Shown here: positions 1-56,595 of the stretch, one piece after another
Layout: each line of letters opens with the position of its first letter
Position numbering within the stretch: the stretch's first letter is position 1
Program-made: the position numbers and the translations under genes
From: Cyclobacteriaceae bacterium
Lineage (GTDB): Bacteria; Bacteroidota; Bacteroidia; Cytophagales; Cyclobacteriaceae
Reading direction: 5' to 3'
Assembly (NCBI GenBank): GCA_026989535.1
Contig: JALSJD010000136.1
Coordinates: 1 to 56,595 of the forward strand
Length of the DNA: 56,595 nt
Notes under the pieces: model-generated
The model's input: the letters and a program-made list of their open reading frames with translations, nothing else
Database searches by the model: none
What the model was told of the DNA's origin: nothing

Positions 1-150
1 TATTAGGTGTGATGAAATTTGCCAAAAGTTTGGCCTTAGCCCAAACTCCACTTGCTGAAACTTCAAATACCTGAGTTTAAGATGAAGTCTCAAATTTGGC
101 TACCTCAGTAACAAAAAATACTAAATGGAGCCCAACAATTGTGTACTTGT

Positions 151-189
151 TATGACCTGTAAGTGTGGGTAACCAGTATGACCTGTAAG
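151..189. repeat. 13-bp direct repeat downstream of integrase
   Basis: The 13-mer TATGACCTGTAAG occurs at 151-163 and again at 177-189, just beyond the 3' end of the recombinase gene. The spacing of 26 bp could suit arm-type binding sites of a tyrosine recombinase, but no core crossover site is visible. The remaining part of bases 1-207 shows no gene. Confidence 0.4.
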
Positions 190-207
190 CACTATTGTTT
201 TTTTTAG

Positions 208-1389
208 CTAATCTAGTGGATTTTTTATTGCTTTCATAACATTATTAGCCACATGTGTATAAATCTCTGTAGTGCGAATTGAACCATGACCTAATAAAGT
301 TTGGATGGTTCTGAGATCAGTGCCTTGCTCTAATAAATGGGTGGCAAATGAGTGGCGCAGCATATGTGTTTTAACATGTTTTAAAATACCCGCTTTATGG
401 GCGGCTCTTTTTAATATTTTTAGCACAGAACTTGCTGTGTAGGGGTAATTATACACGCCCTCAAATAAGTAAACTTTGGGTTTGTATTGCCTAAAATACT
501 GCCTTAGCTCCATTAAAACATTCTTGCTTAGCAAGGTATATCGGTCTTTGCCTCCTTTGGAGTCCTCCACTCTAATAACCATTCGCCCACTATCTATATC
601 CGATAGCTTTAGCCGCAACAACTCACTTACCCTAAGCCCTGCAGAATAGATTACACTTAAAATACATTTGTGCTTAATATTGTTGGTACAATTAAGAATT
701 TTTAGCACTTCCTGTTTTGATAATACCTCTGGCAATCGCTCTTTTTTACGTGGTCGCTCAATATGATAAAAGCGATTTGGCATACCTAAAACCATTTCAT
801 AATAAAATTTAATGCTATTTATTACTTGGTTAATGGTTGATTCTGACTTCTCTTTTTTAATTTGAATAAGTAAGTATGCACGAATATGTTCTTCCCCTAA
901 TTCAAGTAAATCAACGTTTTTATAGTAATTTATAAAGGCCTCAAAAAACGATATATAAGTTTTTGCGGTACTGAGGCTGTATTTTTTTATTGCTAACTTT
1001 TCGATATACGCTTGTGGGCATTTTCTGTAATCGGCAGGCATATAGCGATCTAAAAAAGAAGCAACCGTCACTTGTTTCTCAGGCAGTACTGGTTTTACTA
1101 AAGGTTTATTACGATAAAAGTATTTGCCATCTAAAAATGCTACTCCTTTAAATGTTTTGTAGATAACAGCAAGGTTTTGAGGCGAATTACTTACACAGGC
1201 CATATTGGATTGATTATCCCATTTTACACAAGGCAATTGCTTGACCAAGGCTTGCAATACTTTATTAGGATAAAACTGTAACCCAATTAATTTTTTACTA
1301 TTGATTACAACATGCTTTAAGGTAATTCTTTTGAGTGCATTTTCCATACTAATAGGTATTAAGATTATTCTGCAATAACGTAATTTCAA
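208..1389 (-). CDS. Tyrosine recombinase/integrase (XerC/D-like)
   Basis: Site-specific DNA recombinase that cuts and rejoins DNA through a 3'-phosphotyrosine. All catalytic residues are visible: Arg253 (AGLRVSELL), Lys278 (DSKGGKDR), His342 and Arg345 (THMLRHSFATH), His368 (LLGHGS) and nucleophile Tyr377 (TTEIYTHV). A SAM-like core-binding domain spans about residues 110-205. The first 110 residues form an N-terminal extension of the kind found on Bacteroidota integrases. A second ATG at 1347 (MENALKRITLK) may be the true start, because the 14 residues before it look unlike protein. It is divergent from the small gene at 1444 with only 54 bp between. No phage or cassette array accompanies it, so it may be a stand-alone or remnant element integrase. 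Confidence 0.92.
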   Translation of the reverse strand: MKLRYCRIILIPISMENALKRITLKHVVINSKKLIGLQFYPNKVLQALVKQLPCVKWDNQSNMACVSNSPQNLAVIYKTFKGVAFLDGKYFYRNKPLVKPVLPEKQVTVASFLDRYMPADYRKCPQAYIEKLAIKKYSLSTAKTYISFFEAFINYYKNVDLLELGEEHIRAYLLIQIKKEKSESTINQVINSIKFYYEMVLGMPNRFYHIERPRKKERLPEVLSKQEVLKILNCTNNIKHKCILSVIYSAGLRVSELLRLKLSDIDSGRMVIRVEDSKGGKDRYTLLSKNVLMELRQYFRQYKPKVYLFEGVYNYPYTASSVLKILKRAAHKAGILKHVKTHMLRHSFATHLLEQGTDLRTIQTLLGHGSIRTTEIYTHVANNVMKAIKNPLD

Positions 1390-1443
1390 TATATAAACCC
1401 TATATTTATAAGTACTTAAAGTCGAATATAAACACTTATAAAA

Positions 1444-1866
1444 ATGAGTAATAATGGTTTACTAAATTATTCTGAATGCAAAAAATGCAAAAAAACTATC
1501 TATGGGAGAACAGATAAACAATTTTGTGATGCCTATTGCCGCAATGCTTTTAATAATAAAATTAAAAGAACCGAAGAAAAGGAAATAATTGCCGTTAACA
1601 GTAAATTGCGTAAAAACAGGCGTATTTTAAAAACCCTTTCTCCCGTAGGCAAATCAACTGTACGAAAAGAAGTAATGATTGCTATGGGCTACGATTTTAA
1701 TATTTTTTCTTCGATGTACAGGGCTTCAAAAACCAGCTTGTACTATTTGTGTTATGAGTACGGTTTTAGCCCAATTATTGATAAAAGAGGGATAGAAAAA
1801 GCGGTAATAATTACTAAACAAAATTATATGGCGCCATGGCAACCGTGGAAATACGTGCATAGGTAA
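1444..1866 (+). CDS. Small zinc-finger-like hypothetical protein
   Basis: 140 residues, basic, with an N-terminal metal-binding-like cluster: CKKCKK at about residues 12-17 and FCDAYCRNAF at about 27-36, giving C-x2-C-x11-C-x3-C. This resembles a treble-clef or zinc-ribbon, so DNA or RNA binding is plausible. The rest (residues 40-140) is rich in Lys, Arg and Tyr and carries no motif I recognise. It starts 54 bp from the divergent recombinase gene, suggesting a shared promoter region. It could be an accessory factor or a Bacteroidota housekeeping protein; function is unknown. Confidence 0.75.
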   Translation: MSNNGLLNYSECKKCKKTIYGRTDKQFCDAYCRNAFNNKIKRTEEKEIIAVNSKLRKNRRILKTLSPVGKSTVRKEVMIAMGYDFNIFSSMYRASKTSLYYLCYEYGFSPIIDKRGIEKAVIITKQNYMAPWQPWKYVHR

Positions 1867-1882
1867 AAAGCCGCCTCTTTAG

Positions 1883-2084
1883 CCTGCATTATTCATGAGC
1901 CTTCGTTATGAGCATTTCAAATGGCTGTTAGTCAGGTGCTCACGCAGAATTATGGAACAGCTTGTCCCAATTTTCTCATCGGGAGAGACGTAGCGAGCTA
2001 CGTTGAGTATCAAAATTCGAGTACGTGCCTGAATGGTAGTCAGTTGGGATGCATAATAAATAGATTATTCATGAATAATGCAGG
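1883..2084. repeat. 202-bp self-complementary element with 16-bp terminal inverted repeats
   Basis: A perfect 16-bp inverted repeat, CCTGCATTATTCATGA (1883-1898) and TCATGAATAATGCAGG (2069-2084), bounds a segment with further internal complementarity: ACGTAGC/GCTACGT at its centre, AATTTT/AAAATT around that, and TCCCAA/TTGGGA outside it. The whole can fold as one long interrupted hairpin, like a MITE or a structured RNA. It contains no ORF. It lies downstream of the gene ending at 1866. Confidence 0.6.
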
Positions 2085-2125
2085 TTAGAAGGGGCCTTTG
2101 GCATTTTCTGTGCTTATGCTAAAAA

Positions 2126-2168
2126 GTTTCACTGCAGCCGCTAAAAGCTTTAGCGGCTGCAGTGAAAC
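2126..2168. terminator. Strong 20-bp-stem hairpin
   Basis: A perfect inverted repeat with 20-bp arms (GTTTCACTGCAGCCGCTAAA and its complement) and a 3-nt loop. There is no T-run on the plus side. An A-run at 2121-2125 would give a short T-run for minus-strand transcripts. It could be a terminator, or part of a repeat element; no gene in the right orientation lies close by. Confidence 0.5.
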
Positions 2169-2170
2169 AT

Positions 2171-2549
2171 GCGTATTTTTTAAAAAATGCCGAATTTTGA
2201 TTAACGAATTTTGAAGTATTCAAATCATCTCTTATCCGCCAATTGGCGAACGTTAATTCCTACCTGGCTTTGCAGGTCATTTATGCGGCAGGCGAGGATA
2301 TTTATCATTACCCAAATGCAGGCATAGCCCCAAAAAAACATGCCTGCATATCGAAGTGCCGTATTGTGGCACGCAGGACGCGGTTTTTCAAAGTTGGTAT
2401 ATATGGCAGCTATTCAGTTGAGTTAACAACTTTTTTTGCCACTAAGACACTGTTCTTATAATTATCAGGGCAAAAGGTACACCAAGAATAGCTTCTTTTG
2501 TGCCTTTGAGTCTTCGCTGTGGGTATGTTTATTTGGGTGGATAGGTTAT
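2171..2549. other. Gene-free, palindrome-rich intergenic DNA
   Basis: No convincing gene. It holds several short palindromes: CGCCAATTGGCG near 2238, ATGCAGGCAT/ATGCCTGCAT around 2318-2350, and GTGCC/GGCAC near 2357. From about 2427 there is a decayed copy of a repeat (GCCACTAAGACACT ... CTTTGAGTCTTCG) that also occurs near 52671-52770. This looks like accumulated repeat debris. Confidence 0.4.
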
Positions 2550-2709
2550 AGGAACTGTAAAGAAATAACTTGCACAGTTATCCTTATTCTTTTTGCCCCT
2601 GGTTGCGTTCAAAAATCATTGCGTAGTGCTACTATGCGCAAATTTTTTGCCTTATCAGGAACAAAAATAATTAAGGCTTTTATGCACAACTTATTTTTTT
2701 ACAGTTCCT
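2550..2709. mobile_element. MITE-like element family 1, copy 1 (160 bp)
   Basis: Terminal inverted repeats of 19 bp: AGGAACTGTAAAGAAATAA at 2550-2568 and its complement at 2691-2709 with one mismatch. The same 160-bp unit recurs at 51834-51993 with 9 differences by hand count (about 94 percent identity) and identical length. It has no transposase, so it would be a non-autonomous element mobilised in trans. It ends 12 bp before the cyclophilin stop codon, so it may also act at the 3' end of that transcript. Confidence 0.8.
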
Positions 2710-2721
2710 TAGTGTTCAAAA

Positions 2722-3156
2722 TTATTCAAAAACTGTAATCGACTCAATTACATCGCCTTCAGAAATCTGATCGATAATGTCCAAACCTTCTACCACTTTT
2801 CCGAAGCAAGTGTGGTTACGGTCTAAATGAGCTGTGTTTTCGCGGCTATGGCATACAAAAAATTGGCTTCCACCTGTGTCCCTACCAGCATGCGCCATTG
2901 ATAAAACACCTTTGTCGTGGTATTGGTTGTCTCCATCCAACTCGCACTTAATCGAATAGCCGGGGCCACCAGCACCAGTGCCATCTGGGCATCCTCCTTG
3001 TAGTACAAAATTCGGAATTACACGGTGAAAAGTGAGACCGTTATAAAAGCCGTCTTTGGCCAATTTAGTAAAGTTATCAACGGTGTTAGGAGCATCTTTG
3101 TCGAAAAATTCGACTTTCATAATGCCTTTGCCAGTTTTAATTTCTGCTGTTTTCAT
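2722..3156 (-). CDS. Cyclophilin-type peptidyl-prolyl cis-trans isomerase
   Basis: Catalyses cis-trans isomerisation of Xaa-Pro bonds, assisting protein folding. At 144 residues with no signal peptide it is a minimal, cytoplasmic cyclophilin. Signature positions are present: catalytic Arg45 in [13 protein letters not shown], Phe50 and Gln53, the GTGAGGPGY loop, SMAHA at 86-90, SQFF at 97-100 and [10 protein letters not shown] near the C-terminus. The position that is Trp in human cyclophilin A (cyclosporin contact) is not Trp here, as in many bacterial members. It is transcribed alone on the minus strand. Confidence 0.95.
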
Positions 3157-3214
3157 GTAATAATTATTAATTTCGGCAAAGTTATAGATTTTGATGTTAA
3201 TCGGGTTCGGGTTA

Positions 3215-4126
3215 TTAATTTAAACTTTTTATAGCAATCCTGTTTTCAATACTCGAATAATTTAATTTGGCAGATGGGCTCCATAATGCTTCTCCTAAAA
3301 TACGAAGGGAGTCAGTACTTAACATGGCAGGATGGTTAATGGTAAAAATAGCAGTAGTGCACTTTTGAGGGCTCTCTAAATAGAGCTGTTTTATGCTTTT
3401 GGCATGGGTTATATCCAGTTTCCAACGGGAGTTAAGGCTGGCGGTGTCAGATAATAAAATCAATCCGGTTGCTGCTAAAGTATATTTTTGGGGAGTAATT
3501 AGTTGATTAATTCTATTTTTCACGAGCGATTGAGCAAGCCCATCGGGCCATACGGAATCGGGCAGTGTAAGGTAAATTGCTCGGTTTTCTATTTTTGGCT
3601 CGTCTATAATGGTAGATTGCGGAATTAGCCACCTGCCGTCTTCTTTCTGAAGTAAATCAATAATGGTTTGTGTGCCATACTGCAAGCCTATTAAGTCGTT
3701 AGCGTACAGCTTAATTTTATTGCTGCCCACCATTATTTTAAAGCCCTGAGGTTTTATATGTTTATCTTCGTCTGTAATAATTTCAATAGTATTGGCTAGT
3801 TTACTAGTTGTAAATCGATCAGCTATTTTAAATATGCGGCCTGTTTTTTTCTTTAAAAGGACTATTAAAACCTCACTTGTTTGCTTCGATTTACTGTCCG
3901 ATAAGTTCATCAGTACACGCATAGATTTCTTTAATTCAAAAAAATCTCTTTTGTATAATATTTTAAATGGGGTAGGGATTATTTGTATTTCTTGTATATG
4001 GCTAGTGCTTTCAGTATTATTTTTGGTAGAGCAACTCAATAATGAAAGGAGTGCATAAACCAATCCAGCACAAAAAACAATGCTGTTTACCGAAACGATG
4101 AGTCGTTGATATAATTTATGTTTCAT
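3215..4126 (-). CDS. Lipoprotein with GH20 N-terminal domain but no catalytic barrel
   Basis: 303 residues. An N-terminal hydrophobic segment ends in a lipobox-like LLSC (Cys about 32), predicting an outer-membrane lipoprotein. Residues about 45-165 match the small accessory domain that precedes the catalytic barrel in GH20 beta-hexosaminidases: [13 protein letters not shown], a GFKIMV strand, then [13 protein letters not shown] and a link ([13 protein letters not shown]) where the barrel normally begins. The 350-residue TIM barrel with its Asp-Glu pair is not there. The C-terminus, [20 protein letters not shown], resembles the end of a GH20 barrel (GEACMWSE ... SRIWPR). I infer a hexosaminidase descendant that lost catalysis, perhaps kept for glycan binding. 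Confidence 0.7.
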
Positions 4127-4204
4127 CTTTGTAGAACTAATGCTAGCTTTGATTTTATAGAATAACTACAAACATCTAAATTTGTATAATACCGAACTAC
4201 TAAT

Positions 4205-5386
4205 ATGACTCGATTTTTTAATCTATTATTTTTAATCTGCTTTTTTAGTATCACGAGTTTTTCACAAAACCAAGAGGTGGCACGTGTGCCATTTGTATTA
4301 AATAACGATCATATTATAATCAAGTTATCAATTAATGGATCGCCAGAAATGAACTTTATGTTCGACTCTGGAGCGGGAGGAATTTTAATAAATAAAAATG
4401 TTGCAGACAGCATTGGGCTAGAGTCTGCATCGGAAAGAGTAAACACCGGAGCAGTTGGCACTCATACCGTTTCTATTCTTAAAGGGAATACCATAAAAGT
4501 AGGAGAGGCGCAAATAACTAATGTTAATATGATGCGCGATGAAAAAACTTTTGAGCAGCTGGATTCGGGAGAGGAAATAGCAGGAATTATTGGATTTCAT
4601 TTATTATCTAGGTATGTAATTAAAATAGATTATAACAGTTTCGAACTTATTATGTATAATAGGAGTAATTATGTGTATGAAGGCGATGGCGTGGTAATGC
4701 CCATTGTTTTAACCTATAATTTGCCGCTTATTATTAGCTCGGTTGCTGTAAATAATGAGACTGAATTTGAAGGATTCTTTTTGGTAGATACCGGAGCTCG
4801 TTCTGATTTAATTATAAGCTCGCCTACCGTTAATAAATTTAATATGATTAATGCCGTGGGGGATTATTATGTGCTAAAAACAGAGGTGGGTAGTTCTGGT
4901 AAAAAAGCAAAAATTATGTACGGCAAGGTAAAAGCTTTAGAGTTTGCCGAGCATAAGTTTACGGAAGTGCCTGTTATTTTAAGTCAAGCCGAAAATGGTG
5001 TTTTGTCGTTTAGTGGCATAGATGGAATAATTGGTAATAGAATTTTAAAACGGTTTAATATTATTTTTGATTATCCTCGCAGCCTTATTTATTTAGAACC
5101 TAATGCTAATATGTCTAAAAAATACAGCATAAATGTATCTGGGTTTAGTATTATTTTTAAAAAAGGGAAACCAGTTGTTAAAAATATAATAGACCGTTCG
5201 CCTGCAACAAGGGCAGGTCTTAAAAATGGAGATTACATTATTGCCATAGAAGGAGTTGTTGTAGAAGATTTAACCACAGACGAAATAAGAAATTATTTTA
5301 GCCAAGAAGGCACAAAGCTAAAATTGGTAATAAGGCGAGGAGGGAAGCTGAAATATACAGAAATCAAGCTCAAAGCACTAATATAA
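4205..5386 (+). CDS. Retropepsin-like aspartyl protease with PDZ domain
   Basis: Exported protein (signal peptide about residues 1-20, ending SITSFSQ) with two pepsin-like half sites, FMFDSGAGG (Asp54) and FFLVDTGARSDL (Asp195), both followed by a conserved Gly-Ala. This is the arrangement of the Bacteroidota family with two retropepsin folds in one chain. A PDZ domain covers about residues 305-390 (SPATRAGLKNGDYIIAIEG). Likely a periplasmic or surface protease that binds substrate C-termini. It is monocistronic, divergent from the GH20-like gene with 78 bp between. Substrate unknown. Confidence 0.88.
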   Translation: MTRFFNLLFLICFFSITSFSQNQEVARVPFVLNNDHIIIKLSINGSPEMNFMFDSGAGGILINKNVADSIGLESASERVNTGAVGTHTVSILKGNTIKVGEAQITNVNMMRDEKTFEQLDSGEEIAGIIGFHLLSRYVIKIDYNSFELIMYNRSNYVYEGDGVVMPIVLTYNLPLIISSVAVNNETEFEGFFLVDTGARSDLIISSPTVNKFNMINAVGDYYVLKTEVGSSGKKAKIMYGKVKALEFAEHKFTEVPVILSQAENGVLSFSGIDGIIGNRILKRFNIIFDYPRSLIYLEPNANMSKKYSINVSGFSIIFKKGKPVVKNIIDRSPATRAGLKNGDYIIAIEGVVVEDLTTDEIRNYFSQEGTKLKLVIRRGGKLKYTEIKLKALI

Positions 5387-5550
5387 ATAAGCGCACAATA
5401 AGAAAACAATAAAACCGCAATCAAGTCACTCAGAGGTCTGTTTCCTCTTTTTAATTGGTATATTAAATAGGTTGTGGGGTCTCATTTAGATAGATTCCAC
5501 GACTTTCCTGCGCTACCATTGACAGAGTAAAGAATTTCAAAAAAAGGAGA

Positions 5551-5580
5551 TGCCGGATCAGCCAGCTGGCTGATCCGGCA
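5551..5580. terminator. Perfect 30-bp palindrome between convergent genes
   Basis: TGCCGGATCAGCCAG followed immediately by its complement, preceded on the plus strand by an A-run (5540-5546). It lies between the convergent protease and porP genes, where a bidirectional terminator is expected. The region 5387-5713 otherwise has no gene; a second weak hairpin with the AATGACGG ending lies near 5640-5672. Confidence 0.55.
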
Positions 5581-5713
5581 AAGTGTATAAAAAGCACGGT
5601 TCCCCGCATTCGTTGCGGGATCTCCATTTTAAAGAGATTCTTCAGTCGTTCCTCCTTCTGAATGACGGTTTTGTTTTTTTAATGTAAAATTGATGTCTTA
5701 ATACGAATTCAAG

Positions 5714-6763
5714 TTAATATAAATAAGCCCGCGAAAAGTTTTTATTTTTAAGTTTAAAGGCCAAAATTATTTCGTGCGAACCAGTAGTTACTCGGCTTAT
5801 TTTTGAGGTTGGGAACTCATAGCCATAATTTAAAGCTACGTTGGGTGTTAAGTAAAACCCTGCCGATAGCCCAACTGCACCTAGCATCGTATATTGAATA
5901 CCACCCCAAAGCTTATCCTGATAGCGCATTCGAAGGGCACCAATTACTTCAACTGGCTGGTCTTTTCGTAGGTTAACCATTAAATAGGGCGATAATAAAT
6001 AGCCATACCTCCATTTTCTATACCTAAACCCAAACTGAATATTATGTGTAATGGGGTTGGGCAGTTCGTTAAATACCTCGCTTGTGCCAGGCAATAACAT
6101 TTTTGTTGCACTTATGGCCGAATACCCAAGGTAAAATTGTTTATGATAAATTACAGTACCTAAATTAATATTAACACTACTTTTTTGATTGTCTCCATTA
6201 ATATAAGCTTGGTAAGTTGCGTCAAAATCTGGGTTTAATACGGAGATTCCTGTGGGATCAAATTTGTTTAATTCATAGCCCACCGCAGCTCCTACCGACC
6301 ACACTAATTGATTGGTAAGGTTAATATGATATGCATAATTTAAGAAAGCTCCTGTATTACTAAATCCTCCATCAGAGTTTTGCATTACGTAAACCCCCAA
6401 ACCGTGCCTTTTCGATTTGCGGTATCCAAAACCTTCATCTCTTTCAATAGAGCTATACGCTTCTGGCTCAAACAGCCGAACACCTCTATGCTTAAACTTA
6501 TTGCCATCACTTAGTTTAAAAGCCATATTTGCCGAAGCAAATAAATGAGTAGGGCTGTTATCAAATCCTGCCCATTGGGTTCGATAGCCTACTTTAACAT
6601 CTACAAAATCTTCAATACCTGAGAATGCAGGATTTACCGGCAAAGGGTTTTGGTAAAATTGAGTAAAACGATAATCAATTTGCGCCCAACTGTTTGTTTG
6701 ATAAAAAACAGCAGCCATAACCAATAAAAATTTTAACACAGGTACGGGTTTTAATAGCTGCAT
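5714..6763 (-). CDS. PorP/SprF family type IX secretion outer-membrane protein
   Basis: 349-residue beta-barrel with signal peptide (to about residue 27, NSWAQ) and the family opening QIDYRFTQFYQNPLPVNPAFSG. Members of this family anchor or translocate partner proteins that carry type B C-terminal domains; SprF does this for the gliding adhesin SprB. Its start lies 1 bp past the stop of the adhesin gene upstream, so the two are translated from one transcript and very likely form a cognate pair. It ends in a typical outer-membrane strand (HEIILAFKLKNKNFSRAYLY) with no separate OmpA domain. Confidence 0.93.
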   Translation of the reverse strand: MQLLKPVPVLKFLLVMAAVFYQTNSWAQIDYRFTQFYQNPLPVNPAFSGIEDFVDVKVGYRTQWAGFDNSPTHLFASANMAFKLSDGNKFKHRGVRLFEPEAYSSIERDEGFGYRKSKRHGLGVYVMQNSDGGFSNTGAFLNYAYHINLTNQLVWSVGAAVGYELNKFDPTGISVLNPDFDATYQAYINGDNQKSSVNINLGTVIYHKQFYLGYSAISATKMLLPGTSEVFNELPNPITHNIQFGFRYRKWRYGYLLSPYLMVNLRKDQPVEVIGALRMRYQDKLWGGIQYTMLGAVGLSAGFYLTPNVALNYGYEFPTSKISRVTTGSHEIILAFKLKNKNFSRAYLY

Positions 6764-6764
6764 A

Positions 6765-8771
6765 TTATAAAATTATAGTGAGTGTGCCTTGGTAAATCGG
6801 AGAGCCATCGCGCAAATCAATAATGTAATAATAAGTGCCCATGGGCAGTTGTTTGCCATCAAGGGTGGTGCCTTCCCAAGCAGTATAACCACCACTCGAC
6901 CTGTAAACAGGCAAGCCTGCTTTATCATAAATATTTACCAGTGCATCCGGAAAAGCATCAATATCTTCAATCTCCCACGTATCGTTTTGCCCATCTCCAT
7001 TGGGCGTTATGGCATTGGCAAATTTTATTCCTTCAATTAATTTTAAAATAGTAATATCAAAATTCTTTATAGTCGAAAATTCCCCATCCGAAGATTTTAC
7101 TCTAATGGTATGGTTGTCAGCTTCCTCCCAATTAAACGAAGTGGTGGTGGTTAATTTATTACCCTCAATGGTAAAAAATTCATTTCCTTCGCTGCCTTCA
7201 CCTGCCACTAAAGCGTAATTATGTGTGTCTTCAGGGTCTAAATCAGAGGTGGTAAATTCGCCCACTTCAAAGCCTGGTGGCTTCTTTTCCAGTAGAGATC
7301 GATTGCTTAAAATAATATCATCTGGTGAAAAATTAAAAGGGTTTATAGTTACTTTTAACTGAATTACATCGCTCGTATTTTTGTGAGGTGGTACTAAGTC
7401 TCCATCATCGGTTAAAAAAATATCGAAGATAGCTTCCCCATGGGTGTGTTCAGTTGTTCTAAAAGTAAGTGTGCCATCGGGGCTAATTTGAGGCGCAATT
7501 AAAAAGGCGAGCGTGCCGGTAACCTGCACAAGATTAACAGTATAATGAAGGAGTTGGTCTTGCTCATTAGGCGATAATCCAGGCGAGATGTTAGTAGCCC
7601 AGTTCTCAAAAGTAAAAATAAGGTCGCCTTCATCTTCCGTTATATCCAGCCCTCGGTTGTAGGTGGGCGGGTCGTTAATAAAATTAACGGTAATGGTAAA
7701 CGCTTGCACGTTACTGGTATTGGTGTTAGGGGCAGGAGCATTAGGGCCGTTATCAACTAAAACAAGCTCATATACGGCATAGCCGTTATAATGTGGTGTA
7801 ACCTCAAAACTAATACTGCCATTGGCATCAATAGAAGGAGGAACATCAAACGCCAGATCTGCGGTAATCTCTTTTTGGGTAAGTATAAACGTTAGTTGTT
7901 GCGATACGTCTTCGTCAGGGGCACCGGCACTCAAATTAGTGGCCCAGTTAGTTACCGTTACAGGCCCGGTATGTTCATCCACAATTATATTGGTACCTCC
8001 GGTAAAAGTAGGGGCATCATTTATTGGATTAATTATAATGGTAACATTTACAACCGTGCTTTTGTTTTCATTAGGGGGGGGAGTGTCTATTCCATTATCT
8101 TCTAAATAAATTTCTAAATCAAAACTGCCATTGGCTTTATTGGTTAGTTCAAAAGCAAAATTGCCAAATTGATCTACATTTGGCAGTACATTAAAACTGA
8201 TAAAAGGCGATTGGTTGGTAATGGTTGTTACAAAATTTATTGTTTGCCCATTACCCGCTGGGTTTGGGTCAGGAGAAATACTTGTAGCCCACCCATTAAT
8301 GGCAATAAACCCTGCTTTTTCATCATAAACTAAATTTAGGTTGGCAGCATCAACATCAAAAGTAGGAGCGCCATTTATAAAGCTTACATCTATTCGTATA
8401 GTAGATATGCCAGAGGTTAACCCATCGTTTAGGTCTTCTAATTCAACATTAAATGTGACCGAGCCACTTGTGTTTGGGGTAAGAGTAAAGGCTAGTTTTC
8501 CCGTAATGGGATCAACGGTAGGTTTGCCTCCAAGTTCAAATTGAAGAGAGCCATTTAGGTTGATATTTGTTACATTAAATTGAGGACTAACAGCTATAAT
8601 ATTAGACGCCCAAGGGTTTATTTCTGTAGCCGTAGGCACCCCAATGATTTGTTGCACAGTTTGGTTACCCAAGTGTTGATAGCTTGGTTGTGCCAAAACA
8701 ATACCATAGGAGTTTAGTATTATTAAAATTGCAATAAAAGTTCCAACTAAAGTTTGCCTTATTCTATTCAT
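6765..8771 (-). CDS. Cadherin-like repeat adhesin with gliding-type C-terminal domain
   Basis: 668 residues, signal peptide about 1-27. Four related modules of roughly 115-125 residues follow, each with the pattern NDAPTF ... VDEHTGP ... W(A)TN(L/I)S ... LTF ... G(x)A(x)YELVLVDNG, like cadherin/Ig-like domains of surface adhesins. A further immunoglobulin-like module spans about 485-575. The last 90 residues are the gliding motility-associated (CHU_C, type B) domain: ITPNGDGQNDTWEIEDID, NIYDKAG, W(E)G(T)TLDGK, MGTYYYIIDL. It would be secreted by the type IX system and held by the adjacent PorP/SprF protein. Ligand unknown. Confidence 0.9.
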   Translation of the reverse strand: MNRIRQTLVGTFIAILIILNSYGIVLAQPSYQHLGNQTVQQIIGVPTATEINPWASNIIAVSPQFNVTNINLNGSLQFELGGKPTVDPITGKLAFTLTPNTSGSVTFNVELEDLNDGLTSGISTIRIDVSFINGAPTFDVDAANLNLVYDEKAGFIAINGWATSISPDPNPAGNGQTINFVTTITNQSPFISFNVLPNVDQFGNFAFELTNKANGSFDLEIYLEDNGIDTPPPNENKSTVVNVTIIINPINDAPTFTGGTNIIVDEHTGPVTVTNWATNLSAGAPDEDVSQQLTFILTQKEITADLAFDVPPSIDANGSISFEVTPHYNGYAVYELVLVDNGPNAPAPNTNTSNVQAFTITVNFINDPPTYNRGLDITEDEGDLIFTFENWATNISPGLSPNEQDQLLHYTVNLVQVTGTLAFLIAPQISPDGTLTFRTTEHTHGEAIFDIFLTDDGDLVPPHKNTSDVIQLKVTINPFNFSPDDIILSNRSLLEKKPPGFEVGEFTTSDLDPEDTHNYALVAGEGSEGNEFFTIEGNKLTTTTSFNWEEADNHTIRVKSSDGEFSTIKNFDITILKLIEGIKFANAITPNGDGQNDTWEIEDIDAFPDALVNIYDKAGLPVYRSSGGYTAWEGTTLDGKQLPMGTYYYIIDLRDGSPIYQGTLTIIL

Positions 8772-9265
8772 AAACCGCTAAAAATAGTCCTAATTTTTAA
8801 TTTAAACCAACTATTTAAAATCAATCTCTCTCTCTTAGTATCGAATACTATAATTTAAACTTAATAGATGAGTCCACTCCGAAAACACCCAAAACCAAAA
8901 AAGTTTCTTTTGGCGGCCTTTTTATTTTCCTCAATTCGTTGATACTCAGGCATCAACGAATCTTGAAAAATGGAAATCTCATCCAAAATAACTCTTTTGT
9001 GAAAATTGCCTGTTTTCGGAGTAGACTCATAGATACTATTCTAAATATGATGACCAATGGTCATAGTTGATACCAATGTAACCCATAAAGGTGGATGAAG
9101 GTAACCGTGAAATTTTCAAAAAAAGATAACTGATAATGCATACAGTGGCATAAATTTTGGCAATATTGCCCTAGCTAGCTAAGTAAAGGTAGTGTGTTTG
9201 CAAAGCCAAAAACTGGTTTGTTTAAGGAAACCTCTATTAATTAAAGTATGCACAAACAAAAAAGA
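8772..9265. other. Gene-free region containing a MITE-like element
   Basis: The stretch upstream of the adhesin gene presumably holds its promoter. The only clear structure is the 161-bp element at 8869-9029. No convincing ORF or RNA gene is visible in 9030-9265. Confidence 0.4.
8869..9029. mobile_element. MITE-like element family 2, copy A (161 bp)
   Basis: Terminal inverted repeats TGAGTCCACTCCGAAAAC (8869-8886) and GTTTTCGGAGTAGACTCA (9012-9029), one mismatch. The 4 bp TAGA directly flank both ends, a possible target duplication. A second copy lies at 26381-26542 and end fragments at 27785-27801 and 37651-37685. The inside has no ORF, but conserved patches such as AATCTCATCCAAAATA are shared between copies. 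Confidence 0.75.
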
Positions 9266-9385
9266 CTACTCTTTCTCTTTTGTTTTAAGGGCATCGGTAA
9301 AAGAAATACCGGTAAGTGCACCAATAATAATTGCTACAATAATGATGAAAGTGTTTGCGCCTGAGCCAATTATTATACCTAGCAT
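9266..9385 (-). CDS. 39-residue single-pass membrane protein
   Basis: ATG at 9385, stop TAG at 9266. The translation begins MLGIIIGSGANTF, continues into a strongly hydrophobic helix (IIIIVAIIIGALTG, about residues 13-26) and ends with a charged tail, TDALKTKEKE. The design of one transmembrane helix and a charged end is typical of real bacterial micro-proteins and unlikely by chance. No homologue is known to me. Confidence 0.5.
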   Translation of the reverse strand: MLGIIIGSGANTFIIIVAIIIGALTGISFTDALKTKEKE

Positions 9386-9560
9386 AGTTTGTTAATTTAG
9401 ATTAGAAAATCAAAAGTAAAGTTTTAGTGAGATAATTAAAACGTATTTAATGATTTTTTACAGATAAAAATAAAATTCCACATTTTTATAAAATATTTGT
9501 TGAATTTGAGTTGGTTGAATAGTTCATAAATTTTAACTTGCAGCAAAATCAAACCATCGA

Positions 9561-9806
9561 ATGTCTGAAATAGCAAAAGAGTTACTTATTGGAAGAATCC
9601 AATACTTGGAGGAAATGCACCTGAGGCCCGGTAGTACAACATTGGATGAAAAGGTGGTTGAAAAAGTAAAAAACTTAGTGTTGGCTGGCGAACTTACCAG
9701 TATTATGGAAGTAGAAGCTGTTTTTAATTTTCTAGCTGAAAAACAAGCCTCAGCGCAAGCAGAAATTGACTCTTACGCAGCCGAAATTATCGACTTTATT
9801 AATTAG
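9561..9806 (+). CDS. Small hypothetical protein
   Basis: 81 residues, acidic and predicted to be all helical (AKELLIGRIQYLEEMH ... VVEKVKNLVLAGEL ... AVFNFLAEKQASAQAEID). No signal peptide, no motif and no recognised family. It stands 81 bp upstream of the dipeptidase E gene on the same strand, so they may be cotranscribed. Balanced amino-acid composition supports a true gene. Confidence 0.65.
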   Translation: MSEIAKELLIGRIQYLEEMHLRPGSTTLDEKVVEKVKNLVLAGELTSIMEVEAVFNFLAEKQASAQAEIDSYAAEIIDFIN

Positions 9807-9887
9807 TTGCCCCGCTCTTCTTAACAATAATCAATACTATTATTGTTTCAATATCATTACTCATTTTCATGAAACTAAAGTTATCCC

Positions 9888-10580
9888 ATGAAACTCCTAC
9901 TATTAAGCAACTCCTCCGTAAAAGGTGAACCATATCTAGGTTGGCCACAATCTTATCTTAAAAAATTCTTACAATCGGTACGCACAGTAGTTTTTGTGCC
10001 TTATGCGGGCATCACCATCAGTTACGATGATTACACAAATTTAGTGCGTGAGGCCCTTGCCTCGTTTAATGTTGTATTGAGAGGTATCCATACCATAGAT
10101 AATAAGCAAAAAGCAATTGCAGAAGCAGACTGTATTATGGTTGGCGGAGGCAATACATTTAGTTTATTGAGTAAATTGCAAGAGGAGCAAATTGTACAGC
10201 CTATTAATGAGGCGGTAAAAAATGGTTGCAAATATGTGGGTTGGAGTGCAGGAGCTAATATGGCTTGCCCAACCATAAAAACAACCAATGATATGCCCAT
10301 TGAGCAACCTCAATCGTTTGATGCGCTAGGGTTAATTAATTTTCAGATAAACCCTCACTTTACGAATGCAACTATCCCTAACCATGGGGGCGAAAGCCGT
10401 GAAATGAGGTTGCAGGAATATTTAGTTAGGAATCCTACATCTACGGTAGTAGGCTTGCCCGAAGGTATGCTTATTGAAGTTGAGGGCGAAAATACTTTTA
10501 TAAAAGGGGAGGGAGAAGCACTCTTATTTAGGCATAACCAGTTGGCAGAAAACTGCCCTGTGGGAGTGCTGGAGTTGTAA
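9888..10580 (+). CDS. pepE: Dipeptidase E (alpha-aspartyl dipeptidase, peptidase S51)
   Basis: Hydrolyses dipeptides with N-terminal aspartate in the cytoplasm. The 230-residue length matches Salmonella PepE, and catalytic positions coincide in number: Ser120 in VGWSAGAN, His157 in INPHFTN and Glu192 in GLPEGML. The glycine loop MVGGGNTFSLL (84-94) that forms part of the active site is also intact. Its start follows the small gene at 9561 by about 80 bp. No oddities. Confidence 0.93.
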   Translation: MKLLLLSNSSVKGEPYLGWPQSYLKKFLQSVRTVVFVPYAGITISYDDYTNLVREALASFNVVLRGIHTIDNKQKAIAEADCIMVGGGNTFSLLSKLQEEQIVQPINEAVKNGCKYVGWSAGANMACPTIKTTNDMPIEQPQSFDALGLINFQINPHFTNATIPNHGGESREMRLQEYLVRNPTSTVVGLPEGMLIEVEGENTFIKGEGEALLFRHNQLAENCPVGVLEL

Positions 10581-10923
10581 ATACTGCTTTATAAACTCCA
10601 ATAAACAAAAATCGCAACTATTTAGCAACAATAGACCTCGTAGTTGCTGTGAGGACAGAATTTGTCGTTGGTTGGTCATTGAATTTCTGCTAGACATAGA
10701 CAGATTCCGCATATTTCTTCCATTTCATTTCAGAAATTACGGAATGACGTTGTTTTTTTGGTTTAGGTTTAAACAAATGGGTAAATAGGTATAACAAAAA
10801 TTTCAAACCATGCAAGTGTTTGGTGTTTAGTCGATTGTATTTTGAGATTTATTTGTTATTTGAATATTGACATTTGTTATTTCTAAAAAACATGTACTCT
10901 ATGGACAGACACTAAATAACCCA
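10581..10923. repeat. Intergenic region made largely of dispersed repeats
   Basis: No gene. Bases 10753-10780 are a 28-bp segment found again, perfectly and in inverse orientation, at 33125-33152. Bases 10801-10910 (AAGTGTTTGGTGTTTAG, ATTTATTTGTTATTT, then TATGGACAG) match the reverse complement of 37559-37647, with one internal duplication of TTTGTTATTT here. An AATGACG-ended palindrome remnant sits near 10736. Confidence 0.6.
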
Positions 10924-11502
10924 TCAATCTTCTTCTTCGAGCCACTCAAGCACATCGGCAATGCCCTCATAATCCTTAAAGCCTGGTTGGTCTTCCTGGC
11001 CTCCTTTTATTTCAATTCCTTTTGGTTTAATACTTGTTACGGTTTGCTCAAGTAGTGCTTCGCAAAATGTGGTTGAGAGGTACACAGGATAATTTGAGCA
11101 CAAATGAGCAAGTTCTTTGCTAGCTGATTTAATTTGTTCTGGGCGTAGTTCAATTACATAAAAAAGAGCTAGATTGGATTCCATAATTTCTCCCAATTGG
11201 CTAACGGATAAGCCCGTAGCTTTAATTCTGAACACCGCATTATCATTAGCCAGTAATGGGTTGGTAGTTTCAGTTAAATAAGGCGAAAAATCTTCGTCAG
11301 AAGGCAAATTATTGCCAACCTCACCAATAATGCCAACCCCACTTACCCAATTTACTATTTGTTTAAATATGCTGGCGTTTACAAAATAGTCTGTACTTGT
11401 ATCAATGTTAAACCCGATGTAATCTACGCCCATGCCAGCTGCATAGCGAGCATCGCTTAAGTTGGTTACATCTCCAATTTTTACGCTTAACTTTAAACCC
11501 AT
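10924..11502 (-). CDS. TrpF-like (phosphoribosylanthranilate isomerase fold) protein
   Basis: 192 residues from the ATG at 11502 (MGLKLSVKIGDVTN); an upstream ATG at 11559 would add 19 unlikely residues. The opening KIGDVTNLSDARYAAGMGVDYIGFN follows the TrpF beta1-alpha1-beta2 pattern (KICGxTxxxDAxxAxxxGAdxxGF), and the end GIEIKGGQEDQPGFKDYE follows the TrpF phosphate-binding segment. The catalytic Cys of KICG is Gly-Asp here, and the C-terminal catalytic Asp is Glu. Activity as a tryptophan enzyme is therefore doubtful, and no trp genes are nearby. Likely a repurposed barrel; substrate unknown. Confidence 0.65.
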   Translation of the reverse strand: MGLKLSVKIGDVTNLSDARYAAGMGVDYIGFNIDTSTDYFVNASIFKQIVNWVSGVGIIGEVGNNLPSDEDFSPYLTETTNPLLANDNAVFRIKATGLSVSQLGEIMESNLALFYVIELRPEQIKSASKELAHLCSNYPVYLSTTFCEALLEQTVTSIKPKGIEIKGGQEDQPGFKDYEGIADVLEWLEEED

Positions 11503-11579
11503 TTTAGTTGTATGTTTATAAGTGCAAAGTTCGTAAATATGATGCGTGTTAGAAAGCACTCAGCTATATTTGATGCAAA

Positions 11580-12302
11580 ATGTTTTATCCTAAAAATAAG
11601 CTTACGTACGTACTAATCCAGCTACTTGGCGTGTTGGTGCTTAGTGCTATTAGTATGGGTTGTACAAAAACGATTGAACCCAATTTTAATGAGTTAGGCG
11701 TAGAGTTTTATCCTGTAAAAGTTGGAGATTATCGAGTTTATTACACAAAAACTATTACGTATAACCTAAATGGGCAAATAGATACAACTGCGTATTTAGT
11801 AAAAGAAATTGCCGAGGATTCAGTGGTTTATTCCGATGGCAATACACGCATTATTTTAGGCAGGTACAGTAGTAATCTGGCAGGAACTAATTGGCAAAAA
11901 GACTCAATTTGGTCGGTTCTTAGTACTAATTATAACGTAATAGTATCTGAGGCTAATGTAGATTTTGTAAAGTTATCTTTTCCTGTGCAAGAAAATAAAA
12001 AATGGGATGGAAACGCTGCCAATTATAAAAAAGTTGAGTCTTATAAATTAACAGATGTAAGAAAACCGTATAGTTACGATACCTTATCGTACCAAAGCAC
12101 GTTAACAGTAGTACATAAAGATTTGCTCGACCCAGCTAAAATTACTAAAGACGATTATAGAATTGAAGTTTTTGCAGCAAACATTGGGCTTATTCATAAA
12201 TTAAAAATTAAGATTAATTACTGTTCTGGCTGTGTTGAAAATGGCAAAATTGATGATGGATTTATTTTTGAGCAAAAACTAATTGAGTTTGGCAAAAATT
12301 AG
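11580..12302 (+). CDS. Hypothetical lipoprotein
   Basis: 240 residues with a signal peptide ending at a lipobox-like AISMGC (Cys about 28), so probably anchored in the outer membrane. The mature part is beta-strand rich (VEFYPVKVGDYRVYYTKTITYN ...), with no recognised domain; proteins of this kind are common in Bacteroidota. It overlaps the start of the subtilase gene by 20 bp, indicating translational coupling in an operon of lipoprotein, subtilase and rpe. Confidence 0.75.
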   Translation: MFYPKNKLTYVLIQLLGVLVLSAISMGCTKTIEPNFNELGVEFYPVKVGDYRVYYTKTITYNLNGQIDTTAYLVKEIAEDSVVYSDGNTRIILGRYSSNLAGTNWQKDSIWSVLSTNYNVIVSEANVDFVKLSFPVQENKKWDGNAANYKKVESYKLTDVRKPYSYDTLSYQSTLTVVHKDLLDPAKITKDDYRIEVFAANIGLIHKLKIKINYCSGCVENGKIDDGFIFEQKLIEFGKN

Positions 12303-13920
12303 TTTTTTAGTTCTATTGGTTTTAACAGTGATGGCATTGCCAGCCACTGTTTTTGGGCAAGACAACTATTTTTTTGTTGAGTTTAAAGATAAAGCAGGCA
12401 ATGGCTTTAGCACTGAGCAACCAGAGGCATTTCTTTCGGCTAAGGCAATTACGAGGCGTAGTAACCAAGGCATTGCCATATTTGAGCAAGATATGCCCAT
12501 TACCCAAGCATATAAATCTACCATTAGCAACCAAGGAATAGCCGTTTTCGAATCCTCTAAATGGTTTAACGGGCTTATAATTAAGTGTACGCAAAGTGAG
12601 GCAGAGCAGTTAAAAAGCCTGCCTTTTGTGGTTTCGGTTGCGTATTTGGCCCCCAATAATTATGCAGGCCGAAGAAGCGGAATTAACGACAGTTTAGCAA
12701 TAGACGATGCACCTACAGACACGTTATTTCAAAACGAGATACTAAATGTAAAAGAAATGCATTCGCAAGGCTATTTGGGTAGCGGAATACTAATTGCTGT
12801 GTTAGATGGCGGATTTGTAAATGTAGATAACCTTTCGGCATTTGGCCATTTGTACGCACAAAGTAAACTTAATTACAGCTATGATTTTGTTTCAAAAACA
12901 GCCGATGTATATCAATATTCAGACCATGGCACCAAGGTGCTTTCATTTATGGCGGCTCAACTGCCTAATACGTACCAAGGAATTGCTCCAGAAGCTAATT
13001 ATATGCTTTTTGTTACCGAAAATGTGCCAAGCGAATACCGAATTGAAGAGTATTATTGGCTGATAGCTGCCGAAAGAGCCGATAGTGCCGGAGTGGATAT
13101 TATAAGCACTTCGCTAGGCTATAGTACATTTGACGACCCCCAAATGAATTATACACAAGATGAAATGGACGGTAATACAACCGTGGTAGCAAGGGCTGCA
13201 CATATTGCTTCAGAAAAAGGAATAGTTGTGGTGGCCTCTGCTGGTAATGAGGGCAATAAATCTTGGGGGATTATTGCAAGCCCAGCTGATATACGAAACG
13301 GACTTGCGGTGGGCAGCATTAATACTAATTTTGCACGTTCTAGTTTTAGCTCTTTGGGCCCTTCGGGCGATGGGCGCATAAAACCCGATGTGGTAGCCAT
13401 GGGCAGTGCTGCATTTTTGGTAAACCAAAGTGGAGTAGTTGCACAAGGGAGTGGAACTTCGTTTTCGGCTCCACAAGTTACAGGCTTATTAGCAGGCATT
13501 TGGCAGGCATATCCCAACTTTAGTGCATCAGAATTAATAAATGCCGTAAGAAACTCCTCAACTAATGCCGTAGCACCTGATGATGAAATAGGGTTTGGAA
13601 TCCCCAGCTTTATAGCACTCAATAATTACCTAGAATCGGAGGCTTCTACCCAACCTGTTTTGGTGTATCCTAATCCAGTTGTTGCACAAGCTTTATTAAA
13701 AGTAAAAATAGTAAATCCAAGCAAAACCAATCAAGCCAAATTTGAGTTATTGGAGCCCTCCGGCAAAAAAATATCGAGTAACTTGTATGCAGTAAGCTGG
13801 AGTAATAATATTGCATCCATCCAAATGCAACATTTATCACAAGGCCTTTATTTTTTAAACGTAGTATTTGAATCAGACAATAAACCTGAAACCTATAAAG
13901 TTAGAATTGTAAAATTATGA
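12283..13920 (+). CDS. Subtilisin-like serine protease with type IX sorting domain
   Basis: 545 residues. The catalytic triad is Asp175 (AVLDGG), His215 (SDHGTKV) and Ser393 (GTSFSAPQ), with oxyanion Asn322 (ASAGNEG). The C-terminal 80 residues are a type A sorting domain (VYPNPV ... LLEPSGK ... LSQGLYFLNV ... YKVRIVK), so it is exported by Sec and then by the type IX system. No ATG gives a complete signal peptide: the start is TTG at 12283 or TTG at 12289 (MAKISFLVLLVLTVMALPA), both inside the preceding gene. It overlaps rpe by 4 bp (ATGA). Substrate unknown. Confidence 0.9.
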   Translation: MSLAKISFLVLLVLTVMALPATVFGQDNYFFVEFKDKAGNGFSTEQPEAFLSAKAITRRSNQGIAIFEQDMPITQAYKSTISNQGIAVFESSKWFNGLIIKCTQSEAEQLKSLPFVVSVAYLAPNNYAGRRSGINDSLAIDDAPTDTLFQNEILNVKEMHSQGYLGSGILIAVLDGGFVNVDNLSAFGHLYAQSKLNYSYDFVSKTADVYQYSDHGTKVLSFMAAQLPNTYQGIAPEANYMLFVTENVPSEYRIEEYYWLIAAERADSAGVDIISTSLGYSTFDDPQMNYTQDEMDGNTTVVARAAHIASEKGIVVVASAGNEGNKSWGIIASPADIRNGLAVGSINTNFARSSFSSLGPSGDGRIKPDVVAMGSAAFLVNQSGVVAQGSGTSFSAPQVTGLLAGIWQAYPNFSASELINAVRNSSTNAVAPDDEIGFGIPSFIALNNYLESEASTQPVLVYPNPVVAQALLKVKIVNPSKTNQAKFELLEPSGKKISSNLYAVSWSNNIASIQMQHLSQGLYFLNVVFESDNKPETYKVRIVKL

Positions 13921-14573
13921 GTAAGCAACCCATTATTTCGCCCTCCATACTAGCAGCCGATTTTGCTAACCTGCAATCAGAAGTAGAAATGCTAAATAAA
14001 AGTAAGGCAGATTGGATTCATTTAGATGTAATGGACGGTAATTTTGTGCCCAATATATCGTTTGGAGCATCGGTGTGTAGTGCTATAAATAAGCATGCTA
14101 CCAAAACATTAGATGTACATTTAATGATTGTGGAGCCTGAAAAATACGTGGCTGATTTTGCCAAAGCAGGGGCGGAGTACATTACTGTGCATGCCGAAGC
14201 TTGCCCTCATTTACACCGTAATATGGAGCAAATTAAAGGGTTGGGTTGCAAGGCAGGGGTGTCGCTTAACCCACATACACCCGTAGAGGTATTAAAACAT
14301 ATTATTAAGGAGGTGGATTTGGTGCTCATTATGTCTGTAAACCCAGGTTTTGGAGGTCAAAAATTTATTAAAACCACCTATGATAAAGTGCGAGAACTAA
14401 AAAAAATGATTGTGGAGGCAAATGCCACTGCTATTATTGAAATTGATGGGGGAGTTACTTCTGAGAATGCACGCCAATTGGTAGAAGCTGGAGCAGATGC
14501 CTTGGTGGCAGGAAGTTTTGTTTTTAAATCGGCCAATCCTACCCAAACCATTACAGACCTTAAAAACTGCTAG
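13917..14573 (+). CDS. rpe: Ribulose-phosphate 3-epimerase
   Basis: Interconverts ribulose 5-phosphate and xylulose 5-phosphate in the pentose phosphate pathway. The 218-residue length is standard. Signatures: SPSILAADFANL, the metal and catalytic segment HLDVMDGNFVPNIS, DVHLMI, the mobile loop MSVNPGFGGQ, catalytic Asp in IEIDGGV, and phosphate-binding GADALVAGS. Its ATG overlaps the stop of the subtilase gene (ATGA), an odd coupling of a central-metabolism enzyme to an exported protease. Confidence 0.96.
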   Translation: MSKQPIISPSILAADFANLQSEVEMLNKSKADWIHLDVMDGNFVPNISFGASVCSAINKHATKTLDVHLMIVEPEKYVADFAKAGAEYITVHAEACPHLHRNMEQIKGLGCKAGVSLNPHTPVEVLKHIIKEVDLVLIMSVNPGFGGQKFIKTTYDKVRELKKMIVEANATAIIEIDGGVTSENARQLVEAGADALVAGSFVFKSANPTQTITDLKNC

Positions 14574-14692
14574 TGTGTTAATTACTAAATTCATTCACTA
14601 TTTTTTCTGTCTTTTTCCTTTGCACTATGTTAAAATTCTCAACCGTAACGATGCTATGCTTGCAAATTTTGCCTTGTTCAAAGAAAAAAACC

Positions 14693-14793
14693 CATTCCAT
14701 GATTTCGTGTCCTCACGAACCGTTCTCATTCCATGATTTCGTGTCCTCACGAACCGTTCTCATTCCATGATTTCGTGTCCTCACGAACCGTTC
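14693..14793. repeat. Three tandem REP units upstream of the RAYT gene
   Basis: A 34-bp unit (CATTCCATGATTTCGTGTCC followed by TCACGAACCGTTCT) is repeated head to tail at 14693-14726, 14727-14760 and 14761-14793. Each contains the palindrome TTCGTG-TCCT-CACGAA. They end 27 bp before the start codon of the transposase and lie in the same loop orientation (TCCT). There are no unique spacers, so this is not a CRISPR array. Confidence 0.85.
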
Positions 14794-14820
14794 ATAACCA
14801 ACTAAACACAAGTAAATAAA

Positions 14821-15381
14821 ATGAACCACTCCACAGATAAGCACCAAAGAAAATCCTTTATTAAACTAGGAGAAATATACTTTTGGACAGCTACCATAAA
14901 CAAGTGGCAAAAATTATTACAACAAGATTTATTTAAAAATGTAATAATCAGTTCTTTAAAACACTTGAGTAATGCAGGCAAAACAGATGTATTCGCTTTT
15001 GTGATAATGCCTAATCACATCCATTTAATTTGGAGGATTATTGAGAATAACGGAAAAGAAACGACACAAGGTTCATTTTTAAAATACACCGCCCATGCGT
15101 TTAAAAAAATGATGAAATTAGCAAGTAATAAGGAGTTATCTAACTATAAAGTTAATGCAGCAAACAAAAATTACGAATTTTGGCAAAGAGATTCTTTAGC
15201 TATCCATTTGTATGATCAAAATATTGCTTATCAAAAGTTAGCTTATATTCATGCCAATCCATTGGCGGAGCGTTGGCAGTTGGCTAACGACCCCTGTGAA
15301 TACAAATACTCAACAGCAAAATTATACGAAATGGGCATAAATGAATTTTCGTTTATTAAAGATTTACGCTATGAGTTTTAA
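14821..15381 (+). CDS. REP-associated tyrosine transposase (RAYT, Y1/HUH family)
   Basis: 186 residues of the Y1 single-strand DNA transposase superfamily. The HUH motif is clear in VIMPNHIHLIW (about residues 62-72), and the family helix with the candidate nucleophile tyrosine is YQKLAYIHANPLAERW (about 139-154). Family members cut and join single-stranded REP DNA hairpins and are thought to spread them. The gene is bracketed by eight REP palindromes, three upstream and five downstream, the expected arrangement for a domesticated RAYT with its substrates. It is intact. Confidence 0.9.
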   Translation: MNHSTDKHQRKSFIKLGEIYFWTATINKWQKLLQQDLFKNVIISSLKHLSNAGKTDVFAFVIMPNHIHLIWRIIENNGKETTQGSFLKYTAHAFKKMMKLASNKELSNYKVNAANKNYEFWQRDSLAIHLYDQNIAYQKLAYIHANPLAERWQLANDPCEYKYSTAKLYEMGINEFSFIKDLRYEF

Positions 15382-15396
15382 GGAGGGTATATACAT

Positions 15397-15546
15397 GGTT
15401 CGTGGGGATGAACCAAGTATATATATGGTTCGTGAGGACACGAACCATGGAACAAGGGTAGTGTTTCGTGAGGACACGAACCAAGGAGCAGTTCGTGTCC
15501 TCACGAACCTCACCTCTCACCTCCATGGTTCGTGTCCTCACGAACC
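15397..15546. repeat. Cluster of five REP palindromes downstream of the RAYT gene
   Basis: Copies at 15397-15414 (degenerate), 15427-15446, 15463-15482, 15491-15509 and 15527-15546. The core is GGTTCGTG-AGGA-CACGAACC. The first three have loop AGGA and the last two TCCT, so opposite orientations are present, as in REP doublets. The interval 15382-15636 has no other gene. Confidence 0.85.
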
Positions 15547-15636
15547 GTTGAATCAAAGGGTAGATAAGCACTACACCTTGAGCTACTCGAAAACACATTG
15601 CCGCTTTACTCATTATCCATACTTGACTTAACACTA

Positions 15637-17973
15637 GTGAAAAAAAGCATTTTTATCGTTTCTTTCCTTATGTTGCTTGCCACGCAAAGCACAGCTCAAT
15701 TTTTGATAACAGGCGTTGTAACCGATAGCTTGGGTGTTGGCATTGATGGGGTTGCTGTTAAAGTACTTAATTCTACACAAGGCAGTAGCACCAATAGCAA
15801 AGGAGAATTCTCCATTCAATTTAAAAACAAAGGATTAAAAACACTTGAGTTTTCGCATGTAGAGTTTGCCTCAATTACAAAACAAGTTAAGGTAAAAGCA
15901 CCCGAAACCCAAATTGATATTGAAATGACCCCATCTATCACAGTGCTAAAAGGGGTAGAGGTTGAAACCATGCGAGAAAATAATGCGGTTAGTTCGGTAA
16001 CTATAAAGTCAATGGCTATTAAAAATATATCGAGCCCATTTAACGATATTTCTAATGTGCTGGCCAGCTTGCCATCGGTTATGAGTAATAACGAATTGTC
16101 ATCTGCTTACTCGGTACGAGGAGGTAATTATGATGAAAATATTGTGCGTGTAAATGGCATACAGGTGTATCGCCCATTTTTAGTGCGGGCGGGTCAGCAA
16201 GAAGGGTTAAGTTTTATAAATAACGATTTAATTCAATCGGTTGATTTTTCTGCCGGAGGCTGGGATGCCACCAATGGTGGTAAAATGTCATCGTTATTGC
16301 AAGCAACTTATAGAAATACCGATGAGTGGCATGGAGGTGCTACATTTAGTTTACTGGGGGCAAGTGCTTATTTAGAAGGCACTGTAAAAAACGCTTCATT
16401 TTTAATTGGCATTAGGCATAAAAGATCGAGGTATATTTTAAACTCGTTAGATGTGGTGGCAGAGTATGACCCTCGGTTTACTGATATTCAAAACTATTGG
16501 AATATTGAGGTGTCCGATAAAATATCGGTAGAAGCCCTGGTGTCGTATGCGGCTAATAATTACCAAGTTACCCCGCAAAGTGGAGAAATTTCATTTGGTA
16601 CTTTTAATCAAGAGCTTCGGTTTGAAGTAGGGTTTGATGGCCAAGAGCAAATGCTTTATAATACCCTGCAAGGGGCAGTTAAAGTTAATTATGAGGTTAC
16701 CCAAGCCCTAAAGTTGAATGTAATTGCCTCCTACATGCAAACCTACGAAATTGAAAATGGAGAAGTAGAAGGCGGTTACCGTTTATGCGATGTGGATAAA
16801 AACCTAAACTCCGACAGGTTTAACGAATGTGTACAGGTGCGTGGCATTGGCACTCTTTATAACTACGCTCGCAATACGCTCGATGCCAATATTAAAGATT
16901 TTGAAATGAATGGAAGCTATCGTTTAAATGTAAATAACAACATTCAATTTGGCGTAAGGTATAGCAGTAGAAATTTTGAGGCCGACTTAAATGAATATTC
17001 GTTTACCGATTCCATCGGTTATACCACCATTACAGGTGCGCAGTCGTCAGAAGTGGCTATTTTGGCCAATGAGCTTACTGTTTACGGGCAATATCATTAC
17101 CAAACAACCACCTTTGGAGTTACTACGGGTATTTATGCCTCTCAAAATTCACTTAATGGCATCTTTTACCTAAGTCCGCGCCTGCTGTTAAACTATGTAC
17201 CCATAAACAATAAAAGGGCTTTATTTAAATTTGGAGCCGGTGTTTACAGGCAGCAACCTTTTTATCGCGAAATATTAGATATCAATGGAGTTCCTACGGA
17301 TAACCCTGTTACGCAGTCGTCATTACACTTGGTGCTAGGCAATGAGTATAGATTTACGTGGTGGAATCGAGATTTTTTGATGAGTACCGAAGTTTTTTAT
17401 AAAAAACTATGGGATTTAGTGCCTTACCAATTTGATAATGTGCGGGTAGAGTATTACCCAGATTATACAGCTAAGGGTTATGCTGCTGGGTTTGAAGCCC
17501 GCTTAGCAGGCGAGTTTATTAAAGGAACCGAATCTTGGTTTAGCTTTGGGTTGCTTAGTACTAAAGAGCAGATAGAAGGCATTGATGCCGAAATGGTGAG
17601 GCGGCCTACCGACCAGCGTTTTAAAATTGGGGCAGTGTTTGAGGATCATATCCCAAACGACCCCACCTTGCGAGTAAATATGAGTTTTCAGTACGGTAGT
17701 GGGTTGCCCATTGGGCCACCAAACGATTTAGTCCAGCGCAATTTATTTACCGTAGATGCCTATACACGGGTTGATATTACTTTTTCTAAAGTATTTTTAA
17801 TAAAAGCATCTCATTGGGATAATATTAGAGTAGGGCTAGGAATATATAATTTATTAGGCAATAAAAACGCAGTTGCCTACACATGGATTCAAGACTTTAG
17901 TGGCCAAAATTTTGCAGTACCCAATAACCTCACAGGCAGGTTGTTTAATGTTACCCTTTCTACCGATTTTTAG
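15637..17973 (+). CDS. TonB-dependent outer-membrane receptor with carboxypeptidase-like N-terminal domain
   Basis: Energy-dependent uptake receptor. I place the start at the GTG at 15637, giving MKKSIFIVSFLMLLATQSTA as signal peptide. A CarboxypepD_reg-like domain follows (ITGVVTDSLGVGIDGVAVKV ... STNSKGEFSI, about 22-105), then the plug (VSSVTIKSM ... LPSVMSNNELSSAYSVRGGNYDEN) and a 22-strand barrel to the terminal LFNVTLSTDF. The usual SusD partner is absent, so a substrate other than a polysaccharide is likely; the barrel gives no clue to the ligand. It follows the REP cluster directly and is monocistronic. Confidence 0.93.
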   Translation: MKKSIFIVSFLMLLATQSTAQFLITGVVTDSLGVGIDGVAVKVLNSTQGSSTNSKGEFSIQFKNKGLKTLEFSHVEFASITKQVKVKAPETQIDIEMTPSITVLKGVEVETMRENNAVSSVTIKSMAIKNISSPFNDISNVLASLPSVMSNNELSSAYSVRGGNYDENIVRVNGIQVYRPFLVRAGQQEGLSFINNDLIQSVDFSAGGWDATNGGKMSSLLQATYRNTDEWHGGATFSLLGASAYLEGTVKNASFLIGIRHKRSRYILNSLDVVAEYDPRFTDIQNYWNIEVSDKISVEALVSYAANNYQVTPQSGEISFGTFNQELRFEVGFDGQEQMLYNTLQGAVKVNYEVTQALKLNVIASYMQTYEIENGEVEGGYRLCDVDKNLNSDRFNECVQVRGIGTLYNYARNTLDANIKDFEMNGSYRLNVNNNIQFGVRYSSRNFEADLNEYSFTDSIGYTTITGAQSSEVAILANELTVYGQYHYQTTTFGVTTGIYASQNSLNGIFYLSPRLLLNYVPINNKRALFKFGAGVYRQQPFYREILDINGVPTDNPVTQSSLHLVLGNEYRFTWWNRDFLMSTEVFYKKLWDLVPYQFDNVRVEYYPDYTAKGYAAGFEARLAGEFIKGTESWFSFGLLSTKEQIEGIDAEMVRRPTDQRFKIGAVFEDHIPNDPTLRVNMSFQYGSGLPIGPPNDLVQRNLFTVDAYTRVDITFSKVFLIKASHWDNIRVGLGIYNLLGNKNAVAYTWIQDFSGQNFAVPNNLTGRLFNVTLSTDF

Positions 17974-18067
17974 AAGGCATTGGGTTTTGGCTAAGTTCTG
18001 TGTTATTAGATTAAAAAATATTTGGATAAATTACAGATAGTATTTAGATAAATTAAATCGTAACTAT

Positions 18068-18472
18068 TCAGGTGGGTAATTTAGCCGTTAGCCTAAGAAT
18101 ATGCAGAATGTTAGCTTTATTTTTAATAGATGTATCAATAACTGAACGTAAAACGGCAAAACCCATAGCCGAACCCAAGGTTATAAACATACCTGAAATT
18201 TTCATTTTTACTTTCGCATTTCTAATGGCTCTTTCAGAACCATTATTGTCTGGAGACACTTCTTCATAGTAGAGAAATGGAAATATGTAGGTTCTATATT
18301 TGACTAGTCTATTATGGAATGGCTTAATTTTTTTAGGTTGGTTTTCTACTTGAAAAGCTAATAAATCATCCAATCGACTTTCTAGTTGATTTTGTTCTGC
18401 ATTGTCTTGATTATAATTTACTAATTGCTTTTTAAAGCCTTCCTTTAATTTTAATCGATTGATTACTGCTAA
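18068..18472 (-). pseudogene. IS66-type transposase remnant (C-terminal part)
   Basis: An open frame without a start encodes about 130 residues with the IS66 C-terminal signature: SPDNNGSERAIRNAKVKMKI, GFAVLRSVIDTSIKNKANIL. The N-terminal three quarters, including the first catalytic aspartates, are absent. At its upstream end it runs into an IS110 fragment in another frame, so two elements have been joined by deletion or nested insertion. 17974-18067 holds nothing recognisable. Confidence 0.8.
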
Positions 18473-18539
18473 TCAATACAAAACAAGCCTTGAAATCACT
18501 CTTTGACATGTCAATGCCAACCGAATATTTACCTTCCAT
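18440..18539 (-). pseudogene. IS110-type transposase remnant (N-terminal 30 residues)
   Basis: From ATG at 18539 the reading frame gives MEGKYSVGIDMSKSDFKACF, the start of the DEDD domain of IS110-family transposases, and continues VLISSNQSIKIKG before a stop at 18432. The remaining 250-300 residues are missing; the DNA continues into IS66 sequence. The flank 18540-18780 may retain the left end of the element. Confidence 0.7.
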
Positions 18540-18882
18540 AATTTTATTATTAAAGTTAATTTACAAGAAGTGTTTGCTATTCTTTTTTAAACCTTTACTC
18601 ATCTTTCATGCTGGATCATAGTATAAAAACCATGTCCTTAGGTACTGTTCTGGCTTGTAAAGAATAAAACAAGGAAGAATTATTCTATTCAACGGTGTTG
18701 TTTAAAACATACCTAGGTACTTAAATCTATATCTCCCTTGTTAAACACTAATTTTTATAAAAGTAAAAATTGTACTTTTAGTATTCAAGACTAAGATATG
18801 AGGTATAATAATTGGCATAATCTTGGATGAATAATAAAGAGCATATATCTATTCTTACCATTTTTTATATCAATTTTGAGCT
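18540..18882. other. Gene-free stretch upstream of the DUF6452-like gene
   Basis: No gene. The part nearest the IS110 remnant is probably its former non-coding left end. The last hundred bases should hold the promoter of the pair at 18883-20125; I see no operator. Confidence 0.35.
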
Positions 18883-19359
18883 ATGCAAAAAATGTTTTTC
18901 TTTTTGTTATTCATTAGCAGTTTTATGCAATGCAGCACCTGCAATGATTGCGAACCTTTTGCAGAAGAACCGTACCTAAAATTAAGGTTTTATAGGGCTG
19001 TGGATAGCACAGCAAACATCGTTATCATCGACTCAATAAACCATACCTGGGCAGGAAATTATACGTATTATCAAGATACCGTTAATACCTATTTACTGCC
19101 ATTAAATATGAATGAGGACGAATCTAGTTTTGTGATTTCCTACAGAGATACCAGCGATATTAACACCTACTTTTCTAATACTTTAAGCGTTTTTTACGAA
19201 CGGGAATATATTAAACGAACGGATAATAACATCATCATACAAACAACCATTAAAGAAATATCAAGCGATTTTAACCTTAAAAATTTCTTGTGCAAAAACG
19301 ACCCAACAAACACTACCAACTGCCTAAGTAATGATGTTATTTATCAAGTATATCGCTAG
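18883..19359 (+). CDS. DUF6452-like lipoprotein
   Basis: 158 residues; signal peptide ending SSFMQC (Cys17), followed by another two cysteines (STCNDCEP). Position and pattern, a Cys-rich N-terminus followed by a beta-rich domain (YLKLRFYRAVDST), match the Bacteroidota family DUF6452, which is usually encoded beside DUF6048. I assign the family from memory of this pairing. It overlaps the next gene by 29 bp. Function unknown; probably periplasmic or outer-membrane attached. Confidence 0.6.
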   Translation: MQKMFFFLLFISSFMQCSTCNDCEPFAEEPYLKLRFYRAVDSTANIVIIDSINHTWAGNYTYYQDTVNTYLLPLNMNEDESSFVISYRDTSDINTYFSNTLSVFYEREYIKRTDNNIIIQTTIKEISSDFNLKNFLCKNDPTNTTNCLSNDVIYQVYR

Positions 19360-20125
19360 TATATTGCTACTTGTAGTAGCCCTAGCAGGCAGTGCACAAG
19401 ACAGCCTTAAAGTAGTACAGCCAAAAGATAGCACGCAGCTAACCATACAGGATTCTGTTGCTCAAATTACGCAAGATACAATTCCTCCCATTTTAAATGA
19501 TTCCATCAACAGTACGCCCAGCGATAGTTTAACAGCAAAAGACAGTTTAACATATTTTGCCATTTATTTAAGTATAGACTATGGGAAGCTGTTTACTGCC
19601 CTTGCTCAATTTGAAAATAAGTATGAATTTAATATTGGTATTCAGTTTTCGAAACATCTAAGAGCCACAGCCGACATTGGGTATGGCAACTTAGCACCTC
19701 CAAACGCCATTAATAATGGCAGTTATAATGCCGTTGGCAATTACTACCGGCTTGGTTTTGATTATATGTTTACCATTGCACCCAAAACCTCTCTCTCATT
19801 TGGAGGTATGTATGCAATCTCTACCTTTAAAGACCAAGGTACGGTTGAAATAATAAGCGAGTTATGGCCTACGCTAAGCCAACGTTTTGAACGCACTAAT
19901 TTAACTGCCAATTGGGCTGAATTTGTAATTACTTCTGAAGCCCCTGTACTAAACAGAGATGCAGGCTTTTTAAGTCATATATATTGGGGCATCAAATTTA
20001 GGTTACGCTTTATAATTGAAAAACCAATGCCTGAAAATTTTGACGTATATGCCATTCCAGGGTATGGAAGAACTTTTAATGATATGGTGCCAGTCGGCAA
20101 TTTATTTGTTAGCTATAAATTTTAA
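19331..20125 (+). CDS. DUF6048-like outer-membrane beta-barrel protein
   Basis: 264 residues with signal peptide (to about residue 22, LAGSAQ), a low-complexity Ser/Asp/Thr linker (about 25-70), then a barrel-like domain (IYLSIDYGKLFTALAQFENK ... LRATADIGYGN ... YYRLGFDYMFT) ending GNLFVSYKF, an outer-membrane-type C-terminus. It is translationally coupled to the lipoprotein upstream by a 29-bp overlap and overlaps the convergent lysoplasmalogenase gene by 17 bp. The family name is moderately sure; function is unknown. Confidence 0.65.
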   Translation: MMLFIKYIASILLLVVALAGSAQDSLKVVQPKDSTQLTIQDSVAQITQDTIPPILNDSINSTPSDSLTAKDSLTYFAIYLSIDYGKLFTALAQFENKYEFNIGIQFSKHLRATADIGYGNLAPPNAINNGSYNAVGNYYRLGFDYMFTIAPKTSLSFGGMYAISTFKDQGTVEIISELWPTLSQRFERTNLTANWAEFVITSEAPVLNRDAGFLSHIYWGIKFRLRFIIEKPMPENFDVYAIPGYGRTFNDMVPVGNLFVSYKF

Positions 20126-20774
20126 CCATTCTTTTGCTTAGCCCTTTGATGATAAGAAATTGCGCTAAAATATAAGTAAGCATTATAAGAAATCTGCTAT
20201 TTTCAACAGATGCTGCAAACTTTGTATAGGCTATTAGAGAGTCTGAAATAATAAATAATACGACTCCAATCACTATCATATTATTAGCCCCGTAATTTTT
20301 TATAACGCCTGTAATTCCCATAATGGTAAGCACCAAAGCATACACCAACACTGGGATTTTCATGGCTCCTAATCCAGGCCAAACTGTGTATGCAAGAACC
20401 ACACTATAAGCAAAAAACAAAAGAGATATAACTATAAAAACCCACTTATTGGGTCTATTCTCAAACTTTAAAAAAGCAAAAGTATAGGCTAGATGAGCTA
20501 GCAGAAACGAGCTTAAACCAAGTAGAAAGAATAGCGAACTATGCCCTTGAAACATTAAAAAAGTATCTCCAAACCATGAACCCACCAAGGCAGCAATAAC
20601 CCAATACTTTATTTGGCTCGAATTTGACTTAAATTGCGACAAAAAGTATCCTCCCAACAACACCATTAATAAGGGTTTAGTAATCATGCTAATAAAGGGC
20701 ATCGTATTAACCGTAGTTACTAAATGCAATGTTGCATCTATAAAAAACAACCCTAACCAACCCTTAGTTTTCAT
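20109..20774 (-). CDS. YhhN/TMEM86 family lysoplasmalogenase-like membrane protein
   Basis: 221 residues, about eight transmembrane helices. Family landmarks are TKPLLMVLLGGYF (about 32-44), GSWFGDTFLMFQG (about 64-76) and LSSFLLAHLAYTFAF (about 85-99). Animal TMEM86 proteins hydrolyse the vinyl-ether bond of lysoplasmalogens; bacterial YhhN members are less well defined. It overlaps the MFS transporter gene by 11 bp, so the two are coupled. Confidence 0.82.
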   Translation of the reverse strand: MKTKGWLGLFFIDATLHLVTTVNTMPFISMITKPLLMVLLGGYFLSQFKSNSSQIKYWVIAALVGSWFGDTFLMFQGHSSLFFLLGLSSFLLAHLAYTFAFLKFENRPNKWVFIVISLLFFAYSVVLAYTVWPGLGAMKIPVLVYALVLTIMGITGVIKNYGANNMIVIGVVLFIISDSLIAYTKFAASVENSRFLIMLTYILAQFLIIKGLSKRMVKIYS

Positions 20775-21993
20775 TATCTTTAAGTTTAGTTTGTAATGGA
20801 AGATAATAAAATTCTAAATACAAAAAGGCAACTCCTGATAAAAACGCACCTATATAAAATGTATATGGAATGCGATCTACCCTATTATTAACTAAAAAAC
20901 CTGTTATTAAAGCACCCAGCCCAATGCCAATTTCCATAGCAATATACATCGTAGCCATGGCTTTGGCCCTTCTTAAAGGGTTGCTTAAATCAATAGTCCA
21001 CGCAAATATGGTGGGTGAATTCATACCTGCGGCAATGCCTAATAAGGCAGCATACATTAAAAACATAAAAGGCGTTTGAGCTGTACCAACTAAAATCATC
21101 GCAACCATTACCATTAAGGTTGAATAGCGCAAAACTGTTGTTCTTCCATATTTATCAGATATTTTACCTGCAAAAATTCGCACTAATATGGAAGCAGCCG
21201 TAAAGCTAGCAAAGAAATAGCCTCTGTTAGTTACGCCTAAATAATCACTAAAATCTGGAATTATAGTAAGCACCACACCAAAAGAGTAGGCACTTAAAAA
21301 CATAATAATAGAAGGTGCTTTTACCAAAGGCTCAAAAATATCGCCACGGGTAATGTAGAGCTGATGCCACTGAAACCTCTGCTTATCAGGCAGTGTTTCT
21401 TTCATTCCCATAAGGATAATTACAGATAAAATAGCCGAGGCTGATGAGGCATAAAACATAATATCGGTAGAGTACAGCTGTGCCACAAGCCCTCCTACTG
21501 CCGGGCCGGCAGCAATCCCCAGGCTACCAAATACACCTAATATACCCATGGCCTCTCCCCTGCGGTTCATAGGAACTACATCTGCTACGTAGGCTGATGT
21601 GCCTGTGGGTTTAAAGCCCGTAGAAAACCCATGCAATAGTCTAAGCAATAAAAAACCAGCCACCGTGGTAACCATTGGATAAACAAACCCAATAACAAAA
21701 CAAACACCTGCCCCTATAATCATAATAGGAATACGGCCAATGGTGTCGGCTAATTTGCCACTAAAAGGGCGGCTTAATGCAGCTGTAAGTGTAAATAGCG
21801 AAATTATAAAGCCCTTATATGCTGCCCCACCCAGCGAAGTTAAATAACTGGGCAACTCAGGAATTATCATATTAAAGCTCGAAAAGAATAAGAACGAACT
21901 TATACATAATAACCAAAATTGCAGGTTAAAGGCTGATGTGTTTTTATTTTTTTTGAGTGCCGAAGAAGCCTTCATTTTCTTTATGCTACTCAT
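20764..21993 (-). CDS. Major facilitator superfamily transporter
   Basis: 409 residues with twelve predicted transmembrane helices. The MFS loop 2-3 motif A is present: GKLADTIGRIPIMIIG, with a repeat in the second half, GKISDKYGRTTVLRYS. PTGTSAYVADVVPMNRRGEAMG and GSLGIAAGPAVGG resemble drug:H+ antiporters of the 12-helix group, so efflux of small molecules is likely; substrate unknown. It overlaps the YoeB toxin gene upstream by 8 bp and the YhhN gene downstream by 11 bp. Confidence 0.9.
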   Translation of the reverse strand: MSSIKKMKASSALKKNKNTSAFNLQFWLLCISSFLFFSSFNMIIPELPSYLTSLGGAAYKGFIISLFTLTAALSRPFSGKLADTIGRIPIMIIGAGVCFVIGFVYPMVTTVAGFLLLRLLHGFSTGFKPTGTSAYVADVVPMNRRGEAMGILGVFGSLGIAAGPAVGGLVAQLYSTDIMFYASSASAILSVIILMGMKETLPDKQRFQWHQLYITRGDIFEPLVKAPSIIMFLSAYSFGVVLTIIPDFSDYLGVTNRGYFFASFTAASILVRIFAGKISDKYGRTTVLRYSTLMVMVAMILVGTAQTPFMFLMYAALLGIAAGMNSPTIFAWTIDLSNPLRRAKAMATMYIAMEIGIGLGALITGFLVNNRVDRIPYTFYIGAFLSGVAFLYLEFYYLPLQTKLKDNEN

Positions 21994-22255
21994 AATGTGT
22001 CCACATTCTAAGTATTTTTACAATTTTTTTATCTTTTAACACTTGGTAAACCAGCCGATGCTGAATGTTTATTCTACGTGAATAAGCTCCTTGTAAATCA
22101 CCTATAAGCTTTTCATAAGGAGGGTATGATTGAAAAGGGTCTGTTTCCAGAAGTGTAAAAAGGGCTAGTACTTTTGGTTTTAAGCCTGATGAGCTTATCT
22201 TCTTGGCATCCTTTTGCGCTTGCTTTGTGTAAACTAGCTTATAGTTTTTTACCAT
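21986..22255 (-). CDS. yoeB: YoeB-family toxin (ribosome-dependent mRNA interferase)
   Basis: 89 residues of the RelE/YoeB fold. Catalytic positions align with E. coli YoeB: Glu48 (PPYEKLIGDL), Arg67 (QHRLVYQV), His87 and Tyr88 (MWTHYE). YoeB cleaves mRNA in the ribosomal A site when the antitoxin is degraded. It overlaps the YefM gene by 7 bp, the usual antitoxin-first order, and also overlaps the downstream MFS gene by 8 bp, so the transporter could share the TA promoter. Confidence 0.93.
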   Translation of the reverse strand: MVKNYKLVYTKQAQKDAKKISSSGLKPKVLALFTLLETDPFQSYPPYEKLIGDLQGAYSRRINIQHRLVYQVLKDKKIVKILRMWTHYE

Positions 22256-22491
22256 TTAAGCTCATCAGTTGTTTCATTCAATGGCGTGTTTATTCCTTCT
22301 ATAATAGAATCTTTCATGTTTGGAATAGAGGTAAGGTATAGTGTTTCCTGAATTGAATGCCAGTCTTCTTCGCTCACTAATACGGCATTATTACGTTTAC
22401 CTGTAATTTGAATAGGCTCATGTGTTTCATTTGCCTGATCAACTAGTTGATATATTTGCCTACGTGCTTCAGTAATCGAAAGTGTTTTCAT
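22249..22491 (-). CDS. yefM: YefM/Phd-family antitoxin
   Basis: 80 residues from the ATG at 22491 (MKTLSITEARRQIYQLVDQA), which is the canonical family start; an ATG 27 bp further up would add unrelated residues. The N-terminal Phd/YefM DNA-binding fold is followed by an acidic, proline-containing tail (about 58-80) that would wrap the toxin. YefM-YoeB normally represses its own promoter, which should lie in 22492-22560. Confidence 0.92.
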   Translation of the reverse strand: MKTLSITEARRQIYQLVDQANETHEPIQITGKRNNAVLVSEEDWHSIQETLYLTSIPNMKDSIIEGINTPLNETTDELKW

Positions 22492-22749
22492 ACCACAAAC
22501 GTACGTTATTGCGAACATAAATACAAATAATTTATGAATTTCATTATGCTATGGAGTTAGAATAGAACCTTAAGGGCGCCTCTAATAACCCTATTTTGTT
22601 TTCCAACTGGGGCTTTTTTCCATCTTCTTCGTTACCAAAATACTCATTTAGCGATGCTAAACTCCGTTTTTGGTGCCTAGAATCTAAAAAAAATACCTGA
22701 GTAGAATTCCAAAACGAATTAATAGAGATGCCCTTAATAAACACGCAGG

Positions 22750-23848
22750 TTAAGTTGCTGTATCCCCTGCCGACTGCATTAAATAGGCCTTTATATAGCC
22801 CATTAGGTCGCCATCTAACACATTTTGCACATCGGTTCGTTCAACTCCGGTTCGGGAGTCTTTTATAAGTTTATAAGGGTGAAGTACATAATTTCGGATT
22901 TGTGCTCCGCCAAAATCAATGCTTCCTTTAGAGTCTTCTACCAAATCTCTTGCCTCATTTTGCTTATCAATCTCTATTTGATACAATCGAGACTTAAGCA
23001 TTTTCATAGCCTTCTCCTTATTTTTTAATTGCGATCGTTCTTGTTGACACTCTACCACTAAGCCCGAAGGCTCGTGGTGCAACCTAACAGCCGTTTCTAC
23101 TTTGTTTACATTTTGCCCTCCAGCTCCGCCCGAGCGAAACGTATCCCATCGAATATCGGCAGGGTTTATGTCTATATTAATGGTATCGTCCACCACAGGA
23201 TATACATAAGCCGAAGCAAAGGAGGTATGCCTTCTTCCCCCAGAGTCGAAAGGAGAAATACGTACTAAGCGATGCACGCCATTCTCCGATTTTAGGTAGC
23301 CATACGCAAAATCGCCTGTTATTTCTAAGGTTACCGATTTAATACCTGCGGCTTCGCCTGCTTGGTAATTAACCTGTTTTACCTGGTAGCCTTGTTTTTC
23401 GCCCCACATAATATACATCCGCATTAGCATTTCGGCCCAGTCCTGGCTTTCGGTACCTCCTGCGCCAGGGTTAATTTCGAGCATCGCACTTAACTGGTCT
23501 TCTTCGTTTCGAAGCATCCGTTTAAACTCTAGTGCTTCTACTTTTGCCAGTACTTTGGTGTACTCATTCGCAAGTTCTTGCTCACTTACATCTCCTGTTG
23601 CTAAAAATTCGTAGAGGGTTTCTAAATCTTCGAAAGCAGCATTTACATCTTCAAAACTGGATGTCCACAGTTTTTTAGTTTTAATTACTTTCATTGATTT
23701 TTCGGCCTCTTTGGGGTTATCCCAAAAGCCCGACTGAGCAGATAAAAGCTCCTGTTCTTCTATTTCTTCCAGTTTCTTGTCGTAGTCAAAGGTAGCCCCG
23801 CAAGGCTACTACACGGGCTTTTAAGTCTTTTAGCTGATCTGTGGTCAT
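22750..23848 (-). CDS. prfB: Peptide chain release factor 2, with programmed +1 frameshift
   Basis: Terminates translation at UGA and UAA. The gene starts at ATG 23848 ([20 protein letters not shown]) and meets an in-frame TGA at 23786-23788. Skipping one base at CTT-TGA-C continues as [12 protein letters not shown] into the long frame down to 22750, giving 365 residues, the E. coli RF2 length. The slip site CTTTGACTACGAC and the G-rich CGGGGC three bases before CTT match the E. coli recoding signal. The stop-codon recognition motif SPF (RISPFDSG) and the catalytic GGQ ([12 protein letters not shown]) are intact. Low RF2 favours the frameshift, giving autoregulation. Confidence 0.95.
23782..23800 (-). 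promoter_or_regulatory. prfB recoding site
   Basis: On the minus strand: CGGGGC, TAC, CTT, TGA, C. CTT is the slippery codon, TGA (23788-23786) the slow stop, and the G-rich hexamer would pair with the 16S anti-Shine-Dalgarno. It is notable because this phylum hardly uses Shine-Dalgarno pairing for initiation. Confidence 0.9.
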
Positions 23849-24323
23849 AAATAATTAATTAGGTAGCAAAGGTGAAAAATGGAGGTATAAATAAGAAGGG
23901 TTTGGGTGGATTTAGTTTTATAGGTACACTCTACCATAGCCCATAGTGGATGTGCATATATTTTTCCACGTCATTACTCAGTGCCAGCCTAAAGGACTGG
24001 CTAGGCAAGAAATCTCAGAGAATACTGAGAGGCAAGCATAAAAAATGCAAAACTGATATCATAACAATAAATTCAAAAATCATGGATACTATATGCGTAA
24101 GTAACCTCGGTTGGGCTGACCGAAGATATTGCCTCCTTTTATCAGGAGGCAATGACGTTATAATTAAGCTTTGCCTGTATTATTCCCTTAACTGGCACAG
24201 GCATCTCGCTTGTACCCTTCATCTATTTTGATATGTACTAAATTTTAACTATACTTATAGTTAGAAAATTAAACATACTCTTACTTATGGAAATAAGTTA
24301 AAATTTTCATCCTATAAATAGCT
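23849..24323. other. Gene-free region between prfB and blaI-like gene
   Basis: No convincing gene. It contains a small hairpin ATTGCCTCC ... GGAGGCAAT at 24128-24153 followed by GACG, a member of the AATGACG-ended palindromes, and a weaker GCCAGCC/GGACTGGC stem near 23981-24004. The right end holds the operator region of the BlaI-like gene. Confidence 0.4.
24246..24263. promoter_or_regulatory. Candidate BlaI-type operator
   Basis: Perfect dyad TAACTATA-CT-TATAGTTA, 61 bp upstream of the repressor start. BlaI/MecI-family repressors bind such AT-rich dyads with ACTA/TAGT half-sites. A second, weaker dyad CTTAT-GGAA-ATAAG lies about 20 bp further on. Autoregulation is inferred. Confidence 0.6.
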
Positions 24324-24716
24324 ATGAACAACAACAATAAACCAATTAGAGAGCTAACCAAGGCCGAAGACCAAATAATGCAAATACTATGGCAACTTAA
24401 AACTGCCTTTGTAAAAGATGTAATTGAAAAGCTACCTTCGCCTAAACCTGCGTATAATACGGTATCAACCATTATAAGGATTTTAGAAAAAAAAGGCTTT
24501 GTGAGCTTTAAGGCCTATGGTAAAACACACGAATATTTTCCGATTATTGAAAAGGACGAGTACTCTAATTATTATTTAAAAAGTTTTGTAAACCGTTATT
24601 TTAAAGGCTCGTTTCAAGACCTTGTGTCTTTTTTTGCTAAGGAGAATAAACTAAATATTACCGAAATGGAAGAAATGATAAAACGGGTTGAATCTGACTT
24701 AGAAAAAGGTGATTAA
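24324..24716 (+). CDS. BlaI/MecI/CopY family transcriptional repressor
   Basis: 130 residues: an N-terminal winged helix-turn-helix (LTKAEDQIMQILWQ ... AYNTVSTIIRILEKKGFV, about 10-62) and a C-terminal dimerisation helix (about 95-130). Family repressors are inactivated by proteolysis triggered through an M56 membrane protease, which is the next gene. They overlap by 8 bp. A matching dyad lies upstream. The signal and regulon are unknown; no beta-lactamase is nearby. Confidence 0.92.
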   Translation: MNNNNKPIRELTKAEDQIMQILWQLKTAFVKDVIEKLPSPKPAYNTVSTIIRILEKKGFVSFKAYGKTHEYFPIIEKDEYSNYYLKSFVNRYFKGSFQDLVSFFAKENKLNITEMEEMIKRVESDLEKGD

Positions 24717-26181
24717 TTGGTTAAACTATATTGTAGAATCTAGCTTAATACTGGCCTTGCTCCTACTATTTTATAGGGTAGTATTGAGTAAGGAAAAATG
24801 CATTATATATAACCGGTATTTTTTATTGTTTTCAGGAGGAGCTTCGATTTTATTCCCGCTACTCAATATTCCATTTATTAGCTTTTCTAAAACGGCAAAC
24901 ATTGAGCCTATTTATGAGTTGCCAGCTATTATTAGTCAGGTAACTACATTTTCATCATCGCAGCCAAGCAGTTTTAATACGCTACTTCAGTTAGCCGCTT
25001 TGGCTTACATTATTGGCGTTGTTTGGGTTGCCATTTTACTTTTTGTAAAAATTGGCAGGCTTATAGTACTCATAAGAGCCTCCAAATCGCTTATACAACA
25101 CACGAGCTATAAAATTATACTAACGAATGGTTCTATGCCCTCGTTTTCATTTTATAATTACCTGTTTCTTAATGAAGTTGGCAAAACTAAAGACGAATTA
25201 GATGCCATTATTGCACACGAAAAAGCACATATCAAGCAAAATCATTCGTTGGATATTATTCTTATTGAAGTTTATAAGATAGTATTTTGGTTTAGCCCTT
25301 TGAGCTACCAATTGGCTAAAGCTATGCGGCTTAATCACGAATATTTAGCAGATTATGCAGTAACTAAATCTATTGATAAAAAATATTATATAAACACCCT
25401 GCTAAAACAAATTTATACAAATACGGTTTTAGGTATGGTGCATTACTTTGGTATGCACAGCACCGAAAAGCGCATTAAAATGATAGGCAAAAGCATAAAC
25501 TTGAAAGCACTGTATAAGCCTTATTTTTCCATCCCGGTTATTAGTATTATTCTATTTACGTTTTCGTGCCACAACGAATTAGCTACCATAGAACCTAGAA
25601 AAATAGGGGTAGAAAAGGCACCTTTGGAGTTTCAAACGGTAATTCAAGACTTAAAAAACAAAAATCCCAATCGAAATTACTTTTTTAAGCTTACCTCCGA
25701 TGTTGCTTTCGAAAAAATTATCGCTCAGGATTTTAATCAATATACAATAGATTATGAAGCACCATTAAAAGGGTATAGTGAAGGAAGTTTTGGCGTAATC
25801 TACAGCTTTAATAAGTACAGAAATTTACCGCAAGAAATATTTAGCAACCACATTTATAAATTGCAAGAAGTAACCCAAATTCCAACCCCTTGGAACGGCT
25901 ATGAACATATACTTACCGCCATAGATGAATACGCCAATGGCTTAGTTAGCGTTAAGGAAGATAAGGTAATTTGGGTAAAATTTGTGGTAACAACTACAGG
26001 TTCTACTTCTTACACCAATATTACAACTGATTACACACAAATGTCGGCATCAGAAGCGCAAGAGTATGGTGCTATTATTAAAGCGGTTAATGCCACCGCC
26101 AAGTTATGGAGAGTTGGTAAAATTAATGGCACGCCTGTAAATGTAGCGTTAGAAATACCTGTAAGGCTTTATAAGCAGTAG
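24709..26181 (+). CDS. BlaR1-like M56 metalloprotease with degenerate TonB-C-like domain
   Basis: 490 residues starting at GTG 24709, inside the blaI-like gene. The N-terminal part has several transmembrane helices and the zinc site HEKAH (170-174) in DAIIAHEKAHIKQNHSLD, with a third ligand candidate in RLNHEYLADYA. A further membrane helix near 265-285 is followed by a periplasmic domain whose last 90 residues (VKFVVTTTGSTSYTNI ... AKLWRVGKINGTPVNVALEI) resemble a TonB C-terminal domain, a known arrangement in Bacteroidota. There is no penicillin-binding sensor domain, so the stimulus is not a beta-lactam by this route. Confidence 0.88.
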   Translation: MINWLNYIVESSLILALLLLFYRVVLSKEKCIIYNRYFLLFSGGASILFPLLNIPFISFSKTANIEPIYELPAIISQVTTFSSSQPSSFNTLLQLAALAYIIGVVWVAILLFVKIGRLIVLIRASKSLIQHTSYKIILTNGSMPSFSFYNYLFLNEVGKTKDELDAIIAHEKAHIKQNHSLDIILIEVYKIVFWFSPLSYQLAKAMRLNHEYLADYAVTKSIDKKYYINTLLKQIYTNTVLGMVHYFGMHSTEKRIKMIGKSINLKALYKPYFSIPVISIILFTFSCHNELATIEPRKIGVEKAPLEFQTVIQDLKNKNPNRNYFFKLTSDVAFEKIIAQDFNQYTIDYEAPLKGYSEGSFGVIYSFNKYRNLPQEIFSNHIYKLQEVTQIPTPWNGYEHILTAIDEYANGLVSVKEDKVIWVKFVVTTTGSTSYTNITTDYTQMSASEAQEYGAIIKAVNATAKLWRVGKINGTPVNVALEIPVRLYKQ

Positions 26182-26656
26182 TTATTTAATAAATAATTCA
26201 AATTAATACCTTCTGTTAAGTATTTTGGCATTGTTCTAAAGAATATAACATCCGAGCCATCGGATTCAATAACTAAAGGGAAAGCAGCTACTAAAACTTT
26301 TTTTAACCAAACTCCTCACCCGCAACGTCATTCCTTCTATGTTGAAATCCAAGTTAAAATTAATTTTTTATTGCTCTAATTGAGTCCACTCCGAAAACGC
26401 ACAAAATCAAAAAAGACTCTTTGGGCGATTTTATCATTTTACTCAATTAGCTGATGCTCAGGCATCTCCGAATCTCGTAAAATAAAAATCTCATCCAAAA
26501 TAGCCCATTTTATGAAAGATGTCAGTTTTCGGAGTGGACTCAATTGGATATTTATACAATAATGTAACTTTACAGTACAAAGAAATGGATACTATTCATC
26601 CAGCCCGTCTAATTTCGGTTAGGTGGGTTTTCTTGATAAAACTTAAAAACAGTACG
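26182..26656. other. Gene-free region with MITE-like copy
   Basis: Apart from the element at 26381-26542 nothing is recognised. An AATGACG-type palindrome remnant (CGTCATTCC) lies at about 26325. Confidence 0.4.
26381..26542. mobile_element. MITE-like element family 2, copy B (162 bp)
   Basis: Ends TGAGTCCACTCCGAAAAC and its perfect complement; with the flanking AAT/ATT the inverted repeat reaches 21 bp. The interior is roughly three-quarters identical to copy A at 8869-9029, including ATCTCATCCAAAATA near the right end. No ORF. Confidence 0.75.
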
Positions 26657-26875
26657 CTAAAGAAATCTTGAATTAGGACGTTTGTTTTTTGTAAAGTTTG
26701 CTAATTGTACGCCTTTATTGGGGTATTGATTAGAATAAACATTAAACCACTTCCAGATTGACCACTTTTCGTCCAAGAATGATGTAAATTTTAGTAGGTC
26801 ACTAACTCTATACTTGACACACTTTGCTGTACCATCAGCGTTGTTCCTAATTTTCACAATTACCTTGTACTTTTT
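26657..26875 (-). pseudogene. Unidentified gene fragment
   Basis: A frame reading KVIVKIRNNADGTAKCVKYR, then a Trp/Lys-rich stretch and VQLANFTKNKRPNSRFL. The composition looks like protein, but the frame opens directly after a stop, has no proper start and lies inside insertion-sequence debris. I do not recognise the family. Confidence 0.35.
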
Positions 26876-26999
26876 TTACGGTTCATTTCTTTGTACCATT
26901 CATCAATAACTATAAAACAACCTTCTATAAACAGATACTCTATAGCACTGCATTTTCCTAGTTCAATTTATTAAAGCAAGAGCCGAATCCTGCGAAGAG

Positions 27000-27230
27000 C
27001 GAACTTTATCAGTTACAAAGTAAATAAACTCGCAAGGAAGCAGAATAATAATTGCCATTGGGAAAGTTTTTTACCAAATAATCTTTTAAAACTTGAGGAT
27101 TGGGGTTTTGTGAAAACGTCTTAAACACATTACTTCCTACTATAACAGTTGTTTTCTAACTCTTTAGGTGGGTGTCAAGTCCCACAAAAATATCATGACC
27201 ACTAAAATCTAATTGTTTGTTTTTCTCCAT
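27000..27230 (-). pseudogene. IS110-type transposase remnant
   Basis: From ATG 27230 the frame gives MEKNKQLDFSGHDIFVGLDT, then HLKS and a TAG at 27156-27158 where IS110 proteins have Trp (LKSWKV). The same frame continues beyond as KTTVIVGSNVFKTFSQNPNP, QVLKDYLVKNFPNGNYYS before diverging. The element is dead: one nonsense codon plus loss of the C-terminal two thirds. It differs from the IS110 fragment at 18440, so it derives from another element. Confidence 0.75.
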
Positions 27231-27440
27231 AATAAAATAGATTAAATTATACACCTTTGAGTCCACTGAATTAGCCCCCTTAAAATAATAAACAATACCT
27301 GCTTTTTTTTGAAATCCAATATGGTTATTGATTAATTCTATCTCTACAGGGAAAAAAGGAAGGCTGGTTTGTGGCATGTTGGGGTCATTTTAAAATCCTA
27401 CTACAAAAATACGATTTTACCGCAAATCATTGAAAATCAA

Positions 27441-27671
27441 TTATATAAAATTTTTCCTGATGGTATGGGTCAGTTGTTCTGATATTGGTATTGGGTCTAA
27501 TCCAGCTAATTTACTAGGTTGTCCTGCAAAAATACGCATCCATTCTAAGATACCTGATTTGCTCTTTATCCCATAAATCTTTCTGGCTTGCTCTTTGGTG
27601 TATTTACCTGAAAGAACTTCTGTTACTATTCTTCGTTTACTCTGTTCACTTAGTGCTTTACTCTTTTTCAT
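27441..27671 (-). pseudogene. IS3-type transposase OrfA remnant
   Basis: Residues 1-45, MKKSKALSEQSKRRIVTEVL then GKYTKEQARKIYGIKSKSG, form the helix-turn-helix of IS3-family OrfA. After about residue 50 the sequence departs from the family, and there is no OrfB. An inverted pair GTCCTGTTTTAGGTTGAC (27676-27693) and GTCAACCTATTTCAGGAC (27711-27728) next to it probably represents element termini brought together. Confidence 0.65.
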
Positions 27672-27752
27672 TTTTGTCCTGTTTTAGGTTGACTTTTTAT
27701 TATTATTTTAGTCAACCTATTTCAGGACGTGACCATTTTACTATAAAAAAAG

Positions 27753-27801
27753 ACCACCCCGAAAGCTTTCGGGGTGATTTTAGGTGTTTTCGGAGTGGGT
27801 C
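27753..27801. repeat. Hairpin plus MITE family 2 end fragment
   Basis: A perfect 22-bp palindrome, CACCCCGAAAG/CTTTCGGGGTG, is followed within 15 bp by GTTTTCGGAGTGGGTCT (27785-27801), nearly the right end of MITE family 2. The two lie about 70 bp upstream of the helicase start and could influence its transcription. Confidence 0.5.
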
Positions 27802-27865
27802 TTTACTTAAATCTTTGCGACCTTTGCGCCTGCCTGCCAGTACAGGTCTCCTTAAATTTTACTTA

Positions 27866-29098
27866 ATGCGCTTCGATCAATACAATATAGCCCCCGAAAT
27901 AAAGCAAAGCCTTGTAGAGCTAGGCTTTAAACGCCCAACCGACATTCAGTTTAAAGCAATTCCTTCTATCCTTAAAGGAGAAGACCTGTTGGCCATTGCG
28001 CAAACAGGTACAGGTAAAACGGCCGCTTTTGCCATCCCCATCATCCATCAAATTGAAAAACGTAAAACCTCTAAGCGGTCGGAAAATATAAAATGCTTGG
28101 TGATGGTACCCACCCACGAATTGGCAGAGCAAGTGGATAAAGTGTTTAACTCATTAAGTAAATACACCAAGGTTAAATCGTTTGCCATTTTTGGAGGCAC
28201 AGAGCAAGACTCACAAATTAGAAAGCTAACCAAAGGCATTGATATATTAGTTTCCACGCCAGGGCGAATGTTCGATTTAATCAGTCAAGGCCATATTAAG
28301 CTCAACCGCATAGAAACATTGGTGCTTGATGAAGCTGACCATATGCTTGCCTTGGGCTTTATAAAAGACATTAGAGATTTAATGAAGCATATTCCCAAAT
28401 ACCGTCAAACGCTATTCTTTTCGGCCACCATTAACGATGAAATTAAAAAATTAGCTTACTCTCTGGTAAAAAATGCCATTCGAATTCAGCTTTCGCCCAA
28501 AGATCCTGTGGCTAAAAACATTGAGCATGGGGTTATTTATGTGGCTATGGACGATAAACGGTTCTTTTTGGAGAGGCTAGTGAATGAAAATGAAAATAAT
28601 AAATTTCTAGTGTTTGTTCGTACCAAAGTGCGAGCCGAACGTGTGTTAAAAGCTATGCAACGGGTAAATATTACAGCCGTCACCATTCATAGCGATAAGG
28701 AACATATAGAAAGAAAGCAGGCGATGAACCAGTTTAGAGTTGGTGAAATAAAGCTACTTATTGCCACCGATGTAAGTGCCAGAGGTATAGATATACCCGA
28801 TGTGGATTATGTAGTTAATTACGACCTGCCCGATGTGGCCGAAAATTATGTGCACCGTGTAGGAAGAACAGGAAGAGGAAAAAATAAAGGCACGGCTATT
28901 TCGTTTTGCAGCCCCGAAGAAAAAGAAGTACTTAACACCATTGAAACTTTTTTAACCAAACCTATTGAGGTGTTAGAAGTAACTAAGGCAGACAGAAAAG
29001 AAACGATTAGTCTTAGCTCTGAGATAGAAAACGATTGGAAAAAATTGATGCTTGATACCGAAGAAACTGTGAATAAAAAAAGTAAAAAGAAGAATTAA
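27866..29098 (+). CDS. DEAD-box ATP-dependent RNA helicase
   Basis: 410 residues from ATG 27866 (MRFDQYNIAPEIKQSLVELG); the frame is open further upstream, but that part is insertion-sequence debris. Motifs in order: Q motif (KRPTDIQFKAIP), I AQTGTGKT, Ia PTHELAEQ, Ib STPGR, II LDEADHM, III SAT, IV FVRTK, V ATDVSARGIDIPDVD, VI HRVGRTGRG. The C-terminal tail is short and Lys-rich (KKSKKKN). It resembles the RhlE-type helicases that act in ribosome assembly and RNA turnover, often cold-induced. Confidence 0.93.
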   Translation: MRFDQYNIAPEIKQSLVELGFKRPTDIQFKAIPSILKGEDLLAIAQTGTGKTAAFAIPIIHQIEKRKTSKRSENIKCLVMVPTHELAEQVDKVFNSLSKYTKVKSFAIFGGTEQDSQIRKLTKGIDILVSTPGRMFDLISQGHIKLNRIETLVLDEADHMLALGFIKDIRDLMKHIPKYRQTLFFSATINDEIKKLAYSLVKNAIRIQLSPKDPVAKNIEHGVIYVAMDDKRFFLERLVNENENNKFLVFVRTKVRAERVLKAMQRVNITAVTIHSDKEHIERKQAMNQFRVGEIKLLIATDVSARGIDIPDVDYVVNYDLPDVAENYVHRVGRTGRGKNKGTAISFCSPEEKEVLNTIETFLTKPIEVLEVTKADRKETISLSSEIENDWKKLMLDTEETVNKKSKKKN

Positions 29099-29153
29099 TC
29101 CCCTAACCTCTTTCATTCCTTTTCTAGTTTTAATACCTTACGCCTTAACTTTT

Positions 29154-31439
29154 ATGAGGCTATCAAAAATTTTTAGTACAAAATATTTTCGGGAGCAGTT
29201 CGACTTTATGCTGGCTGGCAAATGGCTCGTGTATGGAAGTATTGTAGGAGTAGTGAGCGGCATTGGTGCCATTATTTTTCAGTTCCTTTTGTCCTTTGTA
29301 AGACAACTATCAATTGGCAAAATGATGGGCCTCACCCCGCTATCTCCAGGTGGAGAAGCCGAATTATTTCACCTCGGCATTGGTAATTTTACTCCCTATT
29401 TGATTATAGTTATTCCAACTCTTGGTGGGCTAATAGCCGGTTGGATTGTATATACATTTGCACCAGAAGCCGAAGGCCATGGCACCGATGAAGTAATAAA
29501 AGCCTATCATAAAAAACGAGGCATTATTAACTCTAATGTTCCGTTTGTAAAACTAGTGGCTTCTGTTATAACCATTGGTACTGGGGGTAGTGGTGGCAGA
29601 GAAGGTCCTATTGCGCAAATTGGTGCTGGTTTTGGCAGTTTTTTGGGGCGTAAACTGGGCTTAAACACTAAAACACGCAGATGGCTTATGGTTTCGGGTA
29701 TGGGAGCAGGAATTGGCAGTATTTTTCATGCCCCCTTAGCAGGAGCTATTTTTGCTGCCGAAGTATTGTATTCAGATCCTGAAATAGAATCTGAAGTACT
29801 GTTGCCTTCAACCGTATCTTCCATTATTGCTTATTCTGTTTACTCAAGTGTATTTGGATGGCATAATATGTTTATTGAATCAAGCAAAGTCGGGTTTTCT
29901 TCGCCTTGGGAACTCCTTCCCTATTTAGTGTTAGGAGTTATTTTGGCTCTTATTTCTCATGTATATATTAGAATATTTTACGGCATTAATGCACTATTTA
30001 ATAAATTAAAAATTAGTAAAATTAGTAAACCTGCTATTGGAGGTTTTTTAACTGGCACACTTGCACTTATGCTAATTTTATTACTAAACGATAGAACCTA
30101 TGTGGTTGATATTATGGGAGGTGGATACGGAGTTCTTCAAGAAATATTTAATAATGGTGTGCAAAACGTAGGAATAACCTTATTGCTCACCATCGGTTTT
30201 TTTAAAATTCTTACAACTGCCTTTTCAATAGGCTCTGGTGGTAGTGCAGGCGTGTTTGGGCCTTCTATGGTTATTGGCGGCACCATAAGTACCGCTATTG
30301 GGTTTATGTTTCAAAAATTTATGCCTGCCATTGTGCAAAACCCAGTAACATTTACCATCGTAGGTATGGCTGGTTTTTTTGCTGCTGCTGCCAACACTCC
30401 GCTCTCAACCATTATAATGGTAAGTGAGCTCACAGGTAATTACCAATTGCTACTTCCTACCATGTGGGTTTGTGCCATCTCCTATTTTATTGCACGTAAA
30501 TGGAGTATTTACCAAAGCCAAGTACCCAATAAGAGTTACTCGAGTGCTCATTATGGTAAACATACTCAGCAAATAACAACTAATACCAAAGTTAAAGATT
30601 GTTATAAAAAGAGTAGGAAATTTTCATTTATTAAAGAGGATGCAACGATACACGATATTCTCGACATCATCGACCAATCGCGTCAACGCATATTTCCGGT
30701 GGTTGATGAGAATGGAAACCTATTGGGTGGATTTAATATTGAAGATGTTACTCATATTTTACATAACCCCGACTCTAAACTTAAAACGGCTAAAGATTTG
30801 ATGTACACAAATATGCCTGTAGTTTTTTTAGAAGACAGCTTGCATCAAGCCAATATGGTAATGAATGAAAACTATATGGATGAAGCCTTGGTGGTTTCGG
30901 ATGCGACTGCTAATAACGTGATTGGAATTATTACCTCTTCAGATCTCATTCTGTCATTCAATAAAAAACTATCGGAACTTAATTTTGGAGACCAAGAAGA
31001 AGCAGACAACAGCCCAAGTGATGACAATGTACTTAAAGCACTTAATTTACATCGATTGGTTGAAAAAGACTTAACCACTGTGGAACCCGAAAGCTCCTTA
31101 AGAGTAATTGTAAAAGCAATTATTAAATCGAAGAGAAATATATTCCCGGTGGTAGATAAAGAACAAAACCTATGCGGAATAATTCTGCTGAATGAAATTA
31201 GAAGTATTATGTTTGATCAATCGCAGTACGACACACTAACGGCTAAAGATATTATGACCCAACCCCCAGAAATTGTAAAAATATCGGATAGTATGCAAAA
31301 AGTAATTTATAAATTTGAAACAACTAAAGCGTGGAACCTGCCAGTTACCGATGAAAATAAAAAATATATAGGGCTGGTTTCAAAATCAAGTATCTTTTCT
31401 CAATACCGAAAAGAGCTGGTTAAGTACGCTATTTATTAA
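29154..31439 (+). CDS. ClC-family chloride channel/transporter with four CBS motifs
   Basis: 761 residues. The ClC membrane domain (about 25-450) has the signature helices GSGGREGPIAQIGAG, carrying the gating glutamate of GREGP, and GSGGSAGVFGPSMVIGG. The first selectivity motif GSGIP is not evident in its usual form. The C-terminal 290 residues contain four CBS motifs (starting near 490, 550, 635 and 700), forming two Bateman modules, whereas most ClC proteins have two CBS motifs. CBS pairs commonly bind adenine nucleotides, suggesting energy-state control. Transport of chloride, or of another anion, is inferred. Confidence 0.92.
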   Translation: MRLSKIFSTKYFREQFDFMLAGKWLVYGSIVGVVSGIGAIIFQFLLSFVRQLSIGKMMGLTPLSPGGEAELFHLGIGNFTPYLIIVIPTLGGLIAGWIVYTFAPEAEGHGTDEVIKAYHKKRGIINSNVPFVKLVASVITIGTGGSGGREGPIAQIGAGFGSFLGRKLGLNTKTRRWLMVSGMGAGIGSIFHAPLAGAIFAAEVLYSDPEIESEVLLPSTVSSIIAYSVYSSVFGWHNMFIESSKVGFSSPWELLPYLVLGVILALISHVYIRIFYGINALFNKLKISKISKPAIGGFLTGTLALMLILLLNDRTYVVDIMGGGYGVLQEIFNNGVQNVGITLLLTIGFFKILTTAFSIGSGGSAGVFGPSMVIGGTISTAIGFMFQKFMPAIVQNPVTFTIVGMAGFFAAAANTPLSTIIMVSELTGNYQLLLPTMWVCAISYFIARKWSIYQSQVPNKSYSSAHYGKHTQQITTNTKVKDCYKKSRKFSFIKEDATIHDILDIIDQSRQRIFPVVDENGNLLGGFNIEDVTHILHNPDSKLKTAKDLMYTNMPVVFLEDSLHQANMVMNENYMDEALVVSDATANNVIGIITSSDLILSFNKKLSELNFGDQEEADNSPSDDNVLKALNLHRLVEKDLTTVEPESSLRVIVKAIIKSKRNIFPVVDKEQNLCGIILLNEIRSIMFDQSQYDTLTAKDIMTQPPEIVKISDSMQKVIYKFETTKAWNLPVTDENKKYIGLVSKSSIFSQYRKELVKYAIY

Positions 31440-31450
31440 CCTTATAGTTT

Positions 31451-31870
31451 ATGATAAAAGAACCGCTTATATTTTCTAATAAAATGGCAGACCTCTATTT
31501 TAATGCCTCCACTAAGAAAATGGTGGTTATTTACCACGGATTAGTTGACTATGATTTACTGCTAGAAATTATTGACTCTGTTAACCAAATAGCCACAGAA
31601 ACTGGAATTTACGGAACTTTAGTTGATATCTCCGAATTACGAGGCTCATTTCATCGCTTATTAGGTTATATGGAAGAAACTGGGTTTCCGCTCCTCGTGG
31701 AGCAAGGGTTAAAATTTCAGGCACAAATAATTTCGGATGACTTAATGATGCAAAACCTATCAAAAAAGATAGAAAAACTATTGACCTCGCTTGGTGTAAA
31801 TTTAAAAACATTTACTAACAGAGCCGAAGGGGAAGAATGGCTTAACTACCAACTTGCCCGCAAAGGTTAA
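31451..31870 (+). CDS. STAS/SpoIIAA-like protein (paralogue of 36842-37255)
   Basis: 139 residues, no signal peptide. It aligns with the protein at 36842-37255 across its length: DISELRGSFHRLLGYMEETG against DFRRLQGSFKNIFEYLNTEY, and FQAQIISDDLM against CKAFIISEDII. The alternating beta-alpha pattern suggests a STAS or SpoIIAA-like fold as used in signalling. It begins 11 bp after the ClC gene, so they are cotranscribed and it could regulate the channel. Confidence 0.7.
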   Translation: MIKEPLIFSNKMADLYFNASTKKMVVIYHGLVDYDLLLEIIDSVNQIATETGIYGTLVDISELRGSFHRLLGYMEETGFPLLVEQGLKFQAQIISDDLMMQNLSKKIEKLLTSLGVNLKTFTNRAEGEEWLNYQLARKG

Positions 31871-31889
31871 AAATAACCACGCTGCTGCT

Positions 31890-31929
31890 CCCCTCCAAGG
31901 GAGACTCGATAAAACACCCTCTGGAGGGG
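31890..31929. terminator. Candidate rho-independent terminator
   Basis: CCCCTCCA (31890-31897) pairs with TGGAGGGG (31922-31929), followed by a T-rich stretch (GTGTTTTTCTTTT). It lies after the ClC/STAS genes and before mscS. Confidence 0.45.
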
Positions 31930-31962
31930 ATTATAAGAGTGTTTTTCTTTTAATTTTGCAGT

Positions 31963-32802
31963 ATGAATTGGAGCGTATTTTCTACGAATAAATTACAGCA
32001 GTATTTCGATATGGCTGTAGATCAGGCCATGTATATAATACCTAGGCTACTCTTAGCCTTTTTAATTTTGTGGATTGGGTTTAAACTGATTAAAAAATTA
32101 AGCAAGCTTATAGAAGCCGCCTTAATAAAAGTTGGAATTACTGATACCCTAAGGCCATTTATCACTTCTATTATAAACGTAAGCCTTAAAATGTTTTTGT
32201 TTATGATGGTGGCCAATATAATTGGGGCTGATGTTACTGGGCTTATTGCCATTTTTGCAGCTACTGGTTTTGCCATTGGCATGGCACTGCAAGGCAGCTT
32301 GGGTAATTTTGCATCGGGTGTACTAATCTTGTCCTTTCGCCCTTATAAGGTAGGCGATTGGGTTGGTGTAAATGAAAAATTTGGCAAGGTGAAAGAAATT
32401 GGCATTTTTAACACCATTATTATTACCCCTGGGCATAATTTATTAATTATACCCAACTCCAAAATAACCGATAATATTGTTACTAATTTTTCTAATAAAG
32501 ACGTAATTCGATTAGAATTAAAGGTGATAATGCCCTACGATGAAAGTTACCCGAAAGTAGAAAAAATTATTAAGTCCACAATTAAGAGTGTATCCATTTT
32601 ATTGAGCAACCCTGCCCCAGAAATTGGCATCCTTACCTTCGATAGCCATTTTATTGAAATAGCTGTACGCCCCTACACACTGCCTGATGATTTTTGGGAA
32701 GCCACCTTTGCCTTTAATAATGCTATAAAAAAGGCACTACACAAAAATGGCATTCAAATGGCTTATGCAGAAAATGTTAAAATGGGGCCCATTGGAGCGT
32801 AA
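31963..32802 (+). CDS. mscS: Small-conductance mechanosensitive channel (MscS family)
   Basis: 279 residues, the size of E. coli MscS. Three N-terminal helices precede the Gly/Ala-rich pore helix (GLIAIFAATGFAIGMALQGS, LGNFASGVLI). The beta domain follows (RPYKVGDWVGVNEKFGKVKE, IIIPNSKI) and then a mixed alpha/beta vestibule. It opens under membrane tension to release solutes during hypo-osmotic shock. Monocistronic. Confidence 0.94.
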   Translation: MNWSVFSTNKLQQYFDMAVDQAMYIIPRLLLAFLILWIGFKLIKKLSKLIEAALIKVGITDTLRPFITSIINVSLKMFLFMMVANIIGADVTGLIAIFAATGFAIGMALQGSLGNFASGVLILSFRPYKVGDWVGVNEKFGKVKEIGIFNTIIITPGHNLLIIPNSKITDNIVTNFSNKDVIRLELKVIMPYDESYPKVEKIIKSTIKSVSILLSNPAPEIGILTFDSHFIEIAVRPYTLPDDFWEATFAFNNAIKKALHKNGIQMAYAENVKMGPIGA

Positions 32803-32903
32803 TTGACGTTAAGATTTTTGTCCCGGCTTTTCTAACCTGATTAATTCCTAATGCAGCGTAGCTGCAAACAAAAGTTAGTTGTTTTTTAACAAGGCAATCA
32901 AGG

Positions 32904-33116
32904 TCGGACGATAGTCAGACCAAAAAATAACAACAACCTGACTCTTGTATGATAGAGGGAAGCTCTATTAATTGAATGAATCTAGCCTATTATAATGTTT
33001 ATTTAAAACCGTTAAAACGGTTTCTGTAGTTTAGTTTGCTAACATAGCCCACGGTTTAAACCGTGGGCTATGTTAAATTTATAATTTACACAAATGGTTT
33101 TAACCATTTTTCGTAA
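32904..33116. repeat. Tandem duplication, copy 1 (213 bp)
   Basis: Identical to 33153-33365 except for two bases. Each copy holds three hairpins: AAACCGTT/AACGGTTT, the perfect 34-bp palindrome with arm AACATAGCCCACGGTTT, and AAATGGTT/AACCATTT. The third-to-first spacing and absence of ORFs suggest a structured repeat element. Confidence 0.9.
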
Positions 33117-33124
33117 CTACTCAG

Positions 33125-33152
33125 CCATTTGTTTAAACCTAAACCAAAAAAA
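33125..33152. repeat. 28-bp perfect dispersed repeat
   Basis: Reverse complement of 10753-10780 with no mismatch (contains TTTAAACCTAAACC). It forms the junction between the two 213-bp copies. Confidence 0.7.
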
Positions 33153-33365
33153 TCGGACGATAGTCAGACCAAAAAATAACAACAACCTGACTCTTGTATG
33201 ATAGAGGGAAGCTCTATTAATTGAATGAATCTAGCCTATTATAGTGTTTATTTAAAACCGTTAAAACGGTTTCTGTAGTTTAGTTTGCTAACATAGCCCA
33301 CGGTTTAAACCGTGGGCTATGTTACATTTATAATTTACACAAATGGTTTTAACCATTTTTCGTAA
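33153..33365. repeat. Tandem duplication, copy 2 (213 bp)
   Basis: Second copy of 32904-33116; differences are TATTATAGTG for TATTATAATG, and GTTACATT for GTTAAATT. The near identity points to a recent duplication or ongoing conversion. Confidence 0.9.
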
Positions 33366-33466
33366 ACTTCAGTCTTCGGGCAAAACTTGCTAAAAAAACA
33401 AGTTTTTACGGGGTGATAGCATGAATAATCTATTACTGCCGACTGGCAAGGAATGGCATGAATCAA

Positions 33467-35254
33467 TTAGGTTAAAGAAGCACTCATAACAATATGAATA
33501 CCCTTGCCAGGTTTAGAATCAATGTTAATTTTTCCTTTAATAGATTCCACCCTTGCTATTAAATTTTTTATCCCCATGCCTTTAAACGCAGTTTTCTTTG
33601 CATCAAACCCTTTTCCATCATCTTCATAAATAAGATCAATCTCATTTTTATAGCGCGTAAGCTGAATAAAAAATGAAGTGGCCCCAGAATGCCTAATGGT
33701 ATTATTCACTAGTTCGAGTATAATATGAAAAATGGTTTTTTCATATTTTTTAGGTAGGCGTTCTTCCAAATTGGTGGTCGTAAAATCACCTTCAATCTTA
33801 TTGCTTTCGTTAACGGATCGAATAAAATCACTAACCGCATTTTCTAACCCAAATTTAGTGAGCATATCTGTAGAAAGGTTATGGGAAATTTCGCGCGTTT
33901 CCTTAATAGCAGCTTCTACCATTTCGGTTAAAGTTGAGTTTTTTTGCCCATTTTTAAGCGTTAGCAATTTTATAGTCGATAACCTTGCCCCCAACCTATC
34001 GTGCAAATCAGTAGCAATCCTATTCCGTTCCTCTTCCTGCCCCTGCATCATGGCATTAAGCTCCTTAATTTCTTGTGCCTGGCTTAACCGGTCAATTTCT
34101 TGCACTTTTAACGACTGTTGATATTTTTGCCGCTGAATAAAATACAGCACAGTAATTATTAATAATAAGGCTACCCCAATGGCCATGGCTAAATACCAAT
34201 AGCTTAGCCTTGTTTTTGCTTCTGTTTGCTTAATCTGATCTTTTAAATCATTCCCAATTTTTTGGGTTTCATAAAGCACTTCAAGCTCCTTTAGGTTTTT
34301 GGCCTTTTCTTGGTTGTAAATTGAATCGTTTAGAGAGTTATAGATGGCGAATAAACTATCGGCTTGCTCTAGCTCACCAAGCTTAATTTTGCATTTTAAG
34401 ATATTGGTGAGAAAATGTAAGTAGTTAATATCATCTTCAAAATGAGATGCCAGTTTAGCTCCTTTATTGTAGCTATCTAGTGCAATGCCATAATTACCCT
34501 GCTCCATATAAATATTACCCACATTAAGAAAGGTGATAATTTGTCTTTTTTTATCACCAAGTGTTTCATTTATAGAAATAGACTTATGGTAATAATACAG
34601 TGACGAATCAATTTTTAATTCATTAAAAAACAGAACACCTAAATTATTATAGACTGAAGAAATTCTGGAAGAATCCTGAACAGCTATATATTTTTCTAAA
34701 GCCTTTTGGTAATACTCTTTGGCTAACTTATAATCATTCGCTTTGTACTTAGGATTAGCTAATATTGTCGCCAGCCCAAGGTAAATCATTGGGAGGCGCG
34801 TAGCATCATTTGCCGCAGCAACTTGGTCTTTTGCCTCCAAATAGTACTTTAAGGCTAAATCAAGCTCTTTTTGTCTGAGATAATAGGCAGCCAAATTAAT
34901 ATAATTGCCTATTAAAACTTTATTATTCTTTAAAAGTTTATTAATTTTTATAGCGTTGTAAAACGCTAAAACCGCCTCTTTATTATTGCCAATAAATAAT
35001 TGAGAATTACCAATATTATTATAACATTTGGCTATGCCAATTGAATCGGGGATGACCGTAAACCCATTTAAGGCTTCTTTATATGTAAGCAATGCCGAGT
35101 CATACTTTTTATTATTAAAAAATAGATGCCCTTCTTGTCGGAGAGCCTCTGCTGCTTCCGTTAATGTTTTTGACTCCACACTTTGCCCATAGAGCTTTGC
35201 GCTACCAATAAGTACCACTAAAAAACTTATACCAATTATAATAATTCTCATCAT
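33467..35254 (-). CDS. TPR-containing membrane sensor histidine kinase (HisKA_3 type)
   Basis: 595 residues. Signal peptide about 1-24, an extracytoplasmic region with six or more TPR units (about 35-320), a coiled linker, one membrane helix (about 352-373) and a cytoplasmic kinase core. The phosphoacceptor is His418 in ATDLHDRLGARLS, the NarL-partner class. The ATP domain shows the N box (ELVNNTIRHSG) and G boxes (DDGKGFD ... GMGIKNL ... KPGKGIHI). It lies downstream, on the same strand, of a NarL-type regulator and two small exported peptides; the periplasmic TPR array is well placed to bind a peptide. Confidence 0.9.
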   Translation of the reverse strand: MMRIIIIGISFLVVLIGSAKLYGQSVESKTLTEAAEALRQEGHLFFNNKKYDSALLTYKEALNGFTVIPDSIGIAKCYNNIGNSQLFIGNNKEAVLAFYNAIKINKLLKNNKVLIGNYINLAAYYLRQKELDLALKYYLEAKDQVAAANDATRLPMIYLGLATILANPKYKANDYKLAKEYYQKALEKYIAVQDSSRISSVYNNLGVLFFNELKIDSSLYYYHKSISINETLGDKKRQIITFLNVGNIYMEQGNYGIALDSYNKGAKLASHFEDDINYLHFLTNILKCKIKLGELEQADSLFAIYNSLNDSIYNQEKAKNLKELEVLYETQKIGNDLKDQIKQTEAKTRLSYWYLAMAIGVALLLIITVLYFIQRQKYQQSLKVQEIDRLSQAQEIKELNAMMQGQEEERNRIATDLHDRLGARLSTIKLLTLKNGQKNSTLTEMVEAAIKETREISHNLSTDMLTKFGLENAVSDFIRSVNESNKIEGDFTTTNLEERLPKKYEKTIFHIILELVNNTIRHSGATSFFIQLTRYKNEIDLIYEDDGKGFDAKKTAFKGMGIKNLIARVESIKGKINIDSKPGKGIHIVMSASLT

Positions 35255-35301
35255 AAAAGGTAAATGTACTTAAAAAATAAAATTATTGTGTGGTATCTTA
35301 A

Positions 35302-35439
35302 TTAATCATTCACCACCTCAATCTCAATTTGAGATTCGCCTCCTTCTAAATTAGCAAATTTATCTACAGGTTTAAAACTAGTGAGCACCACAAATAATGA
35401 AAAGGCTACTGTTATTTTTAGTATTTTTAAAAATTTCAT
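35302..35439 (-). CDS. Small exported peptide A (45 residues)
   Basis: ATG 35439 to TAA 35302. Basic start and hydrophobic signal-like helix (MKFLKILKITVAFSLFVVL), TSFKP, a variable acidic-mixed middle and the C-terminus GESQIEIEVVND. It is the same length as, and clearly homologous to, the neighbour peptide B, sharing MK--K-LKI, TS, P and SQIxIEVVND. It lies 47 bp upstream of the kinase gene. I do not recognise the family. Conservation of both ends in two tandem genes supports true coding. Confidence 0.75.
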   Translation of the reverse strand: MKFLKILKITVAFSLFVVLTSFKPVDKFANLEGGESQIEIEVVND

Positions 35440-35476
35440 AATTATTTTATATTTAATACGATGTTAATTGTTACTA

Positions 35477-35614
35477 TTAGTCATTTACAACTTCTATCAT
35501 TATCTGCGAATCTCCATTAGTTTCTTTTGGATTAATTTCTTCTGGGTTACAGCTAGTAGAGATTACAAGTACCATTAATACAAAAGCGATTTTTAATGTT
35601 TTTACAATTTTCAT
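35477..35614 (-). CDS. Small exported peptide B (45 residues)
   Basis: ATG 35614 to TAA 35477, 37 bp upstream of peptide A. Signal-like MKIVKTLKIAFVLMVLVIS, then TSCNPEEINP: the Cys could be lipidated, though the lipobox (STSC) is weak. C-terminus GDSQIMIEVVND matches peptide A. A Cys in B where A has Phe suggests different fates, tethered against free. Located between the response regulator and the kinase gene on the same strand. Candidate ligand or accessory of the two-component pair; inference only. Confidence 0.75.
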   Translation of the reverse strand: MKIVKTLKIAFVLMVLVISTSCNPEEINPKETNGDSQIMIEVVND

Positions 35615-35652
35615 AATTATATAAATTTAGTTGTGCTCCAAAACCAATCAGA

Positions 35653-35710
35653 GCGGGGTTAGTTGTTTAATTTCAGCACAATAATAAAGCAAGTTTTTAG
35701 ATAACCCCGC
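35653..35710. promoter_or_regulatory. Inverted repeat between regulator and peptide genes
   Basis: GCGGGGTTA (35653-35661) and TAACCCCGC (35702-35710), a 9-bp perfect stem with 40 nt between. It lies in the 264-bp gap (35615-35878) after the response regulator stop and before peptide B. It could separate transcription of the peptides from that of the regulator. No gene is seen in the gap. Confidence 0.4.
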
Positions 35711-35878
35711 ACTGAAAATAATCAAATAAAAACTATTATTAATAGGCCATAAATAGCAGGTGCAATACACTAAAGTAGCAGGATTGATATTTGAGTGGAA
35801 AATACTACGCTGTGAGTTGGCTCTATATACCACCAGAACCATCTATAAATAGTACAAAAAAATAAAATGAGGGATGTT

Positions 35879-36553
35879 TTATTCTATAAAGCCACCTTTA
35901 ATGGCCATGGCAATTAACTGAGTTACATTTTTAGCATCAAACTTAATTAATAAATTTCTGCGGTAAGAGCTAATGGTGTGCACGCTGGTTTCCATACTAT
36001 CCGAAATTTCTTCAGAGGTACTGCCTTCACTTAGCAGTCGAAGCAATAATTTTTCTTGACGAGACAGCTTGATTTCCGTTTTTTTATCGGCAAGGCCACG
36101 CATACTCAAAGCCATTAAGTTTGATACATCTTGCGAAAAATAACTCCCTCCTTCTAATACACGGTCAATGGCCTCTTCTAATTCGTCTGGCGTTGTGTTT
36201 TTTAAGATATAACCGCTGGCACCCGCTTTAATAGCATTTTGAATGTAACCGGCTTTATTATGCATACTCATAATTAACACCTTGGTCTTTTCAAAAGTTT
36301 CAGAAATTATTTCGGTGGCATCAATACCATCCATCACGGGCATATTAATATCCATAATAATAATATCAACCCTGCCTTTTTTTACAATATCAATTGCTTC
36401 TTGCCCATTATTGGCAGTACCTACCACATGGTATTTAGGGTTCGCCTGCAATATCTGTACAACGCCATCTACCAATATGGTGTGGTCGTCAGCCACTACT
36501 ATATAAATTCTTTCGTCCTTTTCTTGAGTCATAAGCGTATAATTATTAGCCAA
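35879..36553 (-). CDS. NarL/LuxR-type response regulator
   Basis: 224 residues. Receiver domain with phosphoacceptor Asp68 (DIIIMDINMPVMDG), acidic pair in VADDHTILV and conserved Lys in YILKNTTPDELE. The C-terminal LuxR-type helix-turn-helix (LSRQEKLLLRLLSEGSTSEE ... VHTISSYRRNLLIKFDAKN) covers about 155-220. ATG codons at 36553 and at 36532 (MTQEKDERIYIVV) are both possible. It is the class that partners HisKA_3 kinases, and a kinase of that class lies downstream on the same strand. The repeat array at 36661-36717 lies upstream of it. Confidence 0.93.
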   Translation of the reverse strand: MANNYTLMTQEKDERIYIVVADDHTILVDGVVQILQANPKYHVVGTANNGQEAIDIVKKGRVDIIIMDINMPVMDGIDATEIISETFEKTKVLIMSMHNKAGYIQNAIKAGASGYILKNTTPDELEEAIDRVLEGGSYFSQDVSNLMALSMRGLADKKTEIKLSRQEKLLLRLLSEGSTSEEISDSMETSVHTISSYRRNLLIKFDAKNVTQLIAMAIKGGFIE

Positions 36554-36660
36554 GTAGCCATTGTAATTTTATTACCGTTGGCAATACTATTCTGCTTAAA
36601 GTCCAATTCCAAGAGAATTGCGAAGTAATCTTTTTAAAAATTAATTTATTTTAATAAAAT

Positions 36661-36717
36661 ATTAGTTCTGCTATCCAAATCCTATTAGTTCTGCTATTTT
36701 TCGATAGCAGAACTAAT
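36661..36717. promoter_or_regulatory. 14-mer array: two direct and one inverted copy
   Basis: ATTAGTTCTGCTAT occurs at 36661-36674 and 36684-36697 (23-bp period), and its complement at 36704-36717. All three are perfect. The region lies between the divergent response regulator and STAS-like genes. As DNA it could be an operator array; as a leader RNA of the regulator gene (minus strand) the first arm could pair with either of two identical downstream arms. Confidence 0.7.
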
Positions 36718-36841
36718 ATTTTACCCTACTAATTATAGTTGAAATTTGACAAAATTGTGTGAGGTTTTAGAAATTTTAACGCCATACATTTGGATTTCTA
36801 TAGTAGTTCAAAAAAATGAGTGTACGTAAAATTTAAGCAAC

Positions 36842-37255
36842 ATGATTATATATAAGGACAAAATATCGACCATTGAGTATGATAAAAAAAGCAAGAACAT
36901 AACGTATAACGAACGTGGGTTTGCTAAAAAGGAATTATTAATAGCGCAACTAAAAGCTGTAATGGAGTTTAGTAAAACCAATCGTGTAATAAGTACCATT
37001 GCTGATTTTAGGAGATTGCAAGGCTCGTTTAAAAACATATTCGAGTACCTGAATACCGAATACTACCCTGCTTTAAAATCGCAAGGGATTAAATGCAAAG
37101 CCTTTATTATATCTGAAGATATTATTAGCACTTATTTAACCAATGAGCTGGTAAAAGACCTAAAAAAACAAGGCATTGATGCAGCTATTTTTTCTAACAC
37201 CGCATCGGCTGGCACTTGGGTAAGCCAACATAATGACTCTATAGCAAAAGCATAA
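36842..37255 (+). CDS. STAS/SpoIIAA-like protein (paralogue of 31451-31870)
   Basis: 137 residues, cytoplasmic, alternating beta-alpha pattern. It shares the core DFRRLQGSFKNIFEYLN, IISEDII and the C-terminal IFSNTASAGTWV with the protein at 31451. Family members probably act as signalling or scaffold proteins; I cannot state a partner. It starts 288 bp from the divergent response regulator and has 5 bp between it and the HTH protein downstream, so the two form an operon. Confidence 0.7.
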   Translation: MIIYKDKISTIEYDKKSKNITYNERGFAKKELLIAQLKAVMEFSKTNRVISTIADFRRLQGSFKNIFEYLNTEYYPALKSQGIKCKAFIISEDIISTYLTNELVKDLKKQGIDAAIFSNTASAGTWVSQHNDSIAKA

Positions 37256-37260
37256 GTTAA

Positions 37261-37551
37261 ATGAAAAAAGAAAGCAGAGAAGAAAAAATATTGGCCGTTG
37301 ATCGATTGGTTCTTTTTATTAGAGCCATAGATGTAAGTCATTTTAAGTTTGAACAAGCCATAGGTGTTTCTAATGGCTATATAACTAAGCAACTTAAAAG
37401 ACGAGGTTCGATTAGTAGCAAAATACTGACAAAAATTCTGCTTAGATACCCCGAACTAAATATAATATGGCTCTTAACTGGCCACTCGGTAATAATACCA
37501 CGACAAGAGCTAGGCAAACAAAATTCAAATGCTACTCTTATTGCTAGTTAA
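37261..37551 (+). CDS. HTH (XRE-like) DNA-binding protein
   Basis: 96 residues. The N-terminal part reads as a helix-turn-helix of the kind found in Bacteroidota XRE-like regulators: FEQAIGVSNGYITKQLKRRG, SISSKILTKILLRYPELNII, WLLTG. The characteristic turn WLLTGHS at the end of the domain is present. A short polar tail follows. Cotranscribed with the STAS-like gene just upstream. Targets unknown. Confidence 0.75.
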   Translation: MKKESREEKILAVDRLVLFIRAIDVSHFKFEQAIGVSNGYITKQLKRRGSISSKILTKILLRYPELNIIWLLTGHSVIIPRQELGKQNSNATLIAS

Positions 37552-37558
37552 ATAGTAC

Positions 37559-37685
37559 CTGTCTATAAAGTCAATGTTTTCAGAAATAACAAATAAATAT
37601 CAAATTTTAATTACCTAAACACCAAACACTTACATAGTTTGATGTTTTTATTTTGTAAAAATTGTCTGTTTTCGGAGTGGACTCA
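37559..37685. repeat. Dispersed repeat copy joined to MITE family 2 right end
   Basis: 37559-37647 is the reverse complement of the repeat at 10801-10910 (AACACCAAACACTT and flanking AT-rich blocks). Directly after it, 37651-37685 equals the last 35 bp of MITE family 2 (GTTTTCGGAGTGGACTCA end). The left end is absent, so a deletion or one-ended event is likely. Confidence 0.65.
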
Positions 37686-37773
37686 TTTTTTAAATTTTAA
37701 AGTTAATAGATAGAATAAATAGAGCATATATACGAGATATATAAAATTAAACTAGCCCCGAACTGCAACCGCT

Positions 37774-38856
37774 ATGATAATTTATAATTGCCACACGCAC
37801 ACGTTTACTATTGACCATGTGCCTCGTAAATTTATTCCTCGTATTGCCACTTGGCTAGTAAAAAAAAAAGGAGTTAGAAGATTTGCCAGAAGACTTTTTC
37901 CATTTACCGATCGAGACCTTATAGACCGCTATATTAATTTTTTTGAGGTCTCCCTTCTTGGCTCTCAAGCCGAAGTGTTTAAAAAACTAAAAGGTTATTA
38001 CCCCCAAGGCGCAACCGACCAATCTAAATTTATTGTACTACCTATGGATATGGCCTTTATGTTGGCCAGCAAAATACCTGTATCGCTAGAGCAGCAACAC
38101 CAAGAACTTGCGCAAATAGCTGCAACCGATAATACTTGCATCCCTTTTATAGGCGTTGACCCACGCAGAGAAGGTATTTTTGAAATTGTGAGAAAATTGC
38201 ATGCCCAACAATTTAAAGGCATTAAGCTTTACCCACCCATGGGCTATTACCCCAATGATGCACGGCTTACTTCCATTTATGCCTATGCCGAAGAAAACAA
38301 CCTGCCCATTATGGCACATTGCTCACGAGGTGGCGTGAGCATTAAAAAAGTAACAGAGGCTATGCTCCAAGAGCCTAACCCACTTGGCCGACCAGTAGTT
38401 AAAATGAAAGCCAAGCATTTTTCAAACATCTACACCGACCCTGCCAATTACGACCCTATTGCCACCGATTACCCCAACCTAACTATATGCCTTGCCCATT
38501 TTGGAGGCGATACCGAATGGGATAAATACTTAGCCCACTCTTGGCATCTAGGCGACCCCGAAGAAAACAAATCATGGCTATCTGTAATACTCGACTTAAT
38601 TCAAAAACACGATAATATTTACACCGATATCTCCTCTACCTTGTTTCAAAAAGAGCGCTATATGGATTTACTTTTGGTGCTGCTCGAAAACAAAAAAGTA
38701 CGAGAGCGAGTACTTTTTGGCTCCGATTATTATATGATGGAGCGTGTAAAATCAAAAGAGCGAGAAATGTCCATTAAAATCCGCAGCCGATTGGGCTCTG
38801 CCCTATTTAAACAAATAGCAGAAACCAACCCAAAGAGGTATTTGGGGATACAATAA
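37774..38856 (+). CDS. Amidohydrolase-2 family metal-dependent hydrolase
   Basis: 360 residues, no signal peptide. TIM-barrel amidohydrolase landmarks: NCHTHTF (metal-binding His pair, residues 5-11), FKGIKLYPPMGYYP, PIMAHCSRGG (His ligand), ICLAHFGGDTEW, and VLFGSDYYMM with the late-strand Asp. This superfamily (PF04909) includes decarboxylases such as ACMSD and lactone or amide hydrolases; the substrate cannot be assigned here. Monocistronic, downstream of repeat debris. Confidence 0.85.
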   Translation: MIIYNCHTHTFTIDHVPRKFIPRIATWLVKKKGVRRFARRLFPFTDRDLIDRYINFFEVSLLGSQAEVFKKLKGYYPQGATDQSKFIVLPMDMAFMLASKIPVSLEQQHQELAQIAATDNTCIPFIGVDPRREGIFEIVRKLHAQQFKGIKLYPPMGYYPNDARLTSIYAYAEENNLPIMAHCSRGGVSIKKVTEAMLQEPNPLGRPVVKMKAKHFSNIYTDPANYDPIATDYPNLTICLAHFGGDTEWDKYLAHSWHLGDPEENKSWLSVILDLIQKHDNIYTDISSTLFQKERYMDLLLVLLENKKVRERVLFGSDYYMMERVKSKEREMSIKIRSRLGSALFKQIAETNPKRYLGIQ

Positions 38857-38965
38857 AAAAAAGGGATTGAATTTTTTCAAAACCTTTTCAGCAGACCTAT
38901 TTAGTGCTTTTAAAATACAAACACAGGTGGTTTTTTAAGAACCCTGAGCTTATAGACGAACGCTA

Positions 38966-39151
38966 TTAACCAGCTTGAAAATTTTCGGCACCGGGTATAA
39001 TGCCTTCAAGTTTATCGGGTTGGTGAATTAGAATTGGAATATGTTGAGGACAAATCCAGTAATTCTTATCTTGATAATGCAATTGAACCAATGGCACTTT
39101 ATTACTACCAACATTACATAATATGCATTCTTTTTTATCTGAATTGCTCAT
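38966..39151 (-). CDS. Small CxxC/CxxH zinc-binding-like protein
   Basis: 61 residues with ECILCNV near the N-terminus and WICPQHIPILIHQPDKL in the middle, making a C-x2-C ... C-x2-H site. Small proteins with exactly this ending pattern are widespread in Bacteroidota, without known role. It lies 55 bp after the ccsBA gene stop region on the same strand orientation (ccsBA is upstream in transcription), so it may be cotranscribed downstream. Confidence 0.7.
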   Translation of the reverse strand: MSNSDKKECILCNVGSNKVPLVQLHYQDKNYWICPQHIPILIHQPDKLEGIIPGAENFQAG

Positions 39152-39206
39152 TGTACTTACGTTTTATTTTCATTCAATATTCTTGGCACTCTACTACCTA
39201 AACAAT

Positions 39207-42200
39207 CTATTCAAGCTTATTATCTACAAATTTACTATTTCGCCAATACGAAACCACCCCTAAAACAGCAATTATAGCAATACTGTAATACACCCACGAT
39301 GGAATTGGCATCGGGTCTCCGGCAGCATAGGAATGCAAGCCAGATAGGTAATAATTTACTCCAAAAAAGGTCATAATAATAGAACCAAAGGTAACTAAAG
39401 CAGCCAAATTAAAGGCATATACACTTTTTAGGCCAGGGATAAAGCGCATATGCAGTACAAAGGCATAAAAAATGATTGAGGCTAACGCCCATGTTTCTTT
39501 GGGATCCCAGCCCCAGTAACGCCCCCAACTTTCGTTGGCCCACACACCTCCTAAAAAGTTACCAATGGTTAAAAGTATAATACCTATACTCAAGGCCATT
39601 TCAATTACATAAGTAAGCTCTTCGATAGAAAGCGATAACCGCAAATTATTTTTATCATTTTTAAACATCATTATAGATAAATTTAAAAAGGCAAGTAAGG
39701 CACCCAAAGCCATAAAGCCATAACTGGCGGTAATGGTGGCTACGTGAATGGTGAGCCAATATGATTTAAGTACGGGCACTAAGTTGGTAATTTGAGGATC
39801 GAGGAAACTTAAATGTGCCACAAACAGGATGATGCCTGAAAGAAAAGCGGTTACGCCCAAGGTCATAGGTGATTTTTTGCTAAATAACAAACCTGCCAGT
39901 ACAGTAGCCCAGGCAATATATACCATAGCCTCGTAGCCATTGCTCCATGGGGCATGATCAGAAATATACCAACGCATACCAAGCCCGGCTGTGTGCGCAA
40001 TAAAACCAAGTATAATTAACCCTAACAAAATATTTATAGGAAGCCTTAGTTTGTATTTAGGATTTAAAATAGTGATAAAAATAACGATCATCAACCCAAA
40101 ACCAATCAGTAAATAATAAGGAAATAAGCTTTTAAAAATATTCCATTTATTAAAGTTTATTTCCATAGAAATACGTTGCTCTGAGGGCAAAACATTTCCG
40201 CCATACGTAGATTGGTATTTCTTTATCCCATTTAATATCAAATCGGCTTGGGCATAATCTTTGGTAGCTATACTTCTAAAATACTGATAAGCACCCGAAC
40301 GTACAAAAACAGAATCTTCTCCCGTTAGGGTATAAAATTCTTCGTCTAAAGGTGCAACCCAGTGATGGTCAGGGTCGTTGGGAGCAGGAAAAACCTTGAG
40401 CAACATGCCTTGATAAACCATATAAGATATATTCACTCGCTCATCTACCTTCATTAAGGCTTTATCAAAAGTTGATTGCATAGCTGGCTTTTTGGCATAG
40501 GCCGCATTAACTACTTCAATTAGTTTATATTCTCCTTTCTCATTAAAAAAATCGTTATAACTGGCGTATTTAGAGCTTACCCCTAAAAGGCTCTCCACTG
40601 CTTCGTCCTTAACAAGTATCATAGGCACCTTTTGCCACTGGTGGGCGTTGCTCATCATACCCAACATTACCTGCTCAGGTGTATAGCCTTCTAACGAACT
40701 GCTTTTATATACCTTGCGTAACAAGTCGCTGGCCAACGAGTTTATGGGGGTCATTCGGCCTGCGTTGGTTTGGTAAATAAGCCGCCCAAATGCTTCGGCT
40801 TGTTTTAATGGAGGAGGCTCTGGCAACTCTGCTGCCATTGCTGTTGTAGAAAGCAATATAAAAGCAAGAATTGTGGCAGCCAATTTTTGGCGTTTTTTAT
40901 GCACCCTATCTATTTGAGAAGATAAAAAACGGAACCTGGTTTTATTTGAAAATATGATGGCAATCAGGCCTAAAAACAAGAGGGTGTAGCCTATATAGGT
41001 AACCAACGTGCCAGGTCTGTCTTTATTAACCGAAAGTACGGTACCTAGCTCATCTTTATCATACGATGATTGAAAAAACCGATAGCCCCCATGGTCAAGT
41101 ATATGGTTCATATAAATTCTAAATGGGTAACTTTCATCACCATCATTTACCACCACCTCACTGGCATAGGACGAAGGGCTCATAGAACCCGGGTACCGAT
41201 CTAGCTGAAAATCTTTTAGTGTAACCGAAAAAGGCACTTCAACAATTTTAGAGCCGTACGAAAGGCTCATATTTACCCCTCCAATTTCTACAAAAACTGG
41301 CTCGGGTTCGTAGCCTCTTCCCCCAAATAATATTACTTCCTGATAATCTCCAAAGCCAGAAATTCCCATCACAACCGCATCTCTGGTTTGCTGCGAATTG
41401 CTTTTTGCCTGAGCTGAAATTATTTTGGTAATACTTTTTGGATCGTATCCAGTTATTACAAAATTAACTTTGCCTACTGTGTATAATGTTCTAAATAGTG
41501 CTGGCATCCAATTGTTTGGTGTAACCTGACTCATTTCGCGGGTATCCATACTCATAGCGTTTACAGCAAAGGGCGAAGAAAGCACCAAGCCTGAATCTGT
41601 AGCCACAATGCGCAACGTACTGGTATCACTTATTGCATTAAAACTAACAGGCATTCCATTGAGGTTGCTAACTTCCCCATTGGATAAATAGCGATTTTCT
41701 CTACCTCTATCGCCTGCTGTAACCAAGGTAAGCATTGGGGCTCCATTGGCTTCATTATGCTCTACAATTTGGGTAGCATTAAAAATAAACTGCTTTACTT
41801 TAAAATTTACTTTGCCCGATTTTAATGAAACGGAGTTGCTATACCTGTTGTTTTTAATCCTGCTAAAAAGCACTTTATCGTGAAATTCTTTTTTATCGTC
41901 TCCATCCAAAATAATGGCATTAATATAAGTCTGTTCAGAAATAAACGTATTGGAAGATTCACCTTCTCTAATATGCATCATTCCTTCTTCGCCAAAAAAG
42001 CGCGTAATGCCTGCACCAATTAGTATAATAATAAAGGCCACATGAAAAAGCAGGTTTACCCAGCGGTCTTTTTTATACATTTTTTTAACCACAATAACGC
42101 CAATCATATTAATCACCAGCATTCCCATCAGCACTTCGAACCATGTAGCTCTGTACACAATGGATTGTGAGCCAATAGGGCCAAAATCATTTTCGATAAA

Positions 42201-42284
42201 TGTGGCAATGCCAATGCTTACTCCAAAAACTAGCAGTAATGCCCCAGAAAATGACATTGAAAAGAAGTATTTTAAAAATTTCAT
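39207..42284 (-). CDS. ccsBA: Fused ResB-CcsA cytochrome c biogenesis protein (System II)
   Basis: 1025 residues. Moves heme to the periplasmic side and attaches it to CxxCH apocytochromes. The N-terminal half is ResB/CcsB-like: membrane helices at about 8-30, 48-70 and 78-100, a long extracytoplasmic domain and a helix near 435-455 (TLVTYIGYTLLFLGLIAIIF). A second periplasmic stretch (about 490-720) leads into the CcsA half with eight helices and the heme-handling WWD segment WGRYWGWDPKETWAL. Natural CcsBA fusions are usual in this phylum. It fits the cytochrome-like gene at 46887. Confidence 0.94.
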   Translation of the reverse strand: MKFLKYFFSMSFSGALLLVFGVSIGIATFIENDFGPIGSQSIVYRATWFEVLMGMLVINMIGVIVVKKMYKKDRWVNLLFHVAFIIILIGAGITRFFGEEGMMHIREGESSNTFISEQTYINAIILDGDDKKEFHDKVLFSRIKNNRYSNSVSLKSGKVNFKVKQFIFNATQIVEHNEANGAPMLTLVTAGDRGRENRYLSNGEVSNLNGMPVSFNAISDTSTLRIVATDSGLVLSSPFAVNAMSMDTREMSQVTPNNWMPALFRTLYTVGKVNFVITGYDPKSITKIISAQAKSNSQQTRDAVVMGISGFGDYQEVILFGGRGYEPEPVFVEIGGVNMSLSYGSKIVEVPFSVTLKDFQLDRYPGSMSPSSYASEVVVNDGDESYPFRIYMNHILDHGGYRFFQSSYDKDELGTVLSVNKDRPGTLVTYIGYTLLFLGLIAIIFSNKTRFRFLSSQIDRVHKKRQKLAATILAFILLSTTAMAAELPEPPPLKQAEAFGRLIYQTNAGRMTPINSLASDLLRKVYKSSSLEGYTPEQVMLGMMSNAHQWQKVPMILVKDEAVESLLGVSSKYASYNDFFNEKGEYKLIEVVNAAYAKKPAMQSTFDKALMKVDERVNISYMVYQGMLLKVFPAPNDPDHHWVAPLDEEFYTLTGEDSVFVRSGAYQYFRSIATKDYAQADLILNGIKKYQSTYGGNVLPSEQRISMEINFNKWNIFKSLFPYYLLIGFGLMIVIFITILNPKYKLRLPINILLGLIILGFIAHTAGLGMRWYISDHAPWSNGYEAMVYIAWATVLAGLLFSKKSPMTLGVTAFLSGIILFVAHLSFLDPQITNLVPVLKSYWLTIHVATITASYGFMALGALLAFLNLSIMMFKNDKNNLRLSLSIEELTYVIEMALSIGIILLTIGNFLGGVWANESWGRYWGWDPKETWALASIIFYAFVLHMRFIPGLKSVYAFNLAALVTFGSIIMTFFGVNYYLSGLHSYAAGDPMPIPSWVYYSIAIIAVLGVVSYWRNSKFVDNKLE

Positions 42285-42495
42285 TGTAGTGCGTTTGTTA
42301 TTTTAATGGAGGCAAAGGTATAGTAATTGCCAGCTTAGGAGTGGTTTAAAATGAGAAAAGTTGTGTTTTTATTATGGTCTTAACCTACACCTTGGTGCAT
42401 CGATTGAGCCAACTAAAAGTTATATAAAATGGAAATAAATAATTTTTCCTTTATTTATTATAGATTTTAGAGGTGAAGTTAGTTGAATTGACAAA

Positions 42496-42515
42496 GGTTC
42501 GTGAGGACATGAACC
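42496..42515. repeat. Solitary REP palindrome
   Basis: GGTTCGTGAGGACATGAACC: one base off the core palindrome found around the RAYT gene at 14.7-15.5 kb, with AGGA loop. It lies 27 kb away, showing dispersal of the REP. Confidence 0.8.
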
Positions 42516-42580
42516 AAGGCGTTGCATAGATTACATTTGTTCTGTTGCTCATACGTTAAATTTAGATTTGTGAATTAAGT

Positions 42581-42615
42581 CCTGCTTCTACATGTTTGCC
42601 GACATGTGAAGCAGG
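42581..42615. terminator. Hairpin downstream of the ammonium transporter gene
   Basis: CCTGCTT ... AAGCAGG with an inner ACATGT/ACATGT stem. It begins 17 bp past the amt stop codon. A T-run follows on the plus strand only, so it may be bidirectional but weak for amt. Confidence 0.45.
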
Positions 42616-42631
42616 CATTTTTTACTATTCT

Positions 42632-43960
42632 TTAATCATCATAAATAATAGTATAGCCCCTAATACCATGTTCGTGGCTATCTAAGCCCTCAATTTCGTG
42701 TTGTTCGGATACTCTAATACCTATTGTTTTCTTTAATATGTAAAATATTGCAAACGCTACAGGAAATGCAACTGCACCATAAGCCAGCACTCCGTATAGT
42801 TGTTTTATAAAGGTAAGTTCTGCATTGCTTGAAAAAACACCCACCGCTAATGTGCCCCAAATGCCACATGTTAAATGAACGGAAACCGCACCAACTACAT
42901 CGTCCAGTTTAATTTTATCGAGTAAAACTGAGGATAGCACAACTAATACTCCTGCAACAGCCCCTATAATGAGCGAAGAGTTAACCGAAACAACATCTGC
43001 ACCTGCCGTAATACCTACCAAGCCGGCAAGAATACCATTCATTGCCATTGCCAAATCCATTCGCTTAAATAAAATATAGGCGGTAAAAAAACCTAATAAC
43101 CCTCCTGCTGTGGCAGCCAAAGAAGTGGTAACTAATACGAAAGAGACCAAATCAGGATTGGCCGAAAGAACCGAACCACCATTGAACCCAAACCAGCCAA
43201 ACCAAAGTAAGAACACACCAATAACGGCTAATGGTACAGAGGCCCCTGGCTTATCAATTACTTTTCCGTTTACATATTTACCCAAACGTGGCCCTATAAC
43301 AATAATGCCTGCCAAGGCTCCCCATCCGCCAACAGAATGCACCAAAGTAGAACCTGCAAAATCATAAAAACCTAGCTCATTTAACCAGCCTCCACCCCAT
43401 TTCCAGCTTCCTAAAAAAGGATAAACCAAGCCTACATAAATTAAGGTAAAAATCATGTAGCCCGAAACTTTTACACGCTCTGCTACTGCACCCGATACAA
43501 TGGTGGCAGCCGTAGCTGCAAACATGGCTTGGAATAAAAAGTCTGTCCAATAGGTATAACCGCCATTTGCGTACCCGATAGAAGCCCCATCTGTAACAGG
43601 GTCGAAGCCAATTCCAAAGCCCGAAAACCCTAACACCCCACTAAACAAATTAAAATCGCCTGGGTACATTAAATTAAAGCCAACAATAAAATAGGTAAAA
43701 ATGCCAATAAGAGGCGTAATGGTATTTTTAAAAAGGATATTTACCGTATTTTTCGATTGACCAAACCCTGCTTCAACCCCTGCAAAGCCTAGGTGCATTA
43801 AAAATACCATAGCTGTGGCTAGCATCATCCATAAGTTATTAGCCGTAAATAATGCCTCTGCTCCAATAGAGGCAGCATCTACCACTTTTGTGGTAAGCTC
43901 AACTGAAAGGTTCGAGAAAGAAACAGTATCCTCATTCGCTTTTAATAAAAATTCTGTCAT
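42632..43960 (-). CDS. amt: Ammonium transporter (Amt family)
   Basis: 442 residues with eleven predicted helices in the Amt/Rh fold. The two pore histidines are in GSTLVHSVGGWGALAG and SVHLTCGIWGTLAVG. The family signature around AGVEAGFGQSKNTVNIL and DFAGSTLVH is intact. It conducts ammonium under nitrogen limitation. A glnK gene, often adjacent in other bacteria, is not present within the next kilobase upstream. The C-terminal tail (RVSEQHEIEGLDSHEHGIRG) is the usual GlnK-interacting cytoplasmic segment. Confidence 0.95.
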   Translation of the reverse strand: MTEFLLKANEDTVSFSNLSVELTTKVVDAASIGAEALFTANNLWMMLATAMVFLMHLGFAGVEAGFGQSKNTVNILFKNTITPLIGIFTYFIVGFNLMYPGDFNLFSGVLGFSGFGIGFDPVTDGASIGYANGGYTYWTDFLFQAMFAATAATIVSGAVAERVKVSGYMIFTLIYVGLVYPFLGSWKWGGGWLNELGFYDFAGSTLVHSVGGWGALAGIIVIGPRLGKYVNGKVIDKPGASVPLAVIGVFLLWFGWFGFNGGSVLSANPDLVSFVLVTTSLAATAGGLLGFFTAYILFKRMDLAMAMNGILAGLVGITAGADVVSVNSSLIIGAVAGVLVVLSSVLLDKIKLDDVVGAVSVHLTCGIWGTLAVGVFSSNAELTFIKQLYGVLAYGAVAFPVAFAIFYILKKTIGIRVSEQHEIEGLDSHEHGIRGYTIIYDD

Positions 43961-45006
43961 AATAATTATATAGTTAGGTTATTTATCAATACATATTTTA
44001 CCCCGAATTATCATTCAAAGAGAATATTTACTTGGTTATGGGTATTTTTTAACCCAGATTGGCAAGTTATTACGCAATTAATTTGTCAACAGGTTTAATT
44101 TTTACCCTATTGAGGCTCAAATGTATATACATTATTTGTAAATGGGTAATTTTTTAACCTATTTATGAATTTAATTAACCAAATAATAAAAAGAAGGGTG
44201 TTTTTTAGCCCTCCTTTATTTATTTTACCTATTATTTATTAATTATAGCATAAATTACAAACCAGCTAAAATTTCTTATATATGGGGTTTTCAATGAATC
44301 TGTGATGCGTAGAATTAACTGGATTCAGGTTATAACCTAAACTAGAGTGCAGTTGCTGCCTTATTGGGTGCATAACATTTTGTCGCTAATTATTTATACT
44401 GTTATTTTAGGAGTAGGTAAGAAAAGTAAGTTTTTTTCTACCCCCCCAAATAAACTCTTCAGAAATCTGTAGTTAAGTACACTCTCTGCCTTTAAGCGCA
44501 TGCAAAGAAAAGCAATCACTTACTTGCTTCGCCATAGCTTTGCGAAGGCAAGCAGGAATCCGCCCTGTAGGATGTTACAACTAATAAAGACTGATTAAAA
44601 TTTATTATAGCCATAATGTTTAATCTCTTTCCATATTTACAGATTCCTGCCTGCGCAGGAATGACGATTTCTATTTTGCTTTTCTTTTTAATATAGGTTA
44701 GGGGGCTTGCACAAAATGGTTTAACTCAACTTCATCACAAGTACTCCTAATAACTCAAAAAGGCATTTTGTAGTTGCTATTTTTGGTTGGCTAAACGAAT
44801 TTTTTCTTTTCCATGAAGTCATAATGAACACTTTCGAGAATTAATTTACTATGTGACCAAATCTGAATTTAAAAAACTATTTACCTGCCAACCTGAGACG
44901 TTTATAGCAACTGCATGCCCAAATTGGCGAAGTTGAGTTAAACTAAAACGACAAAATGTTATGCACCCACCTTATTAACTCAATAATTGTGTAAATTAGT
45001 AGTACT
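43961..45006. other. Long gene-free region with nested inverted repeats
   Basis: No convincing gene or RNA in about 1 kb. A perfect 20-bp inverted repeat joins 44366-44385 (GGGTGCATAACATTTTGTCG) and 44949-44968. Nested are TGCAGTTGCT near 44348 with AGCAACTGCA near 44906, and GTTTAACTCAACTTC (44719-44733) with its complement (44929-44943). This resembles a decayed mobile element of about 600 bp. A palindrome of the AATGACG family lies at 44643-44667. Confidence 0.55.
44643..44667. repeat. Short palindromic repeat, AATGACG family
   Basis: ATTCCTGC-CTGC-GCAGGAAT followed by GACGA, preceded by TTTACAG. The same unit, with CTCC loop, lies at 51302-51326. Confidence 0.6.
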
Positions 45007-45432
45007 ATGACAACCAATAAAAAAACCAAAGAATACTCTAACGGAGTACTAACCATTGTATGGGAACCTGCTATTTGCGCTCATTCAGAAATTTGCATTA
45101 AAAGTTTGCCCGAAGTATATAACCCCTATGGGAAACCATGGATTACCATTGAAAAGGCTACCACAGACCAATTAAAAGTTCAAATAAACAAATGCCCTTC
45201 AGGTGCATTGAGCTATTATATGAATGGCGAAGAGCCAAAATTAGAAATTGAAGGAACGCAAGTAGAGGTAAAGCTCAATGGTCCACTCATTATTTCGGGT
45301 AACATACAACTAACAGATGTCAATGGAAATACAGAAGGTAAAACTAAAAAAATGGCCTTTTGCAGATGCGGTGACTCGAGCAATAAACCCTATTGCGATG
45401 GAACACATGCAAAGATTGGGTTTAAAGGATAA
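45007..45432 (+). CDS. YjdI-like (4Fe-4S mono-cluster) and CDGSH iron-sulfur protein
   Basis: 141 residues with two iron-sulfur modules. Residues about 10-75 match the YjdI/Fer4_19 domain: ICAHSEICIKSLPEVY and NKCPSGAL give its cysteines. Residues about 112-138 are a CDGSH motif: FCRCGDSSNKPYCDGTHAKI, with the three Cys and one His that bind a 2Fe-2S cluster. The fusion is known in Bacteroidota; an electron-transfer or stress role is likely but unproven. Monocistronic, convergent with the gene at 45436 with only 3 bp between. Confidence 0.85.
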   Translation: MTTNKKTKEYSNGVLTIVWEPAICAHSEICIKSLPEVYNPYGKPWITIEKATTDQLKVQINKCPSGALSYYMNGEEPKLEIEGTQVEVKLNGPLIISGNIQLTDVNGNTEGKTKKMAFCRCGDSSNKPYCDGTHAKIGFKG

Positions 45433-45435
45433 GCA

Positions 45436-46362
45436 CTATTCCTCTTTCTTCCCCACCTGAAAGGTTCTTGAAATGTTAAATCCAAAACGTATGTCTCCAT
45501 CCCAAAAATTATCGGTTGTGCCTGTAATAAAGCCGTTTTCAAAAGTGGGGCGAGCATTGGTTATATGTAATTGAAAAACGTGCCCTCCGGTTTCAATATC
45601 TACTCCAAAACCAATGGCATCGTAGGTTTTAACCGAAGCGATAGGGTTAATTTGATAGTAATACTCGCCTGTTAAGGCAAAACTTTGGTTTAGTTTATAA
45701 CGATAAGCACCACCTAAGTATAAAACATTATTATTATCCGATTTTGTTGGCACCGTATTTAAGTGTACTAACCCAGGCATAAGTTGCAGTGTTAATTTTT
45801 CGCCAAATTTTCGAGATACCATTAACTGGTTTGCAAAACCCATACGCTCAAGCGTTGTTAAATCTTCGGTAATGTTTACTGTAGGAATTGTAATAGTTGA
45901 TAACCAGGTAATGCTTACCGGAGCCTTTTCTTTACCAGATTTTTGTCTTAAAAATTTCCATTTCAAAAACCCATCATACGTTTTTTTATAACTACTCCTA
46001 CCAATTCCAACATTAATTACATCCGTAATGCCGTATTCGAAACCTAACCTCATATTGGCTTGGTCTAACCCAAAAAAATCTTCGATTCCAGAGTTTATAG
46101 TACCAAAACGATGGTAGATTAAGAAATCGAGTTCGCCTTTACTCTTTGTTTTTGTAGAATGCCCATTAATAATATGAGTGCCTTTAAAAGCAGCATTGGT
46201 GTAATTTATTAAGGAATCTGTCTCGTCTTTGAGCATATCTAATAAACCCGCTTGTGCAAAAGAAGAAGCAGGTAAAAGAAACATACAAGCTAAAAGCAAG
46301 TTACTTGCCTGCCAAACCGCCTTACTTTTCAATGCTAACATTTTCATAAATAGGGTATTCAT
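45436..46362 (-). CDS. DUF5777-like outer-membrane beta-barrel protein
   Basis: 308 residues, signal peptide to about residue 37 (PASSFAQ), then amphipathic strands (LDFLIYHRFGTINSG, MRLGFEYGITDVINVGIG, ... FRFGFNISRTF) typical of a barrel. The motif around GTHIINGHSTKTKSKGELDF is the DUF5777 hallmark. It is encoded after YceI and a cytochrome-like SprB-repeat protein, a recurrent trio in the phylum. Starts at Met1, 6 or 8 are possible; all overlap the YceI gene. Function unknown. Confidence 0.8.
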   Translation of the reverse strand: MNTLFMKMLALKSKAVWQASNLLLACMFLLPASSFAQAGLLDMLKDETDSLINYTNAAFKGTHIINGHSTKTKSKGELDFLIYHRFGTINSGIEDFFGLDQANMRLGFEYGITDVINVGIGRSSYKKTYDGFLKWKFLRQKSGKEKAPVSITWLSTITIPTVNITEDLTTLERMGFANQLMVSRKFGEKLTLQLMPGLVHLNTVPTKSDNNNVLYLGGAYRYKLNQSFALTGEYYYQINPIASVKTYDAIGFGVDIETGGHVFQLHITNARPTFENGFITGTTDNFWDGDIRFGFNISRTFQVGKKEE

Positions 46363-46873
46363 AAGTTACAGTTATTTCCACCTCTTCGGCTATTTTTTGA
46401 AACATAATGGAAGGCACCTCCACTCCAAAATCTTCGAGTCTGATATTAAATTTAGCTTCAATAATTAATTTATCTTTTTTAAAGATAACAGCACCTTTGG
46501 TTGAAAATTGTTTGGAAACTCCATGAATCATAAGGTTGCCCGTAGCTACTGCTTCTGGCAGGCTTTTTTTATGCTCCCAATTGTTGATCCTCCCTAAAAA
46601 CGTTGCTTTTGGAAATTTTTCACTTTCCATATACTTTTCATTAAAATGCTCTTGCATTAATGATTTGGCAAACTTAAAAGAGTTGATAGGGATTGAAAAA
46701 GCAATTTCTCCATTTAAAAGGTTAATAACACTTTTACCTTTAGTGGTTGTGGCGGTAATATCCTCCAACACAGCACTTGAAAAAAAAGTGGTTTTGCTTT
46801 TAACCGATACAATCTTTTGGGCAGGCGATGCCTGACTCGCCAAAATTAAAGCAACGAGTATCAGGTTTTTCAT
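46322..46873 (-). CDS. YceI family periplasmic protein
   Basis: 183 residues with signal peptide (to about residue 18). YceI proteins have a lipocalin-like barrel that binds isoprenoid lipids. Landmarks are VLEDITATTTKGKSVINLLN, NGEIAFSIPINSFKF, MQEHFNEKYMESEKFPKATF and GNLMIHGVSKQFSTKG. It overlaps the DUF5777 gene by 41 bp, so the two are strongly coupled. Upstream lies the cytochrome-like lipoprotein with 13 bp between. Confidence 0.9.
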   Translation of the reverse strand: MKNLILVALILASQASPAQKIVSVKSKTTFFSSAVLEDITATTTKGKSVINLLNGEIAFSIPINSFKFAKSLMQEHFNEKYMESEKFPKATFLGRINNWEHKKSLPEAVATGNLMIHGVSKQFSTKGAVIFKKDKLIIEAKFNIRLEDFGVEVPSIMFQKIAEEVEITVTYEYPIYENVSIEK

Positions 46874-46886
46874 AAAAATGAATGTT

Positions 46887-47675
46887 TTAATTATCTAAAG
46901 CTCCATCCTCTACCCAGCAGGCAATGGCATCTTTTTCTGCTTGGGTTAAGCTTCCATCTTTTGGCATATTACCACTTTGGGTCCTAGATTTAATATCTGC
47001 TGCCTTGCCTTGCACATTGCTAAAAATGGTAAAATTAGTTTGCGATGAAGAACCATCATGGCATCCGGTAGTTGCACAACTATTAGCAATAATTGATTTA
47101 ACTGAGGTATTATATGAAATACCTGTAGGTATCATTTTAACAATCGAAAAATCACAACCTGTTGCATCGGTAATTAGAATTTCATATTCTCCTGCACCTA
47201 AATTAGAAAAGGTTGCATCTGATTGCGAAGTGCCTCCATTTAAACTGTATGCATACGGCTCTATCCCTCCGTTAGGCGCTGCTGTAAATGTACCATTGGT
47301 AGTTTTGCAACCAGAAGCTGCAACCGACCCTGTTGCACTAAAACCACTTGTGCTTGCGACCGAAACATCTTTTGTGGTGCTACAAGCAACATTATCAGTA
47401 ATGGTTACCTTATAATTACCTGGGGCAAGATTTTCGAAAATTGCAGAAGATTGTAATGCCCCATTGTCTATTAAATACTTATAGGGTGTTTCACCACCTG
47501 CCCCTTTAATTTCAATTTTTCCATTATTACTGCCACAGTCTGCATCTGTTAAAGTGGCTGTAAAATCAAGTGTTGAAACTGAACAATCCACATTTGGCAC
47601 ATCATCTATTTTATTAGAGGTGCAAGCAGTAAAAATAATTAATAAGCCTAAAGGGTATATTTTAAAAAGATTCAT
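46887..47675 (-). CDS. Lipoprotein with two SprB repeats and a cytochrome-like domain
   Basis: 262 residues. Lipobox LLIIFTAC (Cys about 18). Two SprB-like repeats follow: DADCGSNNGKIEIKGAGGET ... NLAPGNYKVTITDN, and GCKTTNGTFTAAPNGGIEPY ... NLGAGEYEILITDA. The last 75 residues resemble small c-type cytochrome domains: SIIANSCATTGCHDGS, where Cys-x4-Cys-His replaces Cys-x2-Cys-His, then GNMPKDGSLTQAEKDAIACW with a candidate axial Met. It is first in the operon with YceI and DUF5777. Heme binding is inferred. Confidence 0.8.
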   Translation of the reverse strand: MNLFKIYPLGLLIIFTACTSNKIDDVPNVDCSVSTLDFTATLTDADCGSNNGKIEIKGAGGETPYKYLIDNGALQSSAIFENLAPGNYKVTITDNVACSTTKDVSVASTSGFSATGSVAASGCKTTNGTFTAAPNGGIEPYAYSLNGGTSQSDATFSNLGAGEYEILITDATGCDFSIVKMIPTGISYNTSVKSIIANSCATTGCHDGSSSQTNFTIFSNVQGKAADIKSRTQSGNMPKDGSLTQAEKDAIACWVEDGALDN

Positions 47676-47736
47676 AGAGTTAGTGTTTTTAAATTCTGAA
47701 TATAAGTTATTAAGGTAAAAGTAACCTAGCTTAATT

Positions 47737-47765
47737 TAAAAACCACTCGATTTGAGTGGTTTTTA
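47737..47765. terminator. Bidirectional rho-independent terminator
   Basis: 12-bp perfect stem (TAAAAACCACTC and complement) with loop GATTT and A/T tracts on both sides. It closes the DUF2892 gene's transcription unit before the SprB/cytochrome operon begins on the same strand. Confidence 0.7.
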
Positions 47766-47805
47766 AATTACATAAGCCTGCTATTAAACGAGCTAAATCT
47801 AGGTA

Positions 47806-48015
47806 TTAATTGTTTTCTTCCTTTTTGGTACATAAACCAAAAATTAGGTATAAAGGGCAAAAGCTTATTAAGCTGGTAAGTGCAAAAATCACTGCTGCTA
47901 CCACTAAAATAACACCTAAAGTGCCGCCTACAATCCCTTGAAAATAAAGAACTCCCATAATCACAGCCAAAATTAATCTGATAATTCGGTCTGCTGATCC
48001 CATATTTGCTTTCAT
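47806..48015 (-). CDS. DUF2892 (YgaP-like) membrane protein
   Basis: 69 residues with two hydrophobic helices separated by a Gly turn (IIRLILAVIMGVLYFQGIVG, GTLGVILVVAAVIFALTSLI). The start MKANMGSADRIIR and the ending SFCPLYLIFGLCT follow the DUF2892 pattern, including the CPLY motif. In other bacteria the domain is often tied to rhodanese or sulfur metabolism; here it stands alone next to redox genes. Confidence 0.85.
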   Translation of the reverse strand: MKANMGSADRIIRLILAVIMGVLYFQGIVGGTLGVILVVAAVIFALTSLISFCPLYLIFGLCTKKEENN

Positions 48016-48104
48016 AATAATTTATGCTTATTTTTTTATGTATCAAAATTAAGAACTCGAACAATAAAAACTGGTAACTTTTGTCACTACTCCCAATAAT
48101 TAAT

Positions 48105-48572
48105 TTAGTGTGCCGGCTTTTTTGCAGCTCGTGATGAATTATGGCTTTTCATAATTTTCCAAACACCGCCTTCTTTATGAAGCACTGAAGTTGCCGCCCC
48201 TTGTCTTTCAATTACTTTTTCGCCTTCCTTTAACACAATTACATAAATATATGTTTCGGTGCCAAAAGCATAATCTCCATCTACAATTACGTTTACTTTA
48301 TAATTATTATAGGTAAACGATTTAAAATGACCTAGTTCGGGGCCAATATGATGCGCAATATAATCTTGGTAAGAACCTTCTACTTTACCTGTTTCTAATA
48401 TTTCAGAATTAGACGTAAAGTATTTTTCGGTGCCTTCCACATTCAAATTTTCGAGGGCAGCTTTGTAAGCCCTCAATACCGTTTTTACCTTTTCTTCTTC
48501 CGTTTGCGCCATTGCATTGGAGGCGGCAAATAATGTGCTCAATAAGAGCGAATACATAATAATCTTTTTCAT
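48105..48572 (-). CDS. Exported NTF2/SnoaL-like protein
   Basis: 155 residues, signal peptide to about residue 22 (SNAMAQ). The remainder fits the NTF2-like cone: EEKVKTVLRAYKAALENLNV, YFTSNSEILETGKVEGSYQD, GDYAFGTETYIYVI, QGAATSVLHKEGGVWKIMKS and a His-ending HNSS. Such proteins are often listed as DUF4440/ketosteroid-isomerase-like; the substrate is unknown. Position inside a copper/redox island suggests a stress-linked role. Confidence 0.8.
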   Translation of the reverse strand: MKKIIMYSLLLSTLFAASNAMAQTEEEKVKTVLRAYKAALENLNVEGTEKYFTSNSEILETGKVEGSYQDYIAHHIGPELGHFKSFTYNNYKVNVIVDGDYAFGTETYIYVIVLKEGEKVIERQGAATSVLHKEGGVWKIMKSHNSSRAAKKPAH

Positions 48573-48629
48573 TTTTTTATATTTTATTTAAAAGTGTAAT
48601 TTATATTAATACCTAAATTGAGCGATTCA

Positions 48630-49388
48630 TTAATGTTCAGCTTCTAAAGGTGTTGCCTCCACTTTTTTTACAGATAATTTATTTTTACCAGATGCGATTA
48701 GCCCAACATAACCAGAAGGCATTTCATCTGCATGACCATGTGTTATCATTTTATCGTTTATGTATCCTTTAAAATGAGACCCTGCGGCCGTTACCGTAAG
48801 TGTAAACCAATCATTAGGGAGTTCAATTTCTTTAGAGTCTAATATTTTCTCTTCTCCGTTTTCTACTCTTCCCAATTTCATTATGTTACCTTCTAAGGCA
48901 ACAAACTCGTAATTATCTTTACCGGTACTATGATGAACTAGTTTAACTGCACCTTCGTTACCGTCTATTTTAATCGTAGCTGTTACACCCACATTGCCTT
49001 GTTTATTGCTAAACATACACGATGCTTTTTCTCCACTTGGTGAAAACATCAACACATTTTCTTCGCCATTTTTCATCATCATAACATTATGCGTTTTATA
49101 AGCCATCATATCCATAGATTCTTCGGTAGCCATCCAGGTAAAGGCTTCTCCTACCTTAGAATCACCTATTCCTTCCGCATGTTCGTGTGCTTCACTTTCA
49201 TGCCCTTCGCCTTCATTATGTTCATGCTGCATAGCTCCCTTATCATGCTCCTCAGAGTTGATATGCTCCATTTCTTCTGTGTGCTCATCTTCTTCGGTTT
49301 CAGAGCTTGACGACCCTCCACAAGAAACCGCAAGAACTAAAGTTAATGCGATAAATGTATAGGAGATTTTTTTAATTGTTAATTTCAT
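48630..49388 (-). CDS. His/Glu-rich lipoprotein with LamG-like (DUF1080-type) domain
   Basis: 252 residues. Lipobox LAVSC (Cys about 23), then a metal-binding-like stretch at about 33-75 with many His, Glu and Met (HTEEMEHINSEEHDKGAMQH, EHNEGEGHESEAHEHAEG). Residues about 85-245 form a concanavalin-like domain (VGVTATIKIDGNEGAVKLV, WFTLTVTAAGSHFKGYINDK, GYVGLIASG) as in 3-keto-disaccharide hydrolase-like proteins. The His-rich part suggests copper or zinc scavenging at the cell surface, consistent with neighbouring Cus genes. Confidence 0.8.
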   Translation of the reverse strand: MKLTIKKISYTFIALTLVLAVSCGGSSSSETEEDEHTEEMEHINSEEHDKGAMQHEHNEGEGHESEAHEHAEGIGDSKVGEAFTWMATEESMDMMAYKTHNVMMMKNGEENVLMFSPSGEKASCMFSNKQGNVGVTATIKIDGNEGAVKLVHHSTGKDNYEFVALEGNIMKLGRVENGEEKILDSKEIELPNDWFTLTVTAAGSHFKGYINDKMITHGHADEMPSGYVGLIASGKNKLSVKKVEATPLEAEH

Positions 49389-49444
49389 AATTATTATTTG
49401 TTAAATTTGTTTTACTACTGTTTTATATTTTTTTGATAACTTAT

Positions 49445-49900
49445 TTACTTTTTCATCACTCCCAAGCCATACTCAAATACAAGCCGACCGCCATATTCGG
49501 CTGCTTGACCTAAAATAAAGAAGCCTATAATTGCAAGTACTGCTACTATTGTTCTAAATCCGACACTTTCTTTTTTAAGCATATATATGACTACATAATA
49601 TATGGCCGTAAATACACCGAAATAAATAAGTGTGTATAGTGCCCAATCGGAGTGTGTACCAATAGCTACTTCTGCTTTTAAGTTTAGCCCAATGCTATCG
49701 GCAGCAGACCTACCTGAAATATAGGAAGCTAATGCACTTAGGCTGCCTAAAACGTATAAACCTACGATGGTTTTGGTAATCCACTCACGGTTATAAAAAA
49801 CTGCAAGTACGGTTAGCCCAACTGCTAACGATAATAAAGCAACAGGAAAATGTACAATTAAAGGGTGTATTCCTGGAGCCCATTCGGGTAATAATTCCAT
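49445..49900 (-). CDS. DUF2231-like membrane protein
   Basis: 151 residues from ATG 49900 (MELLPEWAPGIHPLIVHFPV), the expected family beginning; an upstream ATG at 49933 would overlap a small ORF. Four membrane helices. The HPLIVHFPVALL motif and the late GGRLVFEYG are characteristic, and the histidines could bind heme or metal. Family members often sit beside copper or cytochrome genes, as here. Confidence 0.8.
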   Translation of the reverse strand: MELLPEWAPGIHPLIVHFPVALLSLAVGLTVLAVFYNREWITKTIVGLYVLGSLSALASYISGRSAADSIGLNLKAEVAIGTHSDWALYTLIYFGVFTAIYYVVIYMLKKESVGFRTIVAVLAIIGFFILGQAAEYGGRLVFEYGLGVMKK

Positions 49901-49907
49901 AGTTATT

Positions 49908-50000
49908 TTATTTATAAAACGTGTTTTTGACAACTGACATCAATATTGCAATTATCAAACTCATAAATGCTATACCTCCTGCCAAGCTGTTCCCTTTCAT
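49908..50000 (-). CDS. Possible 30-residue membrane micro-protein
   Basis: ATG 50000 to TAA 49908. One hydrophobic helix (GGIAFMSLIIAILMSVV) between MKGNSLA and KNTFYK. It stands just before the DUF2231 gene with 7 bp between, on the same strand, and after the gene at 50013 with 12 bp between. Layout supports coding, but it is very short. Confidence 0.35.
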   Translation of the reverse strand: MKGNSLAGGIAFMSLIIAILMSVVKNTFYK

Positions 50001-50012
50001 ACTAAATCAATG

Positions 50013-50573
50013 TTAACCTTCCCTATTTAAAATGGTCTGCAACACTTGTACTTTTACTTCTTTGAGCTTTGTACTACCAATATTATTTAACCTGAGTGTT
50101 TCCTGCTTAATAATAAAGGAATACCCAAGCATACAAGAAAACGAACCCCCACCCCCAATATGCTGCAATTCGGCTCTGCCAAAAATGGGCAGCGATGCAT
50201 CTTTTTGAGTAAGCATACCCGAAAATTCAAAATTTAATGGGGCATGGTTACTTGTTTCGATATGATCTACTTTAAACTTACCAGTCATTTCAATTTTTTC
50301 GCTACCCGTTAAAAAACCAAGATCAGCATGGTAATCATCGGTAGTGTTTACAAGCGTTTTTAATTCTAAAATAGAGTTAAATTCAGCGTTATCATTGTCG
50401 AGCCGAACATGCAAATGCCTGCTTTGCAGTTGCACAATAGAATCGCCATAATCTAATTCAATCACTACTGTTGCTCCTTTAAATTGGTACAACTCTTGCG
50501 CAAGCCCATTGGTTATGCAAAAGGCACTAAGTACAACTAAAAGGATATAGTATTTAAGAATGGTGTAGCTCAT
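50013..50573 (-). CDS. Exported hypothetical protein, YceI-like in pattern
   Basis: 186 residues with signal peptide (to about 25, NGLAQ). The beta-rich body shows a YceI-like layout (IVQLQSRHLHVRLDNDNAEF, NSILELKTLV, EKIEMTGKFKVDHI, LNFEFSGMLTQKD) but without a clear family motif. I call it a distant YceI-like or lipid-binding barrel with low certainty. Cotranscribed with 50593. Confidence 0.6.
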   Translation of the reverse strand: MSYTILKYYILLVVLSAFCITNGLAQELYQFKGATVVIELDYGDSIVQLQSRHLHVRLDNDNAEFNSILELKTLVNTTDDYHADLGFLTGSEKIEMTGKFKVDHIETSNHAPLNFEFSGMLTQKDASLPIFGRAELQHIGGGGSFSCMLGYSFIIKQETLRLNNIGSTKLKEVKVQVLQTILNREG

Positions 50574-50592
50574 TAAATTTTGACATAAGTGC

Positions 50593-51174
50593 TTATTTTT
50601 TCAACTTTTTCTTTGTATTATAATACCTGTTAAACTTGTTTTGAAGGTAAGTTAGCGGGCCTACCAAATCAGTTTCGCCATCGCCTGTAGATAGCTGTTT
50701 GGCATACTTATTAACCACAGGAAGTGCTAAATTTATATTCCCTTCGGGCATATTTAAACTCAATATTTCTTGTTTAAATTGCTCCAAGTTTTTAGTTCCC
50801 ATTATGGTTACTGCGTTTAGCCATACTGCATCTGTAATCATTACCACATCAATGGAGTGATTTTTAAAATCATTATCTTCCTTTAAATAATACACATAAT
50901 CTTGATGCTGGGCAGTTGAAAACACAATGGTATCAGATTTACTCATTTTAATTGAAAAAGAGCCATTTTGTTTGCTAACAGCTCCGTAGCCTTGTGTTTT
51001 ATTAAAAACAATTACTAACGATAATGTGCCATTTATAGGGTGAATACAGTTTACTTTACCACTTAACGTAATGGTAGATGCTCCCCCTGTTATGTTTTGA
51101 GCATCCGCTATTGTAACATTTGAGCCAATTACTAACAATACTAACAAACTGCAATATAGATATTGTGCTTTCAT
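50593..51174 (-). CDS. Exported protein with carboxypeptidase-regulatory-like domain
   Basis: 193 residues, signal peptide to about residue 26 (IADAQ). Residues about 32-115 follow the CarboxypepD_reg pattern: ITLSGKVNCIHPINGTLSLV, GYGAVSKQNGSFSIKMSKSD, TIVFSTAQHQDYV. The C-terminal half (EQFKQEILSLNMPEGNINLA ... YLQNKFNRYYNTKKKLKK) is helical and basic. Proteins of this build are common in Bacteroidota and of unknown role. Confidence 0.7.
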   Translation of the reverse strand: MKAQYLYCSLLVLLVIGSNVTIADAQNITGGASTITLSGKVNCIHPINGTLSLVIVFNKTQGYGAVSKQNGSFSIKMSKSDTIVFSTAQHQDYVYYLKEDNDFKNHSIDVVMITDAVWLNAVTIMGTKNLEQFKQEILSLNMPEGNINLALPVVNKYAKQLSTGDGETDLVGPLTYLQNKFNRYYNTKKKLKK

Positions 51175-51301
51175 AATATACTGGATTATTACTTCTCTAA
51201 ATTTTAGTTACTGGTGTATCTTAAAAAACTTAACTAAACTTCGTTATTCTTGGAAGCATCGGTCTCAAACTACCTGATAGATTCTCTGTAAGCAATTACA
51301 G

Positions 51302-51326
51302 ATTCCTGCCTCCGCAGGAATGACGA
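51302..51326. repeat. Short palindromic repeat, AATGACG family
   Basis: ATTCCTGC-CTCC-GCAGGAAT followed by GACGA, matching 44643-44667 except in the loop. It lies in the gap between two exported-protein genes. Confidence 0.6.
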
Positions 51327-51342
51327 TACGGTTTTTTTGCAA

Positions 51343-51786
51343 TTAACTTTTGCTTTTGAACTTTTTATAATTCTCTTCATTGGCAAAATAATATACTGCA
51401 CCGGTTTCTTCAGATGCTAGTACAATGTAGGCCTCCACTTTATCAACCTTTTCATTGGTTAATGGGTCAATTCCATATCTGTACTTATCAGAATCCTGTA
51501 ATTTGCTTACACACATTTCGCAGCAGCCATAGTATATTTTATCTCCTACAGGAACCGGGTATTGTTTCCTACCCATAAAAGCATCATTTACCATGCACAC
51601 CAGTTCTGTAGATAACCTTACATCTACTTTAGAGGCATCAACTGCAGGAGGGGTGTCATGGGGTGGTAATTGAGTAGTTATTGATTCTGATGATGTAGTT
51701 TCTTCCTTTACACTTTCAGAGCTTTGGCAAGACACAAGGACGATTCCTAGTGCAAAAACGATTAATGTTGATTTTATAGTATTCAT
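51343..51786 (-). CDS. TRASH-like metal-binding lipoprotein
   Basis: 147 residues. Lipobox IVLVSC (Cys about 20), a Ser/Thr/Pro linker, then a metal-binding part: VCMVNDAFMGRKQYPVPVGD, KIYYGCCEMCVSKLQDSDKY. The Cys/Met pattern with YYGCCEMC matches TRASH/YHS-type copper-sensing domains of MlpB-like lipoproteins. It is in the copper-efflux neighbourhood and probably binds Cu(I) or Ag(I) at the outer membrane. Confidence 0.8.
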   Translation of the reverse strand: MNTIKSTLIVFALGIVLVSCQSSESVKEETTSSESITTQLPPHDTPPAVDASKVDVRLSTELVCMVNDAFMGRKQYPVPVGDKIYYGCCEMCVSKLQDSDKYRYGIDPLTNEKVDKVEAYIVLASEETGAVYYFANEENYKKFKSKS

Positions 51787-51833
51787 CTTATTTTTAGTTA
51801 GTACCTGAGAAGAGGGTCTAGTTTTTAACCCTG

Positions 51834-51993
51834 AGGAACTGTAAAGAAATAACTTGCACAGTCACCCTTATTCTTTTTGCCCCTGATTGCGTTAAAAAAT
51901 AATTGCGTAATGCTACTATGCGCAAATTTTTTACCTTATCAAGAACAAAAATAATTAAGGCTTTTATGCACAACTTATTTCTTTACAGTTCCT
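51834..51993. mobile_element. MITE-like element family 1, copy 2 (160 bp)
   Basis: Perfect 19-bp terminal inverted repeats (AGGAACTGTAAAGAAATAA and complement). Same length as the copy at 2550-2709 with nine substitutions by hand count. It splits the copper cluster between the DUF3347 gene and the TRASH-like lipoprotein gene, so it may alter their cotranscription. Confidence 0.85.
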
Positions 51994-52039
51994 AACCTAA
52001 CTTTTCGACCCTCTCTCAGGATTTTGTCTTTATATTTAT

Positions 52040-52615
52040 TTAGTTCAATACTTCTTTAGTTGATCCACAGGTAAGCATCATACTACCATAGTAAGGATTT
52101 TTAATATCTTTACTGTTGCTTAACCAGCTAGCTTTTGCCATTGGGCAATGTTGATAATAAACGGTTTCGCCCACACCAAATGCTTTTACAGATTTATACA
52201 AACCCTCAGAAACACCAGCGTACAGCTTGCGTTGTTCTGCAATATCATCCGATGCATTAATAGTTTTTAACCCTTCATTTATGGGTTTCATATACCCCAT
52301 CCAAGCCTTATGTGCATCGCCTTTAAGTAGGCTCATATCCACCTTCTTCATTTGGTTGCTCATTGCATCAGATTTTGATTTAACAGCATCAGCATCACCT
52401 GCAACAAATGCACTATTAAGTGCTAAACCAGCCTGATAAACAGCATTTAGCTGTTTTTGAAAATCAGCACTTACTTCATAATGCTTAACCTGCCCATCTT
52501 CATGGTTCATACTCTTTTTATCATGATTCATGTCATGATGCGAATGGTCTTGTGCCATTACACTTAGGGGCAGAATTAAAGCCCCAACTACGAATCCTAC
52601 AATTTGCTTTTTCAT
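52040..52615 (-). CDS. DUF3347 protein with His-rich N-terminus
   Basis: 191 residues, signal peptide to about 21 (SVMAQ), then HSHHDMNHDKKSMNHEDG, a His/Met-rich copper-binding-like stretch. The DUF3347 domain (about 45-190) ends YYQHCPMAKASWLSNSKDI, KNPYYGSMMLTCGS, with Cys, His and Met able to hold metal. It resembles the C-terminal domain fused to CusB next door. Probably a periplasmic copper-binding partner of the efflux pump. Confidence 0.88.
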   Translation of the reverse strand: MKKQIVGFVVGALILPLSVMAQDHSHHDMNHDKKSMNHEDGQVKHYEVSADFQKQLNAVYQAGLALNSAFVAGDADAVKSKSDAMSNQMKKVDMSLLKGDAHKAWMGYMKPINEGLKTINASDDIAEQRKLYAGVSEGLYKSVKAFGVGETVYYQHCPMAKASWLSNSKDIKNPYYGSMMLTCGSTKEVLN

Positions 52616-52670
52616 TTTATTTTTGTTTTATAGTTTATTTATTTATAACTAATCAGGTATTAAAACACCT

Positions 52671-52770
52671 TTTTGCCACTAAAGCACTAATTCTCTAAGG
52701 AACACTAAGAATTTGCCCTTTAAATATCTTATTTTGTGCTTCTTCGAGCCTTCGAGCCTTCGTGGCAACG
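52671..52770. repeat. Decayed intergenic repeat (GCCACTAA... type)
   Basis: TTGCCACTAAAGCACTAA ... GAGCCTTCGTGGCAA forms an imperfect inverted repeat with a duplicated CGAGCCTT; a related copy is near 2427-2520. Confidence 0.5.
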
Positions 52771-52794
52771 TTTTCTCTAACTGAATAGTAACAT

Positions 52795-54645
52795 TTATTT
52801 TAAAGTTTCTTTTGTTTCACCGCAACTAAGCATAGCATCGCCATAATACGGGTTTTTTATTTCTGATTCTAAGCTTAACCAATAGGCACCTTCGCCATTT
52901 TTAGACATTGGGCAAAATTGGTAGTAAACATTTAGCCCGGTTATATTAAACATTGTAATGGTTTTATAAACGCCTTCTGTTAAATCGGCAAACGCCAGCC
53001 TTTGTGCTTCTACATCGCTCAAAGCAATAATTTTATCCAAATTGCCGTCTATGGGCTTCTTCATATCCATCCACATTATGTGGTTATCGCCTTTTAGCAA
53101 GGCCATATCAACCTTAGCCATGGTTTTTTTCATGGTTTTGGCTTTAGCTACAGCTGCTTTAGAATCGGTTGCTACAAAGGCATCTTTTAAAGCTAAATAC
53201 GAAGTAACTACACCAGAAATTTGCGTTTTAAACTTAGCATCAACTTCCATATCCATTTTCATAGAGGTTTCCTCTTTGGCATCACCCTCTTTGGCTTCCT
53301 TTTTCTCTTTCTTGGAATCACCTCCCATATCCATACCGGCCATACCGCCCATAGATTGCTTGCCTCCTGAGGGGTTCATCATGCTTTTTTCGCCTTTGAG
53401 TTGTGCAGCCGCATCAATTTTAAATACGCCATTGGTGGCCACAAGTTCACCATCATTCAGGCCTTCCAGCACCACATAAGAGTCGCCTGCATCTGCTCCC
53501 AGTGTTATTTCAGTAAACCTGAACATATTTTGATGATTATTGGTACGCACATATACTACCGACTTTTTGCCGCTCCACAATACGGCAGATTTAGGCACAA
53601 GTAACTGATCTCCGCTACCGGGCAGCATTGTTTTTAACCTACCCGAAGCCAACATTTCGGGCTTTAGCAAATCCTTAGGATTATTTAATTCGGCACGAAC
53701 ACCAGCAACCCTGCTCTTGGGGTTTAACACAGGATCGATAAATGTAACTGTGCTTTCAAATACCTTGTTTGGAATGGATTTAATTTTAAATTTGATTTTA
53801 TCTTTTAACTTTATCCATGGTATATCGTTTTCATAGGCATCAAACATTATCCATACACGGCTCAAGTCAATAATCTCAAACAGAGAGGTTCCTTCTTTTA
53901 CATAATCACCCAACGAAACCATTCGCATAGTAACAGTGCCAGTTAAAGGGGAGAGCACATCAAAGTAGAACTTTACGTTGCCAGAGTTCACTATATCATC
54001 AATCTGTTTATCAGTTAAATCCCAAAGTTTAAGTTTGTTACGTGCTGCCTTATAATAGCCAGGGTTGGTTTCTTGAAACTTAAAAGCTTCAAACAGTTCT
54101 CGCTGGGCTGTAACTAATTGAGGGGAATATATTTGAGCCAGCACTTGTCCTTTCCGAACTTTCTGACCCGTAAAGTTTACGTACAACTTTTCTATCCTTC
54201 CTGAAAACCTTGACGTTAACTCAGAAATTCTGCGCTCATCGGGCATTACCTTGCCCGGGAGGTAAATTTCTTTGTATGGAGCTTTCTTTTCTACCGGAGT
54301 TGTAGATACCTCCGCAATTTTCATAGCTGAATTAGAGAGTTTTACAGTATAATCACCATCTCCATTGTCCTCTCCATCATCCGTATCCATAGGAACTAGC
54401 TCCATCCCACATAAAGGGCAATCACCAGGTTTTTCCATTTTAATTTGGGGGTGCATAGCACAAGTCCATAATGTACCCGGAGCATGTTCCATGGCACTAT
54501 GGTCTTCAGTTGATGATTCGGTTCCTGCATTACCACCACCAAAAAGCAGGCTCCCTGCCGAAATTCCAATGACAAAGATGATAGCGAAGGATAACAGGAG
54601 GTGTTCAGACATCCAGTTTTTAATGCTATTTAATATATTATTCAT
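52795..54645 (-). CDS. cusB: CusB-like RND efflux adaptor with HMBD and DUF3347 domains
   Basis: 616 residues. N-terminal membrane anchor (about 12-30), then a heavy-metal-binding domain TCAMHPQIKMEKPGDCPLCG (about 60-80). The adaptor core (about 100-425) has barrel-sandwich and beta-barrel segments (ISELTSRFSGRIEKLYVNFT, GQKVRKGQVLAQIYSPQLV, AAQLKGEKSM). A Met/Gly/Lys-rich linker (about 425-470) leads into a C-terminal DUF3347 domain (YYQFCPMSKNGEGAYWLS). It should link CusA to the outer-membrane channel and deliver Cu(I)/Ag(I). The double metal-binding decoration is a Bacteroidota feature. Confidence 0.93.
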   Translation of the reverse strand: MNNILNSIKNWMSEHLLLSFAIIFVIGISAGSLLFGGGNAGTESSTEDHSAMEHAPGTLWTCAMHPQIKMEKPGDCPLCGMELVPMDTDDGEDNGDGDYTVKLSNSAMKIAEVSTTPVEKKAPYKEIYLPGKVMPDERRISELTSRFSGRIEKLYVNFTGQKVRKGQVLAQIYSPQLVTAQRELFEAFKFQETNPGYYKAARNKLKLWDLTDKQIDDIVNSGNVKFYFDVLSPLTGTVTMRMVSLGDYVKEGTSLFEIIDLSRVWIMFDAYENDIPWIKLKDKIKFKIKSIPNKVFESTVTFIDPVLNPKSRVAGVRAELNNPKDLLKPEMLASGRLKTMLPGSGDQLLVPKSAVLWSGKKSVVYVRTNNHQNMFRFTEITLGADAGDSYVVLEGLNDGELVATNGVFKIDAAAQLKGEKSMMNPSGGKQSMGGMAGMDMGGDSKKEKKEAKEGDAKEETSMKMDMEVDAKFKTQISGVVTSYLALKDAFVATDSKAAVAKAKTMKKTMAKVDMALLKGDNHIMWMDMKKPIDGNLDKIIALSDVEAQRLAFADLTEGVYKTITMFNITGLNVYYQFCPMSKNGEGAYWLSLESEIKNPYYGDAMLSCGETKETLK

Positions 54646-54673
54646 AATCCTTATGGTTTATATTTTAATGTTT

Positions 54674-55966
54674 TTATTTCTTTCCGGTTAAATAAGTAAT
54701 AAAGGCAACCGCTGTATTTTGGTCGGCTCGTGCTTTTTCTATTTCAAGCTCGTAGGTAAGCTTTTGACGATCCATACGTAGTACTTCTTCAAAATCTTTG
54801 CCCATGGTAGTAAACTCCACGAGCAAAATATCAAGCGATTGGTTGGCCAGCCTGGTTAAATAGGCATAAAGTGCCACTCTTCGTTGAGAATCTAGGTAAT
54901 CTCTATACCCTTTTTCGAGTTCGGTATTTAATCGGTTAAGCTTGTCTTCTTTCTGCTGAACAACCGATGTTTTTAGTAACTCTTTCTCGTTTACCATTGC
55001 TTTATATTTTTTACGGTAAAGAGGTATTTGCACTCCAATTTGAGGAAATATAAAAGCATCTTGTCCGTTTCCAGAGAAATCGGGTACATCCGTTCGTTTG
55101 CCGACATTGGTGTAAGAAACCCCAAGACTAAACGAAGGAAGCCCCATTTTTCGAGCTACTTCAATCTCACTGTTTAATGCACCCATTTCAAAATCAAGCT
55201 TTCTTAAACTTGGGTTTTGAGCCATAATTGAATCAAGTAAAACGGCTTTAGTCTCCTCAAAATCGATTGTTAACAGTGTATCGGGTATTTCTATTGTAAA
55301 CACAGAATCTGTATTTAACAATTCGATAAACTCTGCCAAAACAGGTTTGCGAGTATCTTCAAGGTATTTAAGCTCATTGTCAAGCTCAGCCAAATCCATC
55401 TCAACCCTAAGTAAATCAACTGCACTGCCGGTACCTGCCTCCAACCGTACATTGGCTAACCCTCTGAAAGATTTTAGCAATTCTATGTTTTCATTGGTAA
55501 TCCTAATGGCTGCTTCGAGCACGTAAAACTCGTAATAGGTAGATCTAACATTAAAGAACAATTTGTTACGCTCCTCTTCAAATATTTCGAACCTGCTCTT
55601 GGCAAGTTGTGCCATTGCATTTTCCTGCTCGCCCAATTGGCCAAACCACGGAAATGCCTGACTTATGCCCACTCCGGCCGTTGTAGGCCCAACCCTTGTT
55701 TCGGTAGGGCTGGCAAAGATGCTAAAAAGCACTTTGGGATCCGGCAGAGCTTTTGCCTGAGGCAATCGTTCCATTGCCGCCAGATACTGGCTAAATATTG
55801 ATTTCAACAGAGGGTTATTCTCTGCAGAAATTTCTAAATATGTATCCAACGGGCTGCTGGCAGAAACTGTATCAACTGAATTTGTTGATTGCTGCGCCAA
55901 TACCGCTTGCACACCACAAAGCATACTAAGCAGTATTATAATTATATGTGTTATACTATTTTTCAT
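54674..55966 (-). CDS. cusC: TolC/CusC-like outer-membrane efflux protein
   Basis: 430 residues, signal peptide to about 24 (QAVLAQ). The OEP fold has two repeats of long helices and membrane strands: AAMERLPQAKALPDPKVLFS, LRVEMDLAELDNELKYLEDT, LRKLDFEMGALNSEIEVARK, and FPQIGVQIPLYRKKYKAMV. It is encoded between cusA and cusB on one strand with 28 and 14 bp gaps. It forms the exit duct of the CusCBA copper/silver pump. Confidence 0.9.
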   Translation of the reverse strand: MKNSITHIIIILLSMLCGVQAVLAQQSTNSVDTVSASSPLDTYLEISAENNPLLKSIFSQYLAAMERLPQAKALPDPKVLFSIFASPTETRVGPTTAGVGISQAFPWFGQLGEQENAMAQLAKSRFEIFEEERNKLFFNVRSTYYEFYVLEAAIRITNENIELLKSFRGLANVRLEAGTGSAVDLLRVEMDLAELDNELKYLEDTRKPVLAEFIELLNTDSVFTIEIPDTLLTIDFEETKAVLLDSIMAQNPSLRKLDFEMGALNSEIEVARKMGLPSFSLGVSYTNVGKRTDVPDFSGNGQDAFIFPQIGVQIPLYRKKYKAMVNEKELLKTSVVQQKEDKLNRLNTELEKGYRDYLDSQRRVALYAYLTRLANQSLDILLVEFTTMGKDFEEVLRMDRQKLTYELEIEKARADQNTAVAFITYLTGKK

Positions 55967-55980
55967 TTTTTTAAATTTGT

Positions 55981-56595
55981 TTAGGATTTAAGTTGCTTAG
56001 TAACTACACGCTCCTGCCACATACTGTAAAGCACAGGTACTATAAACATGGTCATTACTTGTAGCAGCATCCCTCCAAAAGAAGGAATGGCCATAGGTAC
56101 CATAATATCAGCACCCTTACCAGTAGAGGAAAGTATGGGAATTAGTGCAATAACTGCTACGGCTGTGGTCATAACTGCGGGGCGAACCCGATTTATACCA
56201 GCATGCAGTATAGCTGTTCGAACTGCTTCTACTGTTTGCGGTTTTTCTTTTTCAAAGCCTTGCTTAATGTAGGTTCCCATAAGTACACCATCATCGGTAG
56301 CTATGCCAAATAAGGCTATAAACCCTACCCAAACAGCTACACTTAAATTAATGGTATGCATTTGGAAAAGGTTACGCATTTCTACCTCGGCAATGGAAAA
56401 GTTCATAAACCAATCCTGCCCATAAAACCATATCATAATAAAGCCACCAGCAAAAGCCACAAATATTCCTGAGAATACCATCAATGTAGGCTGTACTTTG
56501 CCGAACTGGAAATACAGAATCATAAAAATGGCTATTAGTGATATGGGTACTACAATGGCTAATCGTTTGGTAGCACGAATTTGATTTTCGTAATT
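55981..56595 (-). CDS. cusA: CusA-like RND heavy-metal efflux pump, C-terminal part
   Basis: The reading frame stays open to the right edge, so the 5' part lies outside the window; 204 residues are visible. The visible part starts NYENQIRATKRLAIVVPISL and covers the last transmembrane helices (FIALFGIATDDGVLMGTYIK, VRPAVMTTAVAVIALIPILS, IMVPMAIPSFGGMLLQVMTM). GIATDDGVLM is the family loop between helices 10 and 11. It is the proton-driven inner-membrane pump for Cu(I)/Ag(I), first gene of the cusA-cusC-cusB order here. Confidence 0.93.
   Translation of the reverse strand, partial: NYENQIRATKRLAIVVPISLIAIFMILYFQFGKVQPTLMVFSGIFVAFAGGFIMIWFYGQDWFMNFSIAEVEMRNLFQMHTINLSVAVWVGFIALFGIATDDGVLMGTYIKQGFEKEKPQTVEAVRTAILHAGINRVRPAVMTTAVAVIALIPILSSTGKGADIMVPMAIPSFGGMLLQVMTMFIVPVLYSMWQERVVTKQLKS

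Follow-up and report, generated by a model that had tools for sequence, protein, structure and literature searches.

Small lipoprotein-like peptides are repeatedly encoded beside TPR sensor proteins in Cyclobacteriaceae, and where a peptide with a lipobox-like Cys is accompanied by one without it, the C-terminal ends of the two tend to match within a genome. Judging from the sequences and a structural model, we give a probability of about 0.55 to the reading that these peptides are cognate partners of the TPR sensor, serving it as ligands or modulators by way of their C-terminal ends. The strongest reason for favouring it is that two differently anchored peptides have matched ends, for which a common reader would be the simplest cause.

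The locus and its conservation within the genus

The window, i.e. the whole stretch of DNA that was analysed, comprises 56,595 nucleotides. On its minus strand the genes follow each other in the order response regulator, Cys-type peptide, Phe-type peptide and TPR kinase (Table 1), with 37 nt between the two peptide genes and 47 nt between the Phe-type gene and the kinase. This bears out an earlier interpretation of the DNA (the sequence-only reading), which had placed two minus-strand ORFs of 45 codons between a response regulator and a TPR-HisKA_3 kinase.

Table 1. Position and description of the features of the peptide-kinase locus (window coordinates)
Feature	Position	Strand	Description
LuxR/NarL-type response regulator	35879..36532	-	Pfam Response_reg + GerE
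Leader ahead of the peptide genes	35615..35878	-	264 nt
Cys-type peptide gene	35477..35614	-	45 codons + stop, ATG start, signal-like N-terminus
Phe-type (Cys-less) peptide gene	35302..35439	-	45 codons + stop, ATG start
TPR sensor histidine kinase	33467..35254	-	595 aa; Pfam TPR + HisKA_3 + HATPase_c
Predicted periplasmic TPR region of the kinase	34235..35167	-	about residues 30-340, seven helix pairs; Pfam and model

Both peptides have a basic start and one hydrophobic stretch. The Cys-type peptide carries a lipobox-like STSC site, an acidic CNPEE head and the end DSQIMIEVVND, and the Phe-type peptide has LTSF at the place of STSC and the end ESQIEIEVVND. A possibly lipidated Cys in one peptide and a Phe in the other had been noted before and are seen here as STSC and LTSF; the proposed shared ending (E/D)SQIxIEVVND is also present, with 9 of the last 11 residues identical. 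The kinase has a signal-like N-terminus, a TPR array, one hydrophobic TM-like stretch (assigned by eye) and the kinase core, in this order, and its Pfam matches were all above cut-off (TPR_12 76.5 bits, cut-off 30.1; HisKA_3 29.4, cut-off 24; HATPase_c 31.7, cut-off 26.4). The response regulator, whose start was placed at the ATG at 36532 rather than at the TTG (36553) of the ORF list, is probably the partner of this kinase.

The leader may hold the promoter of the peptide genes; a Bacteroidota -7 element was looked for in it and nothing clear was found. It contains a G+C-rich inverted repeat at 35653-35710 of the minus strand (GCGGGGTTA ... TAACCCCGC). The sequence of this repeat is not kept in G001, a second species of the genus, which forms another hairpin there. 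Downstream of the kinase, two direct repeats of 213 nt (32904-33116 and 33153-33365) are 99% identical, and both regions also contain long imperfect inverted repeats. Two plus-strand ORFs flanking the region, at 31451-31870 (139 aa) and 36842-37255 (137 aa), are apparent paralogues by eye and gave no Pfam family above cut-off. An ORF resembling them adjoins the locus in G001 (L083).

Within the genus, the window genome was compared with four relatives (G001 to G004). G001 has the regulator, the Cys peptide, the Phe peptide and the kinase in identical order; its peptides share 56% (Cys type) and 52% (Phe type) identity with those of the window, and its response regulator, in the same place, 58%. 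The equal length of the two peptides, which had been pointed out before, holds for the window and is incidental, since the copies in G001 are 45 and 46 aa long. The kinase search of named genomes led to JAGQYI010000003.1 (Cyclobacteriaceae bacterium MAG HKST-UBA61), with 58% identity. In G002 and G003 (81 and 82% complete) the kinase is present, the contigs stop before the peptide position, and the best regulator matches reach 38 and 37% identity. No close kinase orthologue was found in G004. When 98 genomes were searched with the single Phe-peptide sequence, the copy in G001 was the only convincing match outside the window.

Three contigs (G002 C292, G003 C281 and G155 C44) break off within the TPR part of the orthologous kinase, which could reflect variation between strains at this locus. 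The genus also conserves a further small lipoprotein, about 44-46 aa long, which has CPTY after its Cys and ends of the kind APAELVQNDL. It was seen at L268:399-533 (plus strand; window genome C164), L050, L053 (G002 C133) and L055 (G004 C336), with two copies each in G002 and G004, and no TPR gene was noticed beside any of them.

The nine end residues shared by the two window peptides have just one codon in common. In this shared end the differing sites number 1, 1 and 9 at codon positions 1, 2 and 3 (binomial P = 0.0014 under equal chance), and from this pattern it follows that the peptides are selected proteins and that the end is not a recent copy. Recent gene conversion as the source of the shared end was rejected on the codon differences. 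Selection on the ends, as the sequence-only reading had proposed, is thus seen at the protein level; the lack of protein selection that it had named as evidence against itself was looked for and not found. Over the whole genes, the comparison of window and G001 gave a dN of 0.34 for the Cys pair (dS not computable), a dN of 0.43 and a dS of 1.34 for the Phe pair, and a dN of 0.34 for the kinase. The middle of the Cys type is nearly unchanged in the orthologues (PEEINPKETNG and PEEINPKQTNG), and the ends shift in parallel between the species, from (D/E)SQIxIEVVND in the window to DTQTETPIVND and ESVVEVPIIND in G001. The variable middle described earlier therefore applies to the two paralogues, whereas orthologues keep their middles and it is the ends that differ between species.

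Two kinase clades with adjoining peptide genes

In 390 genomes of Cyclobacteriaceae (in the GTDB sense), a search with the window kinase gave orthologues of at least 37% identity in 18 places including the window, three of them cut by contig ends (G002, G003 and G155). All 15 assessable kinases of this clade, class A, have a peptide gene of 43-49 aa upstream on the same strand, for example MKTLKTIKYALVIVAMFTFSACELIDEPNMDTETCTGCSEGSAGEIEE; by a stricter scripted criterion the gene was recorded for 14 of the 15, with L156 missed. Outside the window genus, the gap between peptide gene and kinase is 35-81 nt and each locus has a single peptide, of the Cys type. A Phe copy at a class A sensor was found in two genomes only, the window genome and G001, so that the pair described in the sequence-only reading is kept in the second species but not in class A outside the genus. 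The peptide of G057 keeps NTDGDSQ, near the ETNGDSQ of the window, and in G156 (L155) the closest regulator (49% identity) lies about 4 kb from the peptide gene. Counting two loci of more distant kinases (L103 and L105), D or E is the last residue of 18 of 19 class A peptides, as compared to 61 of 409 longer ORFs.

The kinase of a second sensor clade, class D, is of the TPR-HisKA type (Pfam on two members, L148 and L153). Of 335 family genomes, 91 gave a match to it with E no higher than 1e-60, and the loci of the best 30 of these matches were read. Neighbours resembling metG and sppA by eye were seen at several of the loci. Cys peptides of 39-47 aa occur at all 30 loci in one to five tandem copies, typically with CTEEEVKP... 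and ends such as GGSPIKEG, and are transcribed away from the kinase. A Cys-less peptide of 46-58 aa, such as MKTKxII...LSFTF... with ends such as SGGFALKD, is present at 26 of the 30 loci; two of the four loci that miss it are cut by contig ends. As the class D genes point away from the kinase they cannot be a kinase leader, and such a role is ruled out for them by the divergent orientation. More generally, the explanation that the small upstream ORF merely tunes translation or transcription of the kinase fits the distance of 47 nt in the window, but it is highly improbable with peptides that are under protein-level selection and with peptide genes that are divergent from the kinase in class D.

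In class D the ends of the Cys and Cys-less peptides scored 17.9 within genomes and 14.4 between genomes (P = 5e-5, n = 26). The statistic takes genomes as exchangeable and was repeated after kinase clustering. With one genome per kinase cluster, P was 5e-5 at 70% (n = 19), 4e-4 at 60% (n = 15), 0.0012 at 50% (n = 8) and 0.033 at 45% (n = 5). The controls were null, with P = 0.70 for the first 20 residues and P = 0.60 for the middles (n = 15). Gly-rich ends may raise the scores, in all comparisons alike, and one spurious frame (L195) was removed by hand from the Cys-less list. In 7 of the 26 genomes the match within the genome was not above that genome's own mean against the other genomes. Both peptide types were also found at each of two further class D loci, one of which shows the match clearly by eye (GGGAGFERI and AGGFGLERI). 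Class D repeats, at another locus, the matched-end pattern of the window pair. The Cys-less peptides align weakly, identity to the window Phe peptide being 10-31% in the class D rows, and this alignment does not support common descent of the two.

Among 207 genomes of the taxonomic class, six had a match to the class D kinase; two of these belong to the same family and have both peptide types. Outside the family, no such lipoprotein was found at the three class D kinase loci with upstream sequence (L259, L260 and L261), L262 being left out of this count. In these limited searches nothing comparable to the peptide-TPR design was seen outside the family.

Specificity of the peptide-TPR association

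A blind profile was built from four peptides of the genus and run on the 390 family genomes. This profile also picks up the signal sequences of ordinary lipoproteins in long frames, and some match at E 0.5 was present in 300 of the 390 genomes; the Cys profile similarly gave a match at E 0.01 in 216 of 291 genomes of the order. Short-frame matches were defined as open frames of at most 85 aa with no in-frame stop, outside the genus, and the matches were listed to about E 0.037. Among the matches listed, 36 of the 42 short-frame ones adjoin a TPR gene (27 genomes; surroundings read), and the other six lie away from TPR genes and for the most part resemble frames within or opposite larger genes. 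The TPR neighbours comprise TPR-HisKA_3, TPR-HisKA and TPR-HisKA_2 kinases as well as TPR-TM proteins without a kinase domain. A complete lack of homologues of the ending, which the sequence-only reading had also named as evidence against itself, was not borne out; the profile led mainly to TPR genes.

For the loci that were fetched, a TPR-like ORF was found within 1.5 kb at 11 of 12 short-frame loci versus 0 of 16 long-frame match loci. As background, 202 non-TPR genes were taken from the loci around profile matches and from the window; one of them had a small lipoprotein-like ORF at most 500 nt upstream, and this ORF was the peptide of an adjoining TPR gene. By the scripted criterion, none of 26 generic TPR-HisKA_3 loci had such a gene. 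Three of 14 further loci from the kinase search had a peptide gene (L103, L104 and L105); among these 14, L102 is the cut locus of G155, and L022-L024 belong to both sets. Two further sensor kinases encoded in the window genome, the TPR-like C71 and C212 of another type, had no such gene. The association is specific, and most TPR-HisKA_3 kinases are without such a peptide. The earlier proposal that the peptides are ligands of TPR kinases is in this way partly supported by the selection, the repeated TPR association and the end match within genomes, but it does not extend to TPR-HisKA_3 kinases at large.

In the 291 order genomes, the matches of the Cys profile listed at E below 1e-6 were, for short frames, those at the known loci of the same family and L242. 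The latter (L242:1501-1698, plus strand, E 8.6e-7) is a Cys-rich lipoprotein-like ORF of 65 aa in G068, from another family of the order, and no TPR-like ORF was found beside it. Several cassettes per genome, each with a lipoprotein of about 51 aa (TSCQEEEIIP...) followed by a TPR protein, were seen at L138-L146 (G306 and G290) and L149 (G317). Their TPR proteins are about 450-505 aa long and without a kinase domain, and in several cassettes an ORF that by eye resembles an XRE-type regulator follows in convergent orientation.

The peptides could also be outputs rather than inputs, i.e. small surface lipoproteins or a two-peptide toxin under the control of a TPR system whose kinase senses some other thing. 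We regard this as improbable. Sets of two peptides and genes repeated in tandem, as many as five in one genome, do resemble effector or bacteriocin loci, and ABC-transporter genes (MacB/LolD type, by eye) lie about 3-5 kb off in L147 and L155. In the loci read, however, inspection by eye revealed no gene for export, immunity or modification immediately next to the peptides, and what the peptide genes accompany, in either orientation, is the sensor gene itself, kinase-less TPR proteins included.

As to known families, the members of the Cys type that were scanned gave no Pfam or NCBIfam family above cut-off. The window Cys peptide matched the Chryseobasin-related MNIO RiPP precursor (NF050125) with 16.4 bits, below the cut-off of 40, and this was the best E for NF050125 among 28 Cys-type members. 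The PG1828 family lipoprotein (NF050142) reached at best 24.2 bits (L180), below its cut-off of 50; 11 of 27 Cys-type members matched it at E <=0.01 via their first 26-33 residues (signal and head), and the window Cys peptide did not match. The best E of 22 Cys-less peptides against NCBIfam was 0.0012 (YhcN, one member), and the window Phe peptide gave no Pfam family above cut-off. By their sequence the Cys-type members look like lipoproteins, with a basic N-terminus, a hydrophobic stretch and a Cys after small residues that is invariant in 28 of 28. The residue at -3 is S in the window Cys peptide, the usual residues at this lipobox position being L, V or I. Acidic residues follow at about +3 to +6 after the Cys, as in CNPEE, CTEEE, CEEEE and similar heads.

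Sensor fold, proposed action and known systems

An AlphaFold2 model of kinase residues 1-401, made with four relatives, has a TPR domain of seven helix pairs with a mean pLDDT of 84. The nearest solved folds were LGN/Pins TPRs, many of them with peptide ligands (Z about 28; the first four matches 2.6-2.8 A over 300 residues). The model was also similar to NprR (Z 22.4, 4.6 A, 301 residues), RapI (Z 22.1, 4.4 A, 301 residues), RapF and KLC with C-terminal cargo peptides (Z about 20). Other TPR chains, i.e. designed CTPR, OGT and proteasome subunits, matched with Z about 20-22. The modelled sensor domain is consistent with a TPR superhelix of the peptide-binding type, as had been suggested for the array from its sequence, a shared fold in itself showing no function. 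The TPR domains of 16 class A kinases were on average 40% identical to the window and their kinase cores 54%. N120, N204 and N284 are invariant in these 16 kinases, and K289 is nearly so. In OGT and Rap-like TPRs, Asn at this place of the repeat faces the groove and contacts peptide backbones. Asn is common at such places in this TPR type, which counts against the ligand reading.

In the ligand reading the Cys-type peptide would be exported and lipidated at its Cys, and the Phe-type peptide would be held by, or cleaved from, its Cys-less signal-like N-terminus. The C-terminal 8-11 residues would be the recognised part and would reach the periplasm, where the peptide ends would dock on the concave side of the TPR domain, in its groove. 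Docking would set the activity of the kinase, whether by activating or by inhibiting it, and hence that of the NarL-type regulator. With two anchoring modes and one matched end, the sensor might read a membrane-held and a freer form. Use of the peptides as pheromones between cells is possible.

Two observations on the peptides count against a reading based on their ends. The acidic head resembles the Bacteroidota lipoprotein export signal (LES; PMC5080379), and the lipoprotein may thereby leave the periplasm and be out of reach of a sensor there. In addition, the signal and the head are the most conserved parts of the peptide in the g55 relatives, with an amino-acid identity of 0.70 and 0.84, as compared to 0.55 for the TPR domain and 0.31 for the kinase's own signal peptide (nine of ten loci, L087-L095, with L096 left out). 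As a side observation, third codon positions in the g55 peptide genes differ by 0.38 and 0.32, versus 0.53-0.60 in the adjoining kinase; codon bias by high expression or constraint at the RNA level may be behind this.

Such conservation of signal and head would suit a sentinel of the envelope, in which the lipoprotein is normally passed on to the outer membrane or the cell surface and stays within reach of the TPR domain when its traffic fails, resulting in a report of envelope stress by the kinase; the peptide would then be a ligand and not a message to other cells. The Cys, invariant in all 28 Cys types and mostly followed by acidic residues like the Bacteroidota export signal (PMC5080379), agrees with this. 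We consider it unlikely but worth weighing, as it leaves unexplained both the Cys-less partner and why the ends of the two types match within genomes and differ between them.

The peptides could instead be membrane regulators of the MgrB kind, acting on the kinase by their hydrophobic segment as feedback inhibitors or connectors, with tails of little importance. Their size, the single hydrophobic segment and the gene adjoining the kinase speak for this, as do the precedent of MgrB itself, a 47-aa membrane protein inhibiting PhoQ (PMC8404706), and the higher conservation of the peptide signal than of the kinase signal peptide at the g55 loci. The Cys, however, is invariant in the Cys types, the C-terminal ends are selected and matched, and a kinase domain is missing from some of the partner TPR proteins, all of which makes this explanation rather less likely still than the sentinel.

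Returning to the ligand reading, co-encoded exported peptides provide TPR sensors with good candidates for their missing signals, with exact sequences at hand, and the arrangement of peptide beside TPR gene offers a genomic rule for finding further ligand candidates. Such genes are easily left out by gene callers because they are about 40-60 codons long. TPR histidine kinases are common in the relatives (a match to the window kinase at E 1e-20 in 48 of 59 searched), and for one studied Bacteroidota example, the P. gingivalis TPR kinase FimS, the signal has been described as unknown (PMC11053733). Tentatively, and against the odds as we see them, the peptides may belong to a Gram-negative class with lipidated and unlipidated precursors, often in tandem, that have genome-specific matched ends and co-encoded periplasmic TPR sensors (HisKA_3, HisKA or HisKA_2 kinases or kinase-less TPR-TM proteins) and serve self-recognition between cells. 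If true, this would supply the missing ligand class for FimS-type TPR histidine kinases.

The design had not been recognised as described in the sequence-only reading, and our searches of the open-licence literature, preprints aside, turned up no account of TPR kinases with co-encoded small exported peptides. To MgrB and similar regulators the likeness, drawn partly from general background, lies in a length under 50 aa, a hydrophobic segment and a proposed action on a sensor kinase; here there is a lipobox-like Cys, another kinase architecture and a proposed action via matched ends. Surface lipoproteins of Bacteroidota with an LES (K-(D/E)2, SDDDD or SDDFE) likewise have a Cys followed by acidic residues (PMC5080379). 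In contrast to them, only about 18-40 residues follow the Cys here, and there is therefore no room for the usual folded domain.

FimS-type kinases of Bacteroidota share the TPR array followed by a histidine kinase core. The NCBIfam FimS model (NF053520) matched window kinase residues 87-388 with 73.7 bits, far under the cut-off of 600 bits for the equivalog. A polypeptide ligand has been suggested for FimS, and the parts of that account drawn on here describe no peptide gene for it (PMC11053733). The RRNPPA systems (Rap, NprR, PlcR, PrgX and AimR with Phr-type peptides) are alike in having a TPR superhelix receptor and a small exported peptide, encoded beside the receptor, whose C-terminal part is the presumed ligand. 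Their receptors are cytoplasmic and from Firmicutes (PMC9765709), and the window system is therefore not a member, though it may work alike. Here the TPR array stands ahead of a TM-like stretch, in fusion with a histidine kinase, a domain order that suggests a periplasmic location, and the precursors retain a lipobox or a signal-like anchor. Periplasmic TPR peptide signalling in Gram-negatives, if true, would be a solution separate from the intracellular one of the Firmicutes.
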